Source: Planktothrix agardhii NIES-204 (GTDB taxonomy: Bacteria; Cyanobacteriota; Cyanobacteriia; Cyanobacteriales; Microcoleaceae). From it: DNA of 64,000 nucleotides. The DNA lies in assembly GCA_003609755.1 (NCBI GenBank), contig AP017991.1, forward strand, positions 2,993,501-3,057,500. Direction: 5' to 3'. Made by a program: the position numbers and the translations under genes. The notes under the pieces are model-generated. The model was not told the DNA's origin and made no database searches. It saw only the letters and a program-made list of their open reading frames with translations. Each line of letters opens with the position of its first letter. Position 1 is the stretch's first letter. Shown here piece after piece: positions 1 through 64,000 of this stretch.

Positions 1-224
1 TTTAAAGTAGCTGTAATTTGTGCGGTAGGTTGGGTATCAAAAATCAAATCCCGATCTCGACTAACTCGATGACTTTTGAGGGTAGAAAGTAATTCAACTG
101 CTTCTAATAAATTAGATTTCCCTTGGGCATTATTTCCTAATAAAATTGTTTTAGGAGCTTCAAATATAACTTTTTGATCGGCATAATTGCGAAACTGTCG
201 TAGATATAATAATTTCAAATACAT
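1..224 (-). CDS. recF: RecF N-terminal part (partial, runs off the left edge)
   Basis: RecF is an SMC-like ATPase that loads RecA at single-strand gaps with RecO and RecR. Translating the minus strand from the ATG at 222-224 gives about 74 residues beginning [18 protein letters not shown]-loop follows (GNNAQGKSN, about residues 30-38), then [15 protein letters not shown], which is the classic RecF N-terminus. The rest of the gene (normally about 370 residues) lies outside the window. The next gene is divergent, across a roughly 230-bp spacer with no clear gene. Confidence 0.9.
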
Positions 225-457
225 GGCAAGAGGGAATAGGTAATTACGAATTACAAATTACGAATTACTTTACCATAGTATCTAATGAAGTTTTGAGTTG
301 TTACCCAATGCTAATTCGGTGCTACGATGCTATAAACTAGATAAATCGGTGAATTGGGGTTACACTGGAAGGGGGAAGGGATGGAAACCGTAGAAATCAC
401 CGATACGGACGCGCCATCGCACGTCCCTACTGATAACTAATTACTGATAAGAGGACA

Positions 458-2083
458 GTGCCATATTTAATTTATAATCCCGATACAACCGGGGCTATGA
501 CCTTTAACCTACAGTTCGGTGTAAATACCATCGGACGGGGGCGGGATAACACAATTTGTTTAGCAGATGTGAGTCTTTCTCGTCATCACGCTCGCATTGA
601 TGTCAGCGAGGGAAAAAACACGATTACCGATATGCAGAGTAGTAATCATACCTTTGTGAATGAGGTGATAATTGAACACGCGAATCTCAAATCTGGAGAT
701 TTAATTCGTTGTGGTCGTGTAGTGTTTAAATTTATGAATGTTTCCCTCACACCCTCTTTAAAATCGGAGGCTGAAAATCATCAAACCTCGGTTATTCACG
801 AATTTGCTACCGATAATAGTTATACCATTATTCAAGATTTATTAGGAACTTCTCAAGCCATAAATTCAGTTTTAAATATTCGACAACAAGATGCTAATTT
901 AAGAATTGTTGATAAGTTAAAAATTTTATTAGAAGTTAGTAAAGAGTTATCTTCTCCGAATGAACCCAATAAACTCTTAGATAAAATTTTAGATCTATTA
1001 TTTCAAATAATGAATCTGGATCGGGCGGCGATTTTGTTAGTTAATCCTAAAACCAATAACTTAGAAAATAAAGCCGTTAAATTTCGGGAGGAACCCCTCG
1101 CCGATGAACATTTTTATAGTAAAAAAATTACCAATATTGTCAGAGAAACAGGAAATGCCGTATTAATAGATAATGCTCAAGCCGATGAGCGATTTGAAGG
1201 GTCTGAGTCGATTCTCTGTCAAGCTATTCATGCCTCGATGTGTGTACCGTTAAGATTACGGGATAGTGTGATTGGGGTTTTGTATGTCGATAATTTATCT
1301 TTATCTAATCTTTATTCTCCCGAAGATGTAGAATTTTTAGCCGCCTTAGCTAATCAAGCGGCGATCGCAATTGATAATGCCGAACTTTATAAAAAAATGC
1401 AGGAAGAAGCCGTAATTAGAAATAAATTAGAACGGTTTTTTCCTCCAGCAGTGAGTCGAAAACTTCGGGAAGAAGGAAAATTTGATGCCATTGTAGAAAG
1501 TGAAGTTACCGCCCTATTTTCTGATATTACTAGATTTACAGAAATGTCTTCTCGAATGCAGCCTCGTCAAGTTATTTCTATGTTAAATGAATATTTTAAA
1601 CTGATGGTGGAGGAAATTGTTTTTCCCTTTGAAGGAACCTTAGAAAAATACATTGGGGATGCTTTAGTTGCGGTTTGGGGATCTCCCTATTCCCGCCATG
1701 ATGATGTGGATCGAGCGGTGCGAGCCGCCATTGAAATGCAGTGGACGGTAGATAGAATGAATCAAAAATGGAAACAGCGTTATGGAGAACCAATTTATAT
1801 TCATATTGGACTGAATACCGGACAGGTAGCTGCGGGAAATATTGGTTCAGAAAAACTGATTCAATATACCCATACTGGGGATACCATGAATGTCGCCAGT
1901 CGAATTTGTTCAGCAGCTAATAAAAATGAAATTTTAATTTCTCAATCAACTTTTGATCAGTTAAAAGATCGGAGTTTGCCTTTAGAAACAATACCTCCTG
2001 TTATTGTTAAAGGGAAAACCGAACCCCTGCAACTTTATCGTTTACATTGGCAAGAAGTTCAATCAACTGCTCTTTCTTTTTGA
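458..2083 (+). CDS. FHA-GAF-adenylate cyclase (class III)
   Basis: Soluble nucleotide cyclase, probably making cAMP. The order is an FHA phosphopeptide-binding domain (about 1-95, with GRGRDNTICL and SRHHARI), a linker, a GAF sensor domain (about 160-315) and a class III cyclase domain (about 345-535). Visible catalytic residues are metal-binding D356 (FSDITRFTEMS) and D401 (EKYIGDALVAVWG), adenine-binding K397, and transition-state N478 and R482. T471 sits where mammalian cyclases have Asp. This K/T pair is the class IIIb signature, known in cyanobacteria for bicarbonate-stimulated adenylyl cyclases. The GTG start is preceded by GAGGACA. Guanylyl cyclase activity is unlikely given K397 but not excluded. 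Confidence 0.9.
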   Translation: MPYLIYNPDTTGAMTFNLQFGVNTIGRGRDNTICLADVSLSRHHARIDVSEGKNTITDMQSSNHTFVNEVIIEHANLKSGDLIRCGRVVFKFMNVSLTPSLKSEAENHQTSVIHEFATDNSYTIIQDLLGTSQAINSVLNIRQQDANLRIVDKLKILLEVSKELSSPNEPNKLLDKILDLLFQIMNLDRAAILLVNPKTNNLENKAVKFREEPLADEHFYSKKITNIVRETGNAVLIDNAQADERFEGSESILCQAIHASMCVPLRLRDSVIGVLYVDNLSLSNLYSPEDVEFLAALANQAAIAIDNAELYKKMQEEAVIRNKLERFFPPAVSRKLREEGKFDAIVESEVTALFSDITRFTEMSSRMQPRQVISMLNEYFKLMVEEIVFPFEGTLEKYIGDALVAVWGSPYSRHDDVDRAVRAAIEMQWTVDRMNQKWKQRYGEPIYIHIGLNTGQVAAGNIGSEKLIQYTHTGDTMNVASRICSAANKNEILISQSTFDQLKDRSLPLETIPPVIVKGKTEPLQLYRLHWQEVQSTALSF

Positions 2084-2124
2084 ATTAAATAATTAAGAAA
2101 CCCTTGAAGGGGTGACTACGGTTG

Positions 2125-3183
2125 TTATAACCTAGCTCGTTTTAAGGCTTGCCAACTGGTATATCCTAATAATCCTGTTGCACCTAAAAGATATGCTAAA
2201 CCACTGGGTATTCCCGAAAAAGCCAGGGCTAAACTTCCCACCCAAAGCGTGAGAGAATAGATAAATAATACTGTTCGGCGTTGGGATAAACCCGCGTCTA
2301 GGAGTCGGTGATGCAGGTGGCGTTTATCCGCAGCAAAGGGCGATTCTCCATGACGAATTCTATCCAAAATTACCGCCGACATATCTAAAATCGGAACTGC
2401 TAAAATTAAATAGGGCAGAATCACCGAGGTCACGGCTGTTACTTTGACTAAACCAATCACCCCCACTCCAGCTAGGGTAAAGCCCATAAAATAAGCCCCC
2501 CCATCCCCCATAAAAATTTGGGCTGGGTTGAAGTTATACCTTAAAAATCCCAGGGCACTTCCGGCCAAAGCCGCTGCAATTAAAGCCGCGGCGGGTTGAT
2601 TCATAAATAAACTGACAATCAACATCACGACGGCGGCAATACCACAAACCCCCGCCGCTAGTCCGTCTAAACCATCAATCCAGTTAATCGCATTGGTCAT
2701 TCCCACTAACCAAATAACCGTAATGGGTAAACTCAACCATCCAATCTGAACTAGACCCAAATTCGGGATCGTTAAAAAGTCAATGCGGACACCAACCCAC
2801 CAAACCAAACTGGCTACACCGGTTTGTAACAGGAGGCGAGTTAAAGGGGTGAGGTTAAATAAATCATCCGCTAGACCAATCAGAAAAAAAGCAATACCCC
2901 CAATGACCACGCCCCAAATTTCATATTCATCCCGTGGGCTTAGGGGTTTTCCCGTGGCATCAATAAAGCCACCTAACCCCCAAACCAATAACAGAGCAAT
3001 TAAGGCGCCAGCAAAGATGGAAACGCCACCTAAGCGCACCATCGGTTGTTGATGAACTTTTCGATCATTGGGTAAATCAACCCGTCCTGAACGGATGGCG
3101 ATTTTTTTAACAATCGGCGTACTCCAGATCACAACTAGAGCCGAAATTACAAAAGCGAGTAGGTGGTACAGATGGTGGGGCAT
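2125..3183 (-). CDS. WecA/TagO-type undecaprenyl-phosphate GlcNAc-1-P transferase
   Basis: Polytopic membrane enzyme of the MraY/WecA family, which moves a sugar-1-phosphate from a UDP-sugar to undecaprenyl phosphate to start a cell-surface glycan. Family motifs appear in order: RKVHQQPMVRLGG near the N-terminus, GLADDLFNL (catalytic Asp pair), NAINWIDGLDGLAAG, FMGDGGAYFMGF, and the His-rich HLHHRLLDAG loop that separates WecA/TagO types from MraY. The 352-residue length is usual. It lies just downstream of the sulfotransferase and glycosyltransferase genes on the same strand, consistent with one polysaccharide block. The exact sugar cannot be read from sequence. Confidence 0.88.
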   Translation of the reverse strand: MPHHLYHLLAFVISALVVIWSTPIVKKIAIRSGRVDLPNDRKVHQQPMVRLGGVSIFAGALIALLLVWGLGGFIDATGKPLSPRDEYEIWGVVIGGIAFFLIGLADDLFNLTPLTRLLLQTGVASLVWWVGVRIDFLTIPNLGLVQIGWLSLPITVIWLVGMTNAINWIDGLDGLAAGVCGIAAVVMLIVSLFMNQPAAALIAAALAGSALGFLRYNFNPAQIFMGDGGAYFMGFTLAGVGVIGLVKVTAVTSVILPYLILAVPILDMSAVILDRIRHGESPFAADKRHLHHRLLDAGLSQRRTVLFIYSLTLWVGSLALAFSGIPSGLAYLLGATGLLGYTSWQALKRARL

Positions 3184-3330
3184 CTGAGGTTACAGGTGCA
3201 AGAAGTTCTTTGGGTGTCAGCCAGAGTTTACTACATTTAGGAACCTTTCTCGCAAAAAAAATTCCGGTCTGGGGTTGGGGACGCTGGTTTGGGGTGTCTG
3301 AAATTATAGAAATTCCGGCGATTGAAATCG

Positions 3331-4500
3331 CTACTGAACTTCCCATTGAGCTTGATAAAGTTGTCTCTTAGTTTTCTCTAACTCCGAATTAGTCTGGTTC
3401 AATTGATCGCGATTTTGATGCAATTGTTGTTGAGAGGTTTCTAAGACTGACTCACTTTTTTGCAATTGTTCTTGAAATTGTTGTAAAACAGATTCGATTT
3501 CTTGTAACTGAGATTGAGATTGTTCTAATAGAGATTCTGCTGTTTTGAGTTGGGTTTTTGTTTGCTCTGCTTCAGCTTGAATTGCTTTGGCTTCTTCTAA
3601 TTCAACTTTTTCCTCCTGCAATTGAGATTTTAGGGATTTATTCTCTATTTCTAATTGACGTAAATTGACCCATTCTTGAAATGCCCAAGTTTTGTATAGA
3701 GAAGGTTTTAATAATTCTTGCCAAGAAAAATCCGGTGTTTGTTCAGGATGCCATCCTCTCCCTTCTAGTTCTTGATAGAGTTCAATAGCTTCGGGAAAGT
3801 AATGGTCAATTAAAGTGGGTCGCTGACTATTCAATGAAATCTCTGTTCTCAACAAAGCAGGATCGTAAGCTGTGGGAGCAGGATGACTTAAATTAACGTT
3901 AAACTTATGATTAATAGTGTCAATATAGGCAGTTTGATATTGAACAATTGTTTTGAGGTTGGTCAACAAGCAACGATGTTGTTCTTGATTATAAAAATCG
4001 AGAATTTTTTGATTATAATGTTGCCAGTATTTGATCGCTAATTCGGGTTGAGATTGAAACATTTTATCCCCCCGTCGATACAAGGAGTCAGCCACTTCCC
4101 AAGGCGATCGATAGATTAATAAAAATCTGGCTTCGGGTAACAGTTTTGCCCAAAAGTCTAAAAATAAGGTAGTTCGAGGTTCTTTCCATCCCCAAATTGA
4201 ACTTAAGGAATTTTGTTCTATGAGTTGTTTTGCTCGGTCAATTAAGGGTTCATCAATCTGTAGATTTTCTTGAAGTGTCCATCCATCAATATTAACTCCC
4301 AGGGAGCGAAAGACATCTAAATGAAATTCAAAAAAATCTAGGTTTTCAAAATGTCCCTTGGCATTAAATTCGGTCGCTTCCATTAAACGACGACCAATAT
4401 GAACCCCCGCACTTTGCAGAATTGATGCAGCTAAGGATGTTCCCGAACGGTGCATTCCGGCGATAATGAAAACGGTTTGTTCTGTGTTAGACTTTTGCAT
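3331..4500 (-). CDS. Sulfotransferase-family protein with C-terminal coiled coil
   Basis: The first about 280 residues look like a PAPS-dependent sulfotransferase. The 5'-phosphosulfate loop is IIAGMHRSGTSLAASIL, and a 3'-phosphate-binding region is suggested around RFLLIYRSPWEVADSLYRR. From about residue 285 the protein becomes a Gln/Glu/Leu-rich heptad coiled coil running to the stop. The likely acceptor is a glycan or surface molecule, inferred from neighbouring genes. The next gene upstream (4555-5640) begins with a similar coiled-coil segment. The two may be pieces of one larger multi-domain family common in filamentous cyanobacteria. The substrate is unknown. Confidence 0.75.
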   Translation of the reverse strand: MQKSNTEQTVFIIAGMHRSGTSLAASILQSAGVHIGRRLMEATEFNAKGHFENLDFFEFHLDVFRSLGVNIDGWTLQENLQIDEPLIDRAKQLIEQNSLSSIWGWKEPRTTLFLDFWAKLLPEARFLLIYRSPWEVADSLYRRGDKMFQSQPELAIKYWQHYNQKILDFYNQEQHRCLLTNLKTIVQYQTAYIDTINHKFNVNLSHPAPTAYDPALLRTEISLNSQRPTLIDHYFPEAIELYQELEGRGWHPEQTPDFSWQELLKPSLYKTWAFQEWVNLRQLEIENKSLKSQLQEEKVELEEAKAIQAEAEQTKTQLKTAESLLEQSQSQLQEIESVLQQFQEQLQKSESVLETSQQQLHQNRDQLNQTNSELEKTKRQLYQAQWEVQ

Positions 4501-4554
4501 GATCTATGAATACTATCTCAAGAGAATAATTTTAGGTTAAATTGGTAATCTATC

Positions 4555-5640
4555 TCACCAAATTTCATGAATATGATCGAGAATCTCTAAAAAAGCCTGA
4601 CGCTCTTTTAGTAGATTATGTTCATTGGCGGTTTGTTTCCCATGGGTTAACATTTCCTGAACTTGAGTATGAGAATATTGTAATGCTTGTTGGATCACAT
4701 TCAATATGCTTTCTACCCGATAGTCAGGACGAAAACAATTATACCCTGAAATGCAAAAAGAACGATTGCCAATACAGTCTGGACAAATTACCATTGTTCC
4801 TACAACCATCCCTTCTAAAGCAGGAAGATAAAAACCCTCTCCTTCTTTTTTGTTGGGGAGAAACACGGTCATTCTAGCACGATTTAGCTGCTCTAAATAG
4901 TCTTTCCTCGGAAGTTGAGTGGTTAAGAGTTCTACTTTTTGACCCGTTATTTCCAATTTCTGTTTTAACTCCTGTCCTAGTTCTGGTTCTTTTAAAGCTG
5001 CAATTAAAATATCATAATCTTTTTGATCCCAATCTAACGACTCAGGAATTCGAGTTAAATCTAAGCCACAGGGAATCACTAATAATTCACCATTAACTTG
5101 AGCATGAGTTTCTAAATATTGTTTAATTTCAAGGCTCACACAAATCCGAATTGCTTTATACTTAAGAAAGGGATAACGGGGATTATCCGGGTATCCATGT
5201 CTAAAGGACTGAATTAGATTAATAATGGGAACAGGTGAATTATGTTTATAGTTTTGATCTAGTAACTGCCAATCTAACCCTTCCATAAAAATTAGATCGG
5301 GATTAGCTAAAGGTTGAGATAAGATAAACTTTTTATCTAAATTGAACCAAGGATTATTTATATCCCAACTACTTTGGGAGGTAAAATAAATAGAGGGACA
5401 ATGATTTTTTGAAAATCTGACATGATTAAAGTAATCCCAAACTTTTAAATGTCCCCCGGTGAACCCTCCATAATCTCGGTAAAATAAAATTGACGATTGA
5501 GGAGGTTGAGTCAGGATAGGGGTTGAAATCGGTAGAGTGGATTGAGAAGATTCTATCTCAGATTGAATTTCCTCTAACCAAGATTGCGATCGCTCTAGTT
5601 GATCTTGAATTTTTTTTAATTGGGAAGCAGACAATGGCAT
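4555..5640 (-). CDS. Glycosyltransferase (GT4/GT1-like) with N-terminal coiled coil
   Basis: A short coiled coil (residues about 5-35) precedes a GT-B type fold. SILFYRDYGGFTGGHLKVWDYF resembles the Gly-rich loop of N-terminal acceptor domains. The C-terminal half has NRARMTVFLPNKKEGEGFYLPALEGM, a typical nucleotide-sugar-binding EGFG/xPALE region of GT4 enzymes. It probably transfers a sugar to a surface glycan. It is co-directional with the sulfotransferase (54-bp gap) and divergent from the TPR gene at 5802. Donor and acceptor cannot be predicted. Confidence 0.7.
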   Translation of the reverse strand: MPLSASQLKKIQDQLERSQSWLEEIQSEIESSQSTLPISTPILTQPPQSSILFYRDYGGFTGGHLKVWDYFNHVRFSKNHCPSIYFTSQSSWDINNPWFNLDKKFILSQPLANPDLIFMEGLDWQLLDQNYKHNSPVPIINLIQSFRHGYPDNPRYPFLKYKAIRICVSLEIKQYLETHAQVNGELLVIPCGLDLTRIPESLDWDQKDYDILIAALKEPELGQELKQKLEITGQKVELLTTQLPRKDYLEQLNRARMTVFLPNKKEGEGFYLPALEGMVVGTMVICPDCIGNRSFCISGYNCFRPDYRVESILNVIQQALQYSHTQVQEMLTHGKQTANEHNLLKERQAFLEILDHIHEIW

Positions 5641-5801
5641 AAATTCGGTGTAGAATTGAAAATAGGTATACTAGAGCGTAAACTCTGTTAGAACAATTAG
5701 GTCGTGATTAACTTCTCAATTCCTAAGTGTTTGGCTTAAGTTTTCATCCTCCGGTAAAATCTACCTTTAATTAAATCATAAAACTTATTGAGATTTTTGG
5801 T

Positions 5802-7383
5802 ATGAGTGTTAGCTATTTTGAGACCGCCAATCAACTGTTAAGAAAAAGTCAGTTTGACAATGCCATTGAAAGTTACCAAAAAGCCATTGAGGAAAACCCA
5901 ACATCGGCTTGGTCTTACTATAATTTAGGGGAAGCTCTGGTTAATACCGGAAGTATTAAAGGAGCGATCGCAGCTTACCAAAAAGCGGTGGATCTCAACT
6001 CTAATTCCCCTTGGTTTCATGATCGCTTAGGTAGTATGCAACTGCAAGCTGGACAGTTGAGTGAAGCCATAAGTTGCTTTCAAACAGCCATTGCTCTCGA
6101 TCCCAGCTTTTCTGAATTTTACACCAATTTGGGTATGGCTTTGACTCAACAAGGCAATATTTCAGAAGCTATTTCTTCCTTCCATAAGGCATTAGCCCTA
6201 AAGCCCAATGACGGGGAAACTTATTACTATCTCGCACAGGCTTTCACACAACAAAACCAAAAGCAAGAGGCGATCGCAGCTTACCATCAAGCCTTAGAAA
6301 TTAATCCCTATTGGTCGGAATGTTATTTAGAATTAGCTAAACTTCAAGATAACTTAGGTCAGACCGATGAAGCTATTAAGAATTATCATCGGAGTTTTCA
6401 ACTCAATCCTAATTTAATAGAATCTTATCAGAGTTTGCGAACTATTTTAGAACAGCAGGAACAATGGGAAGAACTCATTAAACTCTCCCGTCGTTGTTGT
6501 CAGGTGAATTCCAACTCCGCCGAAGCCTATTATGATTTAGGAACAGGATTAATTCACCAACAGGAATCGGAAGAAGGTATCATTGCTTTGCGTCGAGCTT
6601 GTGAACTTAATCCTGATTTTGTAGAGGCTTATCAACAGTTAGGACAGGCTTTATTTCAACAAAATGAATGGGAAGAAGCCGTAACAGTTTATCGACGTTG
6701 TGTTCAACTTAATCCTGATTCTGTTGAATATCAATGGAGTTTAGCTAAAGCCTTAGTTCAAGTTTATAACTTGGAAGAAGCGATTCAAGTTTATCGTCAA
6801 ACTTGTTATTTAGAATCTTCTTCGGCTGAGTTATATGATCAATTAGGACAAACTTTAGCACAATTTTATCAATTTGAAGAAGCGATCGCCACCTATCGCC
6901 AAGCCTTAGAATTGAATCCTGAAAATCAGGGTGAAATTCAAGCCCGCCTACAACAAATTTTAGAGAAACAGCGTCAATTTGAAGAAGTGATCGCCATCTA
7001 TCGTCGTACCCAAGAGTTTAATCCTAATTCCTTTGAATCCTATCAAAATTTAGGACAAACTCTCCGACAACAAGGCAATATTGAAAATGCTATTGTGGCT
7101 TTCCGTCGCGCCTGTGTTCTTAACCCCGGATCTCCAGTAGCTTATCACCTTTTAGGTCATACCTTTGCCATCTTACAAAAGTGGGATGAAGCCATTAGTT
7201 GTTATCGCCGGGCTTGCGAGATTTATCCCCATTCTCCCGATATTCATTTACATTGGGGAGAAGCCTTAGAACAGAAAGAAAACTATCAAGAGGCTCTGGC
7301 TTATTTGCAGAAAGCAATTAACCTAAAACCAGACTTTGATTTAGCCTATGAAGCCATGGGTCGCGTGATTTCAAAAAAAAAAG

Positions 7384-7391
<8 letters not shown>
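5802..7391 (+). CDS. TPR-repeat protein (3' end frameshifted at A10)
   Basis: About 14-15 tandem 34-residue tetratricopeptide repeats fill the whole 529 residues (pattern AYYNLGxALxxQGxxxEAIxxYxxALxLNP). No signal peptide or catalytic domain is visible, so it is probably a protein-protein interaction scaffold. The frame ends at SKKKGS immediately after ten consecutive A residues (7373-7382). Removing one A lets the frame continue into another clear TPR unit (listed separately). The gene is therefore either a recent frameshift or phase-variable. Its upstream region is shared with the divergent glycosyltransferase. Confidence 0.85.
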
Positions 7392-7753
<362 letters not shown>

Positions 7754-7844
7754 ATGCCTTAATTAAGACACCTTTAGTGAGTATAACACAGAAAAGATCA
7801 GTTAGGATCTATAAAGATGTGAATTTATTAGGAAAAGGTAGCCC

Positions 7845-8714
7845 GTGGTAGTCAAGCCAGACTGGTTAAGAGTCAAAGCCCCTCAATGGGAGCGTGTTGG
7901 CAACGTCAAAGGGATTTTGCGGGATTTAGGCTTAAACACCGTCTGTGAGGAAGCCTCCTGTCCCAATATTGGGGAATGCTTCAATGCTGGAACCGCTACA
8001 TTTTTAATTATGGGGCCAGCTTGTACCCGGGCTTGTCCCTACTGTGATATTGATTTTGAGAAAAAACCCCAACCCCTAGATATTACTGAACCCGAAAGAT
8101 TAGCGGAAGCGGTGCGACGCCTGAACTTGAATCATGTTGTGATCACTTCTGTGAATAGGGATGACCTACCCGATGGCGGTGCGTCCCAGTTTGTTCGGTG
8201 TATTGACGGGGTGCGATCGCTCTCTCCCCAAACGACTATTGAGGTCTTAATTCCCGATTTGTGTGGGAATTGGGACGCCTTGGAAATAATTTTGCAGGCT
8301 AAACCGGAAGTTCTCAACCACAATACGGAAACCATCCAACGGCTGTATCGTCGGGTTCGTCCCCAAGGAGATTATCAGCGCAGTTTGGAGTTATTAAAGC
8401 GATCGCGCCAACTCAGACCCGAAGTTTATACTAAATCTGGGTTAATGGTGGGACTGGGTGAAACCGATGCGGAAGTTCGGGAGGCCATGGAGGACTTACG
8501 GGCCGTTGATTGTGATATTTTAACCTTGGGTCAATATCTCCAACCCACACCCAAACATTTAGCCGTCGAGGGATTTATCCCACCCGAACAATTTGATACT
8601 TGGCGGGATTTTAGTGAGTCTATCGGTTTCTTACAGGTGGTGGCTTCTCCCCTAACCCGCAGTTCCTACCACGCCGAACAGGTACGAGCCTTAATGCAGC
8701 AATATCCCCGTTAA
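7845..8714 (+). CDS. lipA: Lipoyl synthase
   Basis: Radical SAM enzyme that inserts two sulfurs into protein-bound octanoyl groups. The auxiliary cluster cysteines are C34, C39 and C45 ([12 protein letters not shown]). The radical SAM motif is C60, C64 and C67 (CTRACPYC). The C-terminal RSSYHAEQ motif supplies the serine ligand. The 289-residue length is typical. The start is GTG. It stands alone, with no lipB beside it. A diverged copy of its last 32 bp lies downstream at 8753-8784. Confidence 0.97.
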
Positions 8715-8784
8715 TACCGTAGTGAGTCCTTTAGGACTCCCTCTCAAGGTTAGAGCCTTAATACAACGATATCCGCGTTGATAC
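8686..8784 (+). repeat. Short direct duplication of the lipA 3' end
   Basis: The stretch 8686-8717 (last lipA codons plus stop) recurs at 8753-8784 with a few substitutions, both beginning GAGCCTTAAT. Between them is a small hairpin, GAGTCCT/AGGACTC (8724-8739), that could act as a weak terminator. Confidence 0.6.
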
Positions 8785-8839
8785 TCCAGTTTCCCAAAAT
8801 TGAGACAAAATAGAGAGGATATTCTAACCCTTGAGAACG

Positions 8840-10636
8840 ATGAAATGTTGCATCAACCCCCAATGTCCGAACCCAAACAACCCCGATAATACGGTTTACT
8901 GTCAAAGCTGCGGCGTCCCCATACCCGACTTGCTGCGGGGACGGTTTCGCATAATCAAACTGTTAGGACAAGGGGGGTTTGGTCGGACTTATTTAGCGGA
9001 AGATCAAGATAAACTGAATGAGAAATGTGTAGTTAAACAGTTTGTTCCCATGATGCAAGGGACAGCCGGACTACAAAAAGCCTTAGAATTATTTGAACGA
9101 GAAGCGAAACAACTGCAACAACTGGGACATCATCCCCAAATTCCGGCGTTATGGGCCTATTTCTCGGAAAATAATCAACTCTATTTAATTCAGCAATATA
9201 TTGAAGGGGAAACTTTAGATAAAATTTTACAAAAACAAGGGGTTTGGACAGAACAGCAAGTTAAGGAATTATTAACCAGTTTGTTACCTGTTCTCAAATT
9301 TATTCACAAGCAAAAGGTGATTCACCGTGACCTCAAACCCGATAATATTATGCGTCGTAGAAATGGGCAATATGTGTTAATTGATTTTGGGGTAGCGAAA
9401 GATTTATCAGGAACGGTGGTATATACCCAAGTCGGAACCCGTGTTGGTTCCCATGGATATGCGAGTCGGGAACAAATGCAAGGAGGGGAAGCCTATGCCG
9501 CCAGTGATTTATATAGTTTAGGAGTGACTTGTTTTTATCTATTAACTAAAATTTCACCTCTGGAATTATGGTTAGATGACGGTTACAGTTGGACGACAAA
9601 TTGGCAAAAATATTTAAAGCAACCTCTGAGTCCACAATTAAAGAAAGTTCTTGATCAGCTATTAAAAAAAGATATTGAAGATCGTTATTCTTCTGCTGAT
9701 CAGGTGTTACAGAATTTACAAAGTCCCTTACCCCAAGTTTCCTGGCAAAATGCTGCTTTAGTTGCGACTCTCATCGGACATTCTGATATTGTCTTGTCTG
9801 TAGCCTTCAGTCCCGATGGTCGGACGTTAGCCAGTGGGAGTGGGGACAAGACGATTAAATTGTGGGATGTGCAGAGCCAAAAGCAAATTGCCACGCTCAC
9901 CGGACATTCAAGTTATCTCTCCTCTGTAGCCTTCAGTCCCGATGGTCGGACGTTAGCCAGTGGGAGTCAGGACTGGACGATTAAATTGTGGGATGTGCAG
10001 AGCCAAGGGCAAATTGCTGCTCTCACCGGACATTCTGATATGGTCTGGTCTGTAGCCTTCAGTCCCGATGGTCGGACGTTAGCCAGTGGGAGTTACAAGA
10101 TGATTAAATTGTGGGATGTGCTGAGTCAACGGCAAATTGCCACTCTCACCGGACATTCAGATGATGATTCTGTCTCCTCTGTAGCCTTCAGTCCCGATGG
10201 TCGGACGTTAGCCAGTGGGAGTGGGGACGGGACGATTAAATTGTGGGATGTGCAGAACCAACGGGAAATTAACACCCTCACCGGACATTCAGATAATGTC
10301 TTGTCTGTAGCCTTCAGTCCCGATGGTCGGACGTTAGCCAGTGGGAGTACGGACAAGACGATTAAATTGTGGGATGTGCAGAGCCAAGGGCAAATTGCCA
10401 ATCTCACCGGACATTCAGATCGTGTCTGGTCTGTAGCCTTCAGTCCCGATGGTCGGACGTTAGCCAGTAGCAGTAGGGACGAGACGATTAAATTGTGGGA
10501 TGTGCCGAGTCAACGGGAAATTGCCACTCTCACCGGACATTCAGATAATGTCTTATCTGTAGCCTTCAGTCCCGATGGTCGGATGTTAGCCAGTGGGAGT
10601 TATGACAACACGATTAAATTGTGGCGAGCACCGTAG
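8840..10636 (+). CDS. Ser/Thr protein kinase with seven WD40 repeats
   Basis: An N-terminal zinc-ribbon-like segment (CCINPQCPNP...CQSCG) precedes a Hanks-type kinase domain (about 37-300). Its glycine loop is LLGQGGFGRTYLAED, the catalytic loop is HRDLKPDNIM and the metal motif is DFGVAKDL. A C-terminal seven-blade WD40 propeller (about 300-598) follows, each blade built as GHSxxVxSVAFSPDGRTLAS plus TIKLWDV. ATG 8840 is preferred over TTG 8831 because a GAGA lies upstream and the protein then begins MKCCINPQCP like relatives. The blades are nearly identical at DNA level, indicating recent amplification or gene conversion. It is probably a cytosolic signalling kinase. The ligand is unknown. 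Confidence 0.93.
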   Translation: MKCCINPQCPNPNNPDNTVYCQSCGVPIPDLLRGRFRIIKLLGQGGFGRTYLAEDQDKLNEKCVVKQFVPMMQGTAGLQKALELFEREAKQLQQLGHHPQIPALWAYFSENNQLYLIQQYIEGETLDKILQKQGVWTEQQVKELLTSLLPVLKFIHKQKVIHRDLKPDNIMRRRNGQYVLIDFGVAKDLSGTVVYTQVGTRVGSHGYASREQMQGGEAYAASDLYSLGVTCFYLLTKISPLELWLDDGYSWTTNWQKYLKQPLSPQLKKVLDQLLKKDIEDRYSSADQVLQNLQSPLPQVSWQNAALVATLIGHSDIVLSVAFSPDGRTLASGSGDKTIKLWDVQSQKQIATLTGHSSYLSSVAFSPDGRTLASGSQDWTIKLWDVQSQGQIAALTGHSDMVWSVAFSPDGRTLASGSYKMIKLWDVLSQRQIATLTGHSDDDSVSSVAFSPDGRTLASGSGDGTIKLWDVQNQREINTLTGHSDNVLSVAFSPDGRTLASGSTDKTIKLWDVQSQGQIANLTGHSDRVWSVAFSPDGRTLASSSRDETIKLWDVPSQREIATLTGHSDNVLSVAFSPDGRMLASGSYDNTIKLWRAP

Positions 10637-10653
10637 GGGCGGGTTCGAGTAGC

Positions 10654-10974
10654 AGAAACCGGGTTTCTCAAGATATCTTGATTTGTTGCAATTAACTGAA
10701 TTAGAAACCCGGTTTCTTTCGGTATTTGCGATCGCATTCAGAAACCGGGTTTCTCAAGATATCTTGATTCGAGCCAATTAACTTAATTAGAAACCCGGTT
10801 TCTTTGGGTATTTGCGATCGCCTTCAGAAACCGGGTTTCTCAAGATATCTTGATTTGTAGTAATTAATTTAATTAGAAACCCGGTTTCTTTGGGTGTTGC
10901 GATCGCATTCAGAAACCGGGTTTCTCAAGATATCTTGATTTGTAGCAATTAATTTAATTAGAAACCCGGTTTCT
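10654..10974. repeat. Tandem array of four 86-bp palindromic repeat units
   Basis: Four units with period about 85-86 bp start at 10654, 10740, 10826 and 10911. Each has AGAAACCGGGTTTCT, then CAAGATATCTTG, an A/T-rich middle with TTAATT, AGAAACCCGGTTTCT, and most often a HIP1 octamer. The perfect inner palindromes suggest strong hairpins. The last unit overlaps the stop codon of the PIN toxin gene. The same unit occurs at 12815-12964, with single or degenerate copies at 27003, 39171, 43091 and 53991. Confidence 0.9.
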
Positions 10975-11359
10975 ATGGTGTTTTGTTCTTAAAATAAGTT
11001 AATATTTTTTCATCCTGAGTAATTAATGATAAGCCGTTAATCTTAGCCGTTGCGACGATAATTTGGTCGGCGGGATCTGCATGAAATCCAGAGAGTCGAG
11101 TAGATTCTAGGATAATTGGCAGGTTTAATGGTAACAATTGAATACCGGGGTATTTTAGGGCGAGTTCGAGCCATTCTTCTATAGAAGACTCAAAAGTTAG
11201 TCTATTTTTTTCGACTAATTTGGCAATTTCCCAGCAAGAAATGATACTGATTCCTATACCACTTGTTTGATGTGCTTGAATAATGTCGCGGTTTTGGGGT
11301 GAGAGTTTAGGATGATCGTCAACCCACCAAATCCAGATATGAGTGTCTAGGATAATCAT
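10973..11359 (-). CDS. PIN-domain toxin (VapC-like)
   Basis: A 128-residue PIN-fold ribonuclease, predicted to cleave RNA. The acidic cluster is visible: D5 (MIILDTHIWIWW), a mid-protein Glu in SCWEIAKL, and the DPADQIIVATA motif with later Asp (TQDEKIL). It overlaps the upstream antitoxin gene by 4 bp (ATGA), the usual translational coupling of TA pairs. Its stop codon (10973-10975) lies inside the last unit of the palindromic array. That unit may therefore have trimmed or replaced the original C-terminus. Confidence 0.85.
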   Translation of the reverse strand: MIILDTHIWIWWVDDHPKLSPQNRDIIQAHQTSGIGISIISCWEIAKLVEKNRLTFESSIEEWLELALKYPGIQLLPLNLPIILESTRLSGFHADPADQIIVATAKINGLSLITQDEKILTYFKNKTP

Positions 11360-11568
11360 GTTAGCGCCTCCCAGTCTTCTACGGCTACGGGTTCGTAGGG
11401 ATGTTCATAGCGAATGACTTTTCCTCGCAGGGGATGTTCAGAGGTAAGCTGTGGTAAGGAAGTTGAGCGCATATCATTTTTGACAGTTTGTAAAATAGCT
11501 TCAATGATTAGGATACGCTCTTCGATTGATGTTCCTTGCAGTTTTTCTAGGATATCTGATTCAATCAT
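11356..11568 (-). CDS. Antitoxin of the PIN pair
   Basis: A 70-residue protein beginning MIESDILEKLQGTSIEERIL, of the type found directly upstream of PIN toxins in cyanobacteria. An N-terminal helical region (about 1-32) would bind DNA or dimerise. A charged C-terminal tail (VIRYEHPYEPVAVEDWE) would cover the toxin. The assignment rests on its position and the 4-bp overlap with the PIN gene rather than on a recognised domain. Confidence 0.7.
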   Translation of the reverse strand: MIESDILEKLQGTSIEERILIIEAILQTVKNDMRSTSLPQLTSEHPLRGKVIRYEHPYEPVAVEDWEALT

Positions 11569-11716
11569 TTGTTTATTCTTGTATGATTAGGGGTAGGTTT
11601 AGCATTCGGGGCGGGTTTAGCCAGATTTATACTAATTAACAGAGATTGTCTCGAACCCGCCCCTACAATTGAGGGATTTGATAATAGGGGAAAGTGCGAT
11701 CACTATAAATAATATT

Positions 11717-12046
11717 ATGGAAAGTCAACCCAGGGAGATTCAACGTTATGTGACACCAGATGGTAAAATTCCCTTTGATCAGTGGTACGAATCCCTAAGC
11801 GACGCTAAAACTCAATATAAAATAGATGCAAGGATAGAACGAATTGCGTTAGGTAATTTAGGAGATTACCGTTTTCTAGGAGCAGGGGTTTATGAGTTCA
11901 GAATTAATTATGGCCCTGGTTATCGCCTTTACTTTGGACAAATCGGATTAAAAATTGTGTTATTGCTGTTTGGGGGAGATAAAAGCACCCAAAAACAAGA
12001 TATTCGTCAAGCTCAGGAGTATTGGAAAGATTATGACAAACATTAA
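11717..12046 (+). CDS. RelE/HigB-like toxin (phage Gp49-like family)
   Basis: About 109 residues beginning MESQPREIQRYVTPDGKIPF. This is the start typical of the Gp49-like RelE-superfamily toxins, with FDQWYESL, ARIERIALGNLGDYRFLG, GVYEFRI and GPGYRLYFG. ATG 11717 is chosen over upstream codons because family members start there. Predicted ribosome-dependent mRNA interferase. The 3' end overlaps the next gene by 14 bp, in toxin-first order as in higBA systems. Confidence 0.85.
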   Translation: MESQPREIQRYVTPDGKIPFDQWYESLSDAKTQYKIDARIERIALGNLGDYRFLGAGVYEFRINYGPGYRLYFGQIGLKIVLLLFGGDKSTQKQDIRQAQEYWKDYDKH

Positions 12047-12392
12047 AATACCAACTTCTAAACCCTATCATGATTTTATCATTGAAAAGCTGAAAAATTC
12101 TGAACACGCTGCGGGTTTTTTGACCGCAATATTAGAGGAAGAAAACCCCGAACCTGAATTATTGAAAAATGCGATCGCTAAGGTAATTGAAGCAAAATAT
12201 CAAAATCAAGATTTATCAAACGAAGCCAAATTATGTTATGAAAAACTCAATCATCTGTTAACAAAATCAGGTTGTGCTGAAATTTATGGTTTTATTGAGT
12301 TATTGAATAGTTTGGGATTTGAGATTTCAATTCATGTTAAAGAATATATTACAGAAGTTGAGGAAGAAGAACCTGCGATCGCTTGTTTCTAA
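12033..12392 (+). CDS. HigA-type antitoxin (addiction-module antidote family)
   Basis: 119 residues from ATG 12033, inside the end of the toxin gene. The segment KLKNSEHAAGFLTAILEEEN followed by EPELLKNAIAKVIEA matches the start of the 'probable addiction module antidote' family. The C-terminal half (CYEKLNHLLTKSG...ELLNSLGFEISIHV) fits the helix-turn-helix region. Predicted to neutralise the upstream RelE-like toxin and repress the operon. Confidence 0.8.
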   Translation: MTNIKIPTSKPYHDFIIEKLKNSEHAAGFLTAILEEENPEPELLKNAIAKVIEAKYQNQDLSNEAKLCYEKLNHLLTKSGCAEIYGFIELLNSLGFEISIHVKEYITEVEEEEPAIACF

Positions 12393-12504
12393 ATCAACCC
12401 GATCTGTTAAGAGATTAACAAACAAATGAATCAAATTAATGTTACTATCTCAAATCCTTTCATTTGGCTAATGTCTGTTTTTCAAACCAAAGGAGAATCT
12501 AACG

Positions 12505-12720
12505 ATGACATCCCTTGAACTTCGAGAAAAAGGCTATCAAATTTTAGTTGAACACTTAGGTCAAGTCGCTACCCTTCGTTTTCTACAAGAATTTAATTGG
12601 GGGCGAGGTGACTATACAAAAGAGAGAGAAACCTTGTTAAAACAGGTGACACGGTAAAGTTTTTGGCAAGATGTGGCAACCCTTCGTGCAGAAAAAAACA
12701 AGATTAAATCAGCCCTCTAA
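12505..12720 (+). pseudogene. Small conserved-type ORF interrupted by an in-frame TAA
   Basis: ATG 12505 has a strong upstream AAAGGAGAA and encodes MTSLELREKGYQILVEHLGQ and onward to KQVTR, where a TAA occurs at 12655-12657. The same frame continues after the stop as SFWQDVATLRAEKNKIKSAL to a second TAA at 12718-12720, giving 71 codons in all. The natural continuation suggests a single nonsense change in a short antitoxin-like gene next to a TA pair. The protein family is not firmly identified. Confidence 0.55.
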
Positions 12721-12814
12721 TTAATCTTACCCAAACCGTAGGGGCGGGTTCGCGTTAATCTTTGTTAATTAGCAGAAATCTAAATAAACCCGCCCCCACC
12801 TATCAACAATTGTC

Positions 12815-12964
12815 AGAAACCGGGTTTCTCAAAATATCTTGATTTGTGGTAATTAATTTAATTAGAAACTCGGTTTCTTGGGGTATTTGCGATCACCTTC
12901 AGAAACCGGGTTTCTCAAGATATCTTGATTTGTAGCAATTAACTTAATTAGAAATCCGGTTTCT
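12815..12964. repeat. Second array of the 86-bp palindromic repeat (two units)
   Basis: Two units start at 12815 and 12901, with the same AGAAACCGGGTTTCT, CAAGATATCTTG and GAAAYCCGGTTTCT layout as 10654-10974. They show a few substitutions, including a mutated HIP1 site. Just upstream (12737-12797) is another dispersed inverted repeat, GTAGGGGCGGGTT / AACCCGCCCC, also seen near 10633 and 11605-11665. The stretch 12721-12982 holds only these repeats. Confidence 0.85.
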
Positions 12965-12982
12965 TGATTATTAACTTTAGAA

Positions 12983-13056
12983 CGGGACTGACGGGGCTCG
13001 AACCCGCAACTTCCGCCGTGACAGGGCGGTGCTCTAACCAATTGAACTACAGTCCC
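12983..13056 (-). tRNA. tRNA-Asp (anticodon GTC)
   Basis: The minus strand gives a cloverleaf. The acceptor is GGGACTG/CAGTCCC, the anticodon stem CCGCC/GGCGG has loop CTGTCAC (anticodon GTC), and the T loop is GGTTCGAGCC. The discriminator is G, as expected for Asp. CCA is not encoded. Length is 74 nt. Confidence 0.95.
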
Positions 13057-13208
13057 TTGCTGTCGTTCTTTTTTTTGCGACAATTTTTATTATTACTGCT
13101 TTTTTTTTATTTGTCAAGCCTTTGCTGGGAAAATTTTTTTGACGGGGCTTTTGGCGGAGTCTTCCCCGCAAAGCTAGACTAAAGAAAACAAGCTGGAAGG
13201 GATTCTCA

Positions 13209-14135
13209 GTGAATATGGAGTTTAATCCATTAGACAGGTTAACTCAGGAACAGGTCAATACTTGGGTTCAGGAAGGACAACAACGGAGTCAATTCGGCCA
13301 ATTACCCAGCTATATTCCCCAGTTAGCCCAGGTGAACCCCCAGGAATTCGGGGTCAAAATCCTGACGCTCCAAGGCCAATCTTATCAGGCGGGGAATCAA
13401 ACCCTCCGGTTTCCCGTGATGAGTGTGATCAAGTGCTTTCTATTATTAAATCGACTGCTGGAATTAGGGCAGGAGCGGGTTTTTCAACAAGTGGGGGATC
13501 AGCCTTCCGATCAACCGTTTAATTCCCTCGAACAGTTACAATCCGATGGCGGATGGCCGCGTAATCCGATGATTAATAGTGGGGCGATCGCCCTAGCTGG
13601 ATTGCTTCCCGGTCAGGATGCTAATTCTCGCTGTCAGTATCTCTGTTCCTGGTTAAATCAATTCGCCGATTGTCAGTTAGTTTTAGACCAGGATATTCTG
13701 GAGTCCGTGCGTTCAGCCCCCAACCCCAAAAACCTGGCCCTGGTTTCCACCCTGGCGGCTTCGGGTTATCTGGAGCATCCCGATATCACCTTAGATACCT
13801 ATAACCAAATTTGTTGTTTATCGGCCACAATTTCAGATTTAGCCAAATTGGGTTGGTTATTGCTACAACCAACTAACCCGGAATGGGAAAGCGCCATTCG
13901 CATCGTCAAAACCTTAATGATCACCTGTGGGTTATACGAAACATCGGGACATTTTGCGCTGAAGTTGGGAATCCCGACTAAATCAGGGGTGAGTGGGGCG
14001 GTATTATCAATTATTCCCCTACAGGGAGCGATCGCTTGTTACAGTCCCCCCCTTGATCCCCAAGGAAATTCGATCGGGGGTTTATTTTTTCTGGAAAAAA
14101 TAGTTAAAACCCTAAATTTAAGTCTGTTTAATTAG
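13209..14135 (+). CDS. glsA: Glutaminase
   Basis: Hydrolyses glutamine to glutamate and ammonia. It belongs to the serine-dependent beta-lactamase-like glutaminase family. The SxxK catalytic pair is in FPVMSVIKCF. NPMINSGAIAL and the C-terminal KSGVSGAV motif are also present. The 308 residues match the usual size. A GGAAGGG lies upstream of the GTG start, and ATG 13215 is an alternative. No operon partner: the tRNA is upstream on the opposite strand and the pentapeptide gene follows after 175 bp. Confidence 0.93.
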   Translation: MNMEFNPLDRLTQEQVNTWVQEGQQRSQFGQLPSYIPQLAQVNPQEFGVKILTLQGQSYQAGNQTLRFPVMSVIKCFLLLNRLLELGQERVFQQVGDQPSDQPFNSLEQLQSDGGWPRNPMINSGAIALAGLLPGQDANSRCQYLCSWLNQFADCQLVLDQDILESVRSAPNPKNLALVSTLAASGYLEHPDITLDTYNQICCLSATISDLAKLGWLLLQPTNPEWESAIRIVKTLMITCGLYETSGHFALKLGIPTKSGVSGAVLSIIPLQGAIACYSPPLDPQGNSIGGLFFLEKIVKTLNLSLFN

Positions 14136-14310
14136 TTTCTACATACCCTATTTAGAAGATTAACAGCCTATTAAACTAAATCAAAAATAATCGAACCCGA
14201 TTGCCAAAATTAAATTATTAAAAAATGTTAAACACAAAAATATAAAAACTTTCTTAAGATTTTATGGTTATATTGAAAATAGCAGCAGAAGTAACTGGAG
14301 TGAGACACCC

Positions 14311-15219
14311 ATGGAAGTTAGTCAACTGTTGAGGGAATACGAAGAAGGGGAAAGAGAGTTTACGGGGGTAGACCTCGAAGGTGCAGACCTATCCGGGGTA
14401 ATTTTGATTGGGGTTAACCTTTCGGGAGCTAACCTAATGGGAGCCAACTTGAGTCGAGCCTTCCTGAGTCGGGTTAAATTCAATGGGGCGTGTTTGCATC
14501 GAGTGAATTTGAGTTATGCCAAAATGAATGAGGCACAAGGGGGGGATGCAAACTTAACCAAAGCTAATTTGACGGGGGCTTTTTTGGTTAAAGCTAAACT
14601 TCCCAATGCTAATTTAAGCGGTGCAACTTTAGCCGGAGCTAATTTAAGATGCGCCAGCTTACCGAATGCTAATTTATGCTCGGCTAACTTGCCATTCTCG
14701 AATTTAAGAGAAACAAACTTAACTGGAGTTAATTTAAAATGGGCAAATTTAGTGGCGGCAAAACTCAGTGGGGCTAATTTATTTGGGGCGGAATTAACGG
14801 GAGTTAATTTACAAAGAGCCTACTTAAATGGGATTAAATTAAGTTGCGTTAATCTTGAGGGTGTTAATCTGCATGAAGCTAGAATGAATGGGGCTGATTT
14901 AGAGGAAGCAAACCTGATAAATGCTAATCTAAGTCAAGCTCAAATGCGAGGTATTAGGTTAACTAAAGCTGATTTAACCGGAGCTAATTTAGAACAGGCT
15001 AGTCTAATGTGGGCAAATTTAAACTGGGCAAATTTATCACAAACAGACTTGAGAGATGCGGATTTAAGAGATGCGTCATTATTGGGAGCTAACCTTGAAA
15101 ATACTCAATTCCAAGGAGCGCAATTACCGCAATCTTTAAAACTTTATCTGGATTTAGCGATGACCTGCTCTAATTTATATCAAGCTCATACTCAGAAGTG
15201 TGATCTTGAGTTAGGATAA
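14311..15219 (+). CDS. Pentapeptide-repeat protein
   Basis: From about residue 20 to 280 the sequence is a continuous series of A(D/N)LxG-type pentapeptides (ANLSGAxLxxANL). It should form a right-handed quadrilateral beta-helix. No signal peptide, membrane segment or enzyme domain is seen. Such proteins are numerous in cyanobacteria with mostly unknown roles, and some mimic DNA and protect gyrase. Nothing here supports a specific role. Confidence 0.92.
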   Translation: MEVSQLLREYEEGEREFTGVDLEGADLSGVILIGVNLSGANLMGANLSRAFLSRVKFNGACLHRVNLSYAKMNEAQGGDANLTKANLTGAFLVKAKLPNANLSGATLAGANLRCASLPNANLCSANLPFSNLRETNLTGVNLKWANLVAAKLSGANLFGAELTGVNLQRAYLNGIKLSCVNLEGVNLHEARMNGADLEEANLINANLSQAQMRGIRLTKADLTGANLEQASLMWANLNWANLSQTDLRDADLRDASLLGANLENTQFQGAQLPQSLKLYLDLAMTCSNLYQAHTQKCDLELG

Positions 15220-15246
15220 TTAAAATTCAGATTTAACGGCGCATTC

Positions 15247-15570
15247 ATGGAAACAGATTATACTGTGGTTTTTGTTACGGCAAGTTCTCGTTTGGAAGCG
15301 GAAAAAATTGCTCAAGTGTTAGTGGAAGAAAAACTAGCAGCCTGTGTAAGTTTAATGCCAATTCATTCTATTTATACCTGGGAATCAAAATTATGCCGAG
15401 CAGATGAATGGCAATTAATTATTAAAACGGATCTCAGAAAATTTGAGCCTTTAACCATAAGGGTTAAACAACTTCACTCCTATGAAGTACCTGAAGTTAT
15501 CGCTTTACCTATTGTTAATGGTTTAGTAAGTTATTTAGACTGGATTGCTGCACAAACTCAGACCCTTTAA
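15247..15570 (+). CDS. cutA: CutA-family divalent cation tolerance protein
   Basis: A small trimeric protein of 107 residues. Family features are VFVTASSRLEAEKIAQVLVEEKLAACVS, IHSIYTWESKL, IIKTDL and HSYEVPEVIALPIVNG. CutA proteins bind Cu(II) and were linked to metal tolerance, but their molecular role remains uncertain. It lies 27 bp after the pentapeptide gene on the same strand and may be co-transcribed. Confidence 0.95.
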   Translation: METDYTVVFVTASSRLEAEKIAQVLVEEKLAACVSLMPIHSIYTWESKLCRADEWQLIIKTDLRKFEPLTIRVKQLHSYEVPEVIALPIVNGLVSYLDWIAAQTQTL

Positions 15571-15923
15571 AAAATTTGTTTTCTCTTAATAATTTTATTT
15601 ACTTTTATAAGGACAAGCATTGATAGGTGTCCTTGTGGATTCCCACCATCTAAATCTTTCACCTATGATGCGTTGTCTTCTGTGGCCTACGCAACGGAAG
15701 AAATTCTCTTGGTTTTAGTGGCCGGATAGTAATATTGGAGATATTTGATATTCTAATATTAATTTTGTTGGGTGTAGAGCGATCGCCCTTTTTAAAAGAG
15801 CGATCGCTTCGCTCATTTCGTTTATTACGCTTGTTTGGCAAAATTGCTAACATTTGTGACCTCAATTTACAAAATTAGTGCTACGATTAACACAAATCTC
15901 TTTAAGTGTTGCAAAGCTCGATC
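15571..15923. other. Gene-free stretch with HIP1 palindrome
   Basis: No convincing gene. A hairpin AAGGAC/GTCCTT near 15610-15636 follows cutA and may terminate it. At 15779-15807 two HIP1 octamers flank CCTTTTTAAAAGA, making a large palindrome. An almost identical element lies at 16857-16883, so it is a dispersed repeat. A 68-residue minus-strand frame across it looks spurious. Confidence 0.6.
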
Positions 15924-16283
15924 ATGCAGATTAAAGTCGAAGTTCCAGATGAATTGGCGATGCGGTTAAGTCCACTGCAAGAGCAGTTAACACAAATTTT
16001 AGAACTGGGTTTGCGGGAATGGAGTGCAGATGCTCAATCTGGATTTTCTGGGTTGGCAGATGTATTGGAATTCTTGGCAAATCTTCCGACTCCAGAGGAA
16101 ATTTTGGCGTTGAAGCCGTCGGAAGCATTACAACAACATATTAACAATTTGCTGGAAAAAAATAGAACCGTTGGGTTGACGGCTGAGGAGGAACGATCGT
16201 GGCAACAATATGAATATATTGAACATTTGGTACGGGTGGCTAAGGCTAAAGCATTGCTGAAACTTAACGAAGCTAAAAAATGA
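15924..16283 (+). CDS. Small acidic protein coupled to the HNH gene (antitoxin-like)
   Basis: About 119 residues from ATG 15924 (MQIKVEVPDELAMRLSP). An upstream in-frame TTG is less likely. The N-terminus resembles a ribbon-like DNA-binding or antitoxin strand, and the rest is helical and charged. It overlaps the HNH nuclease start by 4 bp (ATGA), the tight coupling of TA and nuclease-partner pairs. No family is assigned with certainty. Confidence 0.6.
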   Translation: MQIKVEVPDELAMRLSPLQEQLTQILELGLREWSADAQSGFSGLADVLEFLANLPTPEEILALKPSEALQQHINNLLEKNRTVGLTAEEERSWQQYEYIEHLVRVAKAKALLKLNEAKK

Positions 16284-16699
16284 GTAAGGCTTATGTTTCT
16301 GCTGCTCTCAAACGCTTGGTTTGTAATCGCGCTGATTTTGCTTGTGAGTATTGTTTAATGCCAGAAATTTCTGTTTTTGTACCTCATGAAATCGATCATA
16401 TAATTGCCGAAAAGCACGGCGGACAAACAAACGAAAATAATTTGGCGTTGGCTTGTACAATCTGCAACAAATATAAAGGAAGCGATCTGGCTTCAATCGA
16501 TCCCATGAATGGGGAAATTGTGAGATTGTATCATCCTCGTCGCGATCGCTGGCGGGAGCATTTTAAATTAGAAAAAGGCGAAATTATCCCGTTAACTTCG
16601 ATTGCACGAGTGACAGTAAAATTGTTACAGATAAATCGTCCAGAGCGAGTTGAGGAAAGAAGGTTACTATCACAAGCAAATATTTTGGATATTCCATAA
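16280..16699 (+). CDS. HNH endonuclease
   Basis: A 139-residue nuclease of the McrA-like HNH type. The first zinc pair is CEYCLM, then EIDHIIAEKHGGQTNENNLALAC contains the catalytic His and Asn, and CTICN completes the zinc site. Metal-dependent DNA cleavage is expected. It is translated with the upstream small protein, suggesting that protein controls or delivers it. Similar pairs are common in cyanobacterial accessory regions. Confidence 0.88.
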   Translation: MSKAYVSAALKRLVCNRADFACEYCLMPEISVFVPHEIDHIIAEKHGGQTNENNLALACTICNKYKGSDLASIDPMNGEIVRLYHPRRDRWREHFKLEKGEIIPLTSIARVTVKLLQINRPERVEERRLLSQANILDIP

Positions 16700-16736
16700 T
16701 TCTAATTTTACTATAAAAAGTAGGTTAGGTTGAACT

Positions 16737-16817
16737 TCATTTTTCTAGGTTTTGTCTTTCTTCCAATGTTAATGAAGAAATGATTTGAACTAAAGAATCA
16801 ATGAGTTTATAATTCAT
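16737..16817 (-). pseudogene. Remnant of a VapB-like antitoxin (26 residues)
   Basis: The ATG at 16815-16817 has GAAGGAAC upstream and encodes MNYKLIDSLVQIISSLTLEE and RQNLEK before a TGA. This matches the opening of the short antitoxins found beside PIN toxins in cyanobacteria. The rest is missing and no toxin follows. It is most likely a truncated relic. 16818-16966 holds repeated CCATTAATAAGGGGAG units and the HIP1 palindrome. Confidence 0.4.
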
Positions 16818-16966
16818 GTTCCTTCAAGTCCTGAATAATAGTATATTAATTATAGCGCGATCGCCCTTTTTAAAAGAGCGATCATCTTCTTCCCTCCCAT
16901 TAATAAGGGGAGGGTTAGGGTGGGGTTATTCCCTCCATTAATAAGGGGAGAGGGTTAGGGCTGGGG

Positions 16967-19942
16967 TTATTCCATCCCTTCAATCGGGGCAAAACCCTGA
17001 CGTTGGATGTTTTCTGTGATGTGACGGGGTTCTAAGAATTGTAATAAATAATCTGGGCCCCCCGCCTTAGAACCGACACCGGAAAGTTTGAACCCACCGA
17101 AGGGTTGACGGGAAACAATTGCCCCCGTAATGCCTCGGTTAATATACAAATTTCCGACTTCAAATTCCGCTTTAGCCTTGCTAATATGGGAGGGAGTTCT
17201 TGAATATAAACCCCCAGTTAAAGCGAAATTAGTCCCATTAGCAATATCCAAAGCTTGCTCAAAATTCTCAGCTTTAATTACTGCTAAAACCGGGCCAAAA
17301 ATTTCCTCTTGGGCGATTTTTGCCGTCGGTAAAACATTAATAAAAACCGTTGGCCCGACAAAATAACCGATTTCCGGTGCAGACACTTGGATGGCAAGTT
17401 CAGCCTCTTGTTTGCCAATCTCAATATACTCCTTAATCTTCTGTTGAGCATTGGCATCAATCACTGGCCCAACTTGCGTACTTAATAACGCCGCATTTCC
17501 CACATTTAAAGACCGTACCGCCTCATTTAAACGGTTCACAAAAGCCTGATAAACAGGTTCCAACACCACCACCCGGGAACAGGCGGAACATTTTTGCCCC
17601 GTATAGCCAAAGGCAGAATAGACCACACCCCCCACTGCTTGGTCAAGGTCGGCACTTTCATCAACAATAACGGCGTTTTTGCCCCCCATTTCAGCAACAA
17701 CCCGTTTTAGGTGTTTCTGTCCTGGTTTCAGTAGTGCCGCCTCAGCATAAATCCGGCACCCGACTTCCTGGGAACCCGTGAAGGTAATCATGTGAACGTC
17801 CGGGTGTTGTACCATATAGGAACCTACCGTCGATCCTTTTCCTGGCACAAATTGAAACACACCTGGTGGCACACCCGCATCCACTAATACTTCCGTAATT
17901 TTAGCACCGATCACCGATGACACTTCCGCAGGCTTGAGTAACGTGCAGTTACCCGTTACCAAAGATGCTACCGTCATCCCAACGGGAATCGCCAGGGGGA
18001 AATTCCAGGGGGAAATAATCAGAGAAATGCCACGGGGTTGATAGTTATAACGGTTGGTTTCTCCAGCAGTGTCATACTGGTAGCCCTGATCTAACCGTTC
18101 CATTTCATCGGCATAATAGCGACAAAAATCAATCGCCTCCGATACCTCAGCATCACACTGATGCAGGGGTTTACCCACTTCATACACCATCCAAGCACTG
18201 AACTCCGCCCGCCGTTGTTCAAACAGTTCGGCGGCTTTCCGTAGCACACCCGCCCGTTCTCGCACAGGGGTATGCCGCCATTTTGGAAACGCAGTTTTAG
18301 CGGCTTGAATTGCTGTTTCCGCCTGTTCAACATTAATTAACCCGACTTTTCCAACAATTTCCGAGGGGTCAGAGGGGTTTACCGAGTCTATAATTTGGGT
18401 GGTATTAACATATTGACCATTAATTAATGGGTTATAGGTTTGTCCTAATTGGTTATGGACAATTTCTAAAGCCCGCACCCCTTTATCGCGTAAAGCAGCA
18501 TTAGAAAAATTGGTATCGGCTGAATTAGGAAATACAGGTTTCCAAGTCTCAAAAATATTGCTATTCGGGTTATCTTTGGGGGGAGATAATAACTCGTCAA
18601 CCGGGCGATTTTCCGAACTTTGACGGATAAAAGAACTATTAGCGGTATTCTCTAATAACCGCCGAATTAAATAGGACATTCCGGGTAATAAATCTCCATA
18701 AGGGCAATACATTCTCACCCGATATCCTTTCTGAACTAAGGCTTTAGCTAGTTGGTCGCCCATGCCATATAATACCTGCATTTCAAAGGCACGACTGGGG
18801 ACATTTAGAGTTTCAGCAATCGCGATCGCCCTAGCTTGAGAACGGACATTATGGCTACCAATAGCCGAATAAATATATTGATGATTTTCTAACATCAATT
18901 GCGTCAATCGTTCAAAATTAGCATCCGTTGCCGCCTTATCATTATAGACAGGTTGGGGCCAGTCATTCTGCATGGATTTAATTGTTTCTTGATCCCAATA
19001 TGCTCCTTTTACCAGTCGCACACTAACGGGATATCCCCGCAATTTCACCCATTCAATAATTCCTTCTAAATCCTTTTGAGATTCCCGTAAATAGGCTTGT
19101 ACCGTCATCCCAATATCCGTCCGGCTACGAAATTCTGATTCCATCAACAGATTTTTTAAAATGCTGAAGGTTAAATCTTTATAGGCATATTGTTCCATAT
19201 CAAAATGCACCGCCGCCCCCAATTCCTGCGCCCGACGCAATAAAATACGAATGCGTTCACCGACTTTTTCTTCACTTCCTTTAGCATCTAAAGGATCAAA
19301 TTGGGAATAAAAAGCAGTTAATTTAACCGATACTTGAACTTTAGAAATCGGGTTGCCATCGGCTTGATCAATTTGGGGAATATTTGACCATTTTTTTGCC
19401 GCTTCACTGAGTTTTTCCATCAATTCTAAATAATTATTTAGATAGGATTCTGCTTCGGTTTCCGTAATAACAGCTTCCCCTAATAAATCAACAGTAAACG
19501 CCATTTTATCTTTGCGTAAATGTTCTAAAGTTCTAATTATTTTGGGAATATTTTCCCCAGCAATGTATTTTTGAGCTAGGGTTTCCACCGCCGGGGCTAC
19601 GGTAGTCGCCGCCACTTGTCCGGCTACGGAGTCGGGGTTAGCAAAGTTGAGTAATTTTTTCAGCATATCGGGAAGTTCAACTTCTGCCGTTGTCAAATAT
19701 TCCTGTAAGTGTGCCGCTATTTCGGGTTTACTTCGCAACGCAGGTAAACAGTCAATAAAATGAAATAACTGCACCCGTAAACCTGGATTTGCCATTGTCC
19801 AGTCGAGGAGTTTATCATCTAAACGCATTTGGTCTTGTAACTGACCAAACAAAGAGCGTTTTTTCTCCTGGGTCGCCGCTAGTAATTGTTTAGCAATTTC
19901 TAGGGTTTTGGCTTCGTAGGTGTCAGGGTATTGTGCAACCAC
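16967..19942 (-). CDS. putA: Bifunctional proline dehydrogenase / glutamate-semialdehyde dehydrogenase (PutA-like)
   Basis: Oxidises proline to glutamate in two steps. The N-terminal half (about 75-450) is the FAD-dependent proline dehydrogenase barrel (VRLVKGAYWDQETI, GSHNVRS, FEMQVLYGMGD). The C-terminal half (about 500-960) is an aldehyde dehydrogenase with SPWNFPLAIP, FTGSQEVG, VAEMGGKNAV and the catalytic Cys in FGYTGQKCSACSR. There is no N-terminal ribbon-helix-helix domain, so it does not autoregulate like E. coli PutA. GTG 19942 is preferred because a GGAGA lies about 10 nt upstream. ATG 19972 would add ten residues. Confidence 0.93.
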   Translation of the reverse strand: MVAQYPDTYEAKTLEIAKQLLAATQEKKRSLFGQLQDQMRLDDKLLDWTMANPGLRVQLFHFIDCLPALRSKPEIAAHLQEYLTTAEVELPDMLKKLLNFANPDSVAGQVAATTVAPAVETLAQKYIAGENIPKIIRTLEHLRKDKMAFTVDLLGEAVITETEAESYLNNYLELMEKLSEAAKKWSNIPQIDQADGNPISKVQVSVKLTAFYSQFDPLDAKGSEEKVGERIRILLRRAQELGAAVHFDMEQYAYKDLTFSILKNLLMESEFRSRTDIGMTVQAYLRESQKDLEGIIEWVKLRGYPVSVRLVKGAYWDQETIKSMQNDWPQPVYNDKAATDANFERLTQLMLENHQYIYSAIGSHNVRSQARAIAIAETLNVPSRAFEMQVLYGMGDQLAKALVQKGYRVRMYCPYGDLLPGMSYLIRRLLENTANSSFIRQSSENRPVDELLSPPKDNPNSNIFETWKPVFPNSADTNFSNAALRDKGVRALEIVHNQLGQTYNPLINGQYVNTTQIIDSVNPSDPSEIVGKVGLINVEQAETAIQAAKTAFPKWRHTPVRERAGVLRKAAELFEQRRAEFSAWMVYEVGKPLHQCDAEVSEAIDFCRYYADEMERLDQGYQYDTAGETNRYNYQPRGISLIISPWNFPLAIPVGMTVASLVTGNCTLLKPAEVSSVIGAKITEVLVDAGVPPGVFQFVPGKGSTVGSYMVQHPDVHMITFTGSQEVGCRIYAEAALLKPGQKHLKRVVAEMGGKNAVIVDESADLDQAVGGVVYSAFGYTGQKCSACSRVVVLEPVYQAFVNRLNEAVRSLNVGNAALLSTQVGPVIDANAQQKIKEYIEIGKQEAELAIQVSAPEIGYFVGPTVFINVLPTAKIAQEEIFGPVLAVIKAENFEQALDIANGTNFALTGGLYSRTPSHISKAKAEFEVGNLYINRGITGAIVSRQPFGGFKLSGVGSKAGGPDYLLQFLEPRHITENIQRQGFAPIEGME

Positions 19943-20150
19943 TGTTGAATGTCTCCAATTAAGATACAGCATGACAAAAGAAGGGAAATGTCAGGATATC
20001 CTAACAATTATTTCCCCTCAATTGTGTTTAGGTTCATTTCTTCTATTGTACGTCTAAAGGGGTGACTGGATTAAAAGGGGTTAAAATAGCAGGCGGAATC
20101 TGTAATATAGCATTGCTAGGTAGAACCTAGCCACGAGATTAACAGAACTT

Positions 20151-20456
20151 TTAGGCTGCTTTTATATTGACTTCAACACGAATATCCATACCTGCTTTAG
20201 CTATCATCATCACTAATTTATCAATACTAAATCTTTCGATATCGCCGTTCATTAAATCACTAATACGAGGTTGGGTTTCGTCAAAAAATACAGCAGCTTG
20301 CTTTTGAGTCCATCCTTTTGTCTGAATGAAATGTTTAATTGTTAACATGAGATCAGCGCGAATTTTGAGATTGAGAGCTTCTTCGGGCGCGAAGCCTAAA
20401 TCTTCAAATACATTAGTGCAACCTTGAATAATTTCGGGAACTTGATTCTGGCTCAT
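20151..20456 (-). CDS. XRE-family HTH protein (antitoxin-like)
   Basis: 101 residues with a Cro/CI helix-turn-helix in the middle (TKGWTQKQAAVFFDETQPRI then SDLMNGDIERF). The region before it (LKIRADLMLTIKHFIQ) is typical of the HigA2-like antitoxins that follow RelE-type toxins. No toxin gene remains. The segment directly upstream (20457-20526) shows only a short open frame that overlaps the start by ATGA. It may be an orphan antitoxin or a regulator. Confidence 0.8.
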   Translation of the reverse strand: MSQNQVPEIIQGCTNVFEDLGFAPEEALNLKIRADLMLTIKHFIQTKGWTQKQAAVFFDETQPRISDLMNGDIERFSIDKLVMMIAKAGMDIRVEVNIKAA

Positions 20457-20460
20457 TTGT

Positions 20461-20526
20461 CCATTCCTTCTTTATGAAACTGTCGGTATTGCAACATTTG
20501 TTGATAACGCTTTTGTCCAATTTATA
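20461..20526 (-). repeat. Relic segment shared with 57674-57735
   Basis: Read on the minus strand, this ~60-bp stretch (ATTGGACAAAAGCG then TTATCAACAAATGTTG, ATACCGACAGTTT) matches the plus strand at 57674-57735 with few differences. One frame ends in TGA overlapping the ATG of the XRE gene, as the 3' end of a lost partner gene would. The origin is unknown. Confidence 0.5.
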
Positions 20527-20568
20527 TATCTATTTTTGAGGTTTTTTGAGTCTTCTTGTTTTCTTGGA

Positions 20569-20976
20569 TTAAGGACTGACTAATAATACATAAAATCGCT
20601 TATTTCTCTTAACCCAATAGGCGATCGCTTCTGAAAAAACATCATTTAATATTTGCCAATCATTAGGATGATCCTGGGCAAAATTTTGCCATTGATCATA
20701 AACAAGCAAATAGGATGAAGCTTCACACCAACTAAGATCAGTCAGACAATCTTGCCAAGCATCCCAATTATAGCCAAAATATTCGGGTAAATTGATTACC
20801 GTGCTGGCTGTTTTCAGAAAATCAGCTTTATTGTTAATTGAAGTTCCCTCAAAATAGAATAACTGACAGTCATATTCTTGACACAGTTGAGATAAGTCTT
20901 CAGGCGAAATATCTAAGGGAAACTGATAAATATTGGGCTGACTTTTACCCTGGATAATATCTAATATTTGATTCAT
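20569..20976 (-). CDS. Barstar-family ribonuclease inhibitor
   Basis: A 135-residue cytoplasmic protein with the barstar core near PEYFGYNWDAWQDCLTDLSW, where barstar contacts the barnase active site with its acidic helix. It overlaps the end of the upstream ribonuclease gene by 4 bp. It is expected to bind and block that nuclease inside the cell. Order is nuclease first, inhibitor second. Confidence 0.9.
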   Translation of the reverse strand: MNQILDIIQGKSQPNIYQFPLDISPEDLSQLCQEYDCQLFYFEGTSINNKADFLKTASTVINLPEYFGYNWDAWQDCLTDLSWCEASSYLLVYDQWQNFAQDHPNDWQILNDVFSEAIAYWVKRNKRFYVLLVSP

Positions 20977-21377
20977 TGTCTTAAAACCCTCAAAAAACTT
21001 TGATAATGGTCACTGGTGTAATAAATTTCCCCCTGAATACCGACAACAAAACGCCTTGCTCCCCGACTTCTTTCCCCTGGAGTTGGTATGGTATATTCCC
21101 GATAATAGCCCTTGGGTTTATAGGGTAATAATTTTTCTCGATTAAAGAAAGTTAATCCATCTTTTTCCGGGTAAGGAAAAGGGCCGCCCTGATCAATTAA
21201 TTTTAAAGTATTTCGGGCTTCCGGTGGCAGTTGACTCAAATTAACTGTCGGAGCCTGAGCAACGATAGTTATTTCCGTTGCGGAAACCGGAGAAAAGTTA
21301 AAATGATAGGTAATTGTAACGGTAAAACAGACTAAAAAAGTCAGGAAAAAGATCAATCCTTTTCTCAAAAAAGACAT
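20973..21377 (-). CDS. Secreted barnase-like ribonuclease (N1/T1 family)
   Basis: 134 residues. A hydrophobic N-terminal segment (FLRKGLIFFLTFLVCFTVTI) acts as signal peptide or anchor. The microbial ribonuclease core is present: LPPEARNTLKLIDQGGPFPY, YREYTIPTPGERSRGARRFV containing the catalytic Glu and Arg, and the catalytic His in YTSDHYQSFLRV. It cleaves single-stranded RNA, preferentially after G in the family. It is coupled to the barstar gene by a 4-bp overlap. The pair could serve interbacterial competition or phosphate scavenging. Confidence 0.9.
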   Translation of the reverse strand: MSFLRKGLIFFLTFLVCFTVTITYHFNFSPVSATEITIVAQAPTVNLSQLPPEARNTLKLIDQGGPFPYPEKDGLTFFNREKLLPYKPKGYYREYTIPTPGERSRGARRFVVGIQGEIYYTSDHYQSFLRVLRQ

Positions 21378-21504
21378 AATTTTTTATTCAATACCTTCTG
21401 AATATTATTTTAATAATATCATGATTTTGGGCATCTCTCATAACCCTGTAGGGGCAAGGCACGACTCACCCCTACAAGATATTGGGATATTATCAACAAT
21501 ATCA

Positions 21505-22200
21505 CTAAGCAATATTTTGTTCTTGTGACCAAAATTGCCCGACTCTTACTTTCCACTTTTCCCAATATTCCATCAATTCCTGAGCTTTAATGCAGGTAAT
21601 ATCAAATTCATAGGGAGTAACAGTAATAATAATTCCCTGACTAATATTAACTTCATAAGGTGGCCCATATTGTCGATTTAATGCTGCAATATAAGCTGCA
21701 ACCTGTAATTTTTGTTCGGGGTAAACTGTCGGTTTAACCGAGTTAGAAAACTTAAATTCAATCACGCTTTCTGGGGAATCATTTAAACGTCCAACACAGT
21801 CAACCCGTCCTGCATATCCTTCATAATGGTGGAAAAGATAACTTTCTAATAATCTAATACTGTGAATATCGTTTAAAATGGGTTCGAGATGTTCCCAATG
21901 GCGTTTAAGAATTACGGGACAGGGAGTCGGATCACCGTTTAAATAATATTCAATTTGTTTATGTCCGCGTTTGCCAATTTGACAAGCTAAATTAGTCACT
22001 TCTCTTGATTCTGATGTCTGTTTTTTATGGTAATTGCTAAATATGGCTTTTTGAGCAGGCGATCGCGTTTCATCAATAATAGGAGTAACCCCAGGTTGAA
22101 AATTTCCCCGTTGATCCTCAATTCCCTTCATTCCATTGCGTCCAGTTGGTTTACCAAAATAGCAAGGAAGGGGGTTTTCAGACCAAAATTTGCTTTTCAT
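21505..22200 (-). CDS. PD-(D/E)XK exonuclease (MGME1/RecB-nuclease-like)
   Basis: 231 residues. The nuclease core reads YAGRVDCVGRL (Asp of the first motif), then SVIEFKFS (E-x-K) and QKLQVAAYIAAL (Gln of the QxxxY motif). REVTNLACQIGKRGHKQIEY upstream supplies the usual alpha-helical start with its His/Glu. This layout fits the mitochondrial-genome-maintenance-exonuclease type of single-strand exonuclease. No operon partners. Downstream is a dispersed GTAGGGGCAAGG...CCCCTAC repeat. Confidence 0.8.
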   Translation of the reverse strand: MKSKFWSENPLPCYFGKPTGRNGMKGIEDQRGNFQPGVTPIIDETRSPAQKAIFSNYHKKQTSESREVTNLACQIGKRGHKQIEYYLNGDPTPCPVILKRHWEHLEPILNDIHSIRLLESYLFHHYEGYAGRVDCVGRLNDSPESVIEFKFSNSVKPTVYPEQKLQVAAYIAALNRQYGPPYEVNISQGIIITVTPYEFDITCIKAQELMEYWEKWKVRVGQFWSQEQNIA

Positions 22201-22319
22201 AATTTTATTTTACTCCTGAAGTCAGTATCTTGATTGCTTGATAGAATTAACTTAAGCCATCTCTGATAACTTTGTCAGTCCCCAATAATTTCGCCCCGTT
22301 GGTAGAACTAATGAAGCGA

Positions 22320-22341
22320 GGGTAGAAAAATTTTTCTACCC
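22320..22341. promoter_or_regulatory. 22-bp perfect palindrome before the ATPase gene
   Basis: GGGTAGAAAAA directly joined to its reverse complement TTTTTCTACCC, ending 12 bp before the first candidate start of the ATPase gene. It could be an operator, a cruciform or a terminator for upstream transcripts. Nothing else identifies it. Confidence 0.45.
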
Positions 22342-22352
22342 AAGTCTTCATA

Positions 22353-23630
22353 TTGGATCTCTGCTATACTCAGGTTGTTGATAAATTGTCTAAACTAATG
22401 GAGAATTGGTTATCCTGGGATAATTTTTTAAAAATAGTTGCTGTTGATGCTCAACTTTCTACTAAAGAAAGAGAAATTTTTTTAGTTAGATTTTTAGAAA
22501 ATAACTTAAATAAAAATGATCAGCAAATTGCAGACATAGTTTATGGATGTGATATAGCAAATTCGCTCAGTAATTATAAAAAGCAGAAAACAGGAATTTA
22601 TGATAAATTAGAGAAAATTTGTCCTCAGATTGCTGCCCTCAATACAGGTGAGGGTAAGTTTACTGTGGTTTTAGATTGGCTAAACCAACAATATACAACT
22701 AGAAAACATAGCAGTCAAATTCAAACTCAACCTATATTTAATAATAGTTTAATAGAAACTGATCTTGTAGACAACCCTTTTATACCTTCTAACGGAGTTA
22801 TAGATGATGACAAATTATTTTTTGGTAGAACAAAGGAAATTAAAAGAATATTTGAAACTCTCAACAGTGGTAGCAGTATAGCGATTATTGGAGAAAGACA
22901 AATGGGAAAATCTTCCCTATTAATGGAAATTCGCCGACAAGCTCAAACCCAATTGTTACAACCCCGTGAACCGATTTATCTTAATTTACAAGATATTCAT
23001 GATGATGACGACTTTTATCAATTCTTGTGTGACTCTGTAGGAATTGATTTTTGTAAAGGTTATCGTCTCTCTCGAAATTTACAAAATCATCGACTGTTAT
23101 TAATTCTTGATGAATTGGAAAAAATGACATGGGAGGGTTTTACTAATAATATTCGAGGACAATTGCGCGGGTTAGCAGAAGGAAGTAACGCCCCTTTGCG
23201 GTTAGTTGTTGCAGGTTGTACCTCTTTAGATCAAATTTTTCCCGATAGTCAAGATATTGGGATGACTTCTCCCTTTACAGGGATTTGTATTGAATATAAT
23301 TTAAACCGATGGGATGAACAAACCATCCGTAATTTTATTAAAAGTCGTCTGAATTCACCTTTATTGAAACCAGAATATCAAACCATCACCTTTACCGAAG
23401 ATGAAATTATCCAAGCCTCTCAACTGACTCCAAAGGAGTTTTGTCAAGAAATTGCACTCTATTTATTTGAAACGGGTCACTTAACAGTAGGTTATGCTAG
23501 TCAACTAGCGGATATGCCTACGGATGTTTTTCGCCAACTTCTGAAGCAGCGCCACATTCCTCTTTATTCCTATGATGTGGAAGATTTTGAACTGGACTTG
23601 AAAAACTTGCGGGAGTTGGGGAAATTATAA
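22353..23630 (+). CDS. STAND-like ATPase fused to a UPF0175 antitoxin domain
   Basis: Residues 1-110 are an unrecognised helical domain. About 150-330 is a P-loop NTPase of the conflict-ATPase type: LFFGRTKEIKRIF, Walker A GERQMGKSSL near 180-189, Walker B LLLILDELEK near 248-257. From about 341 to 423 the sequence switches to a complete UPF0175 ribbon-helix-helix-like antitoxin (LTVGYASQLADMPTDVFRQL, HIPLYSYDVEDFELDLKNLR). The usual winged-helix end of such ATPases is missing, and a matching relic lies at 25041-25325. The start is uncertain: TTG 22353, or ATG 22398 with no clear Shine-Dalgarno for either. Confidence 0.75.
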   Translation: MDLCYTQVVDKLSKLMENWLSWDNFLKIVAVDAQLSTKEREIFLVRFLENNLNKNDQQIADIVYGCDIANSLSNYKKQKTGIYDKLEKICPQIAALNTGEGKFTVVLDWLNQQYTTRKHSSQIQTQPIFNNSLIETDLVDNPFIPSNGVIDDDKLFFGRTKEIKRIFETLNSGSSIAIIGERQMGKSSLLMEIRRQAQTQLLQPREPIYLNLQDIHDDDDFYQFLCDSVGIDFCKGYRLSRNLQNHRLLLILDELEKMTWEGFTNNIRGQLRGLAEGSNAPLRLVVAGCTSLDQIFPDSQDIGMTSPFTGICIEYNLNRWDEQTIRNFIKSRLNSPLLKPEYQTITFTEDEIIQASQLTPKEFCQEIALYLFETGHLTVGYASQLADMPTDVFRQLLKQRHIPLYSYDVEDFELDLKNLRELGKL

Positions 23631-23666
23631 TTATATAACCATTCAGTAATACTGTAAATTCACTGG

Positions 23667-23703
23667 GTTTCCGTCCCCTTGCGGGGAAAAGGTAGAAAAC
23701 TAC
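23667..23703. repeat. Solitary CRISPR-type repeat 1
   Basis: A 37-bp unit starting GTTTCCGTCCCC, with the TCCCCTTGCGGGGA hairpin and ending AGAAAACTAC. It differs at one base (AAAAGGTAG) from the three copies at 24285, 24642 and 24716. The next copy is 581 bp away, beyond the lipoprotein gene. Confidence 0.8.
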
Positions 23704-23728
23704 TGAGCAGTGGTTGACTTGACAAAGA

Positions 23729-24247
23729 TTAATTGCTAACACCATCCGCTTCAACAATCACACAGATAGGCGCACTGTTAACATCTTCTCGTGTTGGCTG
23801 TGGCAATAAATCGGGCTTTGAACCAGTTATTAATGAAGTGGTACGAGTCAAGTTATTTACTTCTGCCGTACTTTTTACGTATCGTTGGTAGAAATCATCC
23901 GACTTCCACACTTGAATTTTTACTGTTTTCAACTGTTCTTTTTCTGAAGTTAAAGAGCCTTCTGGATTAGTTTTAAATCTAAACTGAGATGTTTGAATCT
24001 CTGGGAAAACAACCTGAACTGAAGCGCCCTCTGTTTCATCAGCCTTTAATTGTGGAACTTTGAATGCTGTAATTGTATGAAGCTTTAAAGTCTCTTTGGG
24101 AATACAATACTGATCATTGGCTTCTGCTTGCTTACCATCTTTAATCAATTGCAAGTGTGATTCAACCAAGGATTTTGGTGATTGAGAACAGCCAGTCAAT
24201 AAAGCTAACAATGTCGCCGATGGAATGAGGCGAATGGAGTTTTTCAT
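23729..24247 (-). CDS. Small lipoprotein of unknown function
   Basis: 172 residues with a lipoprotein signal: MKNSIRLIPSATLLALLTGC, where the Cys would be lipidated. The mature part starts with KSLVESHLQLIKDGKQAEAN, resembling DUF4878-type lipoproteins of the NTF2-like fold, followed by a beta-rich domain. It is probably anchored in a membrane and faces the periplasm. It sits exactly between two CRISPR-type repeats, on the strand opposite to the ATPase gene. Confidence 0.7.
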   Translation of the reverse strand: MKNSIRLIPSATLLALLTGCSQSPKSLVESHLQLIKDGKQAEANDQYCIPKETLKLHTITAFKVPQLKADETEGASVQVVFPEIQTSQFRFKTNPEGSLTSEKEQLKTVKIQVWKSDDFYQRYVKSTAEVNNLTRTTSLITGSKPDLLPQPTREDVNSAPICVIVEADGVSN

Positions 24248-24284
24248 AAGTTATTCTTGTTGATATTTACTATATTTATTCTGC

Positions 24285-24321
24285 GTTTCCGTCCCCTTGC
24301 GGGGAAAAGATAGAAAACTAC
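24285..24321. repeat. Solitary CRISPR-type repeat 2
   Basis: A 37-bp copy identical to the units at 24642 and 24716. It lies 37 bp upstream of the lipoprotein gene start and about 70 bp beyond the stop of the 74-residue gene. Confidence 0.8.
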
Positions 24322-24391
24322 ATTAAATGTTTTTGAGAGTTAAATCTTTATTAAACTAAATCTTTCTGTACGGGTGCGGGTTGTAAGAAAC

Positions 24392-24616
24392 TTACCAGTC
24401 TTCCGGCCCTTGAGCTACAAAACGTTTGGCACGTTCTCGTTTTTCTTCTTCTGTCAAATCGTCATAACTTCTTTTTGGGTATTTCTTAGCCATTCTTTCA
24501 TCCCATTCTTTTAATGTCTCCCCTTCCTTCAAAACATCATCTTCCTCTTCAGATACAACAGCAGGAGGAACGGTTTTTATTTTCTTCTGTCCTTCATCAG
24601 CTTTTTTAGCCTTCAT
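24392..24616 (-). CDS. Small charged protein, unknown
   Basis: 74 residues, rich in Lys and Glu (MKAKKADEGQKKIKTVPPAV, GETLKEWDERMAKKYP, DDLTEEEKRERAKRF), with no membrane segment or recognised domain. AAGGAAAA lies upstream of the ATG on the minus strand. It occupies the interval between CRISPR-type repeats 2 and 3. A solvent-exposed, largely helical or disordered protein is likely. Confidence 0.5.
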   Translation of the reverse strand: MKAKKADEGQKKIKTVPPAVVSEEEDDVLKEGETLKEWDERMAKKYPKRSYDDLTEEEKRERAKRFVAQGPEDW

Positions 24617-24641
24617 GATTGATTTTCCTTTTTAATGCCAA

Positions 24642-24752
24642 GTTTCCGTCCCCTTGCGGGGAAAAGATAGAAAACTACAAGAAGTAAGACCAGAACAAAT
24701 CACCCGGATGGCTATGTTTCCGTCCCCTTGCGGGGAAAAGATAGAAAACTAC
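24642..24752. CRISPR. Minimal CRISPR unit: two 37-bp repeats, one 37-bp spacer
   Basis: Identical repeats at 24642-24678 and 24716-24752 flank a 37-nt non-repetitive spacer (24679-24715). The repeat contains the inverted TCCCC/GGGGA stem typical of cyanobacterial CRISPR repeats. Spacer length equals repeat length, normal for such arrays. Two further copies (23667, 24285) are separated by whole genes. No cas gene is in the window. Either a degraded orphan array, or repeats dispersed by recombination. Confidence 0.65.
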
Positions 24753-25040
24753 CCTACCCTTATGGAAACCTTACGCTGTTTAGTTTTCAAGGTGCGTTTG
24801 CGGGAGAGTACGGATGTATGGCTGGTATAAAAACGAAAATAGGTTGTTTTTAACTGCCCGAACCTGTAAATTTCTCGATATTCAAGACTATAACCGAAAT
24901 TCCCTAACGAGTCAACCCCCAAATCCATAAAAATCTCAAAAAACCTTCATCCCTGATGTCCTAACACTTTCTAGCTTCCTGCGACAACGAAGGAGAAAAA
25001 CCAACCAAACATTACAAAACCATCCATCCCCATTAATTGA

Positions 25041-25325
25041 CAATCCCCCATCGTTTTTAAACTGGCAGCAATTGTAAAGTTTTGTACTCGGGAAAAATCT
25101 GTCAACTTTAATCAATTTATAAAAGCGATCGCACCTCACCCCACCGGACTCGATTTTAATACCCTACAAACTATTACAAATTTAGATCCAAATTCCCTAC
25201 AAAATGCCCTTGATACTCTATCTCGTCATGATGTTATCACAGAAACCGATCACCATTGGAAAATTATCGTTGAACTGTTTCGCCGTTGGGTCATTAATAG
25301 TGTTAAACTAAACCTATTGACTTAG
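25041..25325 (+). pseudogene. Relic of an ATPase C-terminal winged-helix region
   Basis: An open stretch without start codon reads AAIVKFCTREKSVNFNQFIK, then a segment with LQNALDTLSRHDVITETD and HHWKIIVELFRRWV before TAG at 25323. This is the pattern of the C-terminal winged helix of STAND/conflict ATPases (ending FRRWV). It fits the part missing from the ATPase at 22353. Upstream, 24753-25040 shows further broken frames without a recognisable product. Fragmentation by deletion and frameshift is likely. Confidence 0.55.
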
Positions 25326-25331
25326 TATAAT
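25303..25331 (+). promoter_or_regulatory. Sigma-70-type promoter of hicBA
   Basis: TTAAAC (25303-25308), 17-bp spacer and a perfect TATAAT (25326-25331). Transcription would start near 25338, after GTG 25337, which supports ATG 25352 as the hicB start. Confidence 0.5.
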
Positions 25332-25351
25332 AGCAGGTGATTCAGAAAACT

Positions 25352-25618
25352 ATGCTAAAAAACATTGAAGTTCGGCTAGAAATATTTCAAGAAGGTAATT
25401 TTTATGTAGCCCTTTGTCCTGATTTAGATGTTTCTAGTTTTGGTGAAACCCTGGAAGAAGCAAAACAATCTGTTCAAGAAGCATTAGAAGCTTTTTTTGA
25501 AGAATGCGAAATAATGGGAACATTAAGCATTGTTTTGGAAGAAGCGGGTTTTATGCAACAGAATGGAAACTGGCTTCCTCGCCAACCAATATTCTCTGAA
25601 CTGGTCACAATAGGTTGA
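25352..25618 (+). CDS. hicB: HicB-type antitoxin
   Basis: 88 residues with the HicB fold: EVRLEIFQEGNFYVALCPDL, DVSSFGETLEEAKQSVQEAL and EAFFEECE. It lacks a visible C-terminal DNA-binding domain, as in short HicB proteins. ATG 25352 has AGGTG 12 nt upstream. The adjacent toxin gene follows after 6 bp. Predicted to bind HicA and repress the operon. Confidence 0.85.
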   Translation: MLKNIEVRLEIFQEGNFYVALCPDLDVSSFGETLEEAKQSVQEALEAFFEECEIMGTLSIVLEEAGFMQQNGNWLPRQPIFSELVTIG

Positions 25619-25624
25619 GGAACA

Positions 25625-25870
25625 ATGGCTCCAAACTCTAAAAAAATTACACCAATTCGCTATCAAACCTTGGTTAAAGTTTTTGAATTAGAAGGCTTTA
25701 TGGTGGTACGACAAAAGGGAGATCACCTAATTTTAACAAAACCAGGAGTTAACCGTCCTGTTGTGATCAAAACAAGCCCTGGCGAAGTTCCTGTGACTCA
25801 TATTATGACCAATTTAAAAACAGCCGGAATTAATCGAGAGCGTTATTTTGAACTCCTCTCTCAACTTTGA
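25625..25870 (+). CDS. hicA: HicA-type mRNA interferase toxin
   Basis: 81 residues. The dsRNA-binding-like fold has the catalytic His in VVRQKGDHLILTKPG (usual GSH is GDH here) and the VPVTHIMTNLKTAGI segment typical of HicA. It follows hicB in the less common antitoxin-toxin order. Predicted to cleave mRNA and be neutralised by HicB. Confidence 0.85.
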   Translation: MAPNSKKITPIRYQTLVKVFELEGFMVVRQKGDHLILTKPGVNRPVVIKTSPGEVPVTHIMTNLKTAGINRERYFELLSQL

Positions 25871-26128
25871 TGATTTAGCAATTTTAATCCCCTATAAAAA
25901 ACTACAAATTCAGACCAAACTTCGCTACACATTATCCCCTCCCTTTAGCAAGGGGGGCTAGGGGGGTGGTTGTTCAAAATTCTTGCGAAATTAAACGGAA
26001 ATTGGTTGATCTCTACCGAAAAGAATAGGGTTGTGTGCAAAAAACCTTTTTTCTCTTTTTAACTTAACTTATTTAAGAGATAAAAAAGATTGAAAAAGGT
26101 GATTTTATTCAGAATGGGAGGGGTTAAA

Positions 26129-27019
26129 ATGATGTTACATTCAATTTTAATAATTCTGTTTCAAGGAGGACTAACTCTTTTAGCGGTGGGTGCGATCGCT
26201 TATTTGTGTGCTTGTTTATTCATGTTTTTAAGACAAACTCGATTTATTTTTTTCCCCTCCCGTTTAATTTCTATGACCCCGGATGATGTGGGTTTATCCT
26301 ATCAAGATATTGAGTTACAAATTTCTACTCCTTCAGGAAAAATAGAAACGGTACATTGTTGGTGGATTCCTTCAGAAACTAATCCTAATCAAAAAGTGAT
26401 TATTGATTTACATGGAAACCGCAATACTATAGAGGGAAATATCGGATATGCTGAACAATTTCACGAAATGGGATTATCGGTTTTATTAGTAGAATATCGG
26501 GGTTATGGACGCAGTACAAATCGCTTTCCCTCAGAAAAAACCGTTTATCAAGATGTAGAAGCTGCCTGGAATTATTTAGTAAATGAACGACAAATTAATC
26601 CCCATAATATTTATGTTTTTGGTCATTCATTGGGAGGAGCGATCGCAATTAATTTAGCTTTAAAACATACTGAAATTGCCGGATTAATTATTGAAAGTTC
26701 CTTTACTAATATTCGAGAAATGATCGATTATAAAAAGAAATATTGGATGTTTCCAATTAATTTAATTTTAACCCAAAAATTCGATTCTCTAGCTAAAATT
26801 TCTGCCTTAAAAATGCCGATATTATTGACTCATGGAACCGAAGATGAGTTAATTCCTAAAACCATGAGTGAAGACCTGTTTAACGCCGCTATAGAACCCA
26901 AACAGCTTTTAATTGTTGCGGGTGCGGGTCATAATAATGTTAGACAGGTTGGAGGGAAGGAATATTGGGAAACGGTACAACAATTTTTAACTTTACAATC
27001 TCAGAAACCGGGTTTCTAA
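26129..27019 (+). CDS. Membrane-anchored alpha/beta hydrolase
   Basis: About 296 residues with one N-terminal transmembrane helix (residues about 5-35), then an alpha/beta hydrolase of the BEM46/ABHD13 type. The oxyanion region is IIDLHGNRNT, the nucleophile elbow is GHSLGG, the acid is the Asp in HGTEDELIP and the catalytic His is in AGHNN. ATG 26129 is chosen because GGAGGGG sits 6-12 nt upstream. The last residues (QKPGF and the stop) are encoded by a copy of the AGAAACCGGGTTTCT repeat, so the C-terminus has been rewritten. Confidence 0.88.
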   Translation: MMLHSILIILFQGGLTLLAVGAIAYLCACLFMFLRQTRFIFFPSRLISMTPDDVGLSYQDIELQISTPSGKIETVHCWWIPSETNPNQKVIIDLHGNRNTIEGNIGYAEQFHEMGLSVLLVEYRGYGRSTNRFPSEKTVYQDVEAAWNYLVNERQINPHNIYVFGHSLGGAIAINLALKHTEIAGLIIESSFTNIREMIDYKKKYWMFPINLILTQKFDSLAKISALKMPILLTHGTEDELIPKTMSEDLFNAAIEPKQLLIVAGAGHNNVRQVGGKEYWETVQQFLTLQSQKPGF

Positions 27020-27066
27020 TAGTTATCTCTTGGCTAAAATCAGTATTCCTTAGAAACCCGGTTTCT
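27003..27066. repeat. Single copy of the AGAAACCGGGTTTCT inverted repeat
   Basis: The arms lie at 27003-27017 and 27052-27066 (AGAAACCCGGTTTCT). It overlaps the stop codon of the hydrolase gene and could also serve as its terminator. Downstream to 27195 there are only AT-rich and 'GGGCGACTAATTAGCC' type sequences. Confidence 0.7.
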
Positions 27067-27195
27067 GACTAAATTTATGAATAAAAACAGGTAAGGGCGA
27101 CTAATTAGCCACCCCTACAAATAATATTATCGAATGGAAAAATAGTATAAAACCAAATTAATTGAGATTAACTGTTTTCCTCGAACCCTAATTCC

Positions 27196-27375
27196 TTATA
27201 ATTTGGATGGGGTTGTTTGAGCATCGTTCTGAGAAAGTTCGGGAGCTACTTGGTGATTTAATGCCGCCACAAGCTGACGTCTCACTTTTGTTGCCCACAA
27301 ATCAAAATCGAAACTTTCACTGGTCGGAATATCCTCTAAAGAAGTTTCGCGCACAGTTTCTTTACTTAAAGTCAT
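27196..27375 (-). CDS. Small protein with FDFDLWATKVRRQL motif
   Basis: 59 residues starting MTLSKETVRETSLEDIPTSE, followed by the motif FDFDLWATKVRRQLVAAL. The start ATG (27373-27375) has an excellent AGGAGG eight bases upstream on the minus strand, so translation is likely. The motif recalls short cyanobacterial proteins of unknown role. Alternatives are a regulator fragment or peptide precursor. The overlapping plus-strand 66-residue frame has no comparable start signal. The 420 bp upstream hold no other gene. Confidence 0.6.
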   Translation of the reverse strand: MTLSKETVRETSLEDIPTSESFDFDLWATKVRRQLVAALNHQVAPELSQNDAQTTPSKL

Positions 27376-27728
27376 GGTTTTTCGCCTCCTGTTTCAACTC
27401 GCAGTGAAGACAGGCGCGTTCCTTCGGGAGAAGTCCCTACTTCCGTCTTTTAGTAGTCATTTTGGTATGCGAGAATCAAAGACTACCAAGAGATGAACGA
27501 TTTCACTACTCCTTCTGATCGTAGCGCTAAATCCAATTAATATCAAATTATCTTATGCTGATTTTACATAATTATTATACGTTTTTTGCTCTATCTCTGT
27601 TAATAACCTCAATCTTTGCTTTTACATCTATCCGATGAGATATCTTTGTTGCTCAATACCAAATAAATTGATTACAATAGGAACATCGGCTTTTCTGATG
27701 AAAAAATATTTTAAAGTTTTCTCCTGAT

Positions 27729-27776
27729 AAATGCACCCTTCCTTGAACTTCATTCAGAAAGAGTGCATTTTTTTTG
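27729..27776 (+). terminator. Intrinsic terminator, plus-strand orientation
   Basis: AAATGCAC (27729-27736) pairs with GTGCATTT (27763-27770), followed by a run of T. No gene lies directly upstream on the plus strand, so a small RNA in 27450-27730 may end here. Confidence 0.5.
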
Positions 27777-27796
27777 TTAGAGAAAAACCACAACGC

Positions 27797-29140
27797 TTAA
27801 CGCAAAGCGGCTTCATCCAGTTGACTCGGACGCACAGAAATTTGTTCAGTTTTTTGTCCGCGATGGAGAGTGATTTTAAGGGGTTGACCAATTTTGCTTT
27901 TTTCCACCAAACGCTGCAATTGGTCGGCGCTACTAATAGCTTGTCCATCAATTTCTGTAATCACATCTCCTCGACGTAAACCCGCATTTGCCGAGGGACT
28001 ATTGGGAATAATTTGTACTACTAATACCCCATTAAATTCAGGAATTAACAGTAAGGAATTAGGGTTATTATTCAGTTGTTTTGCCATATCTGCCGTTAAG
28101 GTTGCCATGCGAATCCCAATATAGGGGTGAGCAATTTTTTCTCCTCTAACTAACGCGGCTTCAATGGCTTTAGCGGCATCAATAGGAATGGCAAAACCAA
28201 TCCCTTGACCATCGGCTCGAATAGCGGTATTAATTCCAATTACTTCCCCCTGAGCATTTAATAACGGCCCCCCAGAATTACCTGGATTAATGGCGGCATC
28301 GGTTTGAATAAAATCTAATCGTTTATCGGGAATCCCAACTTGAGAACTGGGACGATTTAAGGTACTAACAATTCCTAGGGTAACGGTATTATCTAATCCC
28401 AAAGGATTTCCTAAAGCAATCGCCCAATCTCCGACTTGAACTTCACTGGAATTTCCTAAAGGAGCAACGGGTAAATTATTACCATTAATTTTAATCACGG
28501 CTAAATCTGAGGGGTCATCACTGCCTCTAACTTCTCCTTGAAATTGACGACCATCTTTGAGGGTAACGGTGACTTTATCGGCTCCTTTAATTACATGGGA
28601 ATTGGTTAAAATAATCCCACTACTATCAATAATAAATCCCGAACCCTGTCCCCGTTGTTGATATTCTTGGGGAGTTTGGGGCATTCCTTCCCCAAAGAAA
28701 CGGCGGAAAAAAGGATCATCAAAAAAAGGATCGGAAATATTAGCAGAAACCGTGCGTTCCGTATCAATTCTAACAACGGCTGGCCCGACTCGATTCACCG
28801 CAACTGAGACAAAATTTCCGAAGAAATTAGGGTTAGGAATGGCGGTAACTGTTGGGGGTTGAGTTTGGGTTGGGATGGGTTCAGCTTGGGCAGAAGTTAT
28901 CAAAAAATGCGGGAAAATCTGTATACTGATTAAGGTTAAGCTTACACTTAAAACCGCAACCAAAAGATAACTAATAATGGAATTAATAGCAACGGTTTTT
29001 GGCTGTATTTTCTCCATAGATTCATCCTCAATGCTCTCATTTTCATTCTGAGGCTGAGATTCTGATTCGTTAATACTCAAAGCAACTATCCTCAATTTTA
29101 ACATAAAAATCAATAAGAAGAAAAGCGGAAATATTGTCAT
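27797..29140 (-). CDS. HtrA/DegQ-type serine protease (Hho family)
   Basis: Membrane-anchored or periplasmic quality-control protease. One transmembrane helix (SIISYLLVAVLSVSLTLISI) is followed by a trypsin-like domain with catalytic His in LTNSHVIKGA, Asp in DDPSDLAVIK and Ser in NPGNSGGPLL. A single PDZ domain comes next (GVLVVQIIPNSPSANAGLRR through ITLHRGQ). The ATG at 29140 has AGGAAGG upstream. An internal ATG at 29017 with GAGGA would give the usual shorter N-terminus. hspA lies upstream on the same strand, so stress co-regulation is plausible. Confidence 0.93.
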   Translation of the reverse strand: MTIFPLFFLLIFMLKLRIVALSINESESQPQNENESIEDESMEKIQPKTVAINSIISYLLVAVLSVSLTLISIQIFPHFLITSAQAEPIPTQTQPPTVTAIPNPNFFGNFVSVAVNRVGPAVVRIDTERTVSANISDPFFDDPFFRRFFGEGMPQTPQEYQQRGQGSGFIIDSSGIILTNSHVIKGADKVTVTLKDGRQFQGEVRGSDDPSDLAVIKINGNNLPVAPLGNSSEVQVGDWAIALGNPLGLDNTVTLGIVSTLNRPSSQVGIPDKRLDFIQTDAAINPGNSGGPLLNAQGEVIGINTAIRADGQGIGFAIPIDAAKAIEAALVRGEKIAHPYIGIRMATLTADMAKQLNNNPNSLLLIPEFNGVLVVQIIPNSPSANAGLRRGDVITEIDGQAISSADQLQRLVEKSKIGQPLKITLHRGQKTEQISVRPSQLDEAALR

Positions 29141-29161
29141 AAATCCGCCTTCCTCTTTTTT

Positions 29162-29199
29162 GATTATAGTCGAAATTTCCTAAAAATTCGACTATAATC
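29162..29199. promoter_or_regulatory. 13-bp inverted repeat between hspA and the HtrA gene
   Basis: GATTATAGTCGAA (29162-29174) and TTCGACTATAATC (29187-29199) are exact inverse copies. The site is just upstream of the protease start. No T-run follows on the minus strand, so an operator is as likely as an mRNA hairpin. Confidence 0.45.
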
Positions 29200-29253
29200 G
29201 ACACTATTTTTGTTTAGCCTACCTTGAGCAAAGGTTGATGCAATTGCTAATCC

Positions 29254-29688
29254 CTAACCAACGGTTATTTTCACTACTTTATTTTTTTCTGCTTCCGCTT
29301 TGGGTAAGGTTAAGCTGAGAATCCCGTCTTTATATTCAGCCTGAACTTGAGTGTTTTGAATCCGATTAGGAAGGGGAATCACTCGGCGGAATTTTCCATA
29401 ACGGAATTCGCTGCGACTGATGCCTTTTTCTTCGGTTTGGTTGGTTGATTTTCGTTCTCCCGTAATCGCAACGCCATCAAGACTGACTTGGACATCCAAA
29501 TCCTCTGGATTTACCCCAGGAACTTCCAGTTTCAGGATAATTGCTTCGGGGGTTTCTTCGAGTTCAGCCGGAGGAAAGAGGGACATCGCGGCTTTTTCCG
29601 AAGGAAGGGCCAAACTATCAAACAGACGATTCATTTCTCGTTGTAGAGAATCAATTTCTTGGAAGGGTTGCCAGCGTAATAACTGCAT
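29254..29688 (-). CDS. hspA: Small heat-shock protein (Hsp20/alpha-crystallin)
   Basis: About 144 residues from ATG 29688 (MQLLRWQPFQEIDSLQREMN), preceded by GGAGG. The alpha-crystallin domain spans about 40-140, with LELEVPGVNPEDLDVQV-type and EFRYGKFRRVIPLPNRI segments and the conserved A-x-x-x-G-I/V-L motif (AEYKDGILSLTLPK). ATP-independent holdase that associates with thylakoids and protein aggregates in cyanobacteria. An upstream in-frame ATG would add seven residues. Confidence 0.95.
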   Translation of the reverse strand: MQLLRWQPFQEIDSLQREMNRLFDSLALPSEKAAMSLFPPAELEETPEAIILKLEVPGVNPEDLDVQVSLDGVAITGERKSTNQTEEKGISRSEFRYGKFRRVIPLPNRIQNTQVQAEYKDGILSLTLPKAEAEKNKVVKITVG

Positions 29689-30033
29689 AATCGTTACCTC
29701 CATTGACAAATTATTTGATACAATATTTATATAGGCTTGACTACAGCCTTGATGATTCTAAGGATAGTAAATCGGCCGCCGGAATAAATTCGGTTTTAAC
29801 GAATAAAAAACGGGAAATAGCCGTACTTAAGAGAAAGAGTAGAAACCCAGGACGGGTAATCAGTAGCAGGCGGGATACAGTGGTGTATTTTTTTCTGTGT
29901 ATAGTCTTGGGAATTTAATCTATAAACCTCAAGTATCTGTTCTGTATGAATGAGTACGTTATTGAAGTTTTAATACTTCCCAAGGTTAGAACTTGTTTTA
30001 AATTTTATAAAGATTATTCGTGAATTAATCCTA

Positions 30034-31896
30034 ATGACAACCACTCTGCCCAACAATCAGGGCATTCTGCCGCAGCAACCTGAACTCCCCTCAGTTTCTG
30101 ACCGCCTAACCAGTTTATTAAACCGTTTACAACCGCCCCCACAAATATTAATTTTAATCTTTGCCCTTGTAATTGGCGGGGGGACGGGATTAGTAATGGT
30201 AATGTTTCACGGATTAGTGGAACTATTACAACGGTTAACCCTAGAAGATTTCATGGGATTAATGATGCCATTTGGTCTATGGACATTGGCATTAATTCCA
30301 CCGATTGGGGGTCTAATTGTGGGGTTAATTCGCTATCGTTATCAAGAGTTTTTTGGCGAGGGGATTTCTTCTTTAATTAATACTCAAAGAATCCAAATTA
30401 TTTCTCCTTTCAGACCCTTTATTAAACTTTTAGCTGCCGCCATTTCTTTAGGTACGGGTGCTTCCTTAGGCCCCGAAGGGCCGAGTGTAGAAATTGGGGC
30501 GAATTTAGGAGCAATTTTAGGGCAAAATTTTCAAGTTTCTAAAGAGCGCTATCGTCTATTATTAGGAGCCGGAGCCGCCGCCGGATTAGCCGCTGGATTT
30601 AATGCTCCCATTGCTGGGGTTTTCTTTGCTTTGGAAGTAATTTTAGGTTCAAGTTTTGCGGCTTCGGGTGTGGGTTTAGTCCTATTATCATCGGTGGTTT
30701 CTTCTGTAGTTGCTCGAATTGTTTTTGGTGACCATCCCGCCTTTTCTCCCCCGGTTTATGAGGTTCGTAGCAATTGGGAATTATTACTTTATTTAGGATT
30801 AGGCTGTTTAGCCAGTTTTGTTTCCTTAGCTTATACCCAAGCGATTAAATTTTCTCAACGTTGTTTTCGAGGAGAAGTTCCGGCTTTCTTCTGTTTAACC
30901 AAAATTCCCCGCATTTTACATCCGATGTTGGGAGGTTTATTTGTCGGAATTGTAGCCATTCAATTTCCCCATATTCTCGGCCCGGGTTATGGCACAATTC
31001 AAGCCCTATTACAAGAGGGGCGATTTTCCTTAGATTTATTGATGATTTTATTAGTCCTTAAAATTATTGCTACTTCTGTTAGTTTGGGTAGTGGATTAGT
31101 GGGGGGAATTTTTGCTCCCGCGATGTTTATTGGGGCAACATTGGGAGCAACTTATGGGCAAGCCGTAGGGGGATTAGTACACCCTTTTTTACCAGATATT
31201 GCTCCCCCGGCTGCCTATGCAATGGTGGGAATGGCGGCGGTATTAGCGTCGAGTGTGCGAGCGCCTTTAACGGCGATTTTATTATTATTTGAAATGACTC
31301 AAAATTATCTAATTATTTTACCGTTAATGGCGGCGGTGGGGGTAAGTGTTTTAATTGTGGATGTGGTGCAATCTAATCAATCGACTTCTGGATTAAATTT
31401 ACAACAAATGGGGGTTTATTTAGAACGACCCAATGAATTAGAAATCTTACAAACTATTAGAATTTCTGAAGTTATGGGTCAATCCTATTTAACCCTTCCC
31501 TGTTCCATGCCTATTTTAGAGGCAGGTGCGGTGATGGTACAACTGAATTGTCATACGGCTTTAATCTTAGATGAAACCTCTCAATTAGCCGGATTAGTAA
31601 CGGTTACAGATATCCGTCGTTCCATTTTTCAGGCTACAAACCCCGATTCTTCTTTAGCATTAGGACAGCAAATATTAAAGGAAATTTGCACAACAGAAAT
31701 CCTCTGCGCCTATGAAGATGAACCCGTTCAGGTCGCATTAGAACGGATGGCGGCGCGAGATTTGCCCCAATTACCCGTTGTCACTCGTGAACATCCGCGT
31801 CAACTGGTTGGCATTATTGAAAAAGAACAAATTGCTTTAGCTTGTAATATTGCTGTTACCAAAGACGCCTTACAACCCTATTTACCCAACTCGTAG
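30034..31896 (+). CDS. ClC-family chloride channel/transporter with CBS pair
   Basis: 620 residues. The membrane part (about 35-445) has the ClC filter motifs: GPEGPSVEIG (GxEGP), the glycine-rich GSGLVGGIFAPAMFIG (GxFxP) and helix R Tyr region. A cytoplasmic CBS pair (about 475-612) should bind adenine nucleotides. Exchanger versus channel is undecided, because the position of the gating and proton glutamates needs alignment. The gene is convergent with serS across a double-hairpin region. Confidence 0.92.
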   Translation: MTTTLPNNQGILPQQPELPSVSDRLTSLLNRLQPPPQILILIFALVIGGGTGLVMVMFHGLVELLQRLTLEDFMGLMMPFGLWTLALIPPIGGLIVGLIRYRYQEFFGEGISSLINTQRIQIISPFRPFIKLLAAAISLGTGASLGPEGPSVEIGANLGAILGQNFQVSKERYRLLLGAGAAAGLAAGFNAPIAGVFFALEVILGSSFAASGVGLVLLSSVVSSVVARIVFGDHPAFSPPVYEVRSNWELLLYLGLGCLASFVSLAYTQAIKFSQRCFRGEVPAFFCLTKIPRILHPMLGGLFVGIVAIQFPHILGPGYGTIQALLQEGRFSLDLLMILLVLKIIATSVSLGSGLVGGIFAPAMFIGATLGATYGQAVGGLVHPFLPDIAPPAAYAMVGMAAVLASSVRAPLTAILLLFEMTQNYLIILPLMAAVGVSVLIVDVVQSNQSTSGLNLQQMGVYLERPNELEILQTIRISEVMGQSYLTLPCSMPILEAGAVMVQLNCHTALILDETSQLAGLVTVTDIRRSIFQATNPDSSLALGQQILKEICTTEILCAYEDEPVQVALERMAARDLPQLPVVTREHPRQLVGIIEKEQIALACNIAVTKDALQPYLPNS

Positions 31897-31970
31897 TAAC
31901 CCCTTTAGGGGTTAGTCAATACTTGTAGTAACCCCTGAATAGGTAAGAGATAGAGAGCCCTTCAGGGCTC
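31897..31970. terminator. Hairpins between convergent ClC and serS genes
   Basis: TAACCCCTTTAGGGGTTA (31897-31914) and GAGCCCTTCAGGGCTC (31955-31970) are perfect stems joined by a repeated GTAGTAACCCCT motif. They stand in the 80-bp convergent gap and probably terminate both genes. Confidence 0.55.
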
Positions 31971-31978
31971 ACTACGAA

Positions 31979-33295
<1,317 letters not shown>

Positions 33296-33398
33296 TCATC
33301 TTTATAGTTTACTGCATTCAGGGAACATCTAACAAGGGAATCATGGTAAGAAAAGATAAGATATTAAGGGGCGATCGCCTTCTCTAAAAACAATGTTA

Positions 33399-34745
33399 TC
33401 AATCAGTTAAGCTATTCCCTATTTGATCAACTTTAACCCCATCAATAGCTTCTATACTTTCAACCATTGGTAAAGATGAAAAAGCCGGAGTCATAATTAT
33501 TAATCCCCTGGGAACACATTCCACTTCTATCGGTGTTGTCCCAATAATTTCTCCATCTACAACTACTTTTTGGGGTGGATTTGTAGAAATTCTAATCCGT
33601 TGAGTTCTAAATCCAATCAAATTATCCCGTTGAATTTCTACCTTCAGTAAACCCGCCCCCAATAAACCCATCATTCCCGCCACCGCCTGCATTTTATTCG
33701 CCGGAGATGTATAGATTAAAACCTCTAATAATCCATCATCAGGAACAATTTGTCCCAAACCTTGGGCTAAAACCGAAGTAGGAGGGGCGACATTAGCAAT
33801 GGTAATGGCGGCGGCTTCAACTTGATTAATTTCGCCATTAATTTCAATTGTTGTTTCAAAGTCTTTTTGTTCTTTTAATTGTTGCCATCCCGCCATAATA
33901 TAAGCTAAGGGCCCCCAGCGTTTTTTTGCATCTCGATCCGCCTTATTAACTGTTTCCGCTTCAAACCCAATTCCCGCTAATAAAATCATCGGTAAACTGT
34001 TACAATAAGCCATATCAACGGTGCGGGTTAATCCGGCAATAATTACTTCACAAGCTCCTTGAATATTAGTCGGAATTCCCAAAGCCACCGAAAACGCATT
34101 AGCAGTTCCCCTAGGAATAATTCCCAAGGGAATATTAGTATTCATCACAGCCCCGGCTACGGCGGAAACCGTACCATCTCCCCCCGATGCAATCACTAAA
34201 TCCACATTTTGTTCTAGTGCATCTTGTGCTAATTGAGTCGGATCATTTTCTCTGGTTGTTAAGCAAACTTTTAAGTGAAAATAGGGTTCTAATAATTGCC
34301 GAATTAATAATAAATCTTGATTGGCATTTCCTACCCCAGCAACGGGATTAAAAATCAAATGAGCCGAACGAGTTCGTCGCAATTGCACAACAATGGCTTC
34401 GGCGGTTCCAATATTAGTAGCGATTGGAATATTATAGATATTGCAAACTCTTAATAAATTTAAAAGCGGGAATTCATAAAGGTGGGTTTGGGTGGATTCT
34501 ACTAAATAAATAACAGCTACAATTTCTTCTCTTGCAGTGATTTTAGAGGCGATCACCATATCTCCCCCTTGTCGCAAAGGCAAAACCGTCTCAACCTTTA
34601 ACCAGGTCTGTTGAGTTAAAGCCGTTGCGATACTGTCTAAACCCGCTAGATGATAATGGGACAGAACATTCGCGTGTTGAGTCACAAAGTCAACCAGAGT
34701 TTCTTGCTGAGTCTCATCAGCTAAGAGGAAAATTGTCCCTGACAT
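33399..34745 (-). CDS. Methylglyoxal-synthase-like domain fused to diacylglycerol-kinase-family lipid kinase
   Basis: 448 residues. The first about 120 resemble an MGS-like domain (LADETQQETLVDFVTQH, RQGGDMVIASKI, NIPIATNIGTAEAIV), which binds phosphorylated small molecules. Then comes a YegS/DagK catalytic domain with the ATP loop HLIFNPVAGVGN and SGGDGTVSAVAGAV (GGDGT), plus IPRGTANAFSVALGIP. This fusion occurs in other cyanobacteria. It probably phosphorylates a membrane lipid such as diacylglycerol. Catalytic competence of the MGS part is unclear. Confidence 0.9.
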   Translation of the reverse strand: MSGTIFLLADETQQETLVDFVTQHANVLSHYHLAGLDSIATALTQQTWLKVETVLPLRQGGDMVIASKITAREEIVAVIYLVESTQTHLYEFPLLNLLRVCNIYNIPIATNIGTAEAIVVQLRRTRSAHLIFNPVAGVGNANQDLLLIRQLLEPYFHLKVCLTTRENDPTQLAQDALEQNVDLVIASGGDGTVSAVAGAVMNTNIPLGIIPRGTANAFSVALGIPTNIQGACEVIIAGLTRTVDMAYCNSLPMILLAGIGFEAETVNKADRDAKKRWGPLAYIMAGWQQLKEQKDFETTIEINGEINQVEAAAITIANVAPPTSVLAQGLGQIVPDDGLLEVLIYTSPANKMQAVAGMMGLLGAGLLKVEIQRDNLIGFRTQRIRISTNPPQKVVVDGEIIGTTPIEVECVPRGLIIMTPAFSSLPMVESIEAIDGVKVDQIGNSLTD

Positions 34746-34784
34746 AATTCACTCATTATTATTGCAATTATTATTATAGCTAAT

Positions 34785-35918
34785 TTAACTATTTTCAGGA
34801 TGATCTAATCCCAAATGTTTCCAAGCCGCAGGCGTCGCCACACGACCTCGATTTGTCCGTTGAATAAACCCAATTTGCATTAAATAGGGTTCATAAACTT
34901 CTTCAATAGTTTGGGTATCTTCCCCCGTAATTGCCGCCATGGTTTCTAATCCCACTGGCCCCCCTTTGAATTTCTCAATAATAGCCGTTAACATATTTCG
35001 ATCCGTCCAATCTAATCCTAGGGGATCAACATTAAATACTTCCAAAGCAATATTCGCCACTTCTGCATTAATTTCTCCTGTACTTTTCACCTGTACATAA
35101 TCCCGAACTCGACGCAATAAACGATTAGCAATTCTAGGTGTTCCCCTAGCCCGTTGGGAAATTTCGATCGCGCCTTCTGGGGTTATAGGAGTATTTAATA
35201 ACTTCGCACTTCGTTGAACAATTAAACTTAATTCGTCTACTTCATAAAAGCGTAACCGTTGAATAATTCCAAAGCGATCGCGCAGGGGAGCCGTTAAGGA
35301 ACCTACCCGGGTTGTAGCACCAACAATGGTAAAAGGTTTCAGGGGAATACTCCGAGTTTTTGCCGATCTTCCCTGACCAATAGTAATATCTAATCGACAA
35401 TCCTCCATCGCCGGATATAAAATTTCCTCCGCCACTTTAGATAAGCGATGAATTTCATCAATAAATAATACTTCCCCTGGTTTCAAACTGACTAATAATC
35501 CCGCAATATCCCTGGGTTTTTCTAAGGCTGGAGCCGTGGTAATTTTACAAGTCACCCCCATTTCCGAAGCTAAAATTAGGGACATGGTGGTTTTTCCTAA
35601 TCCTGGGGGGCCATATAATAATAAATGATCTAAAGGTTCCTGACGGGATTTCGCGGCCGCGATCGCAATTGATAAAACCTCTTTTAAATCCTTTTGTCCC
35701 ACATAATCTTCTAAACGATGGGGTCGGATTTTCTCATCCTGTTGACGATTAATTTCTTCTTCGGGTGTCGCTTCCGCTTCTAACAAATAATCCAATTCAT
35801 CCGTCGGCTCACTATTCTTGGATTTTCTGGATTTTTTAGCCATGGGAGTCGCCAACCCAGAAAACTCATCAGACGGTTCGGGTTCAGGGGACTGCTTTTT
35901 TGAAGAAATAATCGCCAT
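34785..35918 (-). CDS. ruvB: Holliday junction branch-migration helicase RuvB
   Basis: AAA+ motor that drives RuvA-bound junctions. Motifs: [11 protein letters not shown] near the start of the ATPase domain, Walker [10 protein letters not shown], Walker [12 protein letters not shown], sensor [18 protein letters not shown] (arginine finger region) and the C-terminal winged helix ending [13 protein letters not shown]. The short start at 35918 (MAIISSKKQ) matches relatives. An upstream ATG at 35999 would add 27 unrelated residues. Confidence 0.97.
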
Positions 35919-36230
35919 AATAGACCTATGCCATACCGGGGCTACAGGTTCCAACTTTAGCAGGTTTTGGGTGAAACTAATCCTATTATTAGTTTCCAAA
36001 CCAATATAAAATAAGAACTGAATAAGGGAATAGGCAATTAGGGAATGGGTAATAGCAAGAGTTTACCTCCCGGTAATCCCTATTAAAAGCCTTAAAAGAT
36101 CCCCAGCAAGCAGTTAAGACACCAGACGGATCTTGGAACCCAGACGGTAAAGTGTTTCCCCCCCCTGTTCCCTGTTCCCTGCTATAATACTTCTAGTTAT
36201 TTCATATCATTCGTAATTCCCCGCCATATA

Positions 36231-36273
36231 CAAAAAATCTGTGAAGACAGACGCTAGGGACATCTTCACAGAT
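36231..36273 (-). terminator. Intrinsic terminator of apcD
   Basis: On the minus strand, ATCTGTGAAGA (36263-36273 side) pairs with its inverse (36237-36247) and is followed by a T6 run. It lies 21 bp after the apcD stop. Confidence 0.85.
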
Positions 36274-36294
36274 ACCTGAAAACCAGGCTCAAAA

Positions 36295-36780
36295 TTACGA
36301 CATGGCTTGAATGATAAAGTCAAAGTAGGGGGATGCTTCCTTAGCATCTTCGTCATCGAGTAACGCCAGAGACGCTTCCTTGAGACAACGAACCGCTTCC
36401 ACCATCCCAGGCATCGGAACACCCAAAGAGTTATACATATCTTTGACGCCGATTAAACCAATGTCTTCTATAGGATCTTTATCACCCGAAAGAATTCCAT
36501 AGGTAATCAGCCGCAGATACCAACCATAGTCCCGAATACATAGGGCTCGTTCCCGTGATCCTGAAGCATTACCACCTGGGGCAATAAAATCAGGGCGTTT
36601 TTTCCACAGTTGGTTACTAGCACGGTCTACAATCTTCTTTTCATTATCCGCAATGGTCGAAGCAATTCGCACGCGCTGTTCACCCGTTTTTAAAAAGTCA
36701 TTGATGTTTTTGAGTTCACCAACGCTAGGATAACGGAGTTCATCATCAGCTTTGAGAATAACTTGGCTAACTACTGTCAT
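36295..36780 (-). CDS. apcD: Allophycocyanin alpha-B subunit (phycobilisome terminal emitter)
   Basis: 161 residues, globin-like phycobiliprotein. It begins [18 protein letters not shown] as in ApcD rather than ApcA, with the chromophore-attachment Cys in [14 protein letters not shown], then [20 protein letters not shown]. ApcD sits in the phycobilisome core and passes energy to photosystem I. It is monocistronic, with its own terminator. The linker ASGSRERA differs from the usual AYGQRQYN before the Cys, a minor variation. Confidence 0.95.
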
Positions 36781-37160
36781 CTAAAACCTCAGAGCTATTA
36801 AAGTTTTTCAAGATACCATTAAGTAGTTTAGCGACTTGAGGGGAACAGGGGAAGTCATAACCCCGTAAACTTTCGCCTATGGTGATCAAAGTCGGGTGGA
36901 AACACCTGTGCAAAGTCGTGGAGAGCAGGCAGGGTCAAGAGTTATCTGCCCAGGTTCAGTATGAATACCCTTAACAATTCTTAATTTTTAACCCTCAACG
37001 GTTAATCAGTCATCAGTCATCAGTGATCAGTGATCAGTTAAGAGGTAGTTAGCAGTTATTTGGAATAAAATAAATCTTTACTTTATAAGACAAGTCTGGG
37101 AAATTGAAAACTCAGTGTCTTCAGACCACCAGATGAAAAGCGACTCAAGGGAATTTATTC
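36781..37160. other. apcD upstream region and short TCAGT repeats
   Basis: The apcD promoter should lie here, but I see no clear -35/-10 pair. At about 37007-37043 there are tandem TCAGTCATCAG/TGATCAG units. The same family of ATCAGTTATCAGT repeats occurs at 7587-7612, 37285-37355 and 37720-37752. The left end of an IS605-type relic begins near 37086. Confidence 0.5.
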
Positions 37161-37600
37161 CCCGTGAATATTTCTTTAATCTATGTTAATATTAACATAG
37201 GTCGAAACAAGGAGATTTCCATGATAGTTCTGGAATACAAAGTTAAAGGCAAATCCAATCAATACAAAGCGATTGACGAAGGTTATCAGTTTAAAAGTTA
37301 TCAGTTTAAGAGTTTTCAGTTGTCTACTATTAACTCCTACGCTGATAACTGTTAACTGTTAACTCATGACTGACTAATCAACCCGCACCCATATTTGTAA
37401 TTGTGGATGTGAATTGCATAGAGATACAAATGCTGCGATAAATATTCTGAATCTTGGTAAACAAGCTAGGGGAGGGCATCCCCAAAGTAACGCTAATGGA
37501 CTAGAAACCTCTACTTTTCTTGGGGAAACCCTGGTCGCAGCACGTATCTAGGTTCAAGTTAGAATCTCAGTGTCTTTAGACCTGAGAGTGTCAATTCACT
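37086..37600 (+). mobile_element. Internally deleted IS200/IS605-type element
   Basis: The motif CTCAGTGTCTTCAGACC (about 37110-37126) recurs as CTCAGTGTCTTTAGACC (about 37566-37582). Both have the subterminal hairpin character of IS605 ends. Between them lie only the two ends of a tnpB gene. No tnpA. The element is about 0.5 kb instead of 1.5-2 kb. Confidence 0.6.
37221..37551 (+). pseudogene. tnpB: tnpB remnant (N- and C-terminal ends only)
   Basis: ATG 37221, after AAGGAGATT, encodes MIVLEYKVKGKSNQYKAIDE, the usual TnpB opening. After about 22 codons the frame enters TATCAGTTT repeats and stops. From about 37381 a second piece reads THICNCGCELHRDTNAAINI, with the zinc-finger Cys pair and the last RuvC Asp, down to TAG at 37549-37551. 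About 300 internal codons are lost, so no nuclease can be made. Confidence 0.75.
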
Positions 37601-37719
37601 GTTTAGCGTGTAGAGGCAGGTTCTGGAGAGATTTTTTTAAATCAACTAAAATCTTGATCAACCCAATTACGACTGATAACTGGTACAAACGCGCCCATAG
37701 GGTGAAGGCAGTCTCTACA

Positions 37720-37752
37720 CTGATAACTGATAACTGATAACTGATAACTGAT
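37720..37752. repeat. CTGATAACTGATAA tandem repeat before rlmD
   Basis: Four to five copies of an 8-bp TGATAACT unit end five bases before the rlmD start. They replace any normal Shine-Dalgarno sequence. Confidence 0.7.
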
Positions 37753-37757
37753 TAATA

Positions 37758-39149
37758 ATGTGGCAGCAAGGGCAACAAGTTGAAGTCGAAATTACAGATT
37801 TGACCGATGAAGGTAGTGGCGTCGGTCGTTACCAAGATCGGGTTATATTTGTTCCTGATACGGTTCCTGGGGATATGGTGCGGGTGCGGTTAGTGCGGGT
37901 TAAAAGCAAATATGCAGAAGGCAAGTTAGACCGACTTTTAAGCCCATCAAACGATCGCATTTCCCCTCGATGTATTGTGGCGGATAAATGTGGGGGATGT
38001 CAGTGGCAACATATTGATTATGCGCTGCAACTGCAAAGTAAGCGAAATTTAGTGGTTAAAACCTTAGAAAAAATTGGGGGATTTATTGATCCTCCGGTGG
38101 ATCAGGTGTTAGCAGGAGAGTCAGAATTAGGATATCGCAATAAAGTTACCTATCCCCTAGGACGGTCAGCCACGGGTCAAGTTCAGGCGGGTTACTTCCA
38201 AAAACATAGCCATCGTTTGGTTAACTTAAATCAATGTCCGGTACAGGATCAACGGTTAAATCCTTTATTAGCTAATATTAAACAGGATATTCAAAACCGG
38301 GGATGGTCGATTTATGATGAAGCCCTACATCGGGGCAAACTTCGCCATCTCTCCCTGAGAATTGGACGGCGTACAGGGGAAATGTTATTAACCTTAATTG
38401 TCACCCAAGCTAGTTTACCCGGACTGACGGAACAAGCGGAAACTTGGCTAGAACAATATCCTGGTTTACAAGGGGTTTGTTTAAATCTAAATCCCGATCA
38501 AACTAATGTGATTTTTGGTCAGGAAACACGCTGTTTAGCGGGTCATCCCTATTTAAAAGAAGAATTTGGGGGGTTAACGTTTTTTCTAGGCTCCGATACG
38601 TTTTTTCAAGTGAATACGGAAGTGGCGGAAGGGTTATTAGAAATCATGCTCCAGCAACTTAATTTACAAGGAACTGAACGCATTGTTGATGCCTATTGTG
38701 GCATTGGAACCTTTACTTTACCCCTAGCTTCCTATTTATTGAAAAAACAAGGGGGTTCAATTCAGGGCTCCGATCTTCCTCAAGTCATGGGTTTAGAAGT
38801 CCAAGAAACTGCCATAGAGCAAGCTCGAAAAAATGCGATTTTTAATCAACTTGATCAAGTGGAGTTTAAATTAGGAACGGTGCAAAAGTTATTACCCAAT
38901 TTGGGGTATAAACCTGATATTGTTTTGCTTGATCCTCCCCGGAAAGGATGCGATCGCACGGTCTTAGAAACACTGCTAGATATGCAACCGCAACACTTGA
39001 TTTATATTAGTTGTAGACCCGCTACTCTAGCACGAGATCTGAAGATTTTATGTGAAACCGGAGTTTATGAATTAGTGCGGGTACAACCTGCGGATTTTTT
39101 CCCACAAACTTCCCATGTTGAGTCTATGGCGTTTTTAAGACGTTTATAA
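37758..39149 (+). CDS. rlmD: 23S rRNA (uracil-C5)-methyltransferase, RlmD/RumA type
   Basis: 463 residues. An N-terminal TRAM RNA-binding domain (about 1-60) precedes the iron-sulfur cysteines in CIVADKCGGCQWQH and the SAM-dependent methyltransferase core (DAYCGIGTFTLPLA, then LLDPPRKGCD). The catalytic Cys is in YISCRPATLARDL. Methylates a uridine in 23S rRNA. The exact position (U1939 versus U747) needs comparison. No Shine-Dalgarno is visible next to the ATG because a TGATAACT repeat occupies the site. Confidence 0.92.
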   Translation: MWQQGQQVEVEITDLTDEGSGVGRYQDRVIFVPDTVPGDMVRVRLVRVKSKYAEGKLDRLLSPSNDRISPRCIVADKCGGCQWQHIDYALQLQSKRNLVVKTLEKIGGFIDPPVDQVLAGESELGYRNKVTYPLGRSATGQVQAGYFQKHSHRLVNLNQCPVQDQRLNPLLANIKQDIQNRGWSIYDEALHRGKLRHLSLRIGRRTGEMLLTLIVTQASLPGLTEQAETWLEQYPGLQGVCLNLNPDQTNVIFGQETRCLAGHPYLKEEFGGLTFFLGSDTFFQVNTEVAEGLLEIMLQQLNLQGTERIVDAYCGIGTFTLPLASYLLKKQGGSIQGSDLPQVMGLEVQETAIEQARKNAIFNQLDQVEFKLGTVQKLLPNLGYKPDIVLLDPPRKGCDRTVLETLLDMQPQHLIYISCRPATLARDLKILCETGVYELVRVQPADFFPQTSHVESMAFLRRL

Positions 39150-39170
39150 ACAATTCGGATCTATGTGCTC

Positions 39171-39236
39171 AGAAATCAGGTTTCTTCAGCTATCTTTCTA
39201 TTAGGCAGCAAAAGTTATTGCAGAAACCCGATTTCT
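39171..39236. repeat. Degenerate copy of the AGAAACC...GGTTTCT repeat
   Basis: AGAAATCAGGTTTCT (39171-39185) and AGAAACCCGATTTCT (39222-39236) are diverged arms with the same spacing idea as the 86-bp units. It may terminate rlmD. Confidence 0.55.
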
Positions 39237-39286
39237 CGGAATACTTATAAAAGGTGATCAGAAATAATACCTGATCCAATTATCAA

Positions 39287-39529
39287 TTAATCAAATAATA
39301 AATTGATTAATTCTTCTCGGTCTAACTTCAAGTGATTAGCCACATTCTTTAAAATTGCATTCAATGTACCAACTTTTAAAGGATTATGAGCCGGAATGGT
39401 AATGTGATGTTCTCCTTTTTCTTGTGTGGTTAATCGAATATGGCTCCCAGTTTGATGGCTGACTTCATAACCTATGATTTTAAGGGCTTTTACTAAATCC
39501 TGACCTGATAAATCTCTGGGTAATTTCAT
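39287..39529 (-). CDS. hicA: HicA-type toxin
   Basis: 80 residues with the HicA core: GQDLVKALKIIGYEVSHQTG, catalytic His in GSHIRLT, then ITIPAHNPLKVGTLNAILK. It overlaps the upstream HicB-type gene by 4 bp. Predicted translation-independent mRNA cleavage. Confidence 0.9.
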   Translation of the reverse strand: MKLPRDLSGQDLVKALKIIGYEVSHQTGSHIRLTTQEKGEHHITIPAHNPLKVGTLNAILKNVANHLKLDREELINLLFD

Positions 39530-39735
39530 GAAGCAATCACCTCTTCCTGAACAATATGCAGTCGGATGATTTTAGGACGTAATGCTTGATCGGGAAAATG
39601 ACAGTGAACCGCATCTTTAATTTCTTGCTTTAAGCTTTCTAAATCATCAGCTTGGGTAATAATTGATTCCCCTAATGCTTGGGCAATATACCCCTGCTCA
39701 ATATCAGATTCTACTAAGAAAATGATTTCAGTCAT
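39526..39735 (-). CDS. hicB: HicB-type antitoxin
   Basis: 69 residues: IFLVESDIEQGYIAQALGES, ITQADDLESLKQEIKDAVHC and a C-terminal strand. This is the short HicB family often mislabelled as an oxoisovalerate dehydrogenase. It precedes and overlaps hicA by ATGA. Confidence 0.82.
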   Translation of the reverse strand: MTEIIFLVESDIEQGYIAQALGESIITQADDLESLKQEIKDAVHCHFPDQALRPKIIRLHIVQEEVIAS

Positions 39736-39798
39736 GGTTGAAATAACCTCTAAGTGCTATAGTTATTATTGGTAATCTTTGAGATATCTTTTAGGAAT

Positions 39799-40034
39799 AT
39801 GACCGAGTTACTTGAACGTGCGTTCGCGCAGCGTGCCGTAGGCGGATCGCCCAATTGAAAATTTTATCCCCCACTGAACAAGATGCGATCGCTACTCTAA
39901 TTTTACAGGAACTCGAAGCAGAAATGCGCTGGGATACTGCATTTACTCAATCACCCAATGCTCTTGCTAAACTAGCAGCAAATGCAATGGCTGAATACCA
40001 TTTAAGCAGCAACAGAAATTGCCTTAACGGTTAG
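39799..40034 (+). pseudogene. Antitoxin copy 1, disrupted and truncated
   Basis: ATG 39799 (MTELLERAFA) is separated by a GCGTTCGCGCAGCGTGCCGT-type repeat from the rest (TTG 39855: KILSPTEQDAIATLILQELE), which is in another frame. After GCTGAATACCAT (40001) the homology to copy 2 (41078) stops abruptly. The sequence there runs into the tail of the minus-strand HicB gene. Both copies carry the same 5' disruption, so the insertion predates the duplication. Confidence 0.65.
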
Positions 40035-40217
40035 AGAAGGTTCGGGAATAGCTTGACCATCTTCCCGCAGAGTGTCAATATACAGTTCAATCGCTTCTTT
40101 AATATTATTTTCGGTTTCTTCTAAGGTTTTTCCTGTAGAAATACAACCGGGTAAGTCGGGAACATAAGCAGAATAGTTACTCCCAGCCCATTCAAAAATT
40201 GCAACATATTCTTTCAT
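40002..40217 (-). CDS. HicB-family protein without HicA partner
   Basis: 71 residues: YVAIFEWAGSNYSAYVPDLP, GCISTGKTLEETENNIKEAI and a basic C-terminus. This is a typical HicB-like RNase-H fold that binds a HicA toxin. No toxin gene lies next to it. A diverged remnant of its 3' end recurs at 40981-41032. Orphan antitoxin or regulator. Confidence 0.82.
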   Translation of the reverse strand: MKEYVAIFEWAGSNYSAYVPDLPGCISTGKTLEETENNIKEAIELYIDTLREDGQAIPEPSLTVKAISVAA

Positions 40218-40257
40218 GGTTTCTCGTTTAATTCATACCGTACAGAAACAGATTTTT

Positions 40258-40860
40258 TTAAGCATTTAACACCTGTTCTGCTGTTAAGGATAATTCTGAA
40301 AAAGTGGGTGATATAATCCGATCAGTTCCTCTAAATTGAGTTTTTTGATACTGACTTTTTTCATCCAGAGAGTAAACAAAGATAGTCGGAATTTTAGGAT
40401 TTCCTAAGTAAGCCCTGGAAGCGATCGCTAAATAGTCTACAATCCAATATTCAGAAATTCCTAACCGTTGATATTCTTCTAATTTATCTACATAGTCATC
40501 TTCCCAATTCGTTGATGTCACTTCTACTGCTAACTGAATTGGCACTTCTAAGGCATTATAATCAGAACGATTAGAACGCCAAATTGTTCGGTCAATCACA
40601 CTAACATCAGGATTTCTACCCTGTTCTAAGCCGTCTTTTGTTACCGTTTTGATCACCGCAGTATTAGTTACAACTAAATTAAGATTAAGTCTTCTAATTT
40701 CATCATTGAAACAGAATAAAATAAAATTAGCGATATCATCATGGTTTCTTGTTGCTCTCACTTCTACAATTTCTCCCTTCACAAATTCATAGATTCCTGT
40801 TTCTGGACATTGTTCTAAAAAGTTGTCAAATGTTAGTTTTTGTACCTGTGTTGTTGTCAT
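40258..40860 (-). CDS. Uma2-family putative nuclease (DUF820)
   Basis: About 200 residues from ATG 40860 (MTTTQVQKLTFDNFLEQCPE), preceded by AGGAAA. The restriction-endonuclease-like fold has Glu in YEFVKGEIVEV, NPDVSVID, and the VEVTSTNWEDDYVDKLEEY core (E-x-T in place of the usual E-x-x-S), then GISEYWIVD. The Uma2 family is highly expanded in cyanobacteria and its biological role is unknown. Confidence 0.87.
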   Translation of the reverse strand: MTTTQVQKLTFDNFLEQCPETGIYEFVKGEIVEVRATRNHDDIANFILFCFNDEIRRLNLNLVVTNTAVIKTVTKDGLEQGRNPDVSVIDRTIWRSNRSDYNALEVPIQLAVEVTSTNWEDDYVDKLEEYQRLGISEYWIVDYLAIASRAYLGNPKIPTIFVYSLDEKSQYQKTQFRGTDRIISPTFSELSLTAEQVLNA

Positions 40861-40980
40861 AGTTTGGTTTCCTATAATCATAAGGTAGAAGTTTCTAAAA
40901 AAGAGGGCTGGTTTATTCAGGTTATTACTGAGTAACACAGTTTTTTGATCAACCCGCCCCTACAAAAAAATTTTACCTTG

Positions 40981-41032
40981 TTATGCTGCAACAGAAATTG
41001 CCTTAATATTAAGGGAATGTTCGGAATTAGTG
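40981..41032. repeat. Remnant duplicate of the HicB 3' end
   Basis: The GCAACAGAAATTGCCTTAA block and following bases match 40006-40050 with substitutions. It is directly followed by the second copy of the antitoxin upstream region (TGCTATAATT...AATCTTTGAGAT), which also precedes copy 1 at 39752. This marks an old duplication endpoint. Confidence 0.55.
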
Positions 41033-41133
41033 CTATAATTGCTATCAGTAATCTTTGAGATAATATCTTTTAGGAATATGACCGAGTTACTTGAACGTGC
41101 GTTCGCGCAGCGTGCCGTAGGCGGATCGCCCAA

Positions 41134-41319
41134 TTGAAAATTTTATCCCCTAGTGAACAAGATGCGATCGCTACTCTAATTTTACAGGAACTCGAAGCCC
41201 AAATGCGCTGGGATAGTGCCTTTACTCAATCACCCGATGCTCTTGCTAAACTAGCAGCTAATGCAATGGCTGAATACCATTCTGGACAAACCCAAGAGTT
41301 AGATCCAGAAACACTGTGA
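41134..41319 (+). CDS. Antitoxin copy 2 (5' end disrupted by a repeat)
   Basis: In frame from TTG 41134 it encodes KILSPSEQDAIATLILQELE, then MRWDSAFTQSPDALAKLAAN and ends QTQELDPETL, a typical cyanobacterial antitoxin for ParE/RelE toxins. The natural start is probably ATG 41078 (MTELLERAFA, with AGGAAT upstream). A GCGTTCGCGCAGCG repeat of non-multiple-of-three length lies between, breaking the frame. Expression therefore depends on a weak TTG. It overlaps the toxin gene by 4 bp. Confidence 0.65.
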   Translation: MKILSPSEQDAIATLILQELEAQMRWDSAFTQSPDALAKLAANAMAEYHSGQTQELDPETL

Positions 41320-41558
41320 AGTCACCAACAACCTTTTCTTTTCGTAAAGCATTTGCCACTCTGCCAAAGCAAGTCCAAAACCAGGCTCGTGAAGCCTATC
41401 GACAATTCAAACGAGAGCCCAATTATCCCAGCCTTCGTTTCAAAAAGGTACATCCAGAATTACCCATTTATTCGGTTAGAATTAACATAGATCTAGCCAG
41501 CGAGACGCTGGCACTACTTTTTTTACCAATAATATCAAATCAAGAATTGGTAGTGTGA
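41316..41558 (+). pseudogene. RelE/ParE-type toxin, C-terminus replaced by repeats
   Basis: The GTG start gives MKSPTTFSFRKAFATLPKQV, then REAYRQFKREPNYPSLRFKK and PELPIYSVRI, typical for this toxin family. After that the normal core (RALG...DYDKL) is absent. The frame instead passes through an AGCCAGCGAGACGCTGGC palindrome and ends in a GAGCGTCCTCGCTC element. The likely result is a non-functional or altered toxin. Confidence 0.65.
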
Positions 41559-41672
41559 GCGTCCTCGCTCGCTAACTGCTCAAAAATACCTAATAAACGG
41601 ATAAAAAGAGGGCAGGTTTATTAAAATTATTGCGGGTTGACACAATTTTCTAACAAAACCCGTCCCCTGAAA

Positions 41673-41699
41673 AAAAAATTTTAAACGCGCTGACGCGCG
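41673..41699 (-). terminator. Intrinsic terminator after the FGE-domain gene
   Basis: On the minus strand, CGCGC-GTCA-GCGCG (41686-41699) is followed by TTTAAAATTTTTTTT. It lies 63 bp after the stop. A short GC-rich stem with a 4-base loop behind a variable C-terminus also recalls the hairpin used in diversity-generating retroelements. Confidence 0.65.
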
Positions 41700-41761
41700 A
41701 AAAGGGAAGAAGGGAAAAGAAGAAAGAAGGGTAAAGGGCTAAAGGGCTAAAGGACAAAGGG

Positions 41762-44569
41762 CTAGAGAGTCCACGCAGGCGGGAGGGAAACAACACGAAA
41801 CCCGTAGTCCCAATCCCGACTGACCAGCCCGACCCAGTTACGAACGGCACAGCGACAATACCGGGGATAGTAGTACCACGAACCACCGCGTATCACCCTG
41901 TATTGAGTATTTCCGCCCGACTCCCAAACACTGCCATCATCTGGCGCACCAGTATAATTTTCATGCCAAGGGTCAGCGCACCATTCCCAAACGTTGCCGT
42001 GCATATCGTATAATCCAAAGGCATTTGGAGGGAAACTACCGACATCGGTGGTTTGTTGACGATAGGTTCCTTTTGGCCCATTGGCGTAGGTATTACTTGC
42101 GTCATAATTAGCTAAATCGGCTGTAATGGTTTCGCCAAAATGGAAAGGACTTGTAGTTTGAGCACGACAGGCGTATTCCCATTCCGCCTCACTGGGTAAA
42201 CGATAGATTTTGCCTATTTTTTGGGAAAGTCGCTGGCAAAATTCCTGCGCTTCATGCCAGGTTACACTATTAACGGGTCGATTTGCCCCTTTAAAACTAG
42301 AAGGATTATCTCCCATAATAGCTTCCCATTGAGCTTGAGTAATGGGATATTTTGCCATAGAAAATGCAGCAATATTAACGGGATGTTGGGGATATTCGTC
42401 GCTACTAGCATTTGCTTCATTTTGAGCCGCACCCATGATAAAAGTTCCCCCAGGAATTGATACCATTTCTAAACTGATATTATTGCCTAAATCTTGTTTA
42501 AAAAATTCAGCCCGACGGCGTTCTCGTTTGGTTTCTTTTCCTTGGGCGTTAACGGTAATGACATCAAATTGAAATTCCTTTTGACGACGGCGTTTTTCTT
42601 CTTCTTCCTGACGTCGTTTTTCATCCCAAACTCCTTGAGCAACATCCCGATTATGGGCAACATTGGGTAAATTAGGATTAAGGGCGAGACAGGAATTATA
42701 ATCGGCGATCGCTTTTTCATATTGCCCTAATTTATAATAGGCATTAGCGCGATTATTGTAAGCTCCCACATAATTAGGATTCAGTCGCAAGGTTTGGTTA
42801 TAATCCTCAATGGCGGCTTGATATTCCCCTAATTTACTATAGGCTAATCCGCGATTATAATTAGCATCGGGAGAATTAGGTTCGAGTAACAAGACTTGGG
42901 TAAAGTCATCAATGGCGGTCGTATATTCTCCCTGTTGACAATGGTTTTGTCCCCGTTGATAACAGGCTTGAACAATATTAACGAGGTGAGTTTCTCCCAA
43001 GGATTCTAACAAATTATTGATTTTTCCAATATAGTCTAAATCCTCAGCCATGACTACAGAATTAACGGTATCCCATAATTCAGAAACCTCAGAAACCGGG
43101 TTTCTTAAACTTAACCAAGATTCTACAGAATTAATTAATTGATTTTTAGCCCAAGACTTATTGGGTAAATTGACTAAACCCTGGGCTAATTCTAAGATTA
43201 ATTCAGGGAGACGGTGAGAACTTTCTGTTTCTAGGATTTTGTAGATTTGTTCATAGCCAGAAATGACCATCCCTATTACTGAATCTGCAACTTCTCCTTC
43301 GGCGATATTCTGAGTTAAATCTGGGAGTAATTGCGGTAATAAGGGCGTGAAATCATGGAGAAATAAATGATGAGTGTCAGCTATCCAACCCGCGACTAAA
43401 CAATGACAGGTGATTAAAAACTGGTACAAATCTTCAAAATGCTTGCTATTAATTTTATAGTGAATTTCTAACTCATCATCCTCTATTCCTTCCTCTCGTA
43501 AACTTTGTTCTTCCTCCCAAATTTTGAGATTAATTTCATTATCCCCGCCCCGTTTATCAATATCAGCTTGGGTTTTTCCGAGTGCTAATAGTTTGTCCTT
43601 TGTAACTTTCCATTTGCGGGCGCGAGTTTTAGCAGAATCATATAAAATATCCCGATAAGACAGTTGAGAAATAATGGTTTGATAGGAATAGTTAGGTTGT
43701 CCTATTGTCCAATAGGCGACTCGGAAATTTATATAATCTCCATCAAATTCCGACTCTAATATTAATGTCGGTTCTGATTTTAGCATCCCGAATAATGCTT
43801 TAATACTGGCTTCGCTATGAAAGCGTTTACTTTCCCAAGCGCCTGCTAAAAATTCGATAGGTCTTCCCTGTTGAGAATACTGATCAAAAAAATCGCGCAT
43901 TTTTTGATTTATAGTTAATTCAATATCAGGGAAATTTTGTGGCGTGGTGGCAAACTTTTCAAACTGAACTTTAGGGGGAGCGATAAAAACTCGCATGGGA
44001 ATTAAACTATTATTGTAAGATTCTAAAATTTGCGCTGGAGGCAATGTTAACGGCCAATTAGCAAAAATTTTCTGAACTTCTGCTTGGTTATGGGCAACTT
44101 TTATCGCGGTTTCTCGTTGATATTCGGCCACCATTAATTGCGTTTCTCGGCCATAGGTTGTTAATTCTTTTTGGAGAGTTTTTTCCTGTTCAAAACGCCA
44201 GCGTTGGAACTCGATATTACTTTTATTAATCGCTAAATTAACGCTTTGGATATATTCTTGTAGTTCTTTTTGAAATTCTCGATTTTTTTGATTTTCGATA
44301 TATTGTAATTTAATTTGTTCTAATTGAATCTCCTGTCGTTTTTCCTCTATTATAGCACTGTTCGCAACTTGTACACATTGTAATTTGTACTGTGCTAATT
44401 GAATTTGTTGTCGTTTTTCTTCCATTTCGGCATTGTTGGCTACAATGATATCCGTATTTCTAGCTTGGGTATCAGCAATGTATTTTTGAGGAAGAAATAC
44501 AGCTTCAAGTCCTCTCTTGAATTTACCCCAAAGTCCCATTTTTGCTTCTCCTGGTAATGCGCGTGTCAT
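41762..44569 (-). CDS. Coiled-coil / TPR / FGE-sulfatase-domain protein
   Basis: 935 residues. A Gln/Glu-rich coiled coil (about 30-160) is followed by an uncharacterised domain (to about 560), three TPR units (GEYTTAIDDFTQVLLLEPNS onward, about 570-665), a Lys/Arg-rich linker, and a formylglycine-generating-enzyme-like C-type-lectin domain (about 690-935: VSIPGGTFIMGA, YPITQAQWEAIMG, RLPSEAEWEYACRA, VWEWCADPWH). The end RGGSWYYYPRYCRCAVRNW plus DYGFRVVS has Tyr, Val and Ser where relatives have Asn. A copy of the AGAAACCGGGTTTCT repeat (43091-43105) lies inside the coding sequence. Substrate-binding or signalling role unknown. Confidence 0.85.
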   Translation of the reverse strand: MTRALPGEAKMGLWGKFKRGLEAVFLPQKYIADTQARNTDIIVANNAEMEEKRQQIQLAQYKLQCVQVANSAIIEEKRQEIQLEQIKLQYIENQKNREFQKELQEYIQSVNLAINKSNIEFQRWRFEQEKTLQKELTTYGRETQLMVAEYQRETAIKVAHNQAEVQKIFANWPLTLPPAQILESYNNSLIPMRVFIAPPKVQFEKFATTPQNFPDIELTINQKMRDFFDQYSQQGRPIEFLAGAWESKRFHSEASIKALFGMLKSEPTLILESEFDGDYINFRVAYWTIGQPNYSYQTIISQLSYRDILYDSAKTRARKWKVTKDKLLALGKTQADIDKRGGDNEINLKIWEEEQSLREEGIEDDELEIHYKINSKHFEDLYQFLITCHCLVAGWIADTHHLFLHDFTPLLPQLLPDLTQNIAEGEVADSVIGMVISGYEQIYKILETESSHRLPELILELAQGLVNLPNKSWAKNQLINSVESWLSLRNPVSEVSELWDTVNSVVMAEDLDYIGKINNLLESLGETHLVNIVQACYQRGQNHCQQGEYTTAIDDFTQVLLLEPNSPDANYNRGLAYSKLGEYQAAIEDYNQTLRLNPNYVGAYNNRANAYYKLGQYEKAIADYNSCLALNPNLPNVAHNRDVAQGVWDEKRRQEEEEKRRRQKEFQFDVITVNAQGKETKRERRRAEFFKQDLGNNISLEMVSIPGGTFIMGAAQNEANASSDEYPQHPVNIAAFSMAKYPITQAQWEAIMGDNPSSFKGANRPVNSVTWHEAQEFCQRLSQKIGKIYRLPSEAEWEYACRAQTTSPFHFGETITADLANYDASNTYANGPKGTYRQQTTDVGSFPPNAFGLYDMHGNVWEWCADPWHENYTGAPDDGSVWESGGNTQYRVIRGGSWYYYPRYCRCAVRNWVGLVSRDWDYGFRVVSLPPAWTL

Positions 44570-44598
44570 TAGTTAATCTCCTGTTAATAAATTTCCCT

Positions 44599-44676
44599 CG
44601 TTGTTGGGCTTCAGCCCATTCTTCTTGAGGGTTTAAACCTAACAACAAATCCAGAGGGGGCTAAAGCCCAACAACG
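44599..44676. repeat. CGTTGTTGGGCTTCAGCCC inverted repeat
   Basis: Arms at 44599-44617 and 44658-44676. The same element occurs at 59670-59716, after ribBA. It is a dispersed palindrome in the gap between two minus-strand genes. Confidence 0.7.
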
Positions 44677-44678
44677 TT

Positions 44679-45380
44679 TTAAGCGGGACTAGAGAGGTTA
44701 TAAACTAACACCGTCGCCGCCCAAATGGGTGTCTTTCCTTCAGCAAAAACCGCCCCATCTAAAGTATAGGCGTGACCTTTGTTATCAACCCAACCAATAC
44801 ATTTTTCATGGGCATCATAGACCTTCATATCAGCACCTAAATGCCCGATATAATGGTTGCCATTGTTATAAAATTTTTGCCCCTCAATATGTCCGGATTG
44901 TCCTCCACGACCCCAATAAACATCACCATCTGCATAAATTGTGACACCATTAGAATCTCCCTTTTCTACAGGATCGGAACTTTGCATTACGGACAAGGTA
45001 GACATTTGTTGCGAGTGATCTTCCATGCCTCCAAAATGGTGATCGGTTTGATATCCTGTGGAGTAGTCCGTCTGTTCGGGTAGTTGATAGGGATTAAATT
45101 GTTCTAAGTCCGTCCCACCTGGATGAAATTCTGGAGTTTGAGGGTCAAGGTCGGAGATAAAAGATGAGTGTAAACCTTGATAATATTCCCCATTTTCACC
45201 GGAGTTAGAGATATCAAGATGATGGGGGTCGTAACCGTTGAAATCAGGTACAGACATAATATTATGGTGTGTCTGTTCAGGAATGGGGTGTTGATGGGGG
45301 TCGATTTCTAGGGATTGGATCAGATGATCAAAGATAGAATCTAGGTTATATTCGGAGCCGTTGTCGATGGGATTATTCAT
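44679..45380 (-). CDS. Hypothetical protein, acidic/His-rich N-terminus and Gly-rich beta repeats
   Basis: 233 residues. The first about 145 are low-complexity, rich in His, Asp, Gln and Pro (DPHQHPIPEQTHHN, HHFGGMEDHSQQM). The C-terminal about 80 contain short repeated strands (GVTIYADGDVYWGRGG, KFYNNGNHYIGHLG, DAHEKCIGWVDNKGHAYTLDG), suggesting a small beta-solenoid or MORN/WG-like structure. No signal peptide. It precedes the FGE-domain gene on the same strand, so the two may work together. Function not recognised. Confidence 0.65.
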   Translation of the reverse strand: MNNPIDNGSEYNLDSIFDHLIQSLEIDPHQHPIPEQTHHNIMSVPDFNGYDPHHLDISNSGENGEYYQGLHSSFISDLDPQTPEFHPGGTDLEQFNPYQLPEQTDYSTGYQTDHHFGGMEDHSQQMSTLSVMQSSDPVEKGDSNGVTIYADGDVYWGRGGQSGHIEGQKFYNNGNHYIGHLGADMKVYDAHEKCIGWVDNKGHAYTLDGAVFAEGKTPIWAATVLVYNLSSPA

Positions 45381-45664
45381 ATTTATTAGTCCAGTTCGTT
45401 GACACTCTACTGCCTAAAGGTAAGTGGATTCTTGGTGAGCGCGAGTCTATTTAATATTATAGGATCACTCTTTTAATACTAGAGATGGTTTTCTCCCCAA
45501 GGGTTTTGCTTGATTGCAATTGAAACTCTGTTCCCAGCACCGGATACCTTTGTTTATTTTTTTTGATCAAAATTTGTTAACAGAAGATCAAATTAATAAT
45601 ATAATTGATCCGATTCCACTGCGGTGAAATTTTAATTTCCTACCTCTGGTATTTTTTCCCAATA

Positions 45665-46714
45665 ATGAAGTTTAGTGAACTGGTAGAAAAACTTAACACT
45701 GGAATTACCGCCCATAGTTTGATCCATGATCCCACCCTTAATCCTGATATTCAAGGAGTGGCGGCGGTAGATACAGCAACTTCTGGAACCCTGAGTTATA
45801 TTGAGGGGTTAAAATTTGCGTCTTTTGTGTCGGTTTCTGCGGCGAGTGCGTTGATTTTGCCCCTAGATGAATCTTTACAAAATCAAGCCACAGCAGGGGG
45901 TAAGGCGTGGATTTCTGTGGCAAATCCTAGGGCTTTTTTCGCCCAGGCGATCGCTTTGTTTTATCAACCTTATCAGCCCCAACCCCAAATTCATCCTAGT
46001 GCGATTATTGATCCAGATGCCCAGATTGGAGCGGAGGTTTATATTGGCCCCCATGTTGTGATTCAAGGGGGAGTTACCATCGGAAATCAGGTTTGTTTAC
46101 ATCCAAATGTCGTAATTTATCCAGGGGTGAAAATTGGCGATCGCAGCATTTTACACGCCAATTGTACTATTCATGAACGCGCCCAAATCGGTTGTGATTG
46201 TGTAATTCACAGTGGGGCTGTAATTGGCGCTGAAGGTTTTGGTTTTGTGCCAACGGATGCGGGTTGGTTGAAAATGGAACAATCGGGAATTACGGTTTTA
46301 GAAGACGGGGTAGAAGTCGGATGTAATAGCACAATTGATCGTCCGGCGGTGGGAGAAACTCGCATCGGGAAAGCCACAAAATTAGACAATTTAGTTCATA
46401 TTGGTCACGGTTGTACGATTGGACAAAATTGCGCCTTTGCCGCCCTAGTGGGATTAGCTGGGGGTGTCACCGTTGGTAACGGGGTGTTACTCGCGGGTCA
46501 AGTTGGCATTGCTAATCAAGTCAAAGTAGGGGATGGGGTAATTGTTACGGCTCAATCTGGGGTTCATAATAATATTTCACCCGGAGAGGTGGTTTCCGGT
46601 TCTCCGGCGCTCGCCAATAAACTCTATTTAAAGACTGCTGCTATTTATAGACGATTACCCGAACTCTACCGCTCTTTAAAAGCATTAGAACAAATCATTA
46701 AGTCTAACCGTTGA
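45665..46714 (+). CDS. lpxD: UDP-3-O-acylglucosamine N-acyltransferase
   Basis: Third step of lipid A synthesis. About 349 residues from ATG 45665 (MKFSELVEKLNTG). The N-terminal uridine-binding domain (about 1-100) is followed by a left-handed beta-helix of hexapeptide repeats (IHPSAIIDPDAQIGAEVYIG onward). The catalytic His is probably in LDNLVHIGHGCTIGQN. A longer frame back to 45605 lacks family similarity. It stands alone rather than in an lpx cluster. Confidence 0.94.
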   Translation: MKFSELVEKLNTGITAHSLIHDPTLNPDIQGVAAVDTATSGTLSYIEGLKFASFVSVSAASALILPLDESLQNQATAGGKAWISVANPRAFFAQAIALFYQPYQPQPQIHPSAIIDPDAQIGAEVYIGPHVVIQGGVTIGNQVCLHPNVVIYPGVKIGDRSILHANCTIHERAQIGCDCVIHSGAVIGAEGFGFVPTDAGWLKMEQSGITVLEDGVEVGCNSTIDRPAVGETRIGKATKLDNLVHIGHGCTIGQNCAFAALVGLAGGVTVGNGVLLAGQVGIANQVKVGDGVIVTAQSGVHNNISPGEVVSGSPALANKLYLKTAAIYRRLPELYRSLKALEQIIKSNR

Positions 46715-46726
46715 GCTATTAAGTCC

Positions 46727-46818
46727 GGGGAGGCAGGGGAGGCAGGGGAGGCAGAGGGAGCAGAGGGAGCAGAGGGAGCAGGGGAGGCAGGGGGAGCAGT
46801 GCGAGCGTCCTCGCTCGC
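46727..46818. repeat. GGGGAGGCA/GGGAGCAGA minisatellite and GAGCG hairpin
   Basis: About eight 9-bp purine-rich units run from 46727 to 46798, then the hairpin GCGAGCG TCCT CGCTCGC (46801-46818). The hairpin is also present at 41557-41570. Confidence 0.8.
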
Positions 46819-46828
46819 TGAATATCAC

Positions 46829-47026
46829 CCAAAACCGATTACCCGCTCGTAATTCGTAATTCCCCAAAACCGATTACCCGTTCGTAATTCGTAATTCCCC
46901 AAAACCGATTACCCGCTCGTAATTCGTAATTCGTAATTCCCCAAAACCGATTACCCGTTCGTAATTCGTAATTCCCCAAAACCGATTACCCGCTCGTAAT
47001 TCGTAATTCGTAATTCGTAATTCCCC
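46829..47026. repeat. Five tandem CCAAAACCGATTACCCG units with nested 8-mers
   Basis: Each unit is CCAAAACCGATTACCCG(C/T)T followed by 2, 2, 3, 2 and 4 copies of CGTAATT(C). Period varies from about 35 to 51 bp. The minus-strand frame through it is just repeated TNYELR residues. The region 47027-47427 beyond it is the cyAbrB leader with no further gene seen. Confidence 0.85.
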
Positions 47027-47427
47027 CGTGGTATTGATCTGCTTTGACGGTGGATCTTTTTTAATGGGATGGGGCGGTGAGGACAGAGCATTTTTACCTG
47101 GGACAGAAAACTTTCTCAAAAAATGGCTTAGGTCTAACTCTGAAGCACCAAAAGAGAATGGCCATATAAATTTCAAGACAAAAACAACAGATGGGTTCAA
47201 GTACCATCGAATAAGTCAATCTTGCCCGGTTCAATGATAATGGGATTTTTAAGTCCGGCTTTTTTCCCCTGGGGGAAGATGGTGATTCGCTATATGGAAA
47301 GATTTGTAACTGAGAAAAAAAATATTTGTCAAATTGATGTATTTAAGTATATATTATTTCTTATAACTCCAAAAAGTTTAATTGGATAAAAATTACCCCA
47401 TAGAGAAGTAAGGAGATTAAGAAGAAC

Positions 47428-47826
47428 ATGAATAAACCTGCACCCACTCCCTTAACCGGAAAGGCTCTGCTTCAAAAAGTAAAAGAACTGTCTCATATGC
47501 CTCGGCGTGAAACAGCAAAGCTGTGCGGTTATTACAGCACGACAAAGGACAGCCAAGTTCGGGTCAATCTCACAGATTTTTATGACGCAGTGCTCAAAGC
47601 ACGGGGTATTCCGCTCAGTCCCGATGGTACAAAAGATGGTCGGGGTCGGGAAGCAACTTATATGGTGAGCGTTCACAAAAACGGTCAAATTGTGATTGGC
47701 TCAACCTATACCAAAGAAATGGGACTTAAACCGGGGGATGAGTTTGATATCAAGCTCGGATACAAGCATATTCACCTGATTCAAGTCGAAAATGGTAAAG
47801 ATGCTGGCGGTGACGAAGAAGAGTAA
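47428..47826 (+). CDS. cyAbrB-type transcriptional regulator
   Basis: 132 residues. The cyanobacterial AbrB family has its AbrB-like DNA-binding fold at the C-terminus (YMVSVHKNGQIVIGSTYTKE, GLKPGDEFDIKLGYKHIHL). The conserved N-terminal region is LTGKALLQKVKELSHMPRRE and CGYYSTTKDSQVRVNLTDFY. These abundant proteins regulate nitrogen and carbon genes, hydrogenase and cell division. An AAGGAGATTAAG precedes the ATG. Which of the two conserved paralogues (cyAbrB1 or 2) it is cannot be settled here. Confidence 0.93.
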   Translation: MNKPAPTPLTGKALLQKVKELSHMPRRETAKLCGYYSTTKDSQVRVNLTDFYDAVLKARGIPLSPDGTKDGRGREATYMVSVHKNGQIVIGSTYTKEMGLKPGDEFDIKLGYKHIHLIQVENGKDAGGDEEE

Positions 47827-47849
47827 ATTCTACCACCTGAGCCATTAAA

Positions 47850-48743
47850 ATGACGTTTTCATGGCTGGTAAATGCACCAACCCCGATTAAAATTATAATT
47901 TTTTTTGGGGTGTGGATGGGTCTATGGATGCCAATTGCTGTTATTAGTGCGATCGCTCTGAATTGGCGTCCTCCTGCACCCCTAAATGAAACCCAAAAAT
48001 TGGGGTTACTGGCGCCTCTTTATGGAATTGCCCCGATAGTTTTGTGGGAAATTAGCCAAGTTCAGGGTCAATCCTTCTGGGATTATGGTTTAAGTTGGCG
48101 ATCGCAGTTTTTTCAATCCACTGCCATTGGTTTCAGTCTAGCTGTTATCAGCCTGATCCTATTGTTTGGATTTCAATTTGTTCTGGGTTTGAGTCATTGG
48201 CGACCCCAGGAATCTGTGCAAACCGATCAACAGTCCTCAACCTTGAATGCCGATCTGCACCCTAGAAATAAGTGGATTCAGTTAGGAAAAAAAGCATCTA
48301 TTTTACTGCCGATTTTGCTGATTGCTCTGTGGATTAGCAGTACAGAGGAGTTAATATTTCGAGGATTTTTACAAAAACAATTACAGCAAGATTATTCCTG
48401 GTTTGTGGCGGCGACCATCGCCAGCTTGATTTTTGCCCTCAGCCATCTGCTTTGGGAAGTCCGCAACACCTTACCGCAATTACCCGGACTGGGGTTAATG
48501 GGAATGGTGTTGGCTTTCGCTTGTTTGTGCGATCAAGGTTCTTTAGGTCTAGCCGTCGGCTTACACGCGGGTTGGATTTGGGGAATTACGAGTATTGATA
48601 CCCTTGGGGGTGTTACGGCTTCTGGGAAGGTTCCAGAATGGTTAACAGGATTAGGAGGTAAACCCTTGGCTGGTTTGTTGGGAATTGTGATGTTGCTGTT
48701 TGTGGCTGGCCTATTGGGAATTGTTTATCAAGAAATGGGTTAA
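47850..48743 (+). CDS. CPBP-family intramembrane metalloprotease
   Basis: 297 residues, about eight transmembrane helices. Family motifs: STEELIFRGFLQ (EExxxR), the FALSHLLWE His motif and GLHAGWIWG with the third metal-binding His. These glutamic-type proteases are related to CAAX prenyl endopeptidases. Substrates in cyanobacteria are unknown. It follows cyAbrB by 23 bp and precedes the radical SAM gene by 6 bp, so the three probably form an operon. Confidence 0.9.
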   Translation: MTFSWLVNAPTPIKIIIFFGVWMGLWMPIAVISAIALNWRPPAPLNETQKLGLLAPLYGIAPIVLWEISQVQGQSFWDYGLSWRSQFFQSTAIGFSLAVISLILLFGFQFVLGLSHWRPQESVQTDQQSSTLNADLHPRNKWIQLGKKASILLPILLIALWISSTEELIFRGFLQKQLQQDYSWFVAATIASLIFALSHLLWEVRNTLPQLPGLGLMGMVLAFACLCDQGSLGLAVGLHAGWIWGITSIDTLGGVTASGKVPEWLTGLGGKPLAGLLGIVMLLFVAGLLGIVYQEMG

Positions 48744-48749
48744 GTTAAT

Positions 48750-49571
48750 ATGACAACTATAAAACCCTCCCCCTCAGAATTTACCCCGGTTTATGGCCCT
48801 GTATCTTCATGGCGATATGGGAAGTCATTGGGAATTGATCCGATTGGTGAGATTTCCACCTGTTCGTTTAACTGTGTTTATTGTCAACTGGGAGAAATTG
48901 AAATAAAAACCGAGCAACGCCGAATTTATGTTCCGACGGAGCGGATATTACAAGCATTAACAGAATTTTCCCCGTGGGATGTGGATGTGATTACTTTAAG
49001 TGGGAGTGGAGAACCAACTTTGGCGGCGAACTTAGGGGAAATTCTGATAGCAATTAAAATCTTAACTCATCGTCGCACATTAGTATTAACCAATGGTACA
49101 ACTTTATATGATCCGCAAGTTCGAGAACAATTAGCTTTAGCCGATCGCGTATCTATCAAACTCGATGGAATTTCTACCGCCCAACTGCAAAGAGTTAATC
49201 GACCTGTAACGGAAATTAATCTCACCGAGTTGCTTAGTGATATTCAAGAATTTAGTCGAATTTTCCCTGGAGAATTGGGACTACAAACGATGCTTTTATC
49301 TCCTTGGTCATTGTCAGAGCGCCAAGAATATCTCCGTTGGGTAAAAGCGATCGCACCCACAGAAATTCAACTGAATACTCCCACCCGTCCCAAACCGTTA
49401 AAACATGAATTAGCTGGACGAGAAAATCACTCCCCACTAGAAAACCTACCCTATCAGACCATAAAATTAAAATCTGTTAGTCCGTCTGTTTTACAAAATT
49501 TTGCCCAAGAAATTCAAGATCAGACAGGTATTCCCGTCCGTTTTGCTTCGGTTCCATACCTTCGTATTTAA
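48750..49571 (+). CDS. Radical SAM protein
   Basis: 273 residues. The cluster motif is CSFNCVYC, preceded by the YGPVSSWRYGKSLGIDPI segment that marks a specific radical SAM subfamily. SGSGEPTLAANLGEI and VSIKLDG are the SAM and strand motifs. The product is unassigned. The subfamily is sometimes linked to wyosine-like base formation, but that enzyme is archaeal/eukaryotic, so the analogy is weak. Confidence 0.85.
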   Translation: MTTIKPSPSEFTPVYGPVSSWRYGKSLGIDPIGEISTCSFNCVYCQLGEIEIKTEQRRIYVPTERILQALTEFSPWDVDVITLSGSGEPTLAANLGEILIAIKILTHRRTLVLTNGTTLYDPQVREQLALADRVSIKLDGISTAQLQRVNRPVTEINLTELLSDIQEFSRIFPGELGLQTMLLSPWSLSERQEYLRWVKAIAPTEIQLNTPTRPKPLKHELAGRENHSPLENLPYQTIKLKSVSPSVLQNFAQEIQDQTGIPVRFASVPYLRI

Positions 49572-49707
49572 TAAATTTCTACAAGATCTCAATTAAATTT
49601 AGCTGGGGTGAGTAGGTAGGTAGCCAAAATTGTTTTAAATTCTTTTGCTCCCATTCGGGTAATTTTGAGAGAAAGCAATTAATGCAACACTACCAAATTT
49701 TTATTAG

Positions 49708-50658
49708 TTAATTTGTAAATAATTTAAGTTCTAAAATTAGTTCCTGGATTAAAGGGCGATAAGTTGTATTATCTAAATGTTCTTGATACCAAGTTTCATA
49801 ATCTTTTAATATGTGTAAATGTTCTTGAATTTGTCTAGCTTCTTCTAGTAATACCCATAAATTATGAGTTGCTCGATTATAAAAACCAATTCCTCCACTA
49901 AGTTTAAGCCCTTCTAAACCACCTTGTTTACAACCTGGACACTGACATTGTTTCAGCTTTTCTTCTTCCTCTTTACTAATAATTCTCCCTCGCCAATTTC
50001 CTAGTTGAGAAATTATGCGATCGCCTGTTCCGGGTAGTTGTATTAAACCCCTGGCTGCACGATTGCGCCACCCACTAGAATCAACCGAATTAATACCTAA
50101 TAATCCAGCAAGATGTAAGGTTGCTGTTCCCCCAATTCCAAAAATATGTAACTTTTGATCTGGAAATTGTTGGCGAAAATGAATTAAATTATCTATAATT
50201 TGTTTATGGGGAATTGCTTTAGATGCTCTTAATAAATTGGGGACAATTCCTCCTAAAGCAATATAAGGTTTATTTGATAAAGCTTTACTTTCAATGATTT
50301 TCTCAATATATTTTTCTAAAAAATTACTAATATGAACAACAGGAACATAATCACCTTGATAATAGCGAAAGTTCATATTCATTGTTTTATTAAAACATTC
50401 TTCTTGTTCCTCTAATGTCATTTTTGGAGTAGGAATAAAATCTTGAGGAATAGGAAACCAATCTGGTTTTGCTTCTCTGACAAATTCAGCATATTCTTTA
50501 ACGGGTACTTCTTGATTATTTTTAACAAAAGAAAAAGCCCCATTATCAAGATAAAATTTCACATTTTTAGGTACACCTAAATGTTCATGTAAACCTTTTT
50601 CCATTGCTTGTTTTCTTTGACTAGGCATTTTATGAAAATCAGCATAAGAAATCATCAC
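49708..50658 (-). CDS. DpdA-like tRNA/DNA-guanine transglycosylase (5' end interrupted)
   Basis: 316 residues as open from GTG 50658. TGT-fold features: first catalytic Asp in YLDNGAFSF (D38), second in INSVDSSGW (D193), and zinc site C238, C240, C243 (CQCPGC) with H265. It is far from housekeeping bacterial TGT and resembles DpdA-type paralogues that put 7-deazaguanines in DNA. The same frame extends upstream through TSPHYLKDLQAV, a TAA at 50692-50694, then GTG 50746-50748 with QIVAGFGLKGIKPRVWD. The family N-terminus is therefore cut by a stop. The GTG start has no clear Shine-Dalgarno and sits in a GCGGTGATG hairpin. Confidence 0.75.
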   Translation of the reverse strand: MMISYADFHKMPSQRKQAMEKGLHEHLGVPKNVKFYLDNGAFSFVKNNQEVPVKEYAEFVREAKPDWFPIPQDFIPTPKMTLEEQEECFNKTMNMNFRYYQGDYVPVVHISNFLEKYIEKIIESKALSNKPYIALGGIVPNLLRASKAIPHKQIIDNLIHFRQQFPDQKLHIFGIGGTATLHLAGLLGINSVDSSGWRNRAARGLIQLPGTGDRIISQLGNWRGRIISKEEEEKLKQCQCPGCKQGGLEGLKLSGGIGFYNRATHNLWVLLEEARQIQEHLHILKDYETWYQEHLDNTTYRPLIQELILELKLFTN

Positions 50659-50690
50659 CGCTTGTAAGTCTTTTAAGTAATGCGGTGATG
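50654..50690. repeat. 9-bp hairpin over the TGT start region
   Basis: CATCACCGC and GCGGTGATG arms enclose about 20 nt and cover the GTG/ATG start codons of the current TGT frame. If transcribed, the stem would hide those starts. Confidence 0.5.
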
Positions 50691-50755
50691 TTTAATCCCA
50701 CACACGGGGTTTTATTCCTTTTAAACCAAAACCAGCTACAATTTGCACTAATTTT

Positions 50756-52402
50756 TTAAACTATTGTTTTAATAAAAGATTGATATTTAGATAATAATTG
50801 CTGTTTAACATTTTGAGTTAACCATTTACCTACATCTTTAGAATAGATATGAGATTGCTGTGTAACAGATGGGATTAAATAAGTAATAGCTTCATCACTC
50901 ATAAAAGAATGATCCTCATCAACTTCAAAACTACAGTATTTTATAGCTGTTAATATCTTAGCAGATATTGTTTCAATACTATCATTATTTTCTGAAAAAA
51001 ATTCATAACGTGGTAACAATTTACTTGGGGTTTTAGAATGTCCAATAAAAAACATATAAGTATGAAAGATTTTACATAACTGTTGATATGGAGCTATATC
51101 AATACGGCTTCCTTCTTCTTTAATCCGTTTAATATAACGATCAAAAAAAGGTTCTAGGTTCTTTAAATTAGCTTTTTCATTCAAAGTTGCTCTAGTTGTA
51201 AATGATCTACGAATTAAACAAGTAGAAATAGCTTTTTTTAACCCATTTTCAAAACAATCTGGAGAAGCTAATAGTAAAGTCATTGCTTGTCCATCTGTTA
51301 GCGTATAGTTTCCTATTTCCCAGTTTTCATCTATATTTTTAGCAATATACCAGTCTAAAACAGCACTATATACCTTTAAACGAACATTTTTGGAAACTCC
51401 ACAATAAATACGGTTAAAGTCTCTAGCAGAATTTAGACATTTTAAGAGTTCTTGAATTGCTTTTTGTGTAAATTTCCCACGTTCATTATTAATGATAAAA
51501 TTATCTAAATAAGCATCTTGAGGAAATAAACTGCCATCTCTAAGAATAATATCAGGACAATCTCTACCAGCGTTTAATAAATATTCATGATCAAAAATGT
51601 ATTGTCCCACATCCATCGCTGAAGCAGTACAACGGTGAAAATCTTCAGGCTCTAATTCATCTTGATAAGATGGATCAATTAACATCCATTTGAGTAACTC
51701 TTGATTAGGTTCTGGATTAAATCTACCCTGATCAAAAATAGCTTTGCCATTGTTTACTCTAACAATTGCACCAGCAGCATTATTTAATAAAAAAGGAACA
51801 GTGCGATTGAAAAAACGAGCCGGATAAGGTACTGAACTACGATGTTGACTAACATCTGAAGAACCGATTAAAAAATTGCCATTATTCCATAAACTATCAT
51901 CACTTTCAATGAAATTAAGAAAATATTTACCGACAATATGACTAGCAAGATGTTCTTTAATTAAGTCTTCATTTAATTCTATTCTCCACTTACGGCTTCC
52001 TTTTGCTGGTGGATTAATATTTACTTGTTCCTTTGTCATTCCAAAACCACGAATAGCAACTTGTTTTAGTAATTTTGCTAAACGTTCTGATTGTTCTGCA
52101 TTTTCTCTTATTTGTTCTTGTAAATCCTTAAAAAATTCAAGATACAATTCTCTTGGATCTTTTTGTAGTAAATCCTCTCTTGCTCTTTTAATAGTTGTTT
52201 CCCACTGATCTTGGGCTTTAACTAATTTAGTCATATACTCAAGAGTTTCTGCTAATGGATCGTGATTTTTAAAAGTATCATAACTATTGACTTGATCACG
52301 ATCTAAAATTTCAGAATTTTCTGGATTAAAAATGTCGTCAAAATTCATTTCTAGTTGTCTATAAGGTGAGTGAGTATCATTAATTTTTTTCTTGCGAGGC
52401 AT
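50756..52402 (-). CDS. NurA-domain nuclease
   Basis: 548 residues. The N-terminal third is helical and charged. The NurA core runs from about 175 to 480. The metal-binding Asp is in IGSSDVSQHRSS (near 183), the second motif is LRDGSLFP (near 289) and the third is CGVSKNV (near 335). NurA is a 5'-3' exonuclease/endonuclease that works with the HerA translocase in DNA end resection and several defence systems. It starts one base after the HerA fragment stop and ends 7 bp before the original TGT start, so all belong to one operon. Confidence 0.75.
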   Translation of the reverse strand: MPRKKKINDTHSPYRQLEMNFDDIFNPENSEILDRDQVNSYDTFKNHDPLAETLEYMTKLVKAQDQWETTIKRAREDLLQKDPRELYLEFFKDLQEQIRENAEQSERLAKLLKQVAIRGFGMTKEQVNINPPAKGSRKWRIELNEDLIKEHLASHIVGKYFLNFIESDDSLWNNGNFLIGSSDVSQHRSSVPYPARFFNRTVPFLLNNAAGAIVRVNNGKAIFDQGRFNPEPNQELLKWMLIDPSYQDELEPEDFHRCTASAMDVGQYIFDHEYLLNAGRDCPDIILRDGSLFPQDAYLDNFIINNERGKFTQKAIQELLKCLNSARDFNRIYCGVSKNVRLKVYSAVLDWYIAKNIDENWEIGNYTLTDGQAMTLLLASPDCFENGLKKAISTCLIRRSFTTRATLNEKANLKNLEPFFDRYIKRIKEEGSRIDIAPYQQLCKIFHTYMFFIGHSKTPSKLLPRYEFFSENNDSIETISAKILTAIKYCSFEVDEDHSFMSDEAITYLIPSVTQQSHIYSKDVGKWLTQNVKQQLLSKYQSFIKTIV

Positions 52403-52403
52403 T

Positions 52404-52658
52404 TTAGTTATCCTTTTGTTTTAATTCATTAATTTTATCAATCCATTTATCTTGCATTTCTCCAAAAATATCAGGAGTTTTACCACCTTCTGAATCTTCA
52501 GTTGTGCGGGTTCTAATTTTAACTGGAATTGTATGTTTAATACTTTCATAAGTACCAGAAATTAAACAAGTTCCCTGGGGCATTTTAGGTAAAGCTCTTA
52601 ACATTTCATCCGTAGCATCTGATTTAACTCCCTTAATAGCATCTATCAGTTTTAACAC
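52404..52658 (-). pseudogene. HerA C-terminal fragment
   Basis: 84 residues. DEMLRALPKMPQGTCLISGT, then HTIPVKIRTRTT and GGKTPDIF are the C-terminal strands of HerA-type hexameric helicases (the part after the ATPase core). It has a GTG start overlapping the previous gene by 26 bp in another frame. Walker A, Walker B and the arginine finger are absent. Together with the N-terminal piece upstream it shows a HerA gene that lost about 1.2 kb from its middle. Confidence 0.65.
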
Positions 52659-53157
52659 CTCCTACTGTTTCCCCTAAAAATAAACCATCCGATTGTTTTT
52701 TCTCTATTCCTAAAACCTTGACTACTTCACTAGAGTCAGCAATAAAAACCTCAGCACCAGAATTAGGTAAATTTTGAGGTGATCTAATTTCTTTTCCAAT
52801 AATTTCTTCTATTAAATCAGCTTCAATTAGTCTATAAATATCTGTACTATGTTCTTCTGGCATATCGGGAGTAGAAAGTGCTAAGTTATCACTAACTGTT
52901 ACACCAGCTACACTTTTATTTGGGTTACTTTCATACTTCTGATCATAATTAGGGATCAACTGATAAGCAGGTATCAGTCCAAACTTAGCAGATAAAATAA
53001 AAATATCTAAATAATCAGTTGTTTGTTCCTGTAAAAACTTTCGTACAACTCGAAAAGCCACGCCATTGTAACGTTCAATTGCTGGTAAAAATTCTAGTTG
53101 TGAATATTTAGACTTAGAACAATTGATAATTAATAAATCTTTTAAGTAATTAACCAT
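52633..53157 (-). CDS. DUF6884/YaaA-like domain joined to a HerA N-terminal segment
   Basis: 174 residues. The first about 80 (LLIINCSKSKYSQLEFLPAI, FILSAKFGLIPAYQLIPNYD) match the DUF6884/YaaA-like fold seen in several DNA-modification loci. From about 95 the sequence reads like the HAS-barrel start of HerA (AEVFIADSSEVVKVLGIEKK, SDGLFLGETVGG). The two parts join without a domain border, suggesting a deletion that fused two genes in frame. The DUF6884 part ends earlier than usual. Confidence 0.6.
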   Translation of the reverse strand: MVNYLKDLLIINCSKSKYSQLEFLPAIERYNGVAFRVVRKFLQEQTTDYLDIFILSAKFGLIPAYQLIPNYDQKYESNPNKSVAGVTVSDNLALSTPDMPEEHSTDIYRLIEADLIEEIIGKEIRSPQNLPNSGAEVFIADSSEVVKVLGIEKKQSDGLFLGETVGGVKTDRCY

Positions 53158-53263
53158 TTTTTCGTGAATTTTTAGTCAGTCTTGAGAATAATATAAGAGA
53201 TAATTACACTAATTTACTTAATAAAAAGTTGTTTTTATATTTGATATTGGATTTTACCCGCCA

Positions 53264-53692
53264 TTAAAAATTTTCTCCGTCGCCAAAAATTAAATCTATT
53301 ATCTGATTTTTATTCTTTCGATAAACGAGAAAATCGCTATCTAACGTTAATACACAACTACCGGAAATTAACTCACTCATTCTGACTAAACAAGCATCTG
53401 CTAAAGACATCGGCACATTTTGATACCGTTTCATCAATTCTCTTATCGCTTCGCTGTCATCATTCAGTTGAAAAGGAATTGAAATGATTTTTTGACTGAT
53501 TAAATTCATCACTGCTTCCTCACCTTCATAGACATCTTGCAGTAGAAAACAAGCCTCAGTTATTACCGCTTCACAAGTTAATAAAGGCAGTTCAATCTTT
53601 TTCCATTGTTCCTTTGTCCAGGGATGTAGTTTTTCTCTTTTATTAATAAATGTCACTAACACCCCTGTATCTAGTAATATGTTTCTTTTCAT
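53264..53692 (-). CDS. vapC: PIN-domain toxin (VapC-like)
   Basis: 142 residues. PIN acidic residues: D8 (NILLDTGVLVTF), Glu in AVITEACFLL, Asp in MSLADACLVRM and Asp in LTLDSDFLVY. Predicted RNase. It overlaps its antitoxin gene by 4 bp (ATGA). It precedes the DUF6884-HerA-NurA-TGT operon by about 100 bp on the same strand. Confidence 0.9.
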   Translation of the reverse strand: MKRNILLDTGVLVTFINKREKLHPWTKEQWKKIELPLLTCEAVITEACFLLQDVYEGEEAVMNLISQKIISIPFQLNDDSEAIRELMKRYQNVPMSLADACLVRMSELISGSCVLTLDSDFLVYRKNKNQIIDLIFGDGENF

Positions 53693-53940
53693 TTTTTACC
53701 CATACCTTTTAAATATTCTTTATTTGTCCCCAAATCACCAGGGCCAAAGTCTACACATCCCGCCCACTCTTTCGCTGCTTCATAAGCAGAAATTGGTTGT
53801 TTTTCCTCTACCTGTTCCTCCTGCTTTTGCGCTTTATATCGCAAAAATTCAATAAATTCTAAAACTGCCTCCTGTTGTTGTACTGTTAGAGTTTCGATGT
53901 TCTCTAAAATTACATCTTTTTTATTGATAGCCAAAATCAT
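53689..53940 (-). CDS. vapB: VapB-type antitoxin (DUF2281-like)
   Basis: 83 residues. MILAINKKDVILENIETLTV, then QQQEAVLEFIEFLRYKA is the DUF2281 helical motif. A flexible tail (EAAKEWAGCVDFGPGDLGTN) is expected to fill the PIN active site. GAGGA precedes the ATG on the minus strand. Confidence 0.85.
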   Translation of the reverse strand: MILAINKKDVILENIETLTVQQQEAVLEFIEFLRYKAQKQEEQVEEKQPISAYEAAKEWAGCVDFGPGDLGTNKEYLKGMGKK

Positions 53941-53972
53941 AGTTAAATCCTCTTGAAATTAAAAATTTTAAC

Positions 53973-54140
53973 CTATTCTAGTATAGATCCAGAAACCGAG
54001 TCTCTTAAGTTAATCGAATAATCTTCAAACTTTCTTTCAATCCCTCGATTATCTATAATCTTAACAGCAACTTGCCGATACTCTCCCATGTGATTATATT
54101 GGGCGATTGGTTTTTGGTCGGGTTTCTTTTGTCTTAGCAT
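53973..54140 (-). CDS. Small hypothetical protein, end overlaps a repeat
   Basis: 55 residues from ATG 54140 with AAGGAAA upstream: MLRQKKPDQKPIAQYNHMGE, then a segment ending RKFEDYSINL. The last codons come from a degenerate AGAAACCGAGTCTCT repeat (53991-54005), so the original C-terminus may be lost. The QKPIAQYNH stretch recalls the start of type III DNA methyltransferases, but it is too short to assign. Could be a relic. Confidence 0.35.
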   Translation of the reverse strand: MLRQKKPDQKPIAQYNHMGEYRQVAVKIIDNRGIERKFEDYSINLRDSVSGSILE

Positions 54141-54215
54141 ACCATTTCCTTAATCCTCAGACTCTCAATTTACAACTTTTTCCTTGTTTTAAGAGTGTGG
54201 CCGAGAGAAGAAAAC

Positions 54216-54244
54216 TTGACGATCGCAAAAATATTGTGTATGAT
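54216..54244 (+). promoter_or_regulatory. Consensus promoter of tmRNA
   Basis: TTGACG (54216-54221), 17-bp spacer, TATGAT (54239-54244). The mature RNA begins 14 bp further on. Confidence 0.85.
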
Positions 54245-54257
54245 AGTAAATAAGTAA

Positions 54258-54645
54258 GGGGCATTACTGGTTTCGACAGGGTAAGGAAAGCTACCAAGTG
54301 ATGCAGGCCGAGAGTGAGTCAACTCTCGTAAATCAAGACTCAAACAAAAACGTAACTGCGAACAACATCGTTCCTTTTGCTCGTAAATCAGCCGCTGTTG
54401 CTGCCTAAACACCTCTAGTAGGTTCGAGCGTCTACTGTTTGACTCCGTTAAGGACAATAGACAAACCCCCAACGGATGCTCTAACTTAGTTTCTTTGGTT
54501 GAAAAGTTAGTTAAGATTTAACCATTGCATCCCACCCTTCGGGATAATGAGGGGTTCCCGCCTTGAGGATTAGAAGGGCTAAGTCTGTGAATGAGCGAGG
54601 AGTAAATACTTGTTCTGGACATGGGTTCGATTCCCATATGCTCCA
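54258..54645 (+). ncRNA. ssrA: Transfer-messenger RNA (tmRNA)
   Basis: Rescues stalled ribosomes. The 5' end GGGGCATTACTGGTTTCGAC and 3' end GGTTCGATTCCCATATGCTCC A form the tRNA-like domain. The tag frame begins at GCG 54358 and encodes ANNIVPFARKSAAVAA before TAA at 54406-54408. The typical cyanobacterial tag differs at a couple of positions. One-piece form, CCA not encoded. Minus-strand frames over it are spurious. Confidence 0.97.
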
Positions 54646-54761
54646 TTCCCCTATACTCTTAAAACCACTTTGGAATTTTCCGAGGTGGTTTTTAGTTGAG
54701 GTTATATGAAATCTAGTTATAGATGATCCCCCTAACCCCCCTTTTTAAGGGGGGAATCCTA

Positions 54762-54998
54762 TTAGTTTGGGATGGAAACGGACGGAGTGGTTTGATTTTG
54801 CTGATAGTGACTGGCGACTTTCGAGCTATGGGAAAGGAAATGACGCACCAAGATTTCCTTTTCAGGTGTGGGGGAATAGGAATTAAACCAGTCGGGTAAT
54901 TTTGTCAGAGTTACAGAGATTATACAGGCAGTGATCACCAAAAGACCATATTTGAGGATAGGTCGATTCGAGAGTCCCTTAACATGGAAAGACAGCAT
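54762..54998 (-). CDS. Small single-pass membrane protein, unknown
   Basis: 78 residues with one hydrophobic helix (YGLLVITACIISVTLTKLP, about 17-36) and a polar C-terminal tail. No recognised domain. An intrinsic terminator (55012-55050) directly upstream isolates it from readthrough, or forms a leader. Between tmRNA and this gene are the dispersed CCCCCTAACCCCCC type repeat and a tmRNA terminator-like stem (CCACTTTGG.../GAGGTGG). Confidence 0.45.
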   Translation of the reverse strand: MLSFHVKGLSNRPILKYGLLVITACIISVTLTKLPDWFNSYSPTPEKEILVRHFLSHSSKVASHYQQNQTTPSVSIPN

Positions 54999-55011
54999 AG
55001 GAATTTCAAAC

Positions 55012-55050
55012 TAAAAAAAAATCTCCCTATCAGTTCGTACTGCGGGAGAT
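55012..55050 (-). terminator. Intrinsic terminator, minus strand
   Basis: On the minus strand ATCTCCC pairs with GGGAGAT (55021-55027 / 55044-55050), followed by T8-T9. It should stop transcripts coming from the transposon debris upstream. Confidence 0.65.
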
Positions 55051-55287
55051 AAATTCAGGGTGCATCTACTTAATAATTGAACTATAACACATAAAATGAT
55101 GGGTGTAACCCCCCATTGGTAAAACCCCCTTATTTTTTGATCATTCAGCCTGAAAACTCTATCCTGTATCAGTTTGGGCAAGTTATAGCACTACGCGCTA
55201 GGGAACACCGCAACACCGCAACAGTAGGTTATGACCCTTATTACAAGGTTTAATATTGTCCTAACCTTGTAACCTAACCTACAAAGA

Positions 55288-55375
55288 CAGGACTTACGCA
55301 AGCACGCTATATATAGCGTACTAAAAGTAGGCGATCGCATACCAATGATAATAGCAATCACCCTAAAAAGTCCTG
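55288..55375. mobile_element. Possible 88-bp MITE
   Basis: Ends CAGGACT (55288-55294) and AGTCCTG (55369-55375) are inverted. Inside are the 16-bp palindrome ACGCTATATATAGCGT (55304-55319) and a HIP1 octamer. It lies next to a transposase fragment. The surrounding 55051-55440 has only GTAGGTTAGGTTACAAGG-type repeats. Confidence 0.45.
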
Positions 55376-55469
55376 ATTATTTATTTAAAAATAAACCCAA
55401 AAGAATCAAACAAGTTTCATTTTTATCGAAGGACAATTCAGTTCTTTGATTAAATAAATGGACAAAGAT

Positions 55470-55850
55470 TCAGCTTTTAACTGATAGACTGTTTTCTTTG
55501 TCAGATGAGCTAATCTTTTCAATTGATTGGTATTTTTCTTTTCCTCCTGTGTCATCTACTAAACGATTCTTTTTCAATGGGCAATAATAAATTTTTCCTA
55601 ATTCTTCAATCATTGCCATTAGTTTTTGTGACCCATACCAGCTATCCATAAGGACTTTTGCGAAGAGGAGTTGTTTTTCTGTCACCAGATTATTCAACAT
55701 ATCAGCTACATGATCTAGTTTGGTTTTATTATCATATTCTGGATCATATATGCGATAATCAATTACCCAAAATAAACCCAGTTCTGGATTAACATAAACA
55801 CAGTTAACCAGCCCAATACCTGACAGTACACGATGTTCTGTTCCACTTGG
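55470..55850 (-). pseudogene. Transposase fragment (IS4/IS701-like DDE family)
   Basis: An open frame without its own start reads EHRVLSGIGLVNCVYVNPEL, then FWVIDYRIYDPEYDNKTKLD, VLMDSWYGSQKLMAMIEELG and KIYYCPLKKNRLVDDTGGKE. This is the central catalytic part of a DDE transposase, with the second Asp in LMDSWYG. Both ends are missing, with a stop just upstream at 55851-55853 and divergence after EKYQSIEKI. No intact terminal repeats were found. Confidence 0.7.
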
Positions 55851-55869
55851 CTAAAGGACAAGAAAATCT

Positions 55870-56436
55870 TTATTGAAATTTTAACAACCCCAAAACATCG
55901 GCTGCTGAAATGTGCCAACTTTCTATCACACTGAGAACAGGTAAAATATCGGCATCATATTTAACTTCTGGTAATTGATTGGGTTGAAAAACCATCACAG
56001 ATTTATCATCTGGGTCAATGAACCAACCTAACTTTGTTCCCTGTTTAAGAGAGAAAATAATCTTGTTAATCACGCGGTTAGGAGACTGTTCGGGGGAAAG
56101 AATTTCAATGATCCAATCTGGGGCAATTTCCACTCGGTTTGAAATTTCTCCATCTTCATCAACAGGAATGCGCGACCACTCGAATACGGCAATATCTGGG
56201 ACAAGAGAACGCCCAGCAAAGGTGCATCGTAATTCTGTAAGTCCATAAATTAATTGCTGCGGTTCGCCAACTTGATTAATAATGGTTACTAAGCGAGTTT
56301 GCAGAATACTGTGTTTTCCTTGGGGCATTGGTTTTTGATAAATTTGACCGTCAATGTACTCGCAAGCGGGTTTAGTTTCCGGCAATTGCAGGAACTCTTC
56401 TAGGGAAAAATTTGTAGTTAATTGAACTGATGTCAT
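55870..56436 (-). CDS. Uma2-family putative nuclease (DUF820)
   Basis: About 188 residues from ATG 56436 (MTSVQLTTNFSLEEFLQLPE). Core: YIDGQIYQKPMPQGKHSILQ, LVPDIAVFEWSRIP, PDWIIEILSPEQSPNRVINK (the D...E-x-L/S motif) and GTKLGWFIDP. Second member of this expanded family in the window. Role unknown. Confidence 0.88.
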   Translation of the reverse strand: MTSVQLTTNFSLEEFLQLPETKPACEYIDGQIYQKPMPQGKHSILQTRLVTIINQVGEPQQLIYGLTELRCTFAGRSLVPDIAVFEWSRIPVDEDGEISNRVEIAPDWIIEILSPEQSPNRVINKIIFSLKQGTKLGWFIDPDDKSVMVFQPNQLPEVKYDADILPVLSVIESWHISAADVLGLLKFQ

Positions 56437-56592
56437 GGTAATCATTAATCCTTTGATTCAAATAATCCTAAAGAACAAATAATTTGAGGTTCTCGTTTTT
56501 CAGTTTCTTCTGCGATCGCCATTCTGAGTTAGTGATGCGGCAAAGCTAGACGGTGAAGTCTTTTCCTCCGGTGTTCCCTCCCCCCCAAACCC

Positions 56593-56777
56593 CAGGGCTG
56601 TTTCATTTTCCATTGCCAACCCCTAAGACCTAACCCCCCAACCCCCTTCCCTAGTAGGGAAGGGGGAGTAATAAATAATTTTTTATGTTTAATAGTAATA
56701 ATTAGTCCCCCCTCTCCCCCTCAAAAGGGGTTGGGGGAGAGGTCACACAATTTTTCCTAGAGAATGAAACAGCCCTG
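56593..56777. mobile_element. 185-bp MITE-like element with 15-bp terminal inverted repeats
   Basis: Perfect ends CAGGGCTGTTTCATT (56593-56607) and AATGAAACAGCCCTG (56763-56777). The interior has CCCCCAACCCCCTTCCC and its inverse, giving large secondary structures. No coding capacity. It lies across the 3' part of a truncated antitoxin gene. Confidence 0.65.
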
Positions 56778-56953
56778 CCCCTAGCCCCCCGTGCACGGGG
56801 GGTTTGGGGGGTTTGGGGGGGTTGTTTGAATTCTTGGTAAGTTTCTTCGCTTTGAGCGATTTTAAATGTAAAAGATTCATGGCTTTGAGGAATAACATTT
56901 TGAGAAGCAGGAATTTGTTCTAATTCGTGTAGAATTATTTCTTTGGTTGTCAT
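56702..56953 (-). pseudogene. Antitoxin 5' fragment truncated by repeats
   Basis: MTTKEIILHELEQIPASQNV is a DUF2281/VapB-type beginning. By about codon 45 the frame enters C/G-rich repeats (PPQTPQTPRARGARGR) and the MITE, then ends. No toxin gene is next to it. Non-functional relic is the best reading. 56446-56592 and 56954-57053 hold no further gene. Confidence 0.5.
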
Positions 56954-57053
56954 AGTGTTTTTATTGATTAACGCAAGTTAATTATACCATCTTAGTAAAT
57001 TGTATCAGAGGCGATCGCATTTCAACACATGAACCCTTGTTAATTCATTAACC

Positions 57054-57563
57054 TTGATTCAGCTTTTAGAAGATTATGGACTGAGTGAAAATACAGCTTT
57101 AGGTATAGAACTATTATTAGATAGACAGGAAAATCATCTAAGAGAATTAATTAGCCTTCACAACAATCGGGATCAAATCAGCTTATCCCTAGATCAGATT
57201 TATATTATCTACTCAGCTTATATAAATTTATTCAAAGCTTATCTGACAGCGATTTACTTAAAACAGCAAAATCTAACTAGACAGAAAAATCGGATTCAAG
57301 AAGCTCGTGAAATTAATAATCTTTTATCATCTAAAGCCATTATATATTTTATTTATCAAGAATGTTTATTTAATCCTCGAAGAATTTTAACTGAGTCAGA
57401 CATACAAGAGGTTATTACTTTGTATCAATTATATTGCCAGAGTTATACTGATAATCTCAAAAATCATTATGATTTTTTAATTAAAACTCCTTTAGATAAG
57501 TATCACAATTTTCAGCAAAAAACCAATGATGCTTATCAGCCTATGATTTGGATTAAGCATTGA
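57054..57563 (+). CDS. Hypothetical helical protein
   Basis: 169 residues, only a TTG start (IQLLEDYGLSENTALGIELL). Predicted mostly alpha-helical with many Tyr, Leu and Gln, low GC compared with neighbours, and no recognised domain, signal or membrane segment. The lower GC and the position among debris suggest acquired DNA. A missing 5' part cannot be excluded. Confidence 0.45.
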   Translation: MIQLLEDYGLSENTALGIELLLDRQENHLRELISLHNNRDQISLSLDQIYIIYSAYINLFKAYLTAIYLKQQNLTRQKNRIQEAREINNLLSSKAIIYFIYQECLFNPRRILTESDIQEVITLYQLYCQSYTDNLKNHYDFLIKTPLDKYHNFQQKTNDAYQPMIWIKH

Positions 57564-57904
57564 GTTATTGCACAAACACAATAAAGATTAACCTTCTGTT
57601 TCTTTCAAAATAATATAAATTTGAAACCCTAAAGCATTATTAATCAAGATCAAAACTAGATATATGAATATGAATTGGACAAAATCCTTATCAACAAATG
57701 TTGAAATACCGACAGTTTTATAAATAAGGAATAGATATTCAGGTTGAGGTAAATATAAAAGTAGCATAAAAGTGTTTTGAATTCGTCAGTTGAGATGTTT
57801 TTCTGCAACTACCCCGGCAAAATCAAATCCCTTTCAGTTAGAATAGGATCTCAATTGATCAACAGCGTTACAATTAATCAATAAGCGTTGATGAGAAAAC
57901 GATT
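57564..57904. other. Gene-free stretch with relic segment
   Basis: AT-rich. At 57674-57735 lies the ~60-bp sequence also found at 20461-20526 (minus): ATTGGACAAAATCC then TTATCAACAAATGTTG and ATACCGACAGTTTT. The last 100 bp should hold the ribBA promoter. I see no FMN riboswitch motif there. Confidence 0.5.
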
Positions 57905-59632
57905 TTGAACGAGTCCGTGCTACCGACAAACCCCTACCAATTCGATACTATAGAAGCCGCCTTAGCCGATCTCAAAGCCGGGCGCTGTATTGTGGTAGTG
58001 GATGATGAACACCGCGAAAACGAAGGCGACCTAATTTGTGCCGCCCAATTTGCTACCCCCGATATGATTAACTTCATGGCGGTGTACGCCCGGGGATTAA
58101 TTTGTTTGGCCCTAACTGGAGAGCGTCTGGATCAGTTAGACTTGCCCTTAATGGTGACTAAAAACACCGACGCCAACCAAACCGCCTTCACCGTTAGTAT
58201 TGATGCGTCCCCTCAAATGGGCGTTTCTACCGGAATTTCCGCCGATGACCGCGCCCGCACCATTCAAATAACGATTAACCCAGGGACTCGTCCCGAAGAT
58301 TTACGACGTCCGGGCCATATTTTCCCCCTGCGCGCTAAAGATGGCGGGGTATTAAAACGAGCCGGACATACGGAAGCCGCCGTGGATTTATCTCGGTTAG
58401 CGGGGTTATATCCTGGGGGGGTGATTTGTGAAATTCAAAATCCCGATGGGTCAATGGCGCGACTTCCCGAATTAATTGAATATGCTAAAGTTCACAATTT
58501 AAAATTAATTACTATTGCGGATTTAATTAGTTATCGCCTCCAACATGACCGTTTTGTGTATCGAGAAACCGTGGCTCAATTACCGACACAATTTGGGGAT
58601 TTTAAAATTTATGCCTATCGTAATTCCTTAGATAATACGGAACATATTGCATTAGTTAAAGGTGATCTGGAAAAATTAAAAGAAATGCCCGTAATGGTGC
58701 GGGTTCACTCCGAATGTTTAACCGGAGATTCCTTCGGATCTTTGCGTTGTGACTGTCGAATGCAGTTACAAACAGCGATGAAAATGATTGATTATGCCGG
58801 ATCAGGAGTGATTATTTATCTCCGCCAAGAAGGACGCGGTATTGGATTAATTAATAAGATTAAAGCCTATTCTTTGCAGGATATTGGATTTGATACCGTT
58901 GAAGCTAATGAAAGATTAGGTTTTGCTCCTGACCTACGGGATTATGGCATGGGGGCGCAAATGCTGAATGATTTAGGGGTGCGTAAAATTCGTTTAATTA
59001 CTAATAATCCCCGTAAAATTGCCGGGTTAAAAGGCTATGGGATTGAAATTGTGGATCGGGTTCCCTTAATTATTGAAGCCACGGATTATAATACGGTTTA
59101 TTTGGCTACAAAAGCAGAAAAATTAGGGCATTTATTATTACAAACCTACTTAATTACTGTGGCTATTAATTGGGATGAATCTCAACCTTTAGTTGAAAAT
59201 CCAGAAGCAGAATATATGGAGTCAAAACGCAATAAAACCTCAATTCTCAGCAGTTATGAACGGTTAGAAAAGTTGAGATTTTTAGCTAAAACCAATGATT
59301 TACTATTACAAGAAGAAGCTCGACCCGTAACAACCGCTTTATTTGATCAAGCACAATTAATTGTTAATTTAGGCTTTGATCAAGCCGGAGTCGCCGATCC
59401 CCATTGGTATCAACAACTAGATCATCCCTACCTGAAAGCCATTACCCAAATTTTAGATCAAATTACTCAATGGCCCCATCTCCAAAAACTACAATTTATC
59501 ATTTCTTCCGGGGTTGATCCCCTAACCAATTTACAGGTACAACTCCATCGGGAACAATTTCCCCTAACTCAACTTCCTTGTTCCATTTGTCAACAATTAC
59601 AACCCCAAACCATTTATAGTTTTTCATCCTAA
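57905..59632 (+). CDS. ribBA: Fused DHBP synthase / GTP cyclohydrolase II with C-terminal extension
   Basis: Starts riboflavin synthesis from both ribulose-5-phosphate and GTP. RibB part (about 10-210): [17 protein letters not shown] and [11 protein letters not shown]. RibA part (about 215-410): [20 protein letters not shown] supplies the zinc Cys, and RQEGRGIGL and NNPRKI complete it. A further about 140 residues ([20 protein letters not shown] onward) are an extension found in some cyanobacteria, of unknown role. The start is TTG 57905, or GTG 57917 with GAG five bases upstream. Confidence 0.95.
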
Positions 59633-59669
59633 ATAATAGGAAAAAATAAACAAATATCAAAAAATCCCC

Positions 59670-59716
59670 CGTTGTTGGGCTTTAGCCCTAACAGGATGGG
59701 CTAAAGCCCAACAACG
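59670..59716 (+). terminator. CGTTGTTGGGCTTTAGCCC hairpin after ribBA
   Basis: A 19-bp perfect stem (59670-59688 / 59698-59716). No T-run follows. It is also a dispersed repeat (see 44599-44676). It probably ends ribBA transcripts or stabilises them. Confidence 0.5.
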
Positions 59717-59883
59717 AAGTTCTTTCAATCTCTTGACGAAAAACAATAAACATTCTTATTGTAAAATGTAAGTTGTAATTAACTTTATGGCAAAATGTTG
59801 GAGTATGAACAATACAACAACCAGCTATAAACCCCCAATGCGTAACCAAAGTTACCCATTGCTAACCCCCAAAAAACTGCACT

Positions 59884-61650
59884 ATGACTACTGAAAAACC
59901 CCTGGGTTCTGTCATTCAAGGTTCTTTAACAAAAGGTTTAGAAGTTCGCTTACATCCCGATGTGTCTGTAGAAGAAATGCGGGTAGGAAAATTTTTAGTC
60001 GTGCGAGGAAAGCGATCGCATTTTTTCTGTTTATTAACTGATGTCTCTTTAGGAACATCCAGCTTGCGAATTATCGCCAACCCTCCTCACCCCGATGATG
60101 ATTTTTTACAAGCAATTTTAGCCGGAAATAGCACCTACGGAACTATTGAACTCAGCCCGATGTTAATGTTAAGTCGGGAAGTCTCAGAACGAGAAGAAGA
60201 AATTATTCGTGTTATCGCCCAACAAGAAAAAACCGTAGGGGCGAGGTCTTCTCGCCCTCTTAATAATGGAAAATCTGCGATCGCTTCATTCCAAACTCAA
60301 ACCAATAACACCGAAATTGAACTCTTACCAGTAAAAACCATTCCCGTACATTTTTCCCAGGTTTATGAAGCCAGTGAACGGGATTTTAGAATCATTTTTG
60401 GTTGGGAAGATGACCCCACTCGGCGGAATTTTGCCATCGGTAAACCCCTGGATATGGATGTGCCAGTTTGTTTAGATTTAGATCGGTTTGTAGAACGTAG
60501 TAATGGAGTTTTCGGAAAATCAGGAACCGGAAAATCCTTTTTAACCCGGTTATTATTATCGGGAATTATTAAGAAGAAAGCCGCCGTTAATTTAATCTTT
60601 GATATGCACTCAGAATACGGCTGGGAAGCGGTATCGGAGGGTAAACAATTTAGTACGGTTAAAGGGTTAAGACAACTGTTCCCTGGTCAAGTGGAAGTCT
60701 ATACGCTTGATCCTGAATCTAGCCGACGCCGAGGGATTAAAGATGCACAGGAATTATATCTAAGCTATGCTCAAATTGAGGTAGAAGATATTATGTTAGT
60801 GCAACGGGAATTAAATCTTTCCGAAGCTAGTATTGATAATGCTAATATTCTCCGTAGTGAATTTGGCTCATCTTGGATTTCTCAATTGTTATCCATGACT
60901 AATGAAGAAATTCAACTATTTTGTGATGAACGCCGGGGACATAAAGGTTCAATTATGGCGCTCCAACGGAAGTTACTACGGATGGATAATTTAAAATATA
61001 TGCGTCCCAATTGTCCGTTTAATTATGTAGATAGAATATTACAATCTTTGGACGCGGGAAAAAATGTCGTAGTGGAGTTTGGATCGCAATCCGATATGCT
61101 ATCCTATATGTTAGTAACTAATATGATCACTCGCCGGATTCACCACGCTTATGTTAAAAAAGCCGAGAATTTTTTAGCCTCTAAAAATCCCGTAGACCGT
61201 CCGACACAATTAGTAATTACTATTGAAGAAGCTCACCGTTTTTTAGATCCAGCTATTGTACGTTCTACTATTTTTGGAACTATTGCGCGAGAGATGCGAA
61301 AATATTTTGTGACTCTATTAATTGTTGATCAACGTCCCTCTGGTATTGATGCGGAAGTCATGTCTCAAGTTGGAACCAGAATTACAGCTTTATTAAACGA
61401 TGATAAAGATATTGATGCAATTTTTACCGGGGTTTCTGGAGGACAAAGCTTGCGGTCGGTGTTATCAAAATTAGATTCCAAACAACAAGCATTAGTCTTA
61501 GGTCATGCTGTCCCGATGCCCGTTGTAGTTCGCACCCGTCCCTATGATCAAACATTCTATGAAGAAATTGGAGAAACGGACTGGACACAACAATCCGATG
61601 AAAAGGTATTAAAAGCAGCGGCTTTAGCTAAGGATGATTTAGGATTTTAA
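59884..61650 (+). CDS. HerA-like ATP-binding protein (DUF87)
   Basis: 588 residues. An N-terminal HAS-barrel (about 1-110) precedes a FtsK/HerA ATPase core with Walker A GKSGTGKSFL and Walker B LVITIEEAHRF, then DQRPSGIDAEVMSQVGTR (arginine finger region) and the C-terminal VVVRTRPYD strand. It is a stand-alone cyanobacterial HerA homologue with no NurA beside it, unlike the damaged HerA at 52.4-53.2 kb. Residues about 118-125 (GARSSRPL) are encoded by a GTAGGGGCGAGG...CTCGCCC repeat inserted in frame in the linker. Confidence 0.85.
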   Translation: MTTEKPLGSVIQGSLTKGLEVRLHPDVSVEEMRVGKFLVVRGKRSHFFCLLTDVSLGTSSLRIIANPPHPDDDFLQAILAGNSTYGTIELSPMLMLSREVSEREEEIIRVIAQQEKTVGARSSRPLNNGKSAIASFQTQTNNTEIELLPVKTIPVHFSQVYEASERDFRIIFGWEDDPTRRNFAIGKPLDMDVPVCLDLDRFVERSNGVFGKSGTGKSFLTRLLLSGIIKKKAAVNLIFDMHSEYGWEAVSEGKQFSTVKGLRQLFPGQVEVYTLDPESSRRRGIKDAQELYLSYAQIEVEDIMLVQRELNLSEASIDNANILRSEFGSSWISQLLSMTNEEIQLFCDERRGHKGSIMALQRKLLRMDNLKYMRPNCPFNYVDRILQSLDAGKNVVVEFGSQSDMLSYMLVTNMITRRIHHAYVKKAENFLASKNPVDRPTQLVITIEEAHRFLDPAIVRSTIFGTIAREMRKYFVTLLIVDQRPSGIDAEVMSQVGTRITALLNDDKDIDAIFTGVSGGQSLRSVLSKLDSKQQALVLGHAVPMPVVVRTRPYDQTFYEEIGETDWTQQSDEKVLKAAALAKDDLGF

Positions 61651-61719
61651 AATTTGGAAACCAAAAATTAAGATGATTTTAATATTTCCTATTGAAAAAT
61701 AAAACCTTATAGCTTATAG

Positions 61720-61998
61720 TGTTATTATACAAAAAAACAGTTCATATTTTCTCTGTTTTATACCGTCGGTTTTGATACTCGAAAAGATTCTAATAATATC
61801 GGGGCAGTTTTAGCTTATAATCCCCTAACAGGTGTTCCTATTCCTAATCCTAATAACCCCAATTCTAATATCTTTGTTGGCCCAGATTCCCGCTTAAATC
61901 GACCCATTGGAATTACTTCTTATACACCACCACTATTTAGCGGGAGTCAATTTAATGAAACTTTCTCAGTAATCAGTCCCAATCTCGCTGTAGTCTAA
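61720..61998 (+). pseudogene. Fragment of an unidentified, possibly surface protein
   Basis: A frame without start codon reads YTVGFDTRKDSNNIGAVLAY, NPLTGVPIPNPNNPNSN, then SRLNRPIGITSYTPPLFSGS before TAA at 61996. Asn/Pro/Ser-rich repeats of this kind occur in secreted cyanobacterial proteins. It is open only to 61720. 61999-62440 contains no other gene. Confidence 0.35.
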
Positions 61999-62174
61999 TT
62001 TATTGGCTGTCAAAATTTGTTTGCATGGGCATGGGAGAACCCATACACCCTGAAACCGATACCTGAAAGTTCGGTTATTACTCAATTACTACAGTTGTAC
62101 TATCAAAACAATCAGGGCATGATGAAAATATGTTAATAAAATTGGCTACGATGGGAGGTTGCGCCATGAAACCC

Positions 62175-62205
62175 TTGACTTTTAACCCTAGTTATATGTC
62201 ATAAT
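62175..62205 (+). promoter_or_regulatory. Possible promoter of the sigma factor gene
   Basis: TTGACT (62175-62180) and CATAAT (62200-62205) with a long 19-bp spacer. The leader to the ATG would be about 230 nt. Confidence 0.3.
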
Positions 62206-62440
62206 CCTGTCAGGACGTTTATTAGCCCTAGGCTCTGGAGAGGAATCCTCTATTCAATCCTAACGAAAAATCAAGATAGGACAGAATTAGTCTTTACGGA
62301 GACAGACAGAATTCGGAATCCTTCCCAGAATCAAAGTGCGGGGGAGCCTTTGTTGTCGATTCCGGTATAAGTTCCTGTAGAGAGATGAAAAAAATTTGCT
62401 GCCCCTGTAAATTCTGTTTTTAGGAGTGTAATTCATAGTC

Positions 62441-63439
62441 ATGCCAACTGTCAATACTACATACAAAGAGCAAGTGGCTTCCAGAAGCACTCGACCTGCA
62501 ACTACCGACGCAGTTCGTACCTATTTGCATGAAATTGGGCGCGTTCCCTTACTGACCCGAGAACAGGAGATTACCTACGGTAAGCAGGTACAGACCATGA
62601 TGCAACAGTTGGAAGCGAAAAATACTCTCGCAGAACAACTGGGTCGGGAACCGAGTCAGCAAGAGTGGTCTGATGCGGTAGAAATGAGTCAAGATGAACT
62701 TCAAACCATCTTGAAGCAAGGACGTCGGGCTAAGGGAAAAATGATCGAGGCCAACCTGCGTTTAGTGGTCTCCATTGCTAAGAAATATCAAAAACGCAAC
62801 ATGGAATTTTTGGATTTAATCCAAGAAGGAACCCTGGGTTTAGAACGGGGTGTGGAAAAATTTGATCCCATGCGGGGATATAAATTCTCGACCTATGCTT
62901 ACTGGTGGATTCGTCAAGCTATTACCCGCGCCATTGCCCAAACTTCTCGCACCATTCGTCTGCCGATCCATATTACCGAAAAACTGAACAAAATTAAAAA
63001 AGTTCAACGGGAGTTAGTACAGAAATTAGGCCGCAACGCCACTCCGGGGGAGATTGCTCAGGCGTTAGAGTTAGACCCGGCTCAAATTCGGGATTATCTG
63101 TTGGCGTCTCGTCATCCGGTTTCTTTGGATTTGCGGGTGGGGGATAATCAAGATACGGAATTGCAAGATCTCCTCGAAGATCATAATACCTCCGCCGATG
63201 CTTTTGTCACCCAAGAGTTACTGCGTCAGGACTTGAAAAATTTACTGGCGGACTTAACAGCCCAACAACGGGAAGTTATTACCCTGCGCTACGGGTTGGA
63301 AGATGGTAAGGAGATGTCCCTGTCTAAAGTGGGGGTGCAAATGAGCATCAGTCGTGAACGGGTTCGTCAACTGGAAAGCCAAGCGTTGAGCCACCTGCGC
63401 CGTCGTAAAGCTCAAGTTCGAGAATATTTAGCTAGTTAG
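62441..63439 (+). CDS. Group 2 RNA polymerase sigma-70 factor
   Basis: 332 residues. Region 1.2 is DAVRTYLHEIGRVPLLTREQ. Region 2 has EANLRLVVSIAKKYQKRNME, the core-binding DLIQEGTLGLERGVEKFD and the -10 helix YKFSTYAYWWIRQAITRAIA. Region 3 follows, and region 4 carries the HTH SLSKVGVQMSISRERVRQLE. It lacks the long N-terminal region 1.1 and the non-conserved region of the principal sigma, so it is one of the SigB/C/D/E alternatives used under stress or in darkness. An own terminator follows. Confidence 0.93.
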   Translation: MPTVNTTYKEQVASRSTRPATTDAVRTYLHEIGRVPLLTREQEITYGKQVQTMMQQLEAKNTLAEQLGREPSQQEWSDAVEMSQDELQTILKQGRRAKGKMIEANLRLVVSIAKKYQKRNMEFLDLIQEGTLGLERGVEKFDPMRGYKFSTYAYWWIRQAITRAIAQTSRTIRLPIHITEKLNKIKKVQRELVQKLGRNATPGEIAQALELDPAQIRDYLLASRHPVSLDLRVGDNQDTELQDLLEDHNTSADAFVTQELLRQDLKNLLADLTAQQREVITLRYGLEDGKEMSLSKVGVQMSISRERVRQLESQALSHLRRRKAQVREYLAS

Positions 63440-63461
63440 TCATTAGTTAAAAAAACACCTC

Positions 63462-63493
63462 TAGGGGTTGGGTTTCCCAATCCCTATTTTTTT
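63462..63493 (+). terminator. Intrinsic terminator of the sigma factor gene
   Basis: TAGGGGTTGGG pairs with CCCAATCCCTA across a TTT loop, followed by T7, 23 bp after the stop. Confidence 0.85.
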
Positions 63494-63494
63494 G

Positions 63495-63531
63495 ATAGGT
63501 AATAGGTAATAGGTAATAGGTAATAGGTAAT
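63495..63531. repeat. AATAGGT microsatellite
   Basis: Five tandem copies of the 7-bp unit AATAGGT. Similar TAATAGGTAAT units occur near other genes of the window (for example 230-265). Confidence 0.85.
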
Positions 63532-63658
63532 GAGTTTGCACAGATTTAGAAGTGTCCTAACTGTAATGCGTAGCACTATAGCACTAATTCAAACAGTTAA
63601 GATATTAACAAGACCGTTAAACCCATTACCCATTACCCATTCCCCATTACCTAATATC

Positions 63659-63892
63659 CTACCAAGTCGGATCACTATAAATATTAATAGTCATTTCAGT
63701 TTTTCCGGGGGGAACAGCAGAAATACAAGCACAGATAAAATTATCTTCGTCTATTTCCACTTCACAAGCATGACAAGACCCCATTAAACACCCGGTAGGA
63801 ATCACCACACCTGCCCGTTTTGCGACGTCTAATAAGGGTTCTCCTGGTTCGGCTTCAATAGTAACTTCGTCGGGTAAAAAATGTATTTTCAT
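63659..63892 (-). CDS. [2Fe-2S] ferredoxin-type protein
   Basis: 77 residues, plant-type fold. The cluster is held by Cys in GCLMGSCHACEVEIDEDNFI followed by CACISAVPPG, the C-x5-C-x2-C...C spacing. Shorter than photosynthetic ferredoxins (about 97), so probably a specialised electron carrier for a neighbouring enzyme. The next gene upstream on the same strand may be a cobalamin-pathway gene. Confidence 0.85.
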   Translation of the reverse strand: MKIHFLPDEVTIEAEPGEPLLDVAKRAGVVIPTGCLMGSCHACEVEIDEDNFICACISAVPPGKTEMTINIYSDPTW

Positions 63893-63928
63893 AATTAGTT
63901 TTAACCGCTAAAAATCAGATTTTTAAAC

Positions 63929-64000
63929 TTAACCCAGAATAGATTTAAGATCCAAATGAGCTTCTACCGTATCTGCTAATACATCTAATAATATTTCTCG
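63929..64000 (-). CDS. C-terminal end of a gene, possibly cobyric acid synthase (partial)
   Basis: The last 23 codons before the TAA read REILLDVLADTVEAHLDLKS ILG. The LADxVExHLDL pattern fits the C-terminus of CobQ-type cobyric acid synthase, but so short a piece cannot prove it. The gene continues beyond the right edge. Confidence 0.4.
   Translation of the reverse strand, partial: REILLDVLADTVEAHLDLKSILG

Follow-up and report, generated by a model that had tools for sequence, protein, structure and literature searches.

In the 64,000 nt analysed from Planktothrix agardhii NIES-204 (hereafter the window; AP017991.1, positions 2,993,501 to 3,057,500, forward strand), four units on the minus strand at 49708-53157 encode, in order, a DUF6884 protein, pieces of HerA, a NurA-like protein and a TGT-fold enzyme. 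The chances are slightly better than even that this locus is what is left, after decay, of a small cyanobacterial operon for defence, in which a Dpd-like pair marking DNA with 7-deazaguanine would be associated with interchangeable HerA-NurA nucleases. Indeed, intact relatives combine two putative marking enzymes with an interchangeable DNA-pumping nuclease, and the operon therefore appears to be an antiviral system of a swappable and so far undescribed kind. Its DNA substrate, the base made, the sensing of self and non-self and the anti-phage function are what we infer for it.

A broken operon in Planktothrix agardhii

The four units had been proposed at this position and on this strand from a sequence-only reading, and are borne out by open reading frames (ORFs) and homology (Pfam, tblastn). 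That reading had also placed gaps or overlaps of a few bases between them; one correction concerns the listed TGT ORF (49708-50658), since the gap of 97 bases in front of it is the TGT's own 5' part. The homology of the transglycosylase begins at 50748, and a single in-frame TAA interrupts the gene (49708..50748, minus strand) close to the 5' end.

The other genes are unequally preserved. The DUF6884 (YaaA/DpdC-like) fragment (52936..53142, minus strand) covers residues 6-74 of a 247-residue intact relative (tblastn) and is fused to a HerA fragment in the ORF 52633-53157. HerA, which had been described as being in pieces, does persist as two remnants in two separate ORFs when compared with an intact relative by tblastn. 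The first (52645..52959, minus strand; PADLOC HerA, E=0.0013) corresponds to residues 52-156 of 513 with 80% identity, and the second, an ORF of 84 aa (52404..52658, minus strand), to residues 434-512 of 513 with 91% identity. With residues 157-433 missing, HerA has lost both of its Walker motifs (A and B), as located from tblastn and the positions of these motifs in the relative. The NurA-like nuclease (50756..52402, minus strand) is the sole whole gene, encoding 548 aa in a full-length, open frame that matches the USR001 protein at 83% over 550 aa. With a shortened DUF6884, a HerA devoid of its ATPase core and a TGT carrying an in-frame stop, the window operon is decayed and, as a whole, cannot be active.

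Intact relatives and exchange of the inner genes

The same four families recur elsewhere, so that the sequence-only reading survives this check. The intact operon, with the same gene order (variant I), is found in 7 other cyanobacterial genomes belonging to four families. In 3 more genomes (variant II), DUF6884 comes first and the TGT last around a different NurA-HerA pair. Genes of intact operons are separated by -4 to 32 bases. A third middle is found on an Aulosira plasmid, with a weak HerA match and SbcCD-like genes; a 352-aa protein of this plasmid, suspected by eye to be a NurA, was dropped, being without a Pfam NurA match and reaching a profile probability of 1.3%.

This recurrence refutes chance neighbourhood as far as gene order is concerned. 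It is very improbable that the genes are chance neighbours, or that the TGT/DUF6884 pair and the nuclease are two unrelated pieces of cargo: although only a fossil of the operon is left in the window and a TGT stands alone in a viral contig, the order is kept in 7 genomes and the outer pair surrounds a second NurA-HerA pair in 3.

The exchange can be followed in two congeners, L088 and L016. Their nucleotide identity is 93.2% through DUF6884 and 96.3% from the TGT start, and 93-96% over the outer genes and flanks, with no nucleotide match from the stop codon of DUF6884 to the start of the TGT. Such an exchange of the inner module between these two points indicates, with unusual directness, that the putative marking and cutting functions can be separated. 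Furthermore, the variant II TGTs do not form one clade on the TGT tree (approximately unbiased (AU) test, p=7.8e-38 for a single clade).

The operon TGT is sparsely distributed: it is present in 12 of 388 genomes of the order and in 5 of 386 of the phylum, the window genome being counted in both. Decay was observed in 3 of 14 genomes. In G166, the TGT sits at the contig start, its upstream neighbours falling outside the contig. A scan of genome contigs recovered one relative, Oscillatoriales USR001. QueC is encoded by all six genomes tested, of which five have the operon or remnants of it and the sixth lacks it.

HerA and the NurA-like nuclease

The intact HerA proteins are readily recognized. 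PF01935 is above cut-off in the five scanned (E from 4.2e-23 to 6.3e-28), Walker A is present in all ten intact operons, and the Walker B of variant I reads VVDEAH or VIDEAH in the alignment. The variant I HerA profile matches seven distinct solved sequences, including 8wiv and 8xau, which we take to be HerA chains with an anti-phage role.

The NurA-like protein of variant I is, by its sequence, very divergent. The DGS and GVSK motifs previously noticed in the window protein are present. Its match to PF09376 (E=0.0053, 16.7 bits) falls below the cut-off of 21, as do those of its relatives in G671 (E=6.4e-4, 19.7 bits) and G030 (13.8 bits), while the USR001 and G455 proteins have no Pfam NurA match up to E=0.1; Pfam was run on the variant I protein of five of the eight loci. 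Two profile comparisons speak against this family: one with a local profile built from 20 cyanobacterial NurA proteins gave nothing significant (0.3-0.4%), and the other did not recover the variant II NurA (probability 0.2%), which itself exceeds the Pfam cut-off in all three genomes. The name NurA is putative for the variant I protein, drawn from sub-threshold scores and motifs, with some support from the G671 relative. No variant I NurA was found in viral contigs, plasmids or phages.

HerA-NurA is a known end-processing complex, and the operon might accordingly serve DNA repair or recombination rather than defence, HerA-NurA resecting ends while the TGT and DUF6884 protein repair or mark damaged guanine. 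The SbcCD-like genes of the Aulosira variant would fit such a role. We nevertheless regard it as quite unlikely. The sparse distribution, the decay, the occurrence both on a plasmid and within a viral contig, and the exchange of inner modules are typical of conflict systems, and a NurA above the family cut-off is encoded by 71 of 146 genomes, including the window genome, where it lies at another place. Moreover, a 2026 study of archaeal HerA-NurA, in the part available, questions the role in resection (PMC12977600).

The outer pair: DUF6884 protein and transglycosylase

The DUF6884 fragment of the window exceeds the Pfam cut-off of 30 (PF21818, E=2.7e-8, 34.5 bits); in total, four of the four operon proteins scanned do so. 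The PADLOC DpdC models align with part of the protein only, with best E-values of 1.3e-6 for the window, 3e-4 for USR001 and 3.1e-4 for G134, and these matches are weaker than those to the candidate model PDC-M57A (E=5.6e-7 for the window fragment).

The window TGT matches PF01702 slightly below the cut-off (E=1.5e-5, 24.7 bits against 26.3). The two catalytic Asp motifs (YLDNGAF and VDSSGW) and the CxCxxC...H zinc site, already pointed out in the first reading, are present and align with those of the archaeosine TGT 1iq8 and the DNA-guanine transglycosylase 7ui4; the Asp pair and the zinc site are conserved in all ten intact operons as well as in the window.

Profile comparison relates both outer proteins to the cyanobacterial DpdA, the DUF6884 protein matching its N-terminal part (96.5%, E=1e-9) and the TGT its C-terminal part (96%, E=5e-9); they therefore represent, as separate proteins, the two halves that a DpdA-type protein unites. 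The match of the operon TGT to queuine TGT is far poorer (1%, E=0.055). Grouping was examined by AU tests that were run after the first tree had been seen, on a tree with long deep branches and a program warning on long-branch joins: a clade of operon TGT with queuine TGT (p=0.016), with archaeosine TGT (p=0.0025) or with both (p=0.0065) was rejected, whereas a clade with DpdA was not (p=0.21). Two rows, both long haloarchaeal TGTs, were omitted from the first tree. The second excluded six rows for their length or their long branches, namely these two, the cyanobacterial TGT-like protein L051, STSV1, phage 9g and a short paralogue of DpdA.

A grouping with the housekeeping queuine tRNA enzymes, which would have spoken against the initial proposal, is thus contradicted by both the tree test and the profile E-values. 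An identity as the housekeeping TGT itself is likewise rejected, the window genome encoding a separate one (509 bits). The enzyme could still act on RNA, for example on tRNA during infection, within an RNA-modifying stress or abortive system to which HerA-NurA would be a separate effector. Indeed, among solved structures an archaeosine tRNA TGT gives the best sequence match (E=4.2e-9), better than that of the DNA-guanine transglycosylase (E=9.3e-4). The rejection of both tRNA groupings, the far better profile match to DpdA and the recurrent DNA-processing partners make such an RNA substrate unlikely.

One viral contig, recognizable by genes for head protein and terminase, carries a stand-alone TGT of the same clade as the operon enzymes. 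The genes beside this TGT had suggested type IV CRISPR by eye, a reading that was discarded, Pfam giving just two PAPS-reductase matches among nine proteins.

A possible marking and cutting system

The operon could function in the manner of restriction-modification, the mark being an unusual one. The marking pair would be encoded by the outer genes: the TGT would replace guanine in DNA with a 7-deazaguanine, probably inserting preQ0 from the host queuosine pathway, and the DUF6884 protein, acting like DpdC, would convert the inserted base into an amide or help its insertion. The inner genes would encode the HerA ring translocase and the NurA-type nuclease, which would pump and degrade unmarked DNA. 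This inner module can give way to another HerA-NurA pair, or to a HerA-like gene accompanied by SbcCD-like genes, the putative marking pair being retained. The earlier proposal that base modification was combined with a translocase-nuclease sensing it is supported, as to the combination, by homology and by the re-pairing with different HerA-NurA modules; modification and sensing themselves are still putative.

A more far-reaching version, somewhat short of an even chance, is a plug-in immunity in which DUF6884 and TGT would lay down a constant 7-deazaguanine self-mark, the pump-and-cut modules would be swapped at exact gene borders and the TGT would have been captured by a phage as camouflage. 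The modules concerned are two HerA-NurA pairs and a set that combines a HerA-like gene with SbcCD. The stand-alone viral TGT would predict counter-defence.

The mark might conversely be put on the invader, TGT and DUF6884 altering guanines of phage DNA, whether incoming or replicating, which HerA-NurA would then degrade, or the alteration itself blocking the phage. This would make a separate protection gene unnecessary, and exchangeable inner modules would suit a generic nuclease following a mark. However, the viral TGT is easier to reconcile with a camouflage of phage DNA than with self-destruction, and published relatives of the pair are read, in the available parts of the sources, as protective marks on self or phage DNA (PMC6884629, PMC12839542). 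Marking of the invader therefore seems rather improbable.

If marking of self DNA is true, the operon would be a minimal, four-gene addition to the small group of 7-deazaguanine DNA-marking systems, with no DpdB ATPase in the operon, and would couple such marking to HerA-NurA, whose biological role is disputed.

Comparison with known systems

The statement that no described system has exactly this set agrees with our literature search, which, as far as it reaches, yielded no paper describing the four genes together. The nearest published relatives, Dpd and the BREX-related capture (BRC) systems, are partly alike, judging from the part of the source available (PMC12839542).

The operon shares with Dpd (dpdA-K) the TGT fold with aligned Asp motifs and zinc site, a DUF6884/DpdC-like partner and the presence of QueC in the hosts. 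In the cyanobacterial DpdA of L046-L050, TGT and DUF6884-like parts are found within one protein. Membership in Dpd proper is nevertheless rejected, since the TGT fails the DpdA cut-off: the window enzyme scores 31.9 bits against NCBIfam NF041059 (cut-off 200), none of the 11 operon genomes encodes a protein above that cut-off, and the operon TGT reached E<=0.001 with this model only in G030. Two other matches below cut-off (74 and 60 bits) lie elsewhere in the G729 genome. Dpd also differs by DpdB, the ATPase of insertion, which is not among the four operon genes and which, according to the available part of one study, may be dispensable in some clusters (PMC12839542). PF14072 is found elsewhere in 9 of the 11 operon genomes and is absent from two, both with an intact operon. 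Finally, the operon has four genes only, and its middle consists of HerA and a NurA-like gene instead of dpdD-K, no restriction protein of which is among the PADLOC matches listed for the middle genes scanned.

The likeness to BRC lies in a HerA/FtsK translocase and a TGT proposed as a marker of self DNA. As described in the available part of the source, the BRC core comprises PglZ, DUF6079, a STAND NTPase and DUF4007, with HerA/FtsK, TGT and GNAT also present; the authors found homologues of neither DpdB nor DpdC, and NurA is unmentioned in that text (PMC12839542). In contrast, the operon has a DpdC-like gene, and the BRC core genes are not among its four: PglZ, DUF6079, STAND NTPase and DUF4007 are all missing from what Pfam matched in the scanned genes of the operon, the flanks having been read as ORFs.

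The HerA-NurA complex and the anti-phage HerA-Sir2 and HerA-DUF4297 likewise associate a ring ATPase with a partner nuclease; unlike in those, a putative base-modifying pair encloses HerA-NurA in the operon.

The two-TGT plasmid clusters of haloarchaea (L012-L014) encode a small TGT, at about 24% identity. They differ in having another TGT, of larger size, together with a BrxC/D-like ATPase, and neither HerA nor NurA was found among the five L012 proteins scanned. Near the small TGT of L012 lies a DUF6884-like protein of 233 aa (PF21818 slightly above cut-off; profile 95%, E=1.8e-8). The small haloarchaeal TGT falls on the tRNA side of the tree.

Distribution and organization of the operon

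The remnants of one operon are found on the minus strand of the window, from 53157 to 49708. The sequence-only reading had described four units there, in the order DUF6884/YaaA-like domain, HerA pieces, NurA nuclease and TGT-fold enzyme (TGT); all four units are indeed present on this strand, but DUF6884, HerA and TGT are damaged. These families also co-occur elsewhere: the same order (hereafter variant I) is intact in seven other cyanobacterial genomes.

The genome samples overlap and each includes the window genome, so that counts are kept per search: the variant I NurA was detected in 3/59 relatives, 4/386 genomes of the phylum and 3/388 of the class, and the TGT in 5/386 genomes of the phylum and 12/388 of the order. 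The combined total amounts to 16 loci, carried by 14 genomes, one plasmid and one viral contig. They comprise seven intact variant I operons (USR001/G026, G030, G254, G134, G455, G671 and G741), three intact variant II operons (G684, G729 and G783), in which the same outer pair encloses a different NurA-HerA pair, one variant from an Aulosira plasmid, three decayed copies (the window, G001 and G884), one locus at a contig start (G166) and a viral contig with the TGT alone. As flanks are common to G134 and G455 and to G254 and G741, the seven variant I operons represent at most five independent placements. The TGT is accompanied by a DUF6884 relative in 14 of the 16 loci, the two others being the viral contig and G166, where the contig start leaves DUF6884 out of view.

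Exchange of the inner module

The inner module changes while the outer pair, DUF6884 and TGT, stays. In variant II, the order of NurA and HerA is the reverse of that in variant I, the identity of NurA is undoubted (PF09376, E=9.5e-11, 9.4e-9 and 2.9e-9) and HerA shares only 21–27% identity with the variant I HerA within matched stretches. The clearest case of exchange occurs within one genus, between G684 (variant II) and G254 (variant I): the sequences are 93.2% identical through the flank and DUF6884 as far as its stop codon, the inner genes have no nucleotide match, and 96.3% identity resumes one base before the TGT start. Furthermore, grouping of the three variant II rows as one clade is rejected on the TGT tree (AU p=7.8e-38), whose supported branches force at least three changes of the variant II label, and this label shows no clustering beyond that obtained by shuffling (500/500 as low). 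The inner module has therefore been exchanged more than once.

On the Aulosira plasmid (L011:4586-16062), relatives of DUF6884 (42%) and TGT (65%) enclose eight other genes, including a sigma-factor-like gene, an IrrE-type peptidase gene, a weak HerA match under the cut-off, and SbcD-like and SbcC-like genes. For the SbcC-like protein, PADLOC gave a match to its LmuB model (E=7.9e-37), and a piece of a similar SbcC lies between the broken DUF6884 and TGT of G884.

The variant I HerA matches PF01935 (4.2e-23 and 3.5e-24 in the two proteins scanned); it carries a Walker A motif and its profile matched seven distinct solved sequences. For the NurA nuclease of the sequence-only reading, Pfam matches are weak in variant I and local profile comparison with cyanobacterial NurA did not recover it. 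Among the five of eight loci scanned, E-values were 0.0053 (window), 0.041 (G030) and 6.4e-4 (G671), with no match up to 0.1 in USR001 and G455. The putative name rests on its motifs, on its position beside HerA and on variant II, where the corresponding slot is occupied by an undoubted NurA.

Relationships of the outer pair with DpdA

Comparison of the TGT profile with solved structures gave E=4.2e-9 for the archaeosine TGT 1iq8 and E=9.3e-4 for the DNA-guanine transglycosylase 7ui4; the matches up to E=0.1 included no queuine TGT. The catalytic and zinc residues align with those of 1iq8 and 7ui4. The tree groups the operon TGT with DpdA-type TGTs (and viral TGTs, in the first tree) and separates it from the queuine, archaeosine and small haloarchaeal enzymes (96/91 in the first tree, 100/99 in the second). 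Grouping with queuine TGT (AU p=0.016), with archaeosine TGT (p=0.0025) or with both tRNA enzymes (p=0.0065) is rejected; grouping with DpdA is not (p=0.21), which does not by itself demonstrate a DpdA clade. Given the long branches and the fragmentary 1iq8 row, the placement outside the tRNA enzymes, with DpdA-type TGTs, should be taken as a supported lead and not as proof. Grouping with housekeeping queuine enzymes, which would have counted against the sequence-only reading, is rejected by this AU test, and the profile match to queuine TGT is 1%.

DpdA, the TGT-fold enzyme of the Dpd system of 7-deazaguanine DNA modification, exceeds the NCBIfam cut-off in 5/194 phylum genomes. These frames (L046–L050) have about 700 residues and join a DUF6884-like N-terminal part and a TGT in one protein. 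In profile comparison, the operon DUF6884 matches their first part (96.5%, E=1e-9) and the operon TGT their second part (96%, E=5e-9), with low controls (DUF6884 against queuine TGT, 0.2%, and against operon TGT, 0.9%; DpdA first part against operon TGT, 5.5%). DUF6884 is named as the DpdC domain in PMC11888242. In four of the L046–L050 loci, a shorter TGT-like gene lies beside DpdA (L047 by database match, the others by inspection).

QueC, which makes preQ0, is encoded by all six genomes tested: G295, which lacks the operon, and five that carry it or what is left of it. DndB/DpdB-type proteins (PF14072) are encoded elsewhere in 9 of the 11 operon genomes searched, whereas G134 and G455 have none; the operon is therefore not always accompanied by DpdB. 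Two TGTs, one large and one small, occur in a haloarchaeal plasmid cluster (L012:8111-15761) together with a DUF6884-like protein and a BrxC/D-like ATPase; csa3 and the gene for a queuosine precursor transporter lie next to this cluster.

A putative mark-and-degrade system

The best reading of this gene set is a mark-and-degrade system, whose marking, sensing and defence functions we infer from sequence. The TGT would put preQ0 into host DNA, DUF6884 would act like DpdC, and unmarked DNA would be pumped and degraded by HerA-NurA. A related logic has been proposed for HerA/FtsK systems with TGT (PMC12839542). The set of DUF6884, HerA, NurA and TGT is not described in the available parts of that paper, PMC7824862 or PMC12977600; the earlier statement that no described system is known with exactly this set agrees with the open-licence papers searched, where none was found, and a mention elsewhere is possible.

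The stand-alone viral TGT (L010:9100-10918), from a contig encoding a major head protein and a terminase, nests with G134 and G455 (100/100 in the first tree, 98/100 in the second) and lies between 175-nt direct repeats that are 99% alike. A stolen self-mark enzyme would be expected to look like this. Upstream are two genes resembling PAPS reductases, along with several that have no Pfam match.

Decay and genomic site in Planktothrix

With the proteins of the intact relative USR001 as tblastn queries, the window matched residues 6–74 of 247 of DUF6884, 52–156 and 434–512 of 513 of HerA, all 550 of the NurA-like protein (83%) and 1–341 of 352 of TGT (86%). These partial matches indicate that two deletions took the DUF6884 end, the HerA start and the HerA ATPase core. 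The NurA-like gene is still open and one TAA lies near the start of the TGT frame. The low dN/dS against three relatives (0.09–0.16 for NurA, 0.09–0.11 for TGT, synonymous sites being near saturation for the most distant pair) points to a recent decay.

The remnants are flanked by a radical-SAM-like gene (by inspection) on one side and, on the other, by a VapBC-like pair (53264-53940; PIN over, DUF2281-like under the Pfam cut-off) beside the tmRNA gene (54258-54648). The flank gene is present in all eight congeneric or conspecific genomes searched, and the site content was read in four of them. Both flanks persist in G295 (same species) and in two congeners, G006 and G007, where other content lies between them and the four proteins have no tblastn match. 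In the congener G003, a DUF6884 remnant is fused to a PIN-domain frame (L043:2565-2909), which looks like a later decay stage of the same operon. The neighbourhood is a variable spot within the genus; by inspection, congeners carry there a transposase, an AbrB-like gene and an antiporter-like gene. In another congener, G001, a 251-aa protein without Pfam match lies between a DUF6884 that is cut short and a TGT that lacks its start (L093:10106-13223), and this remnant adjoins XisH- and XisI-like genes (by inspection).
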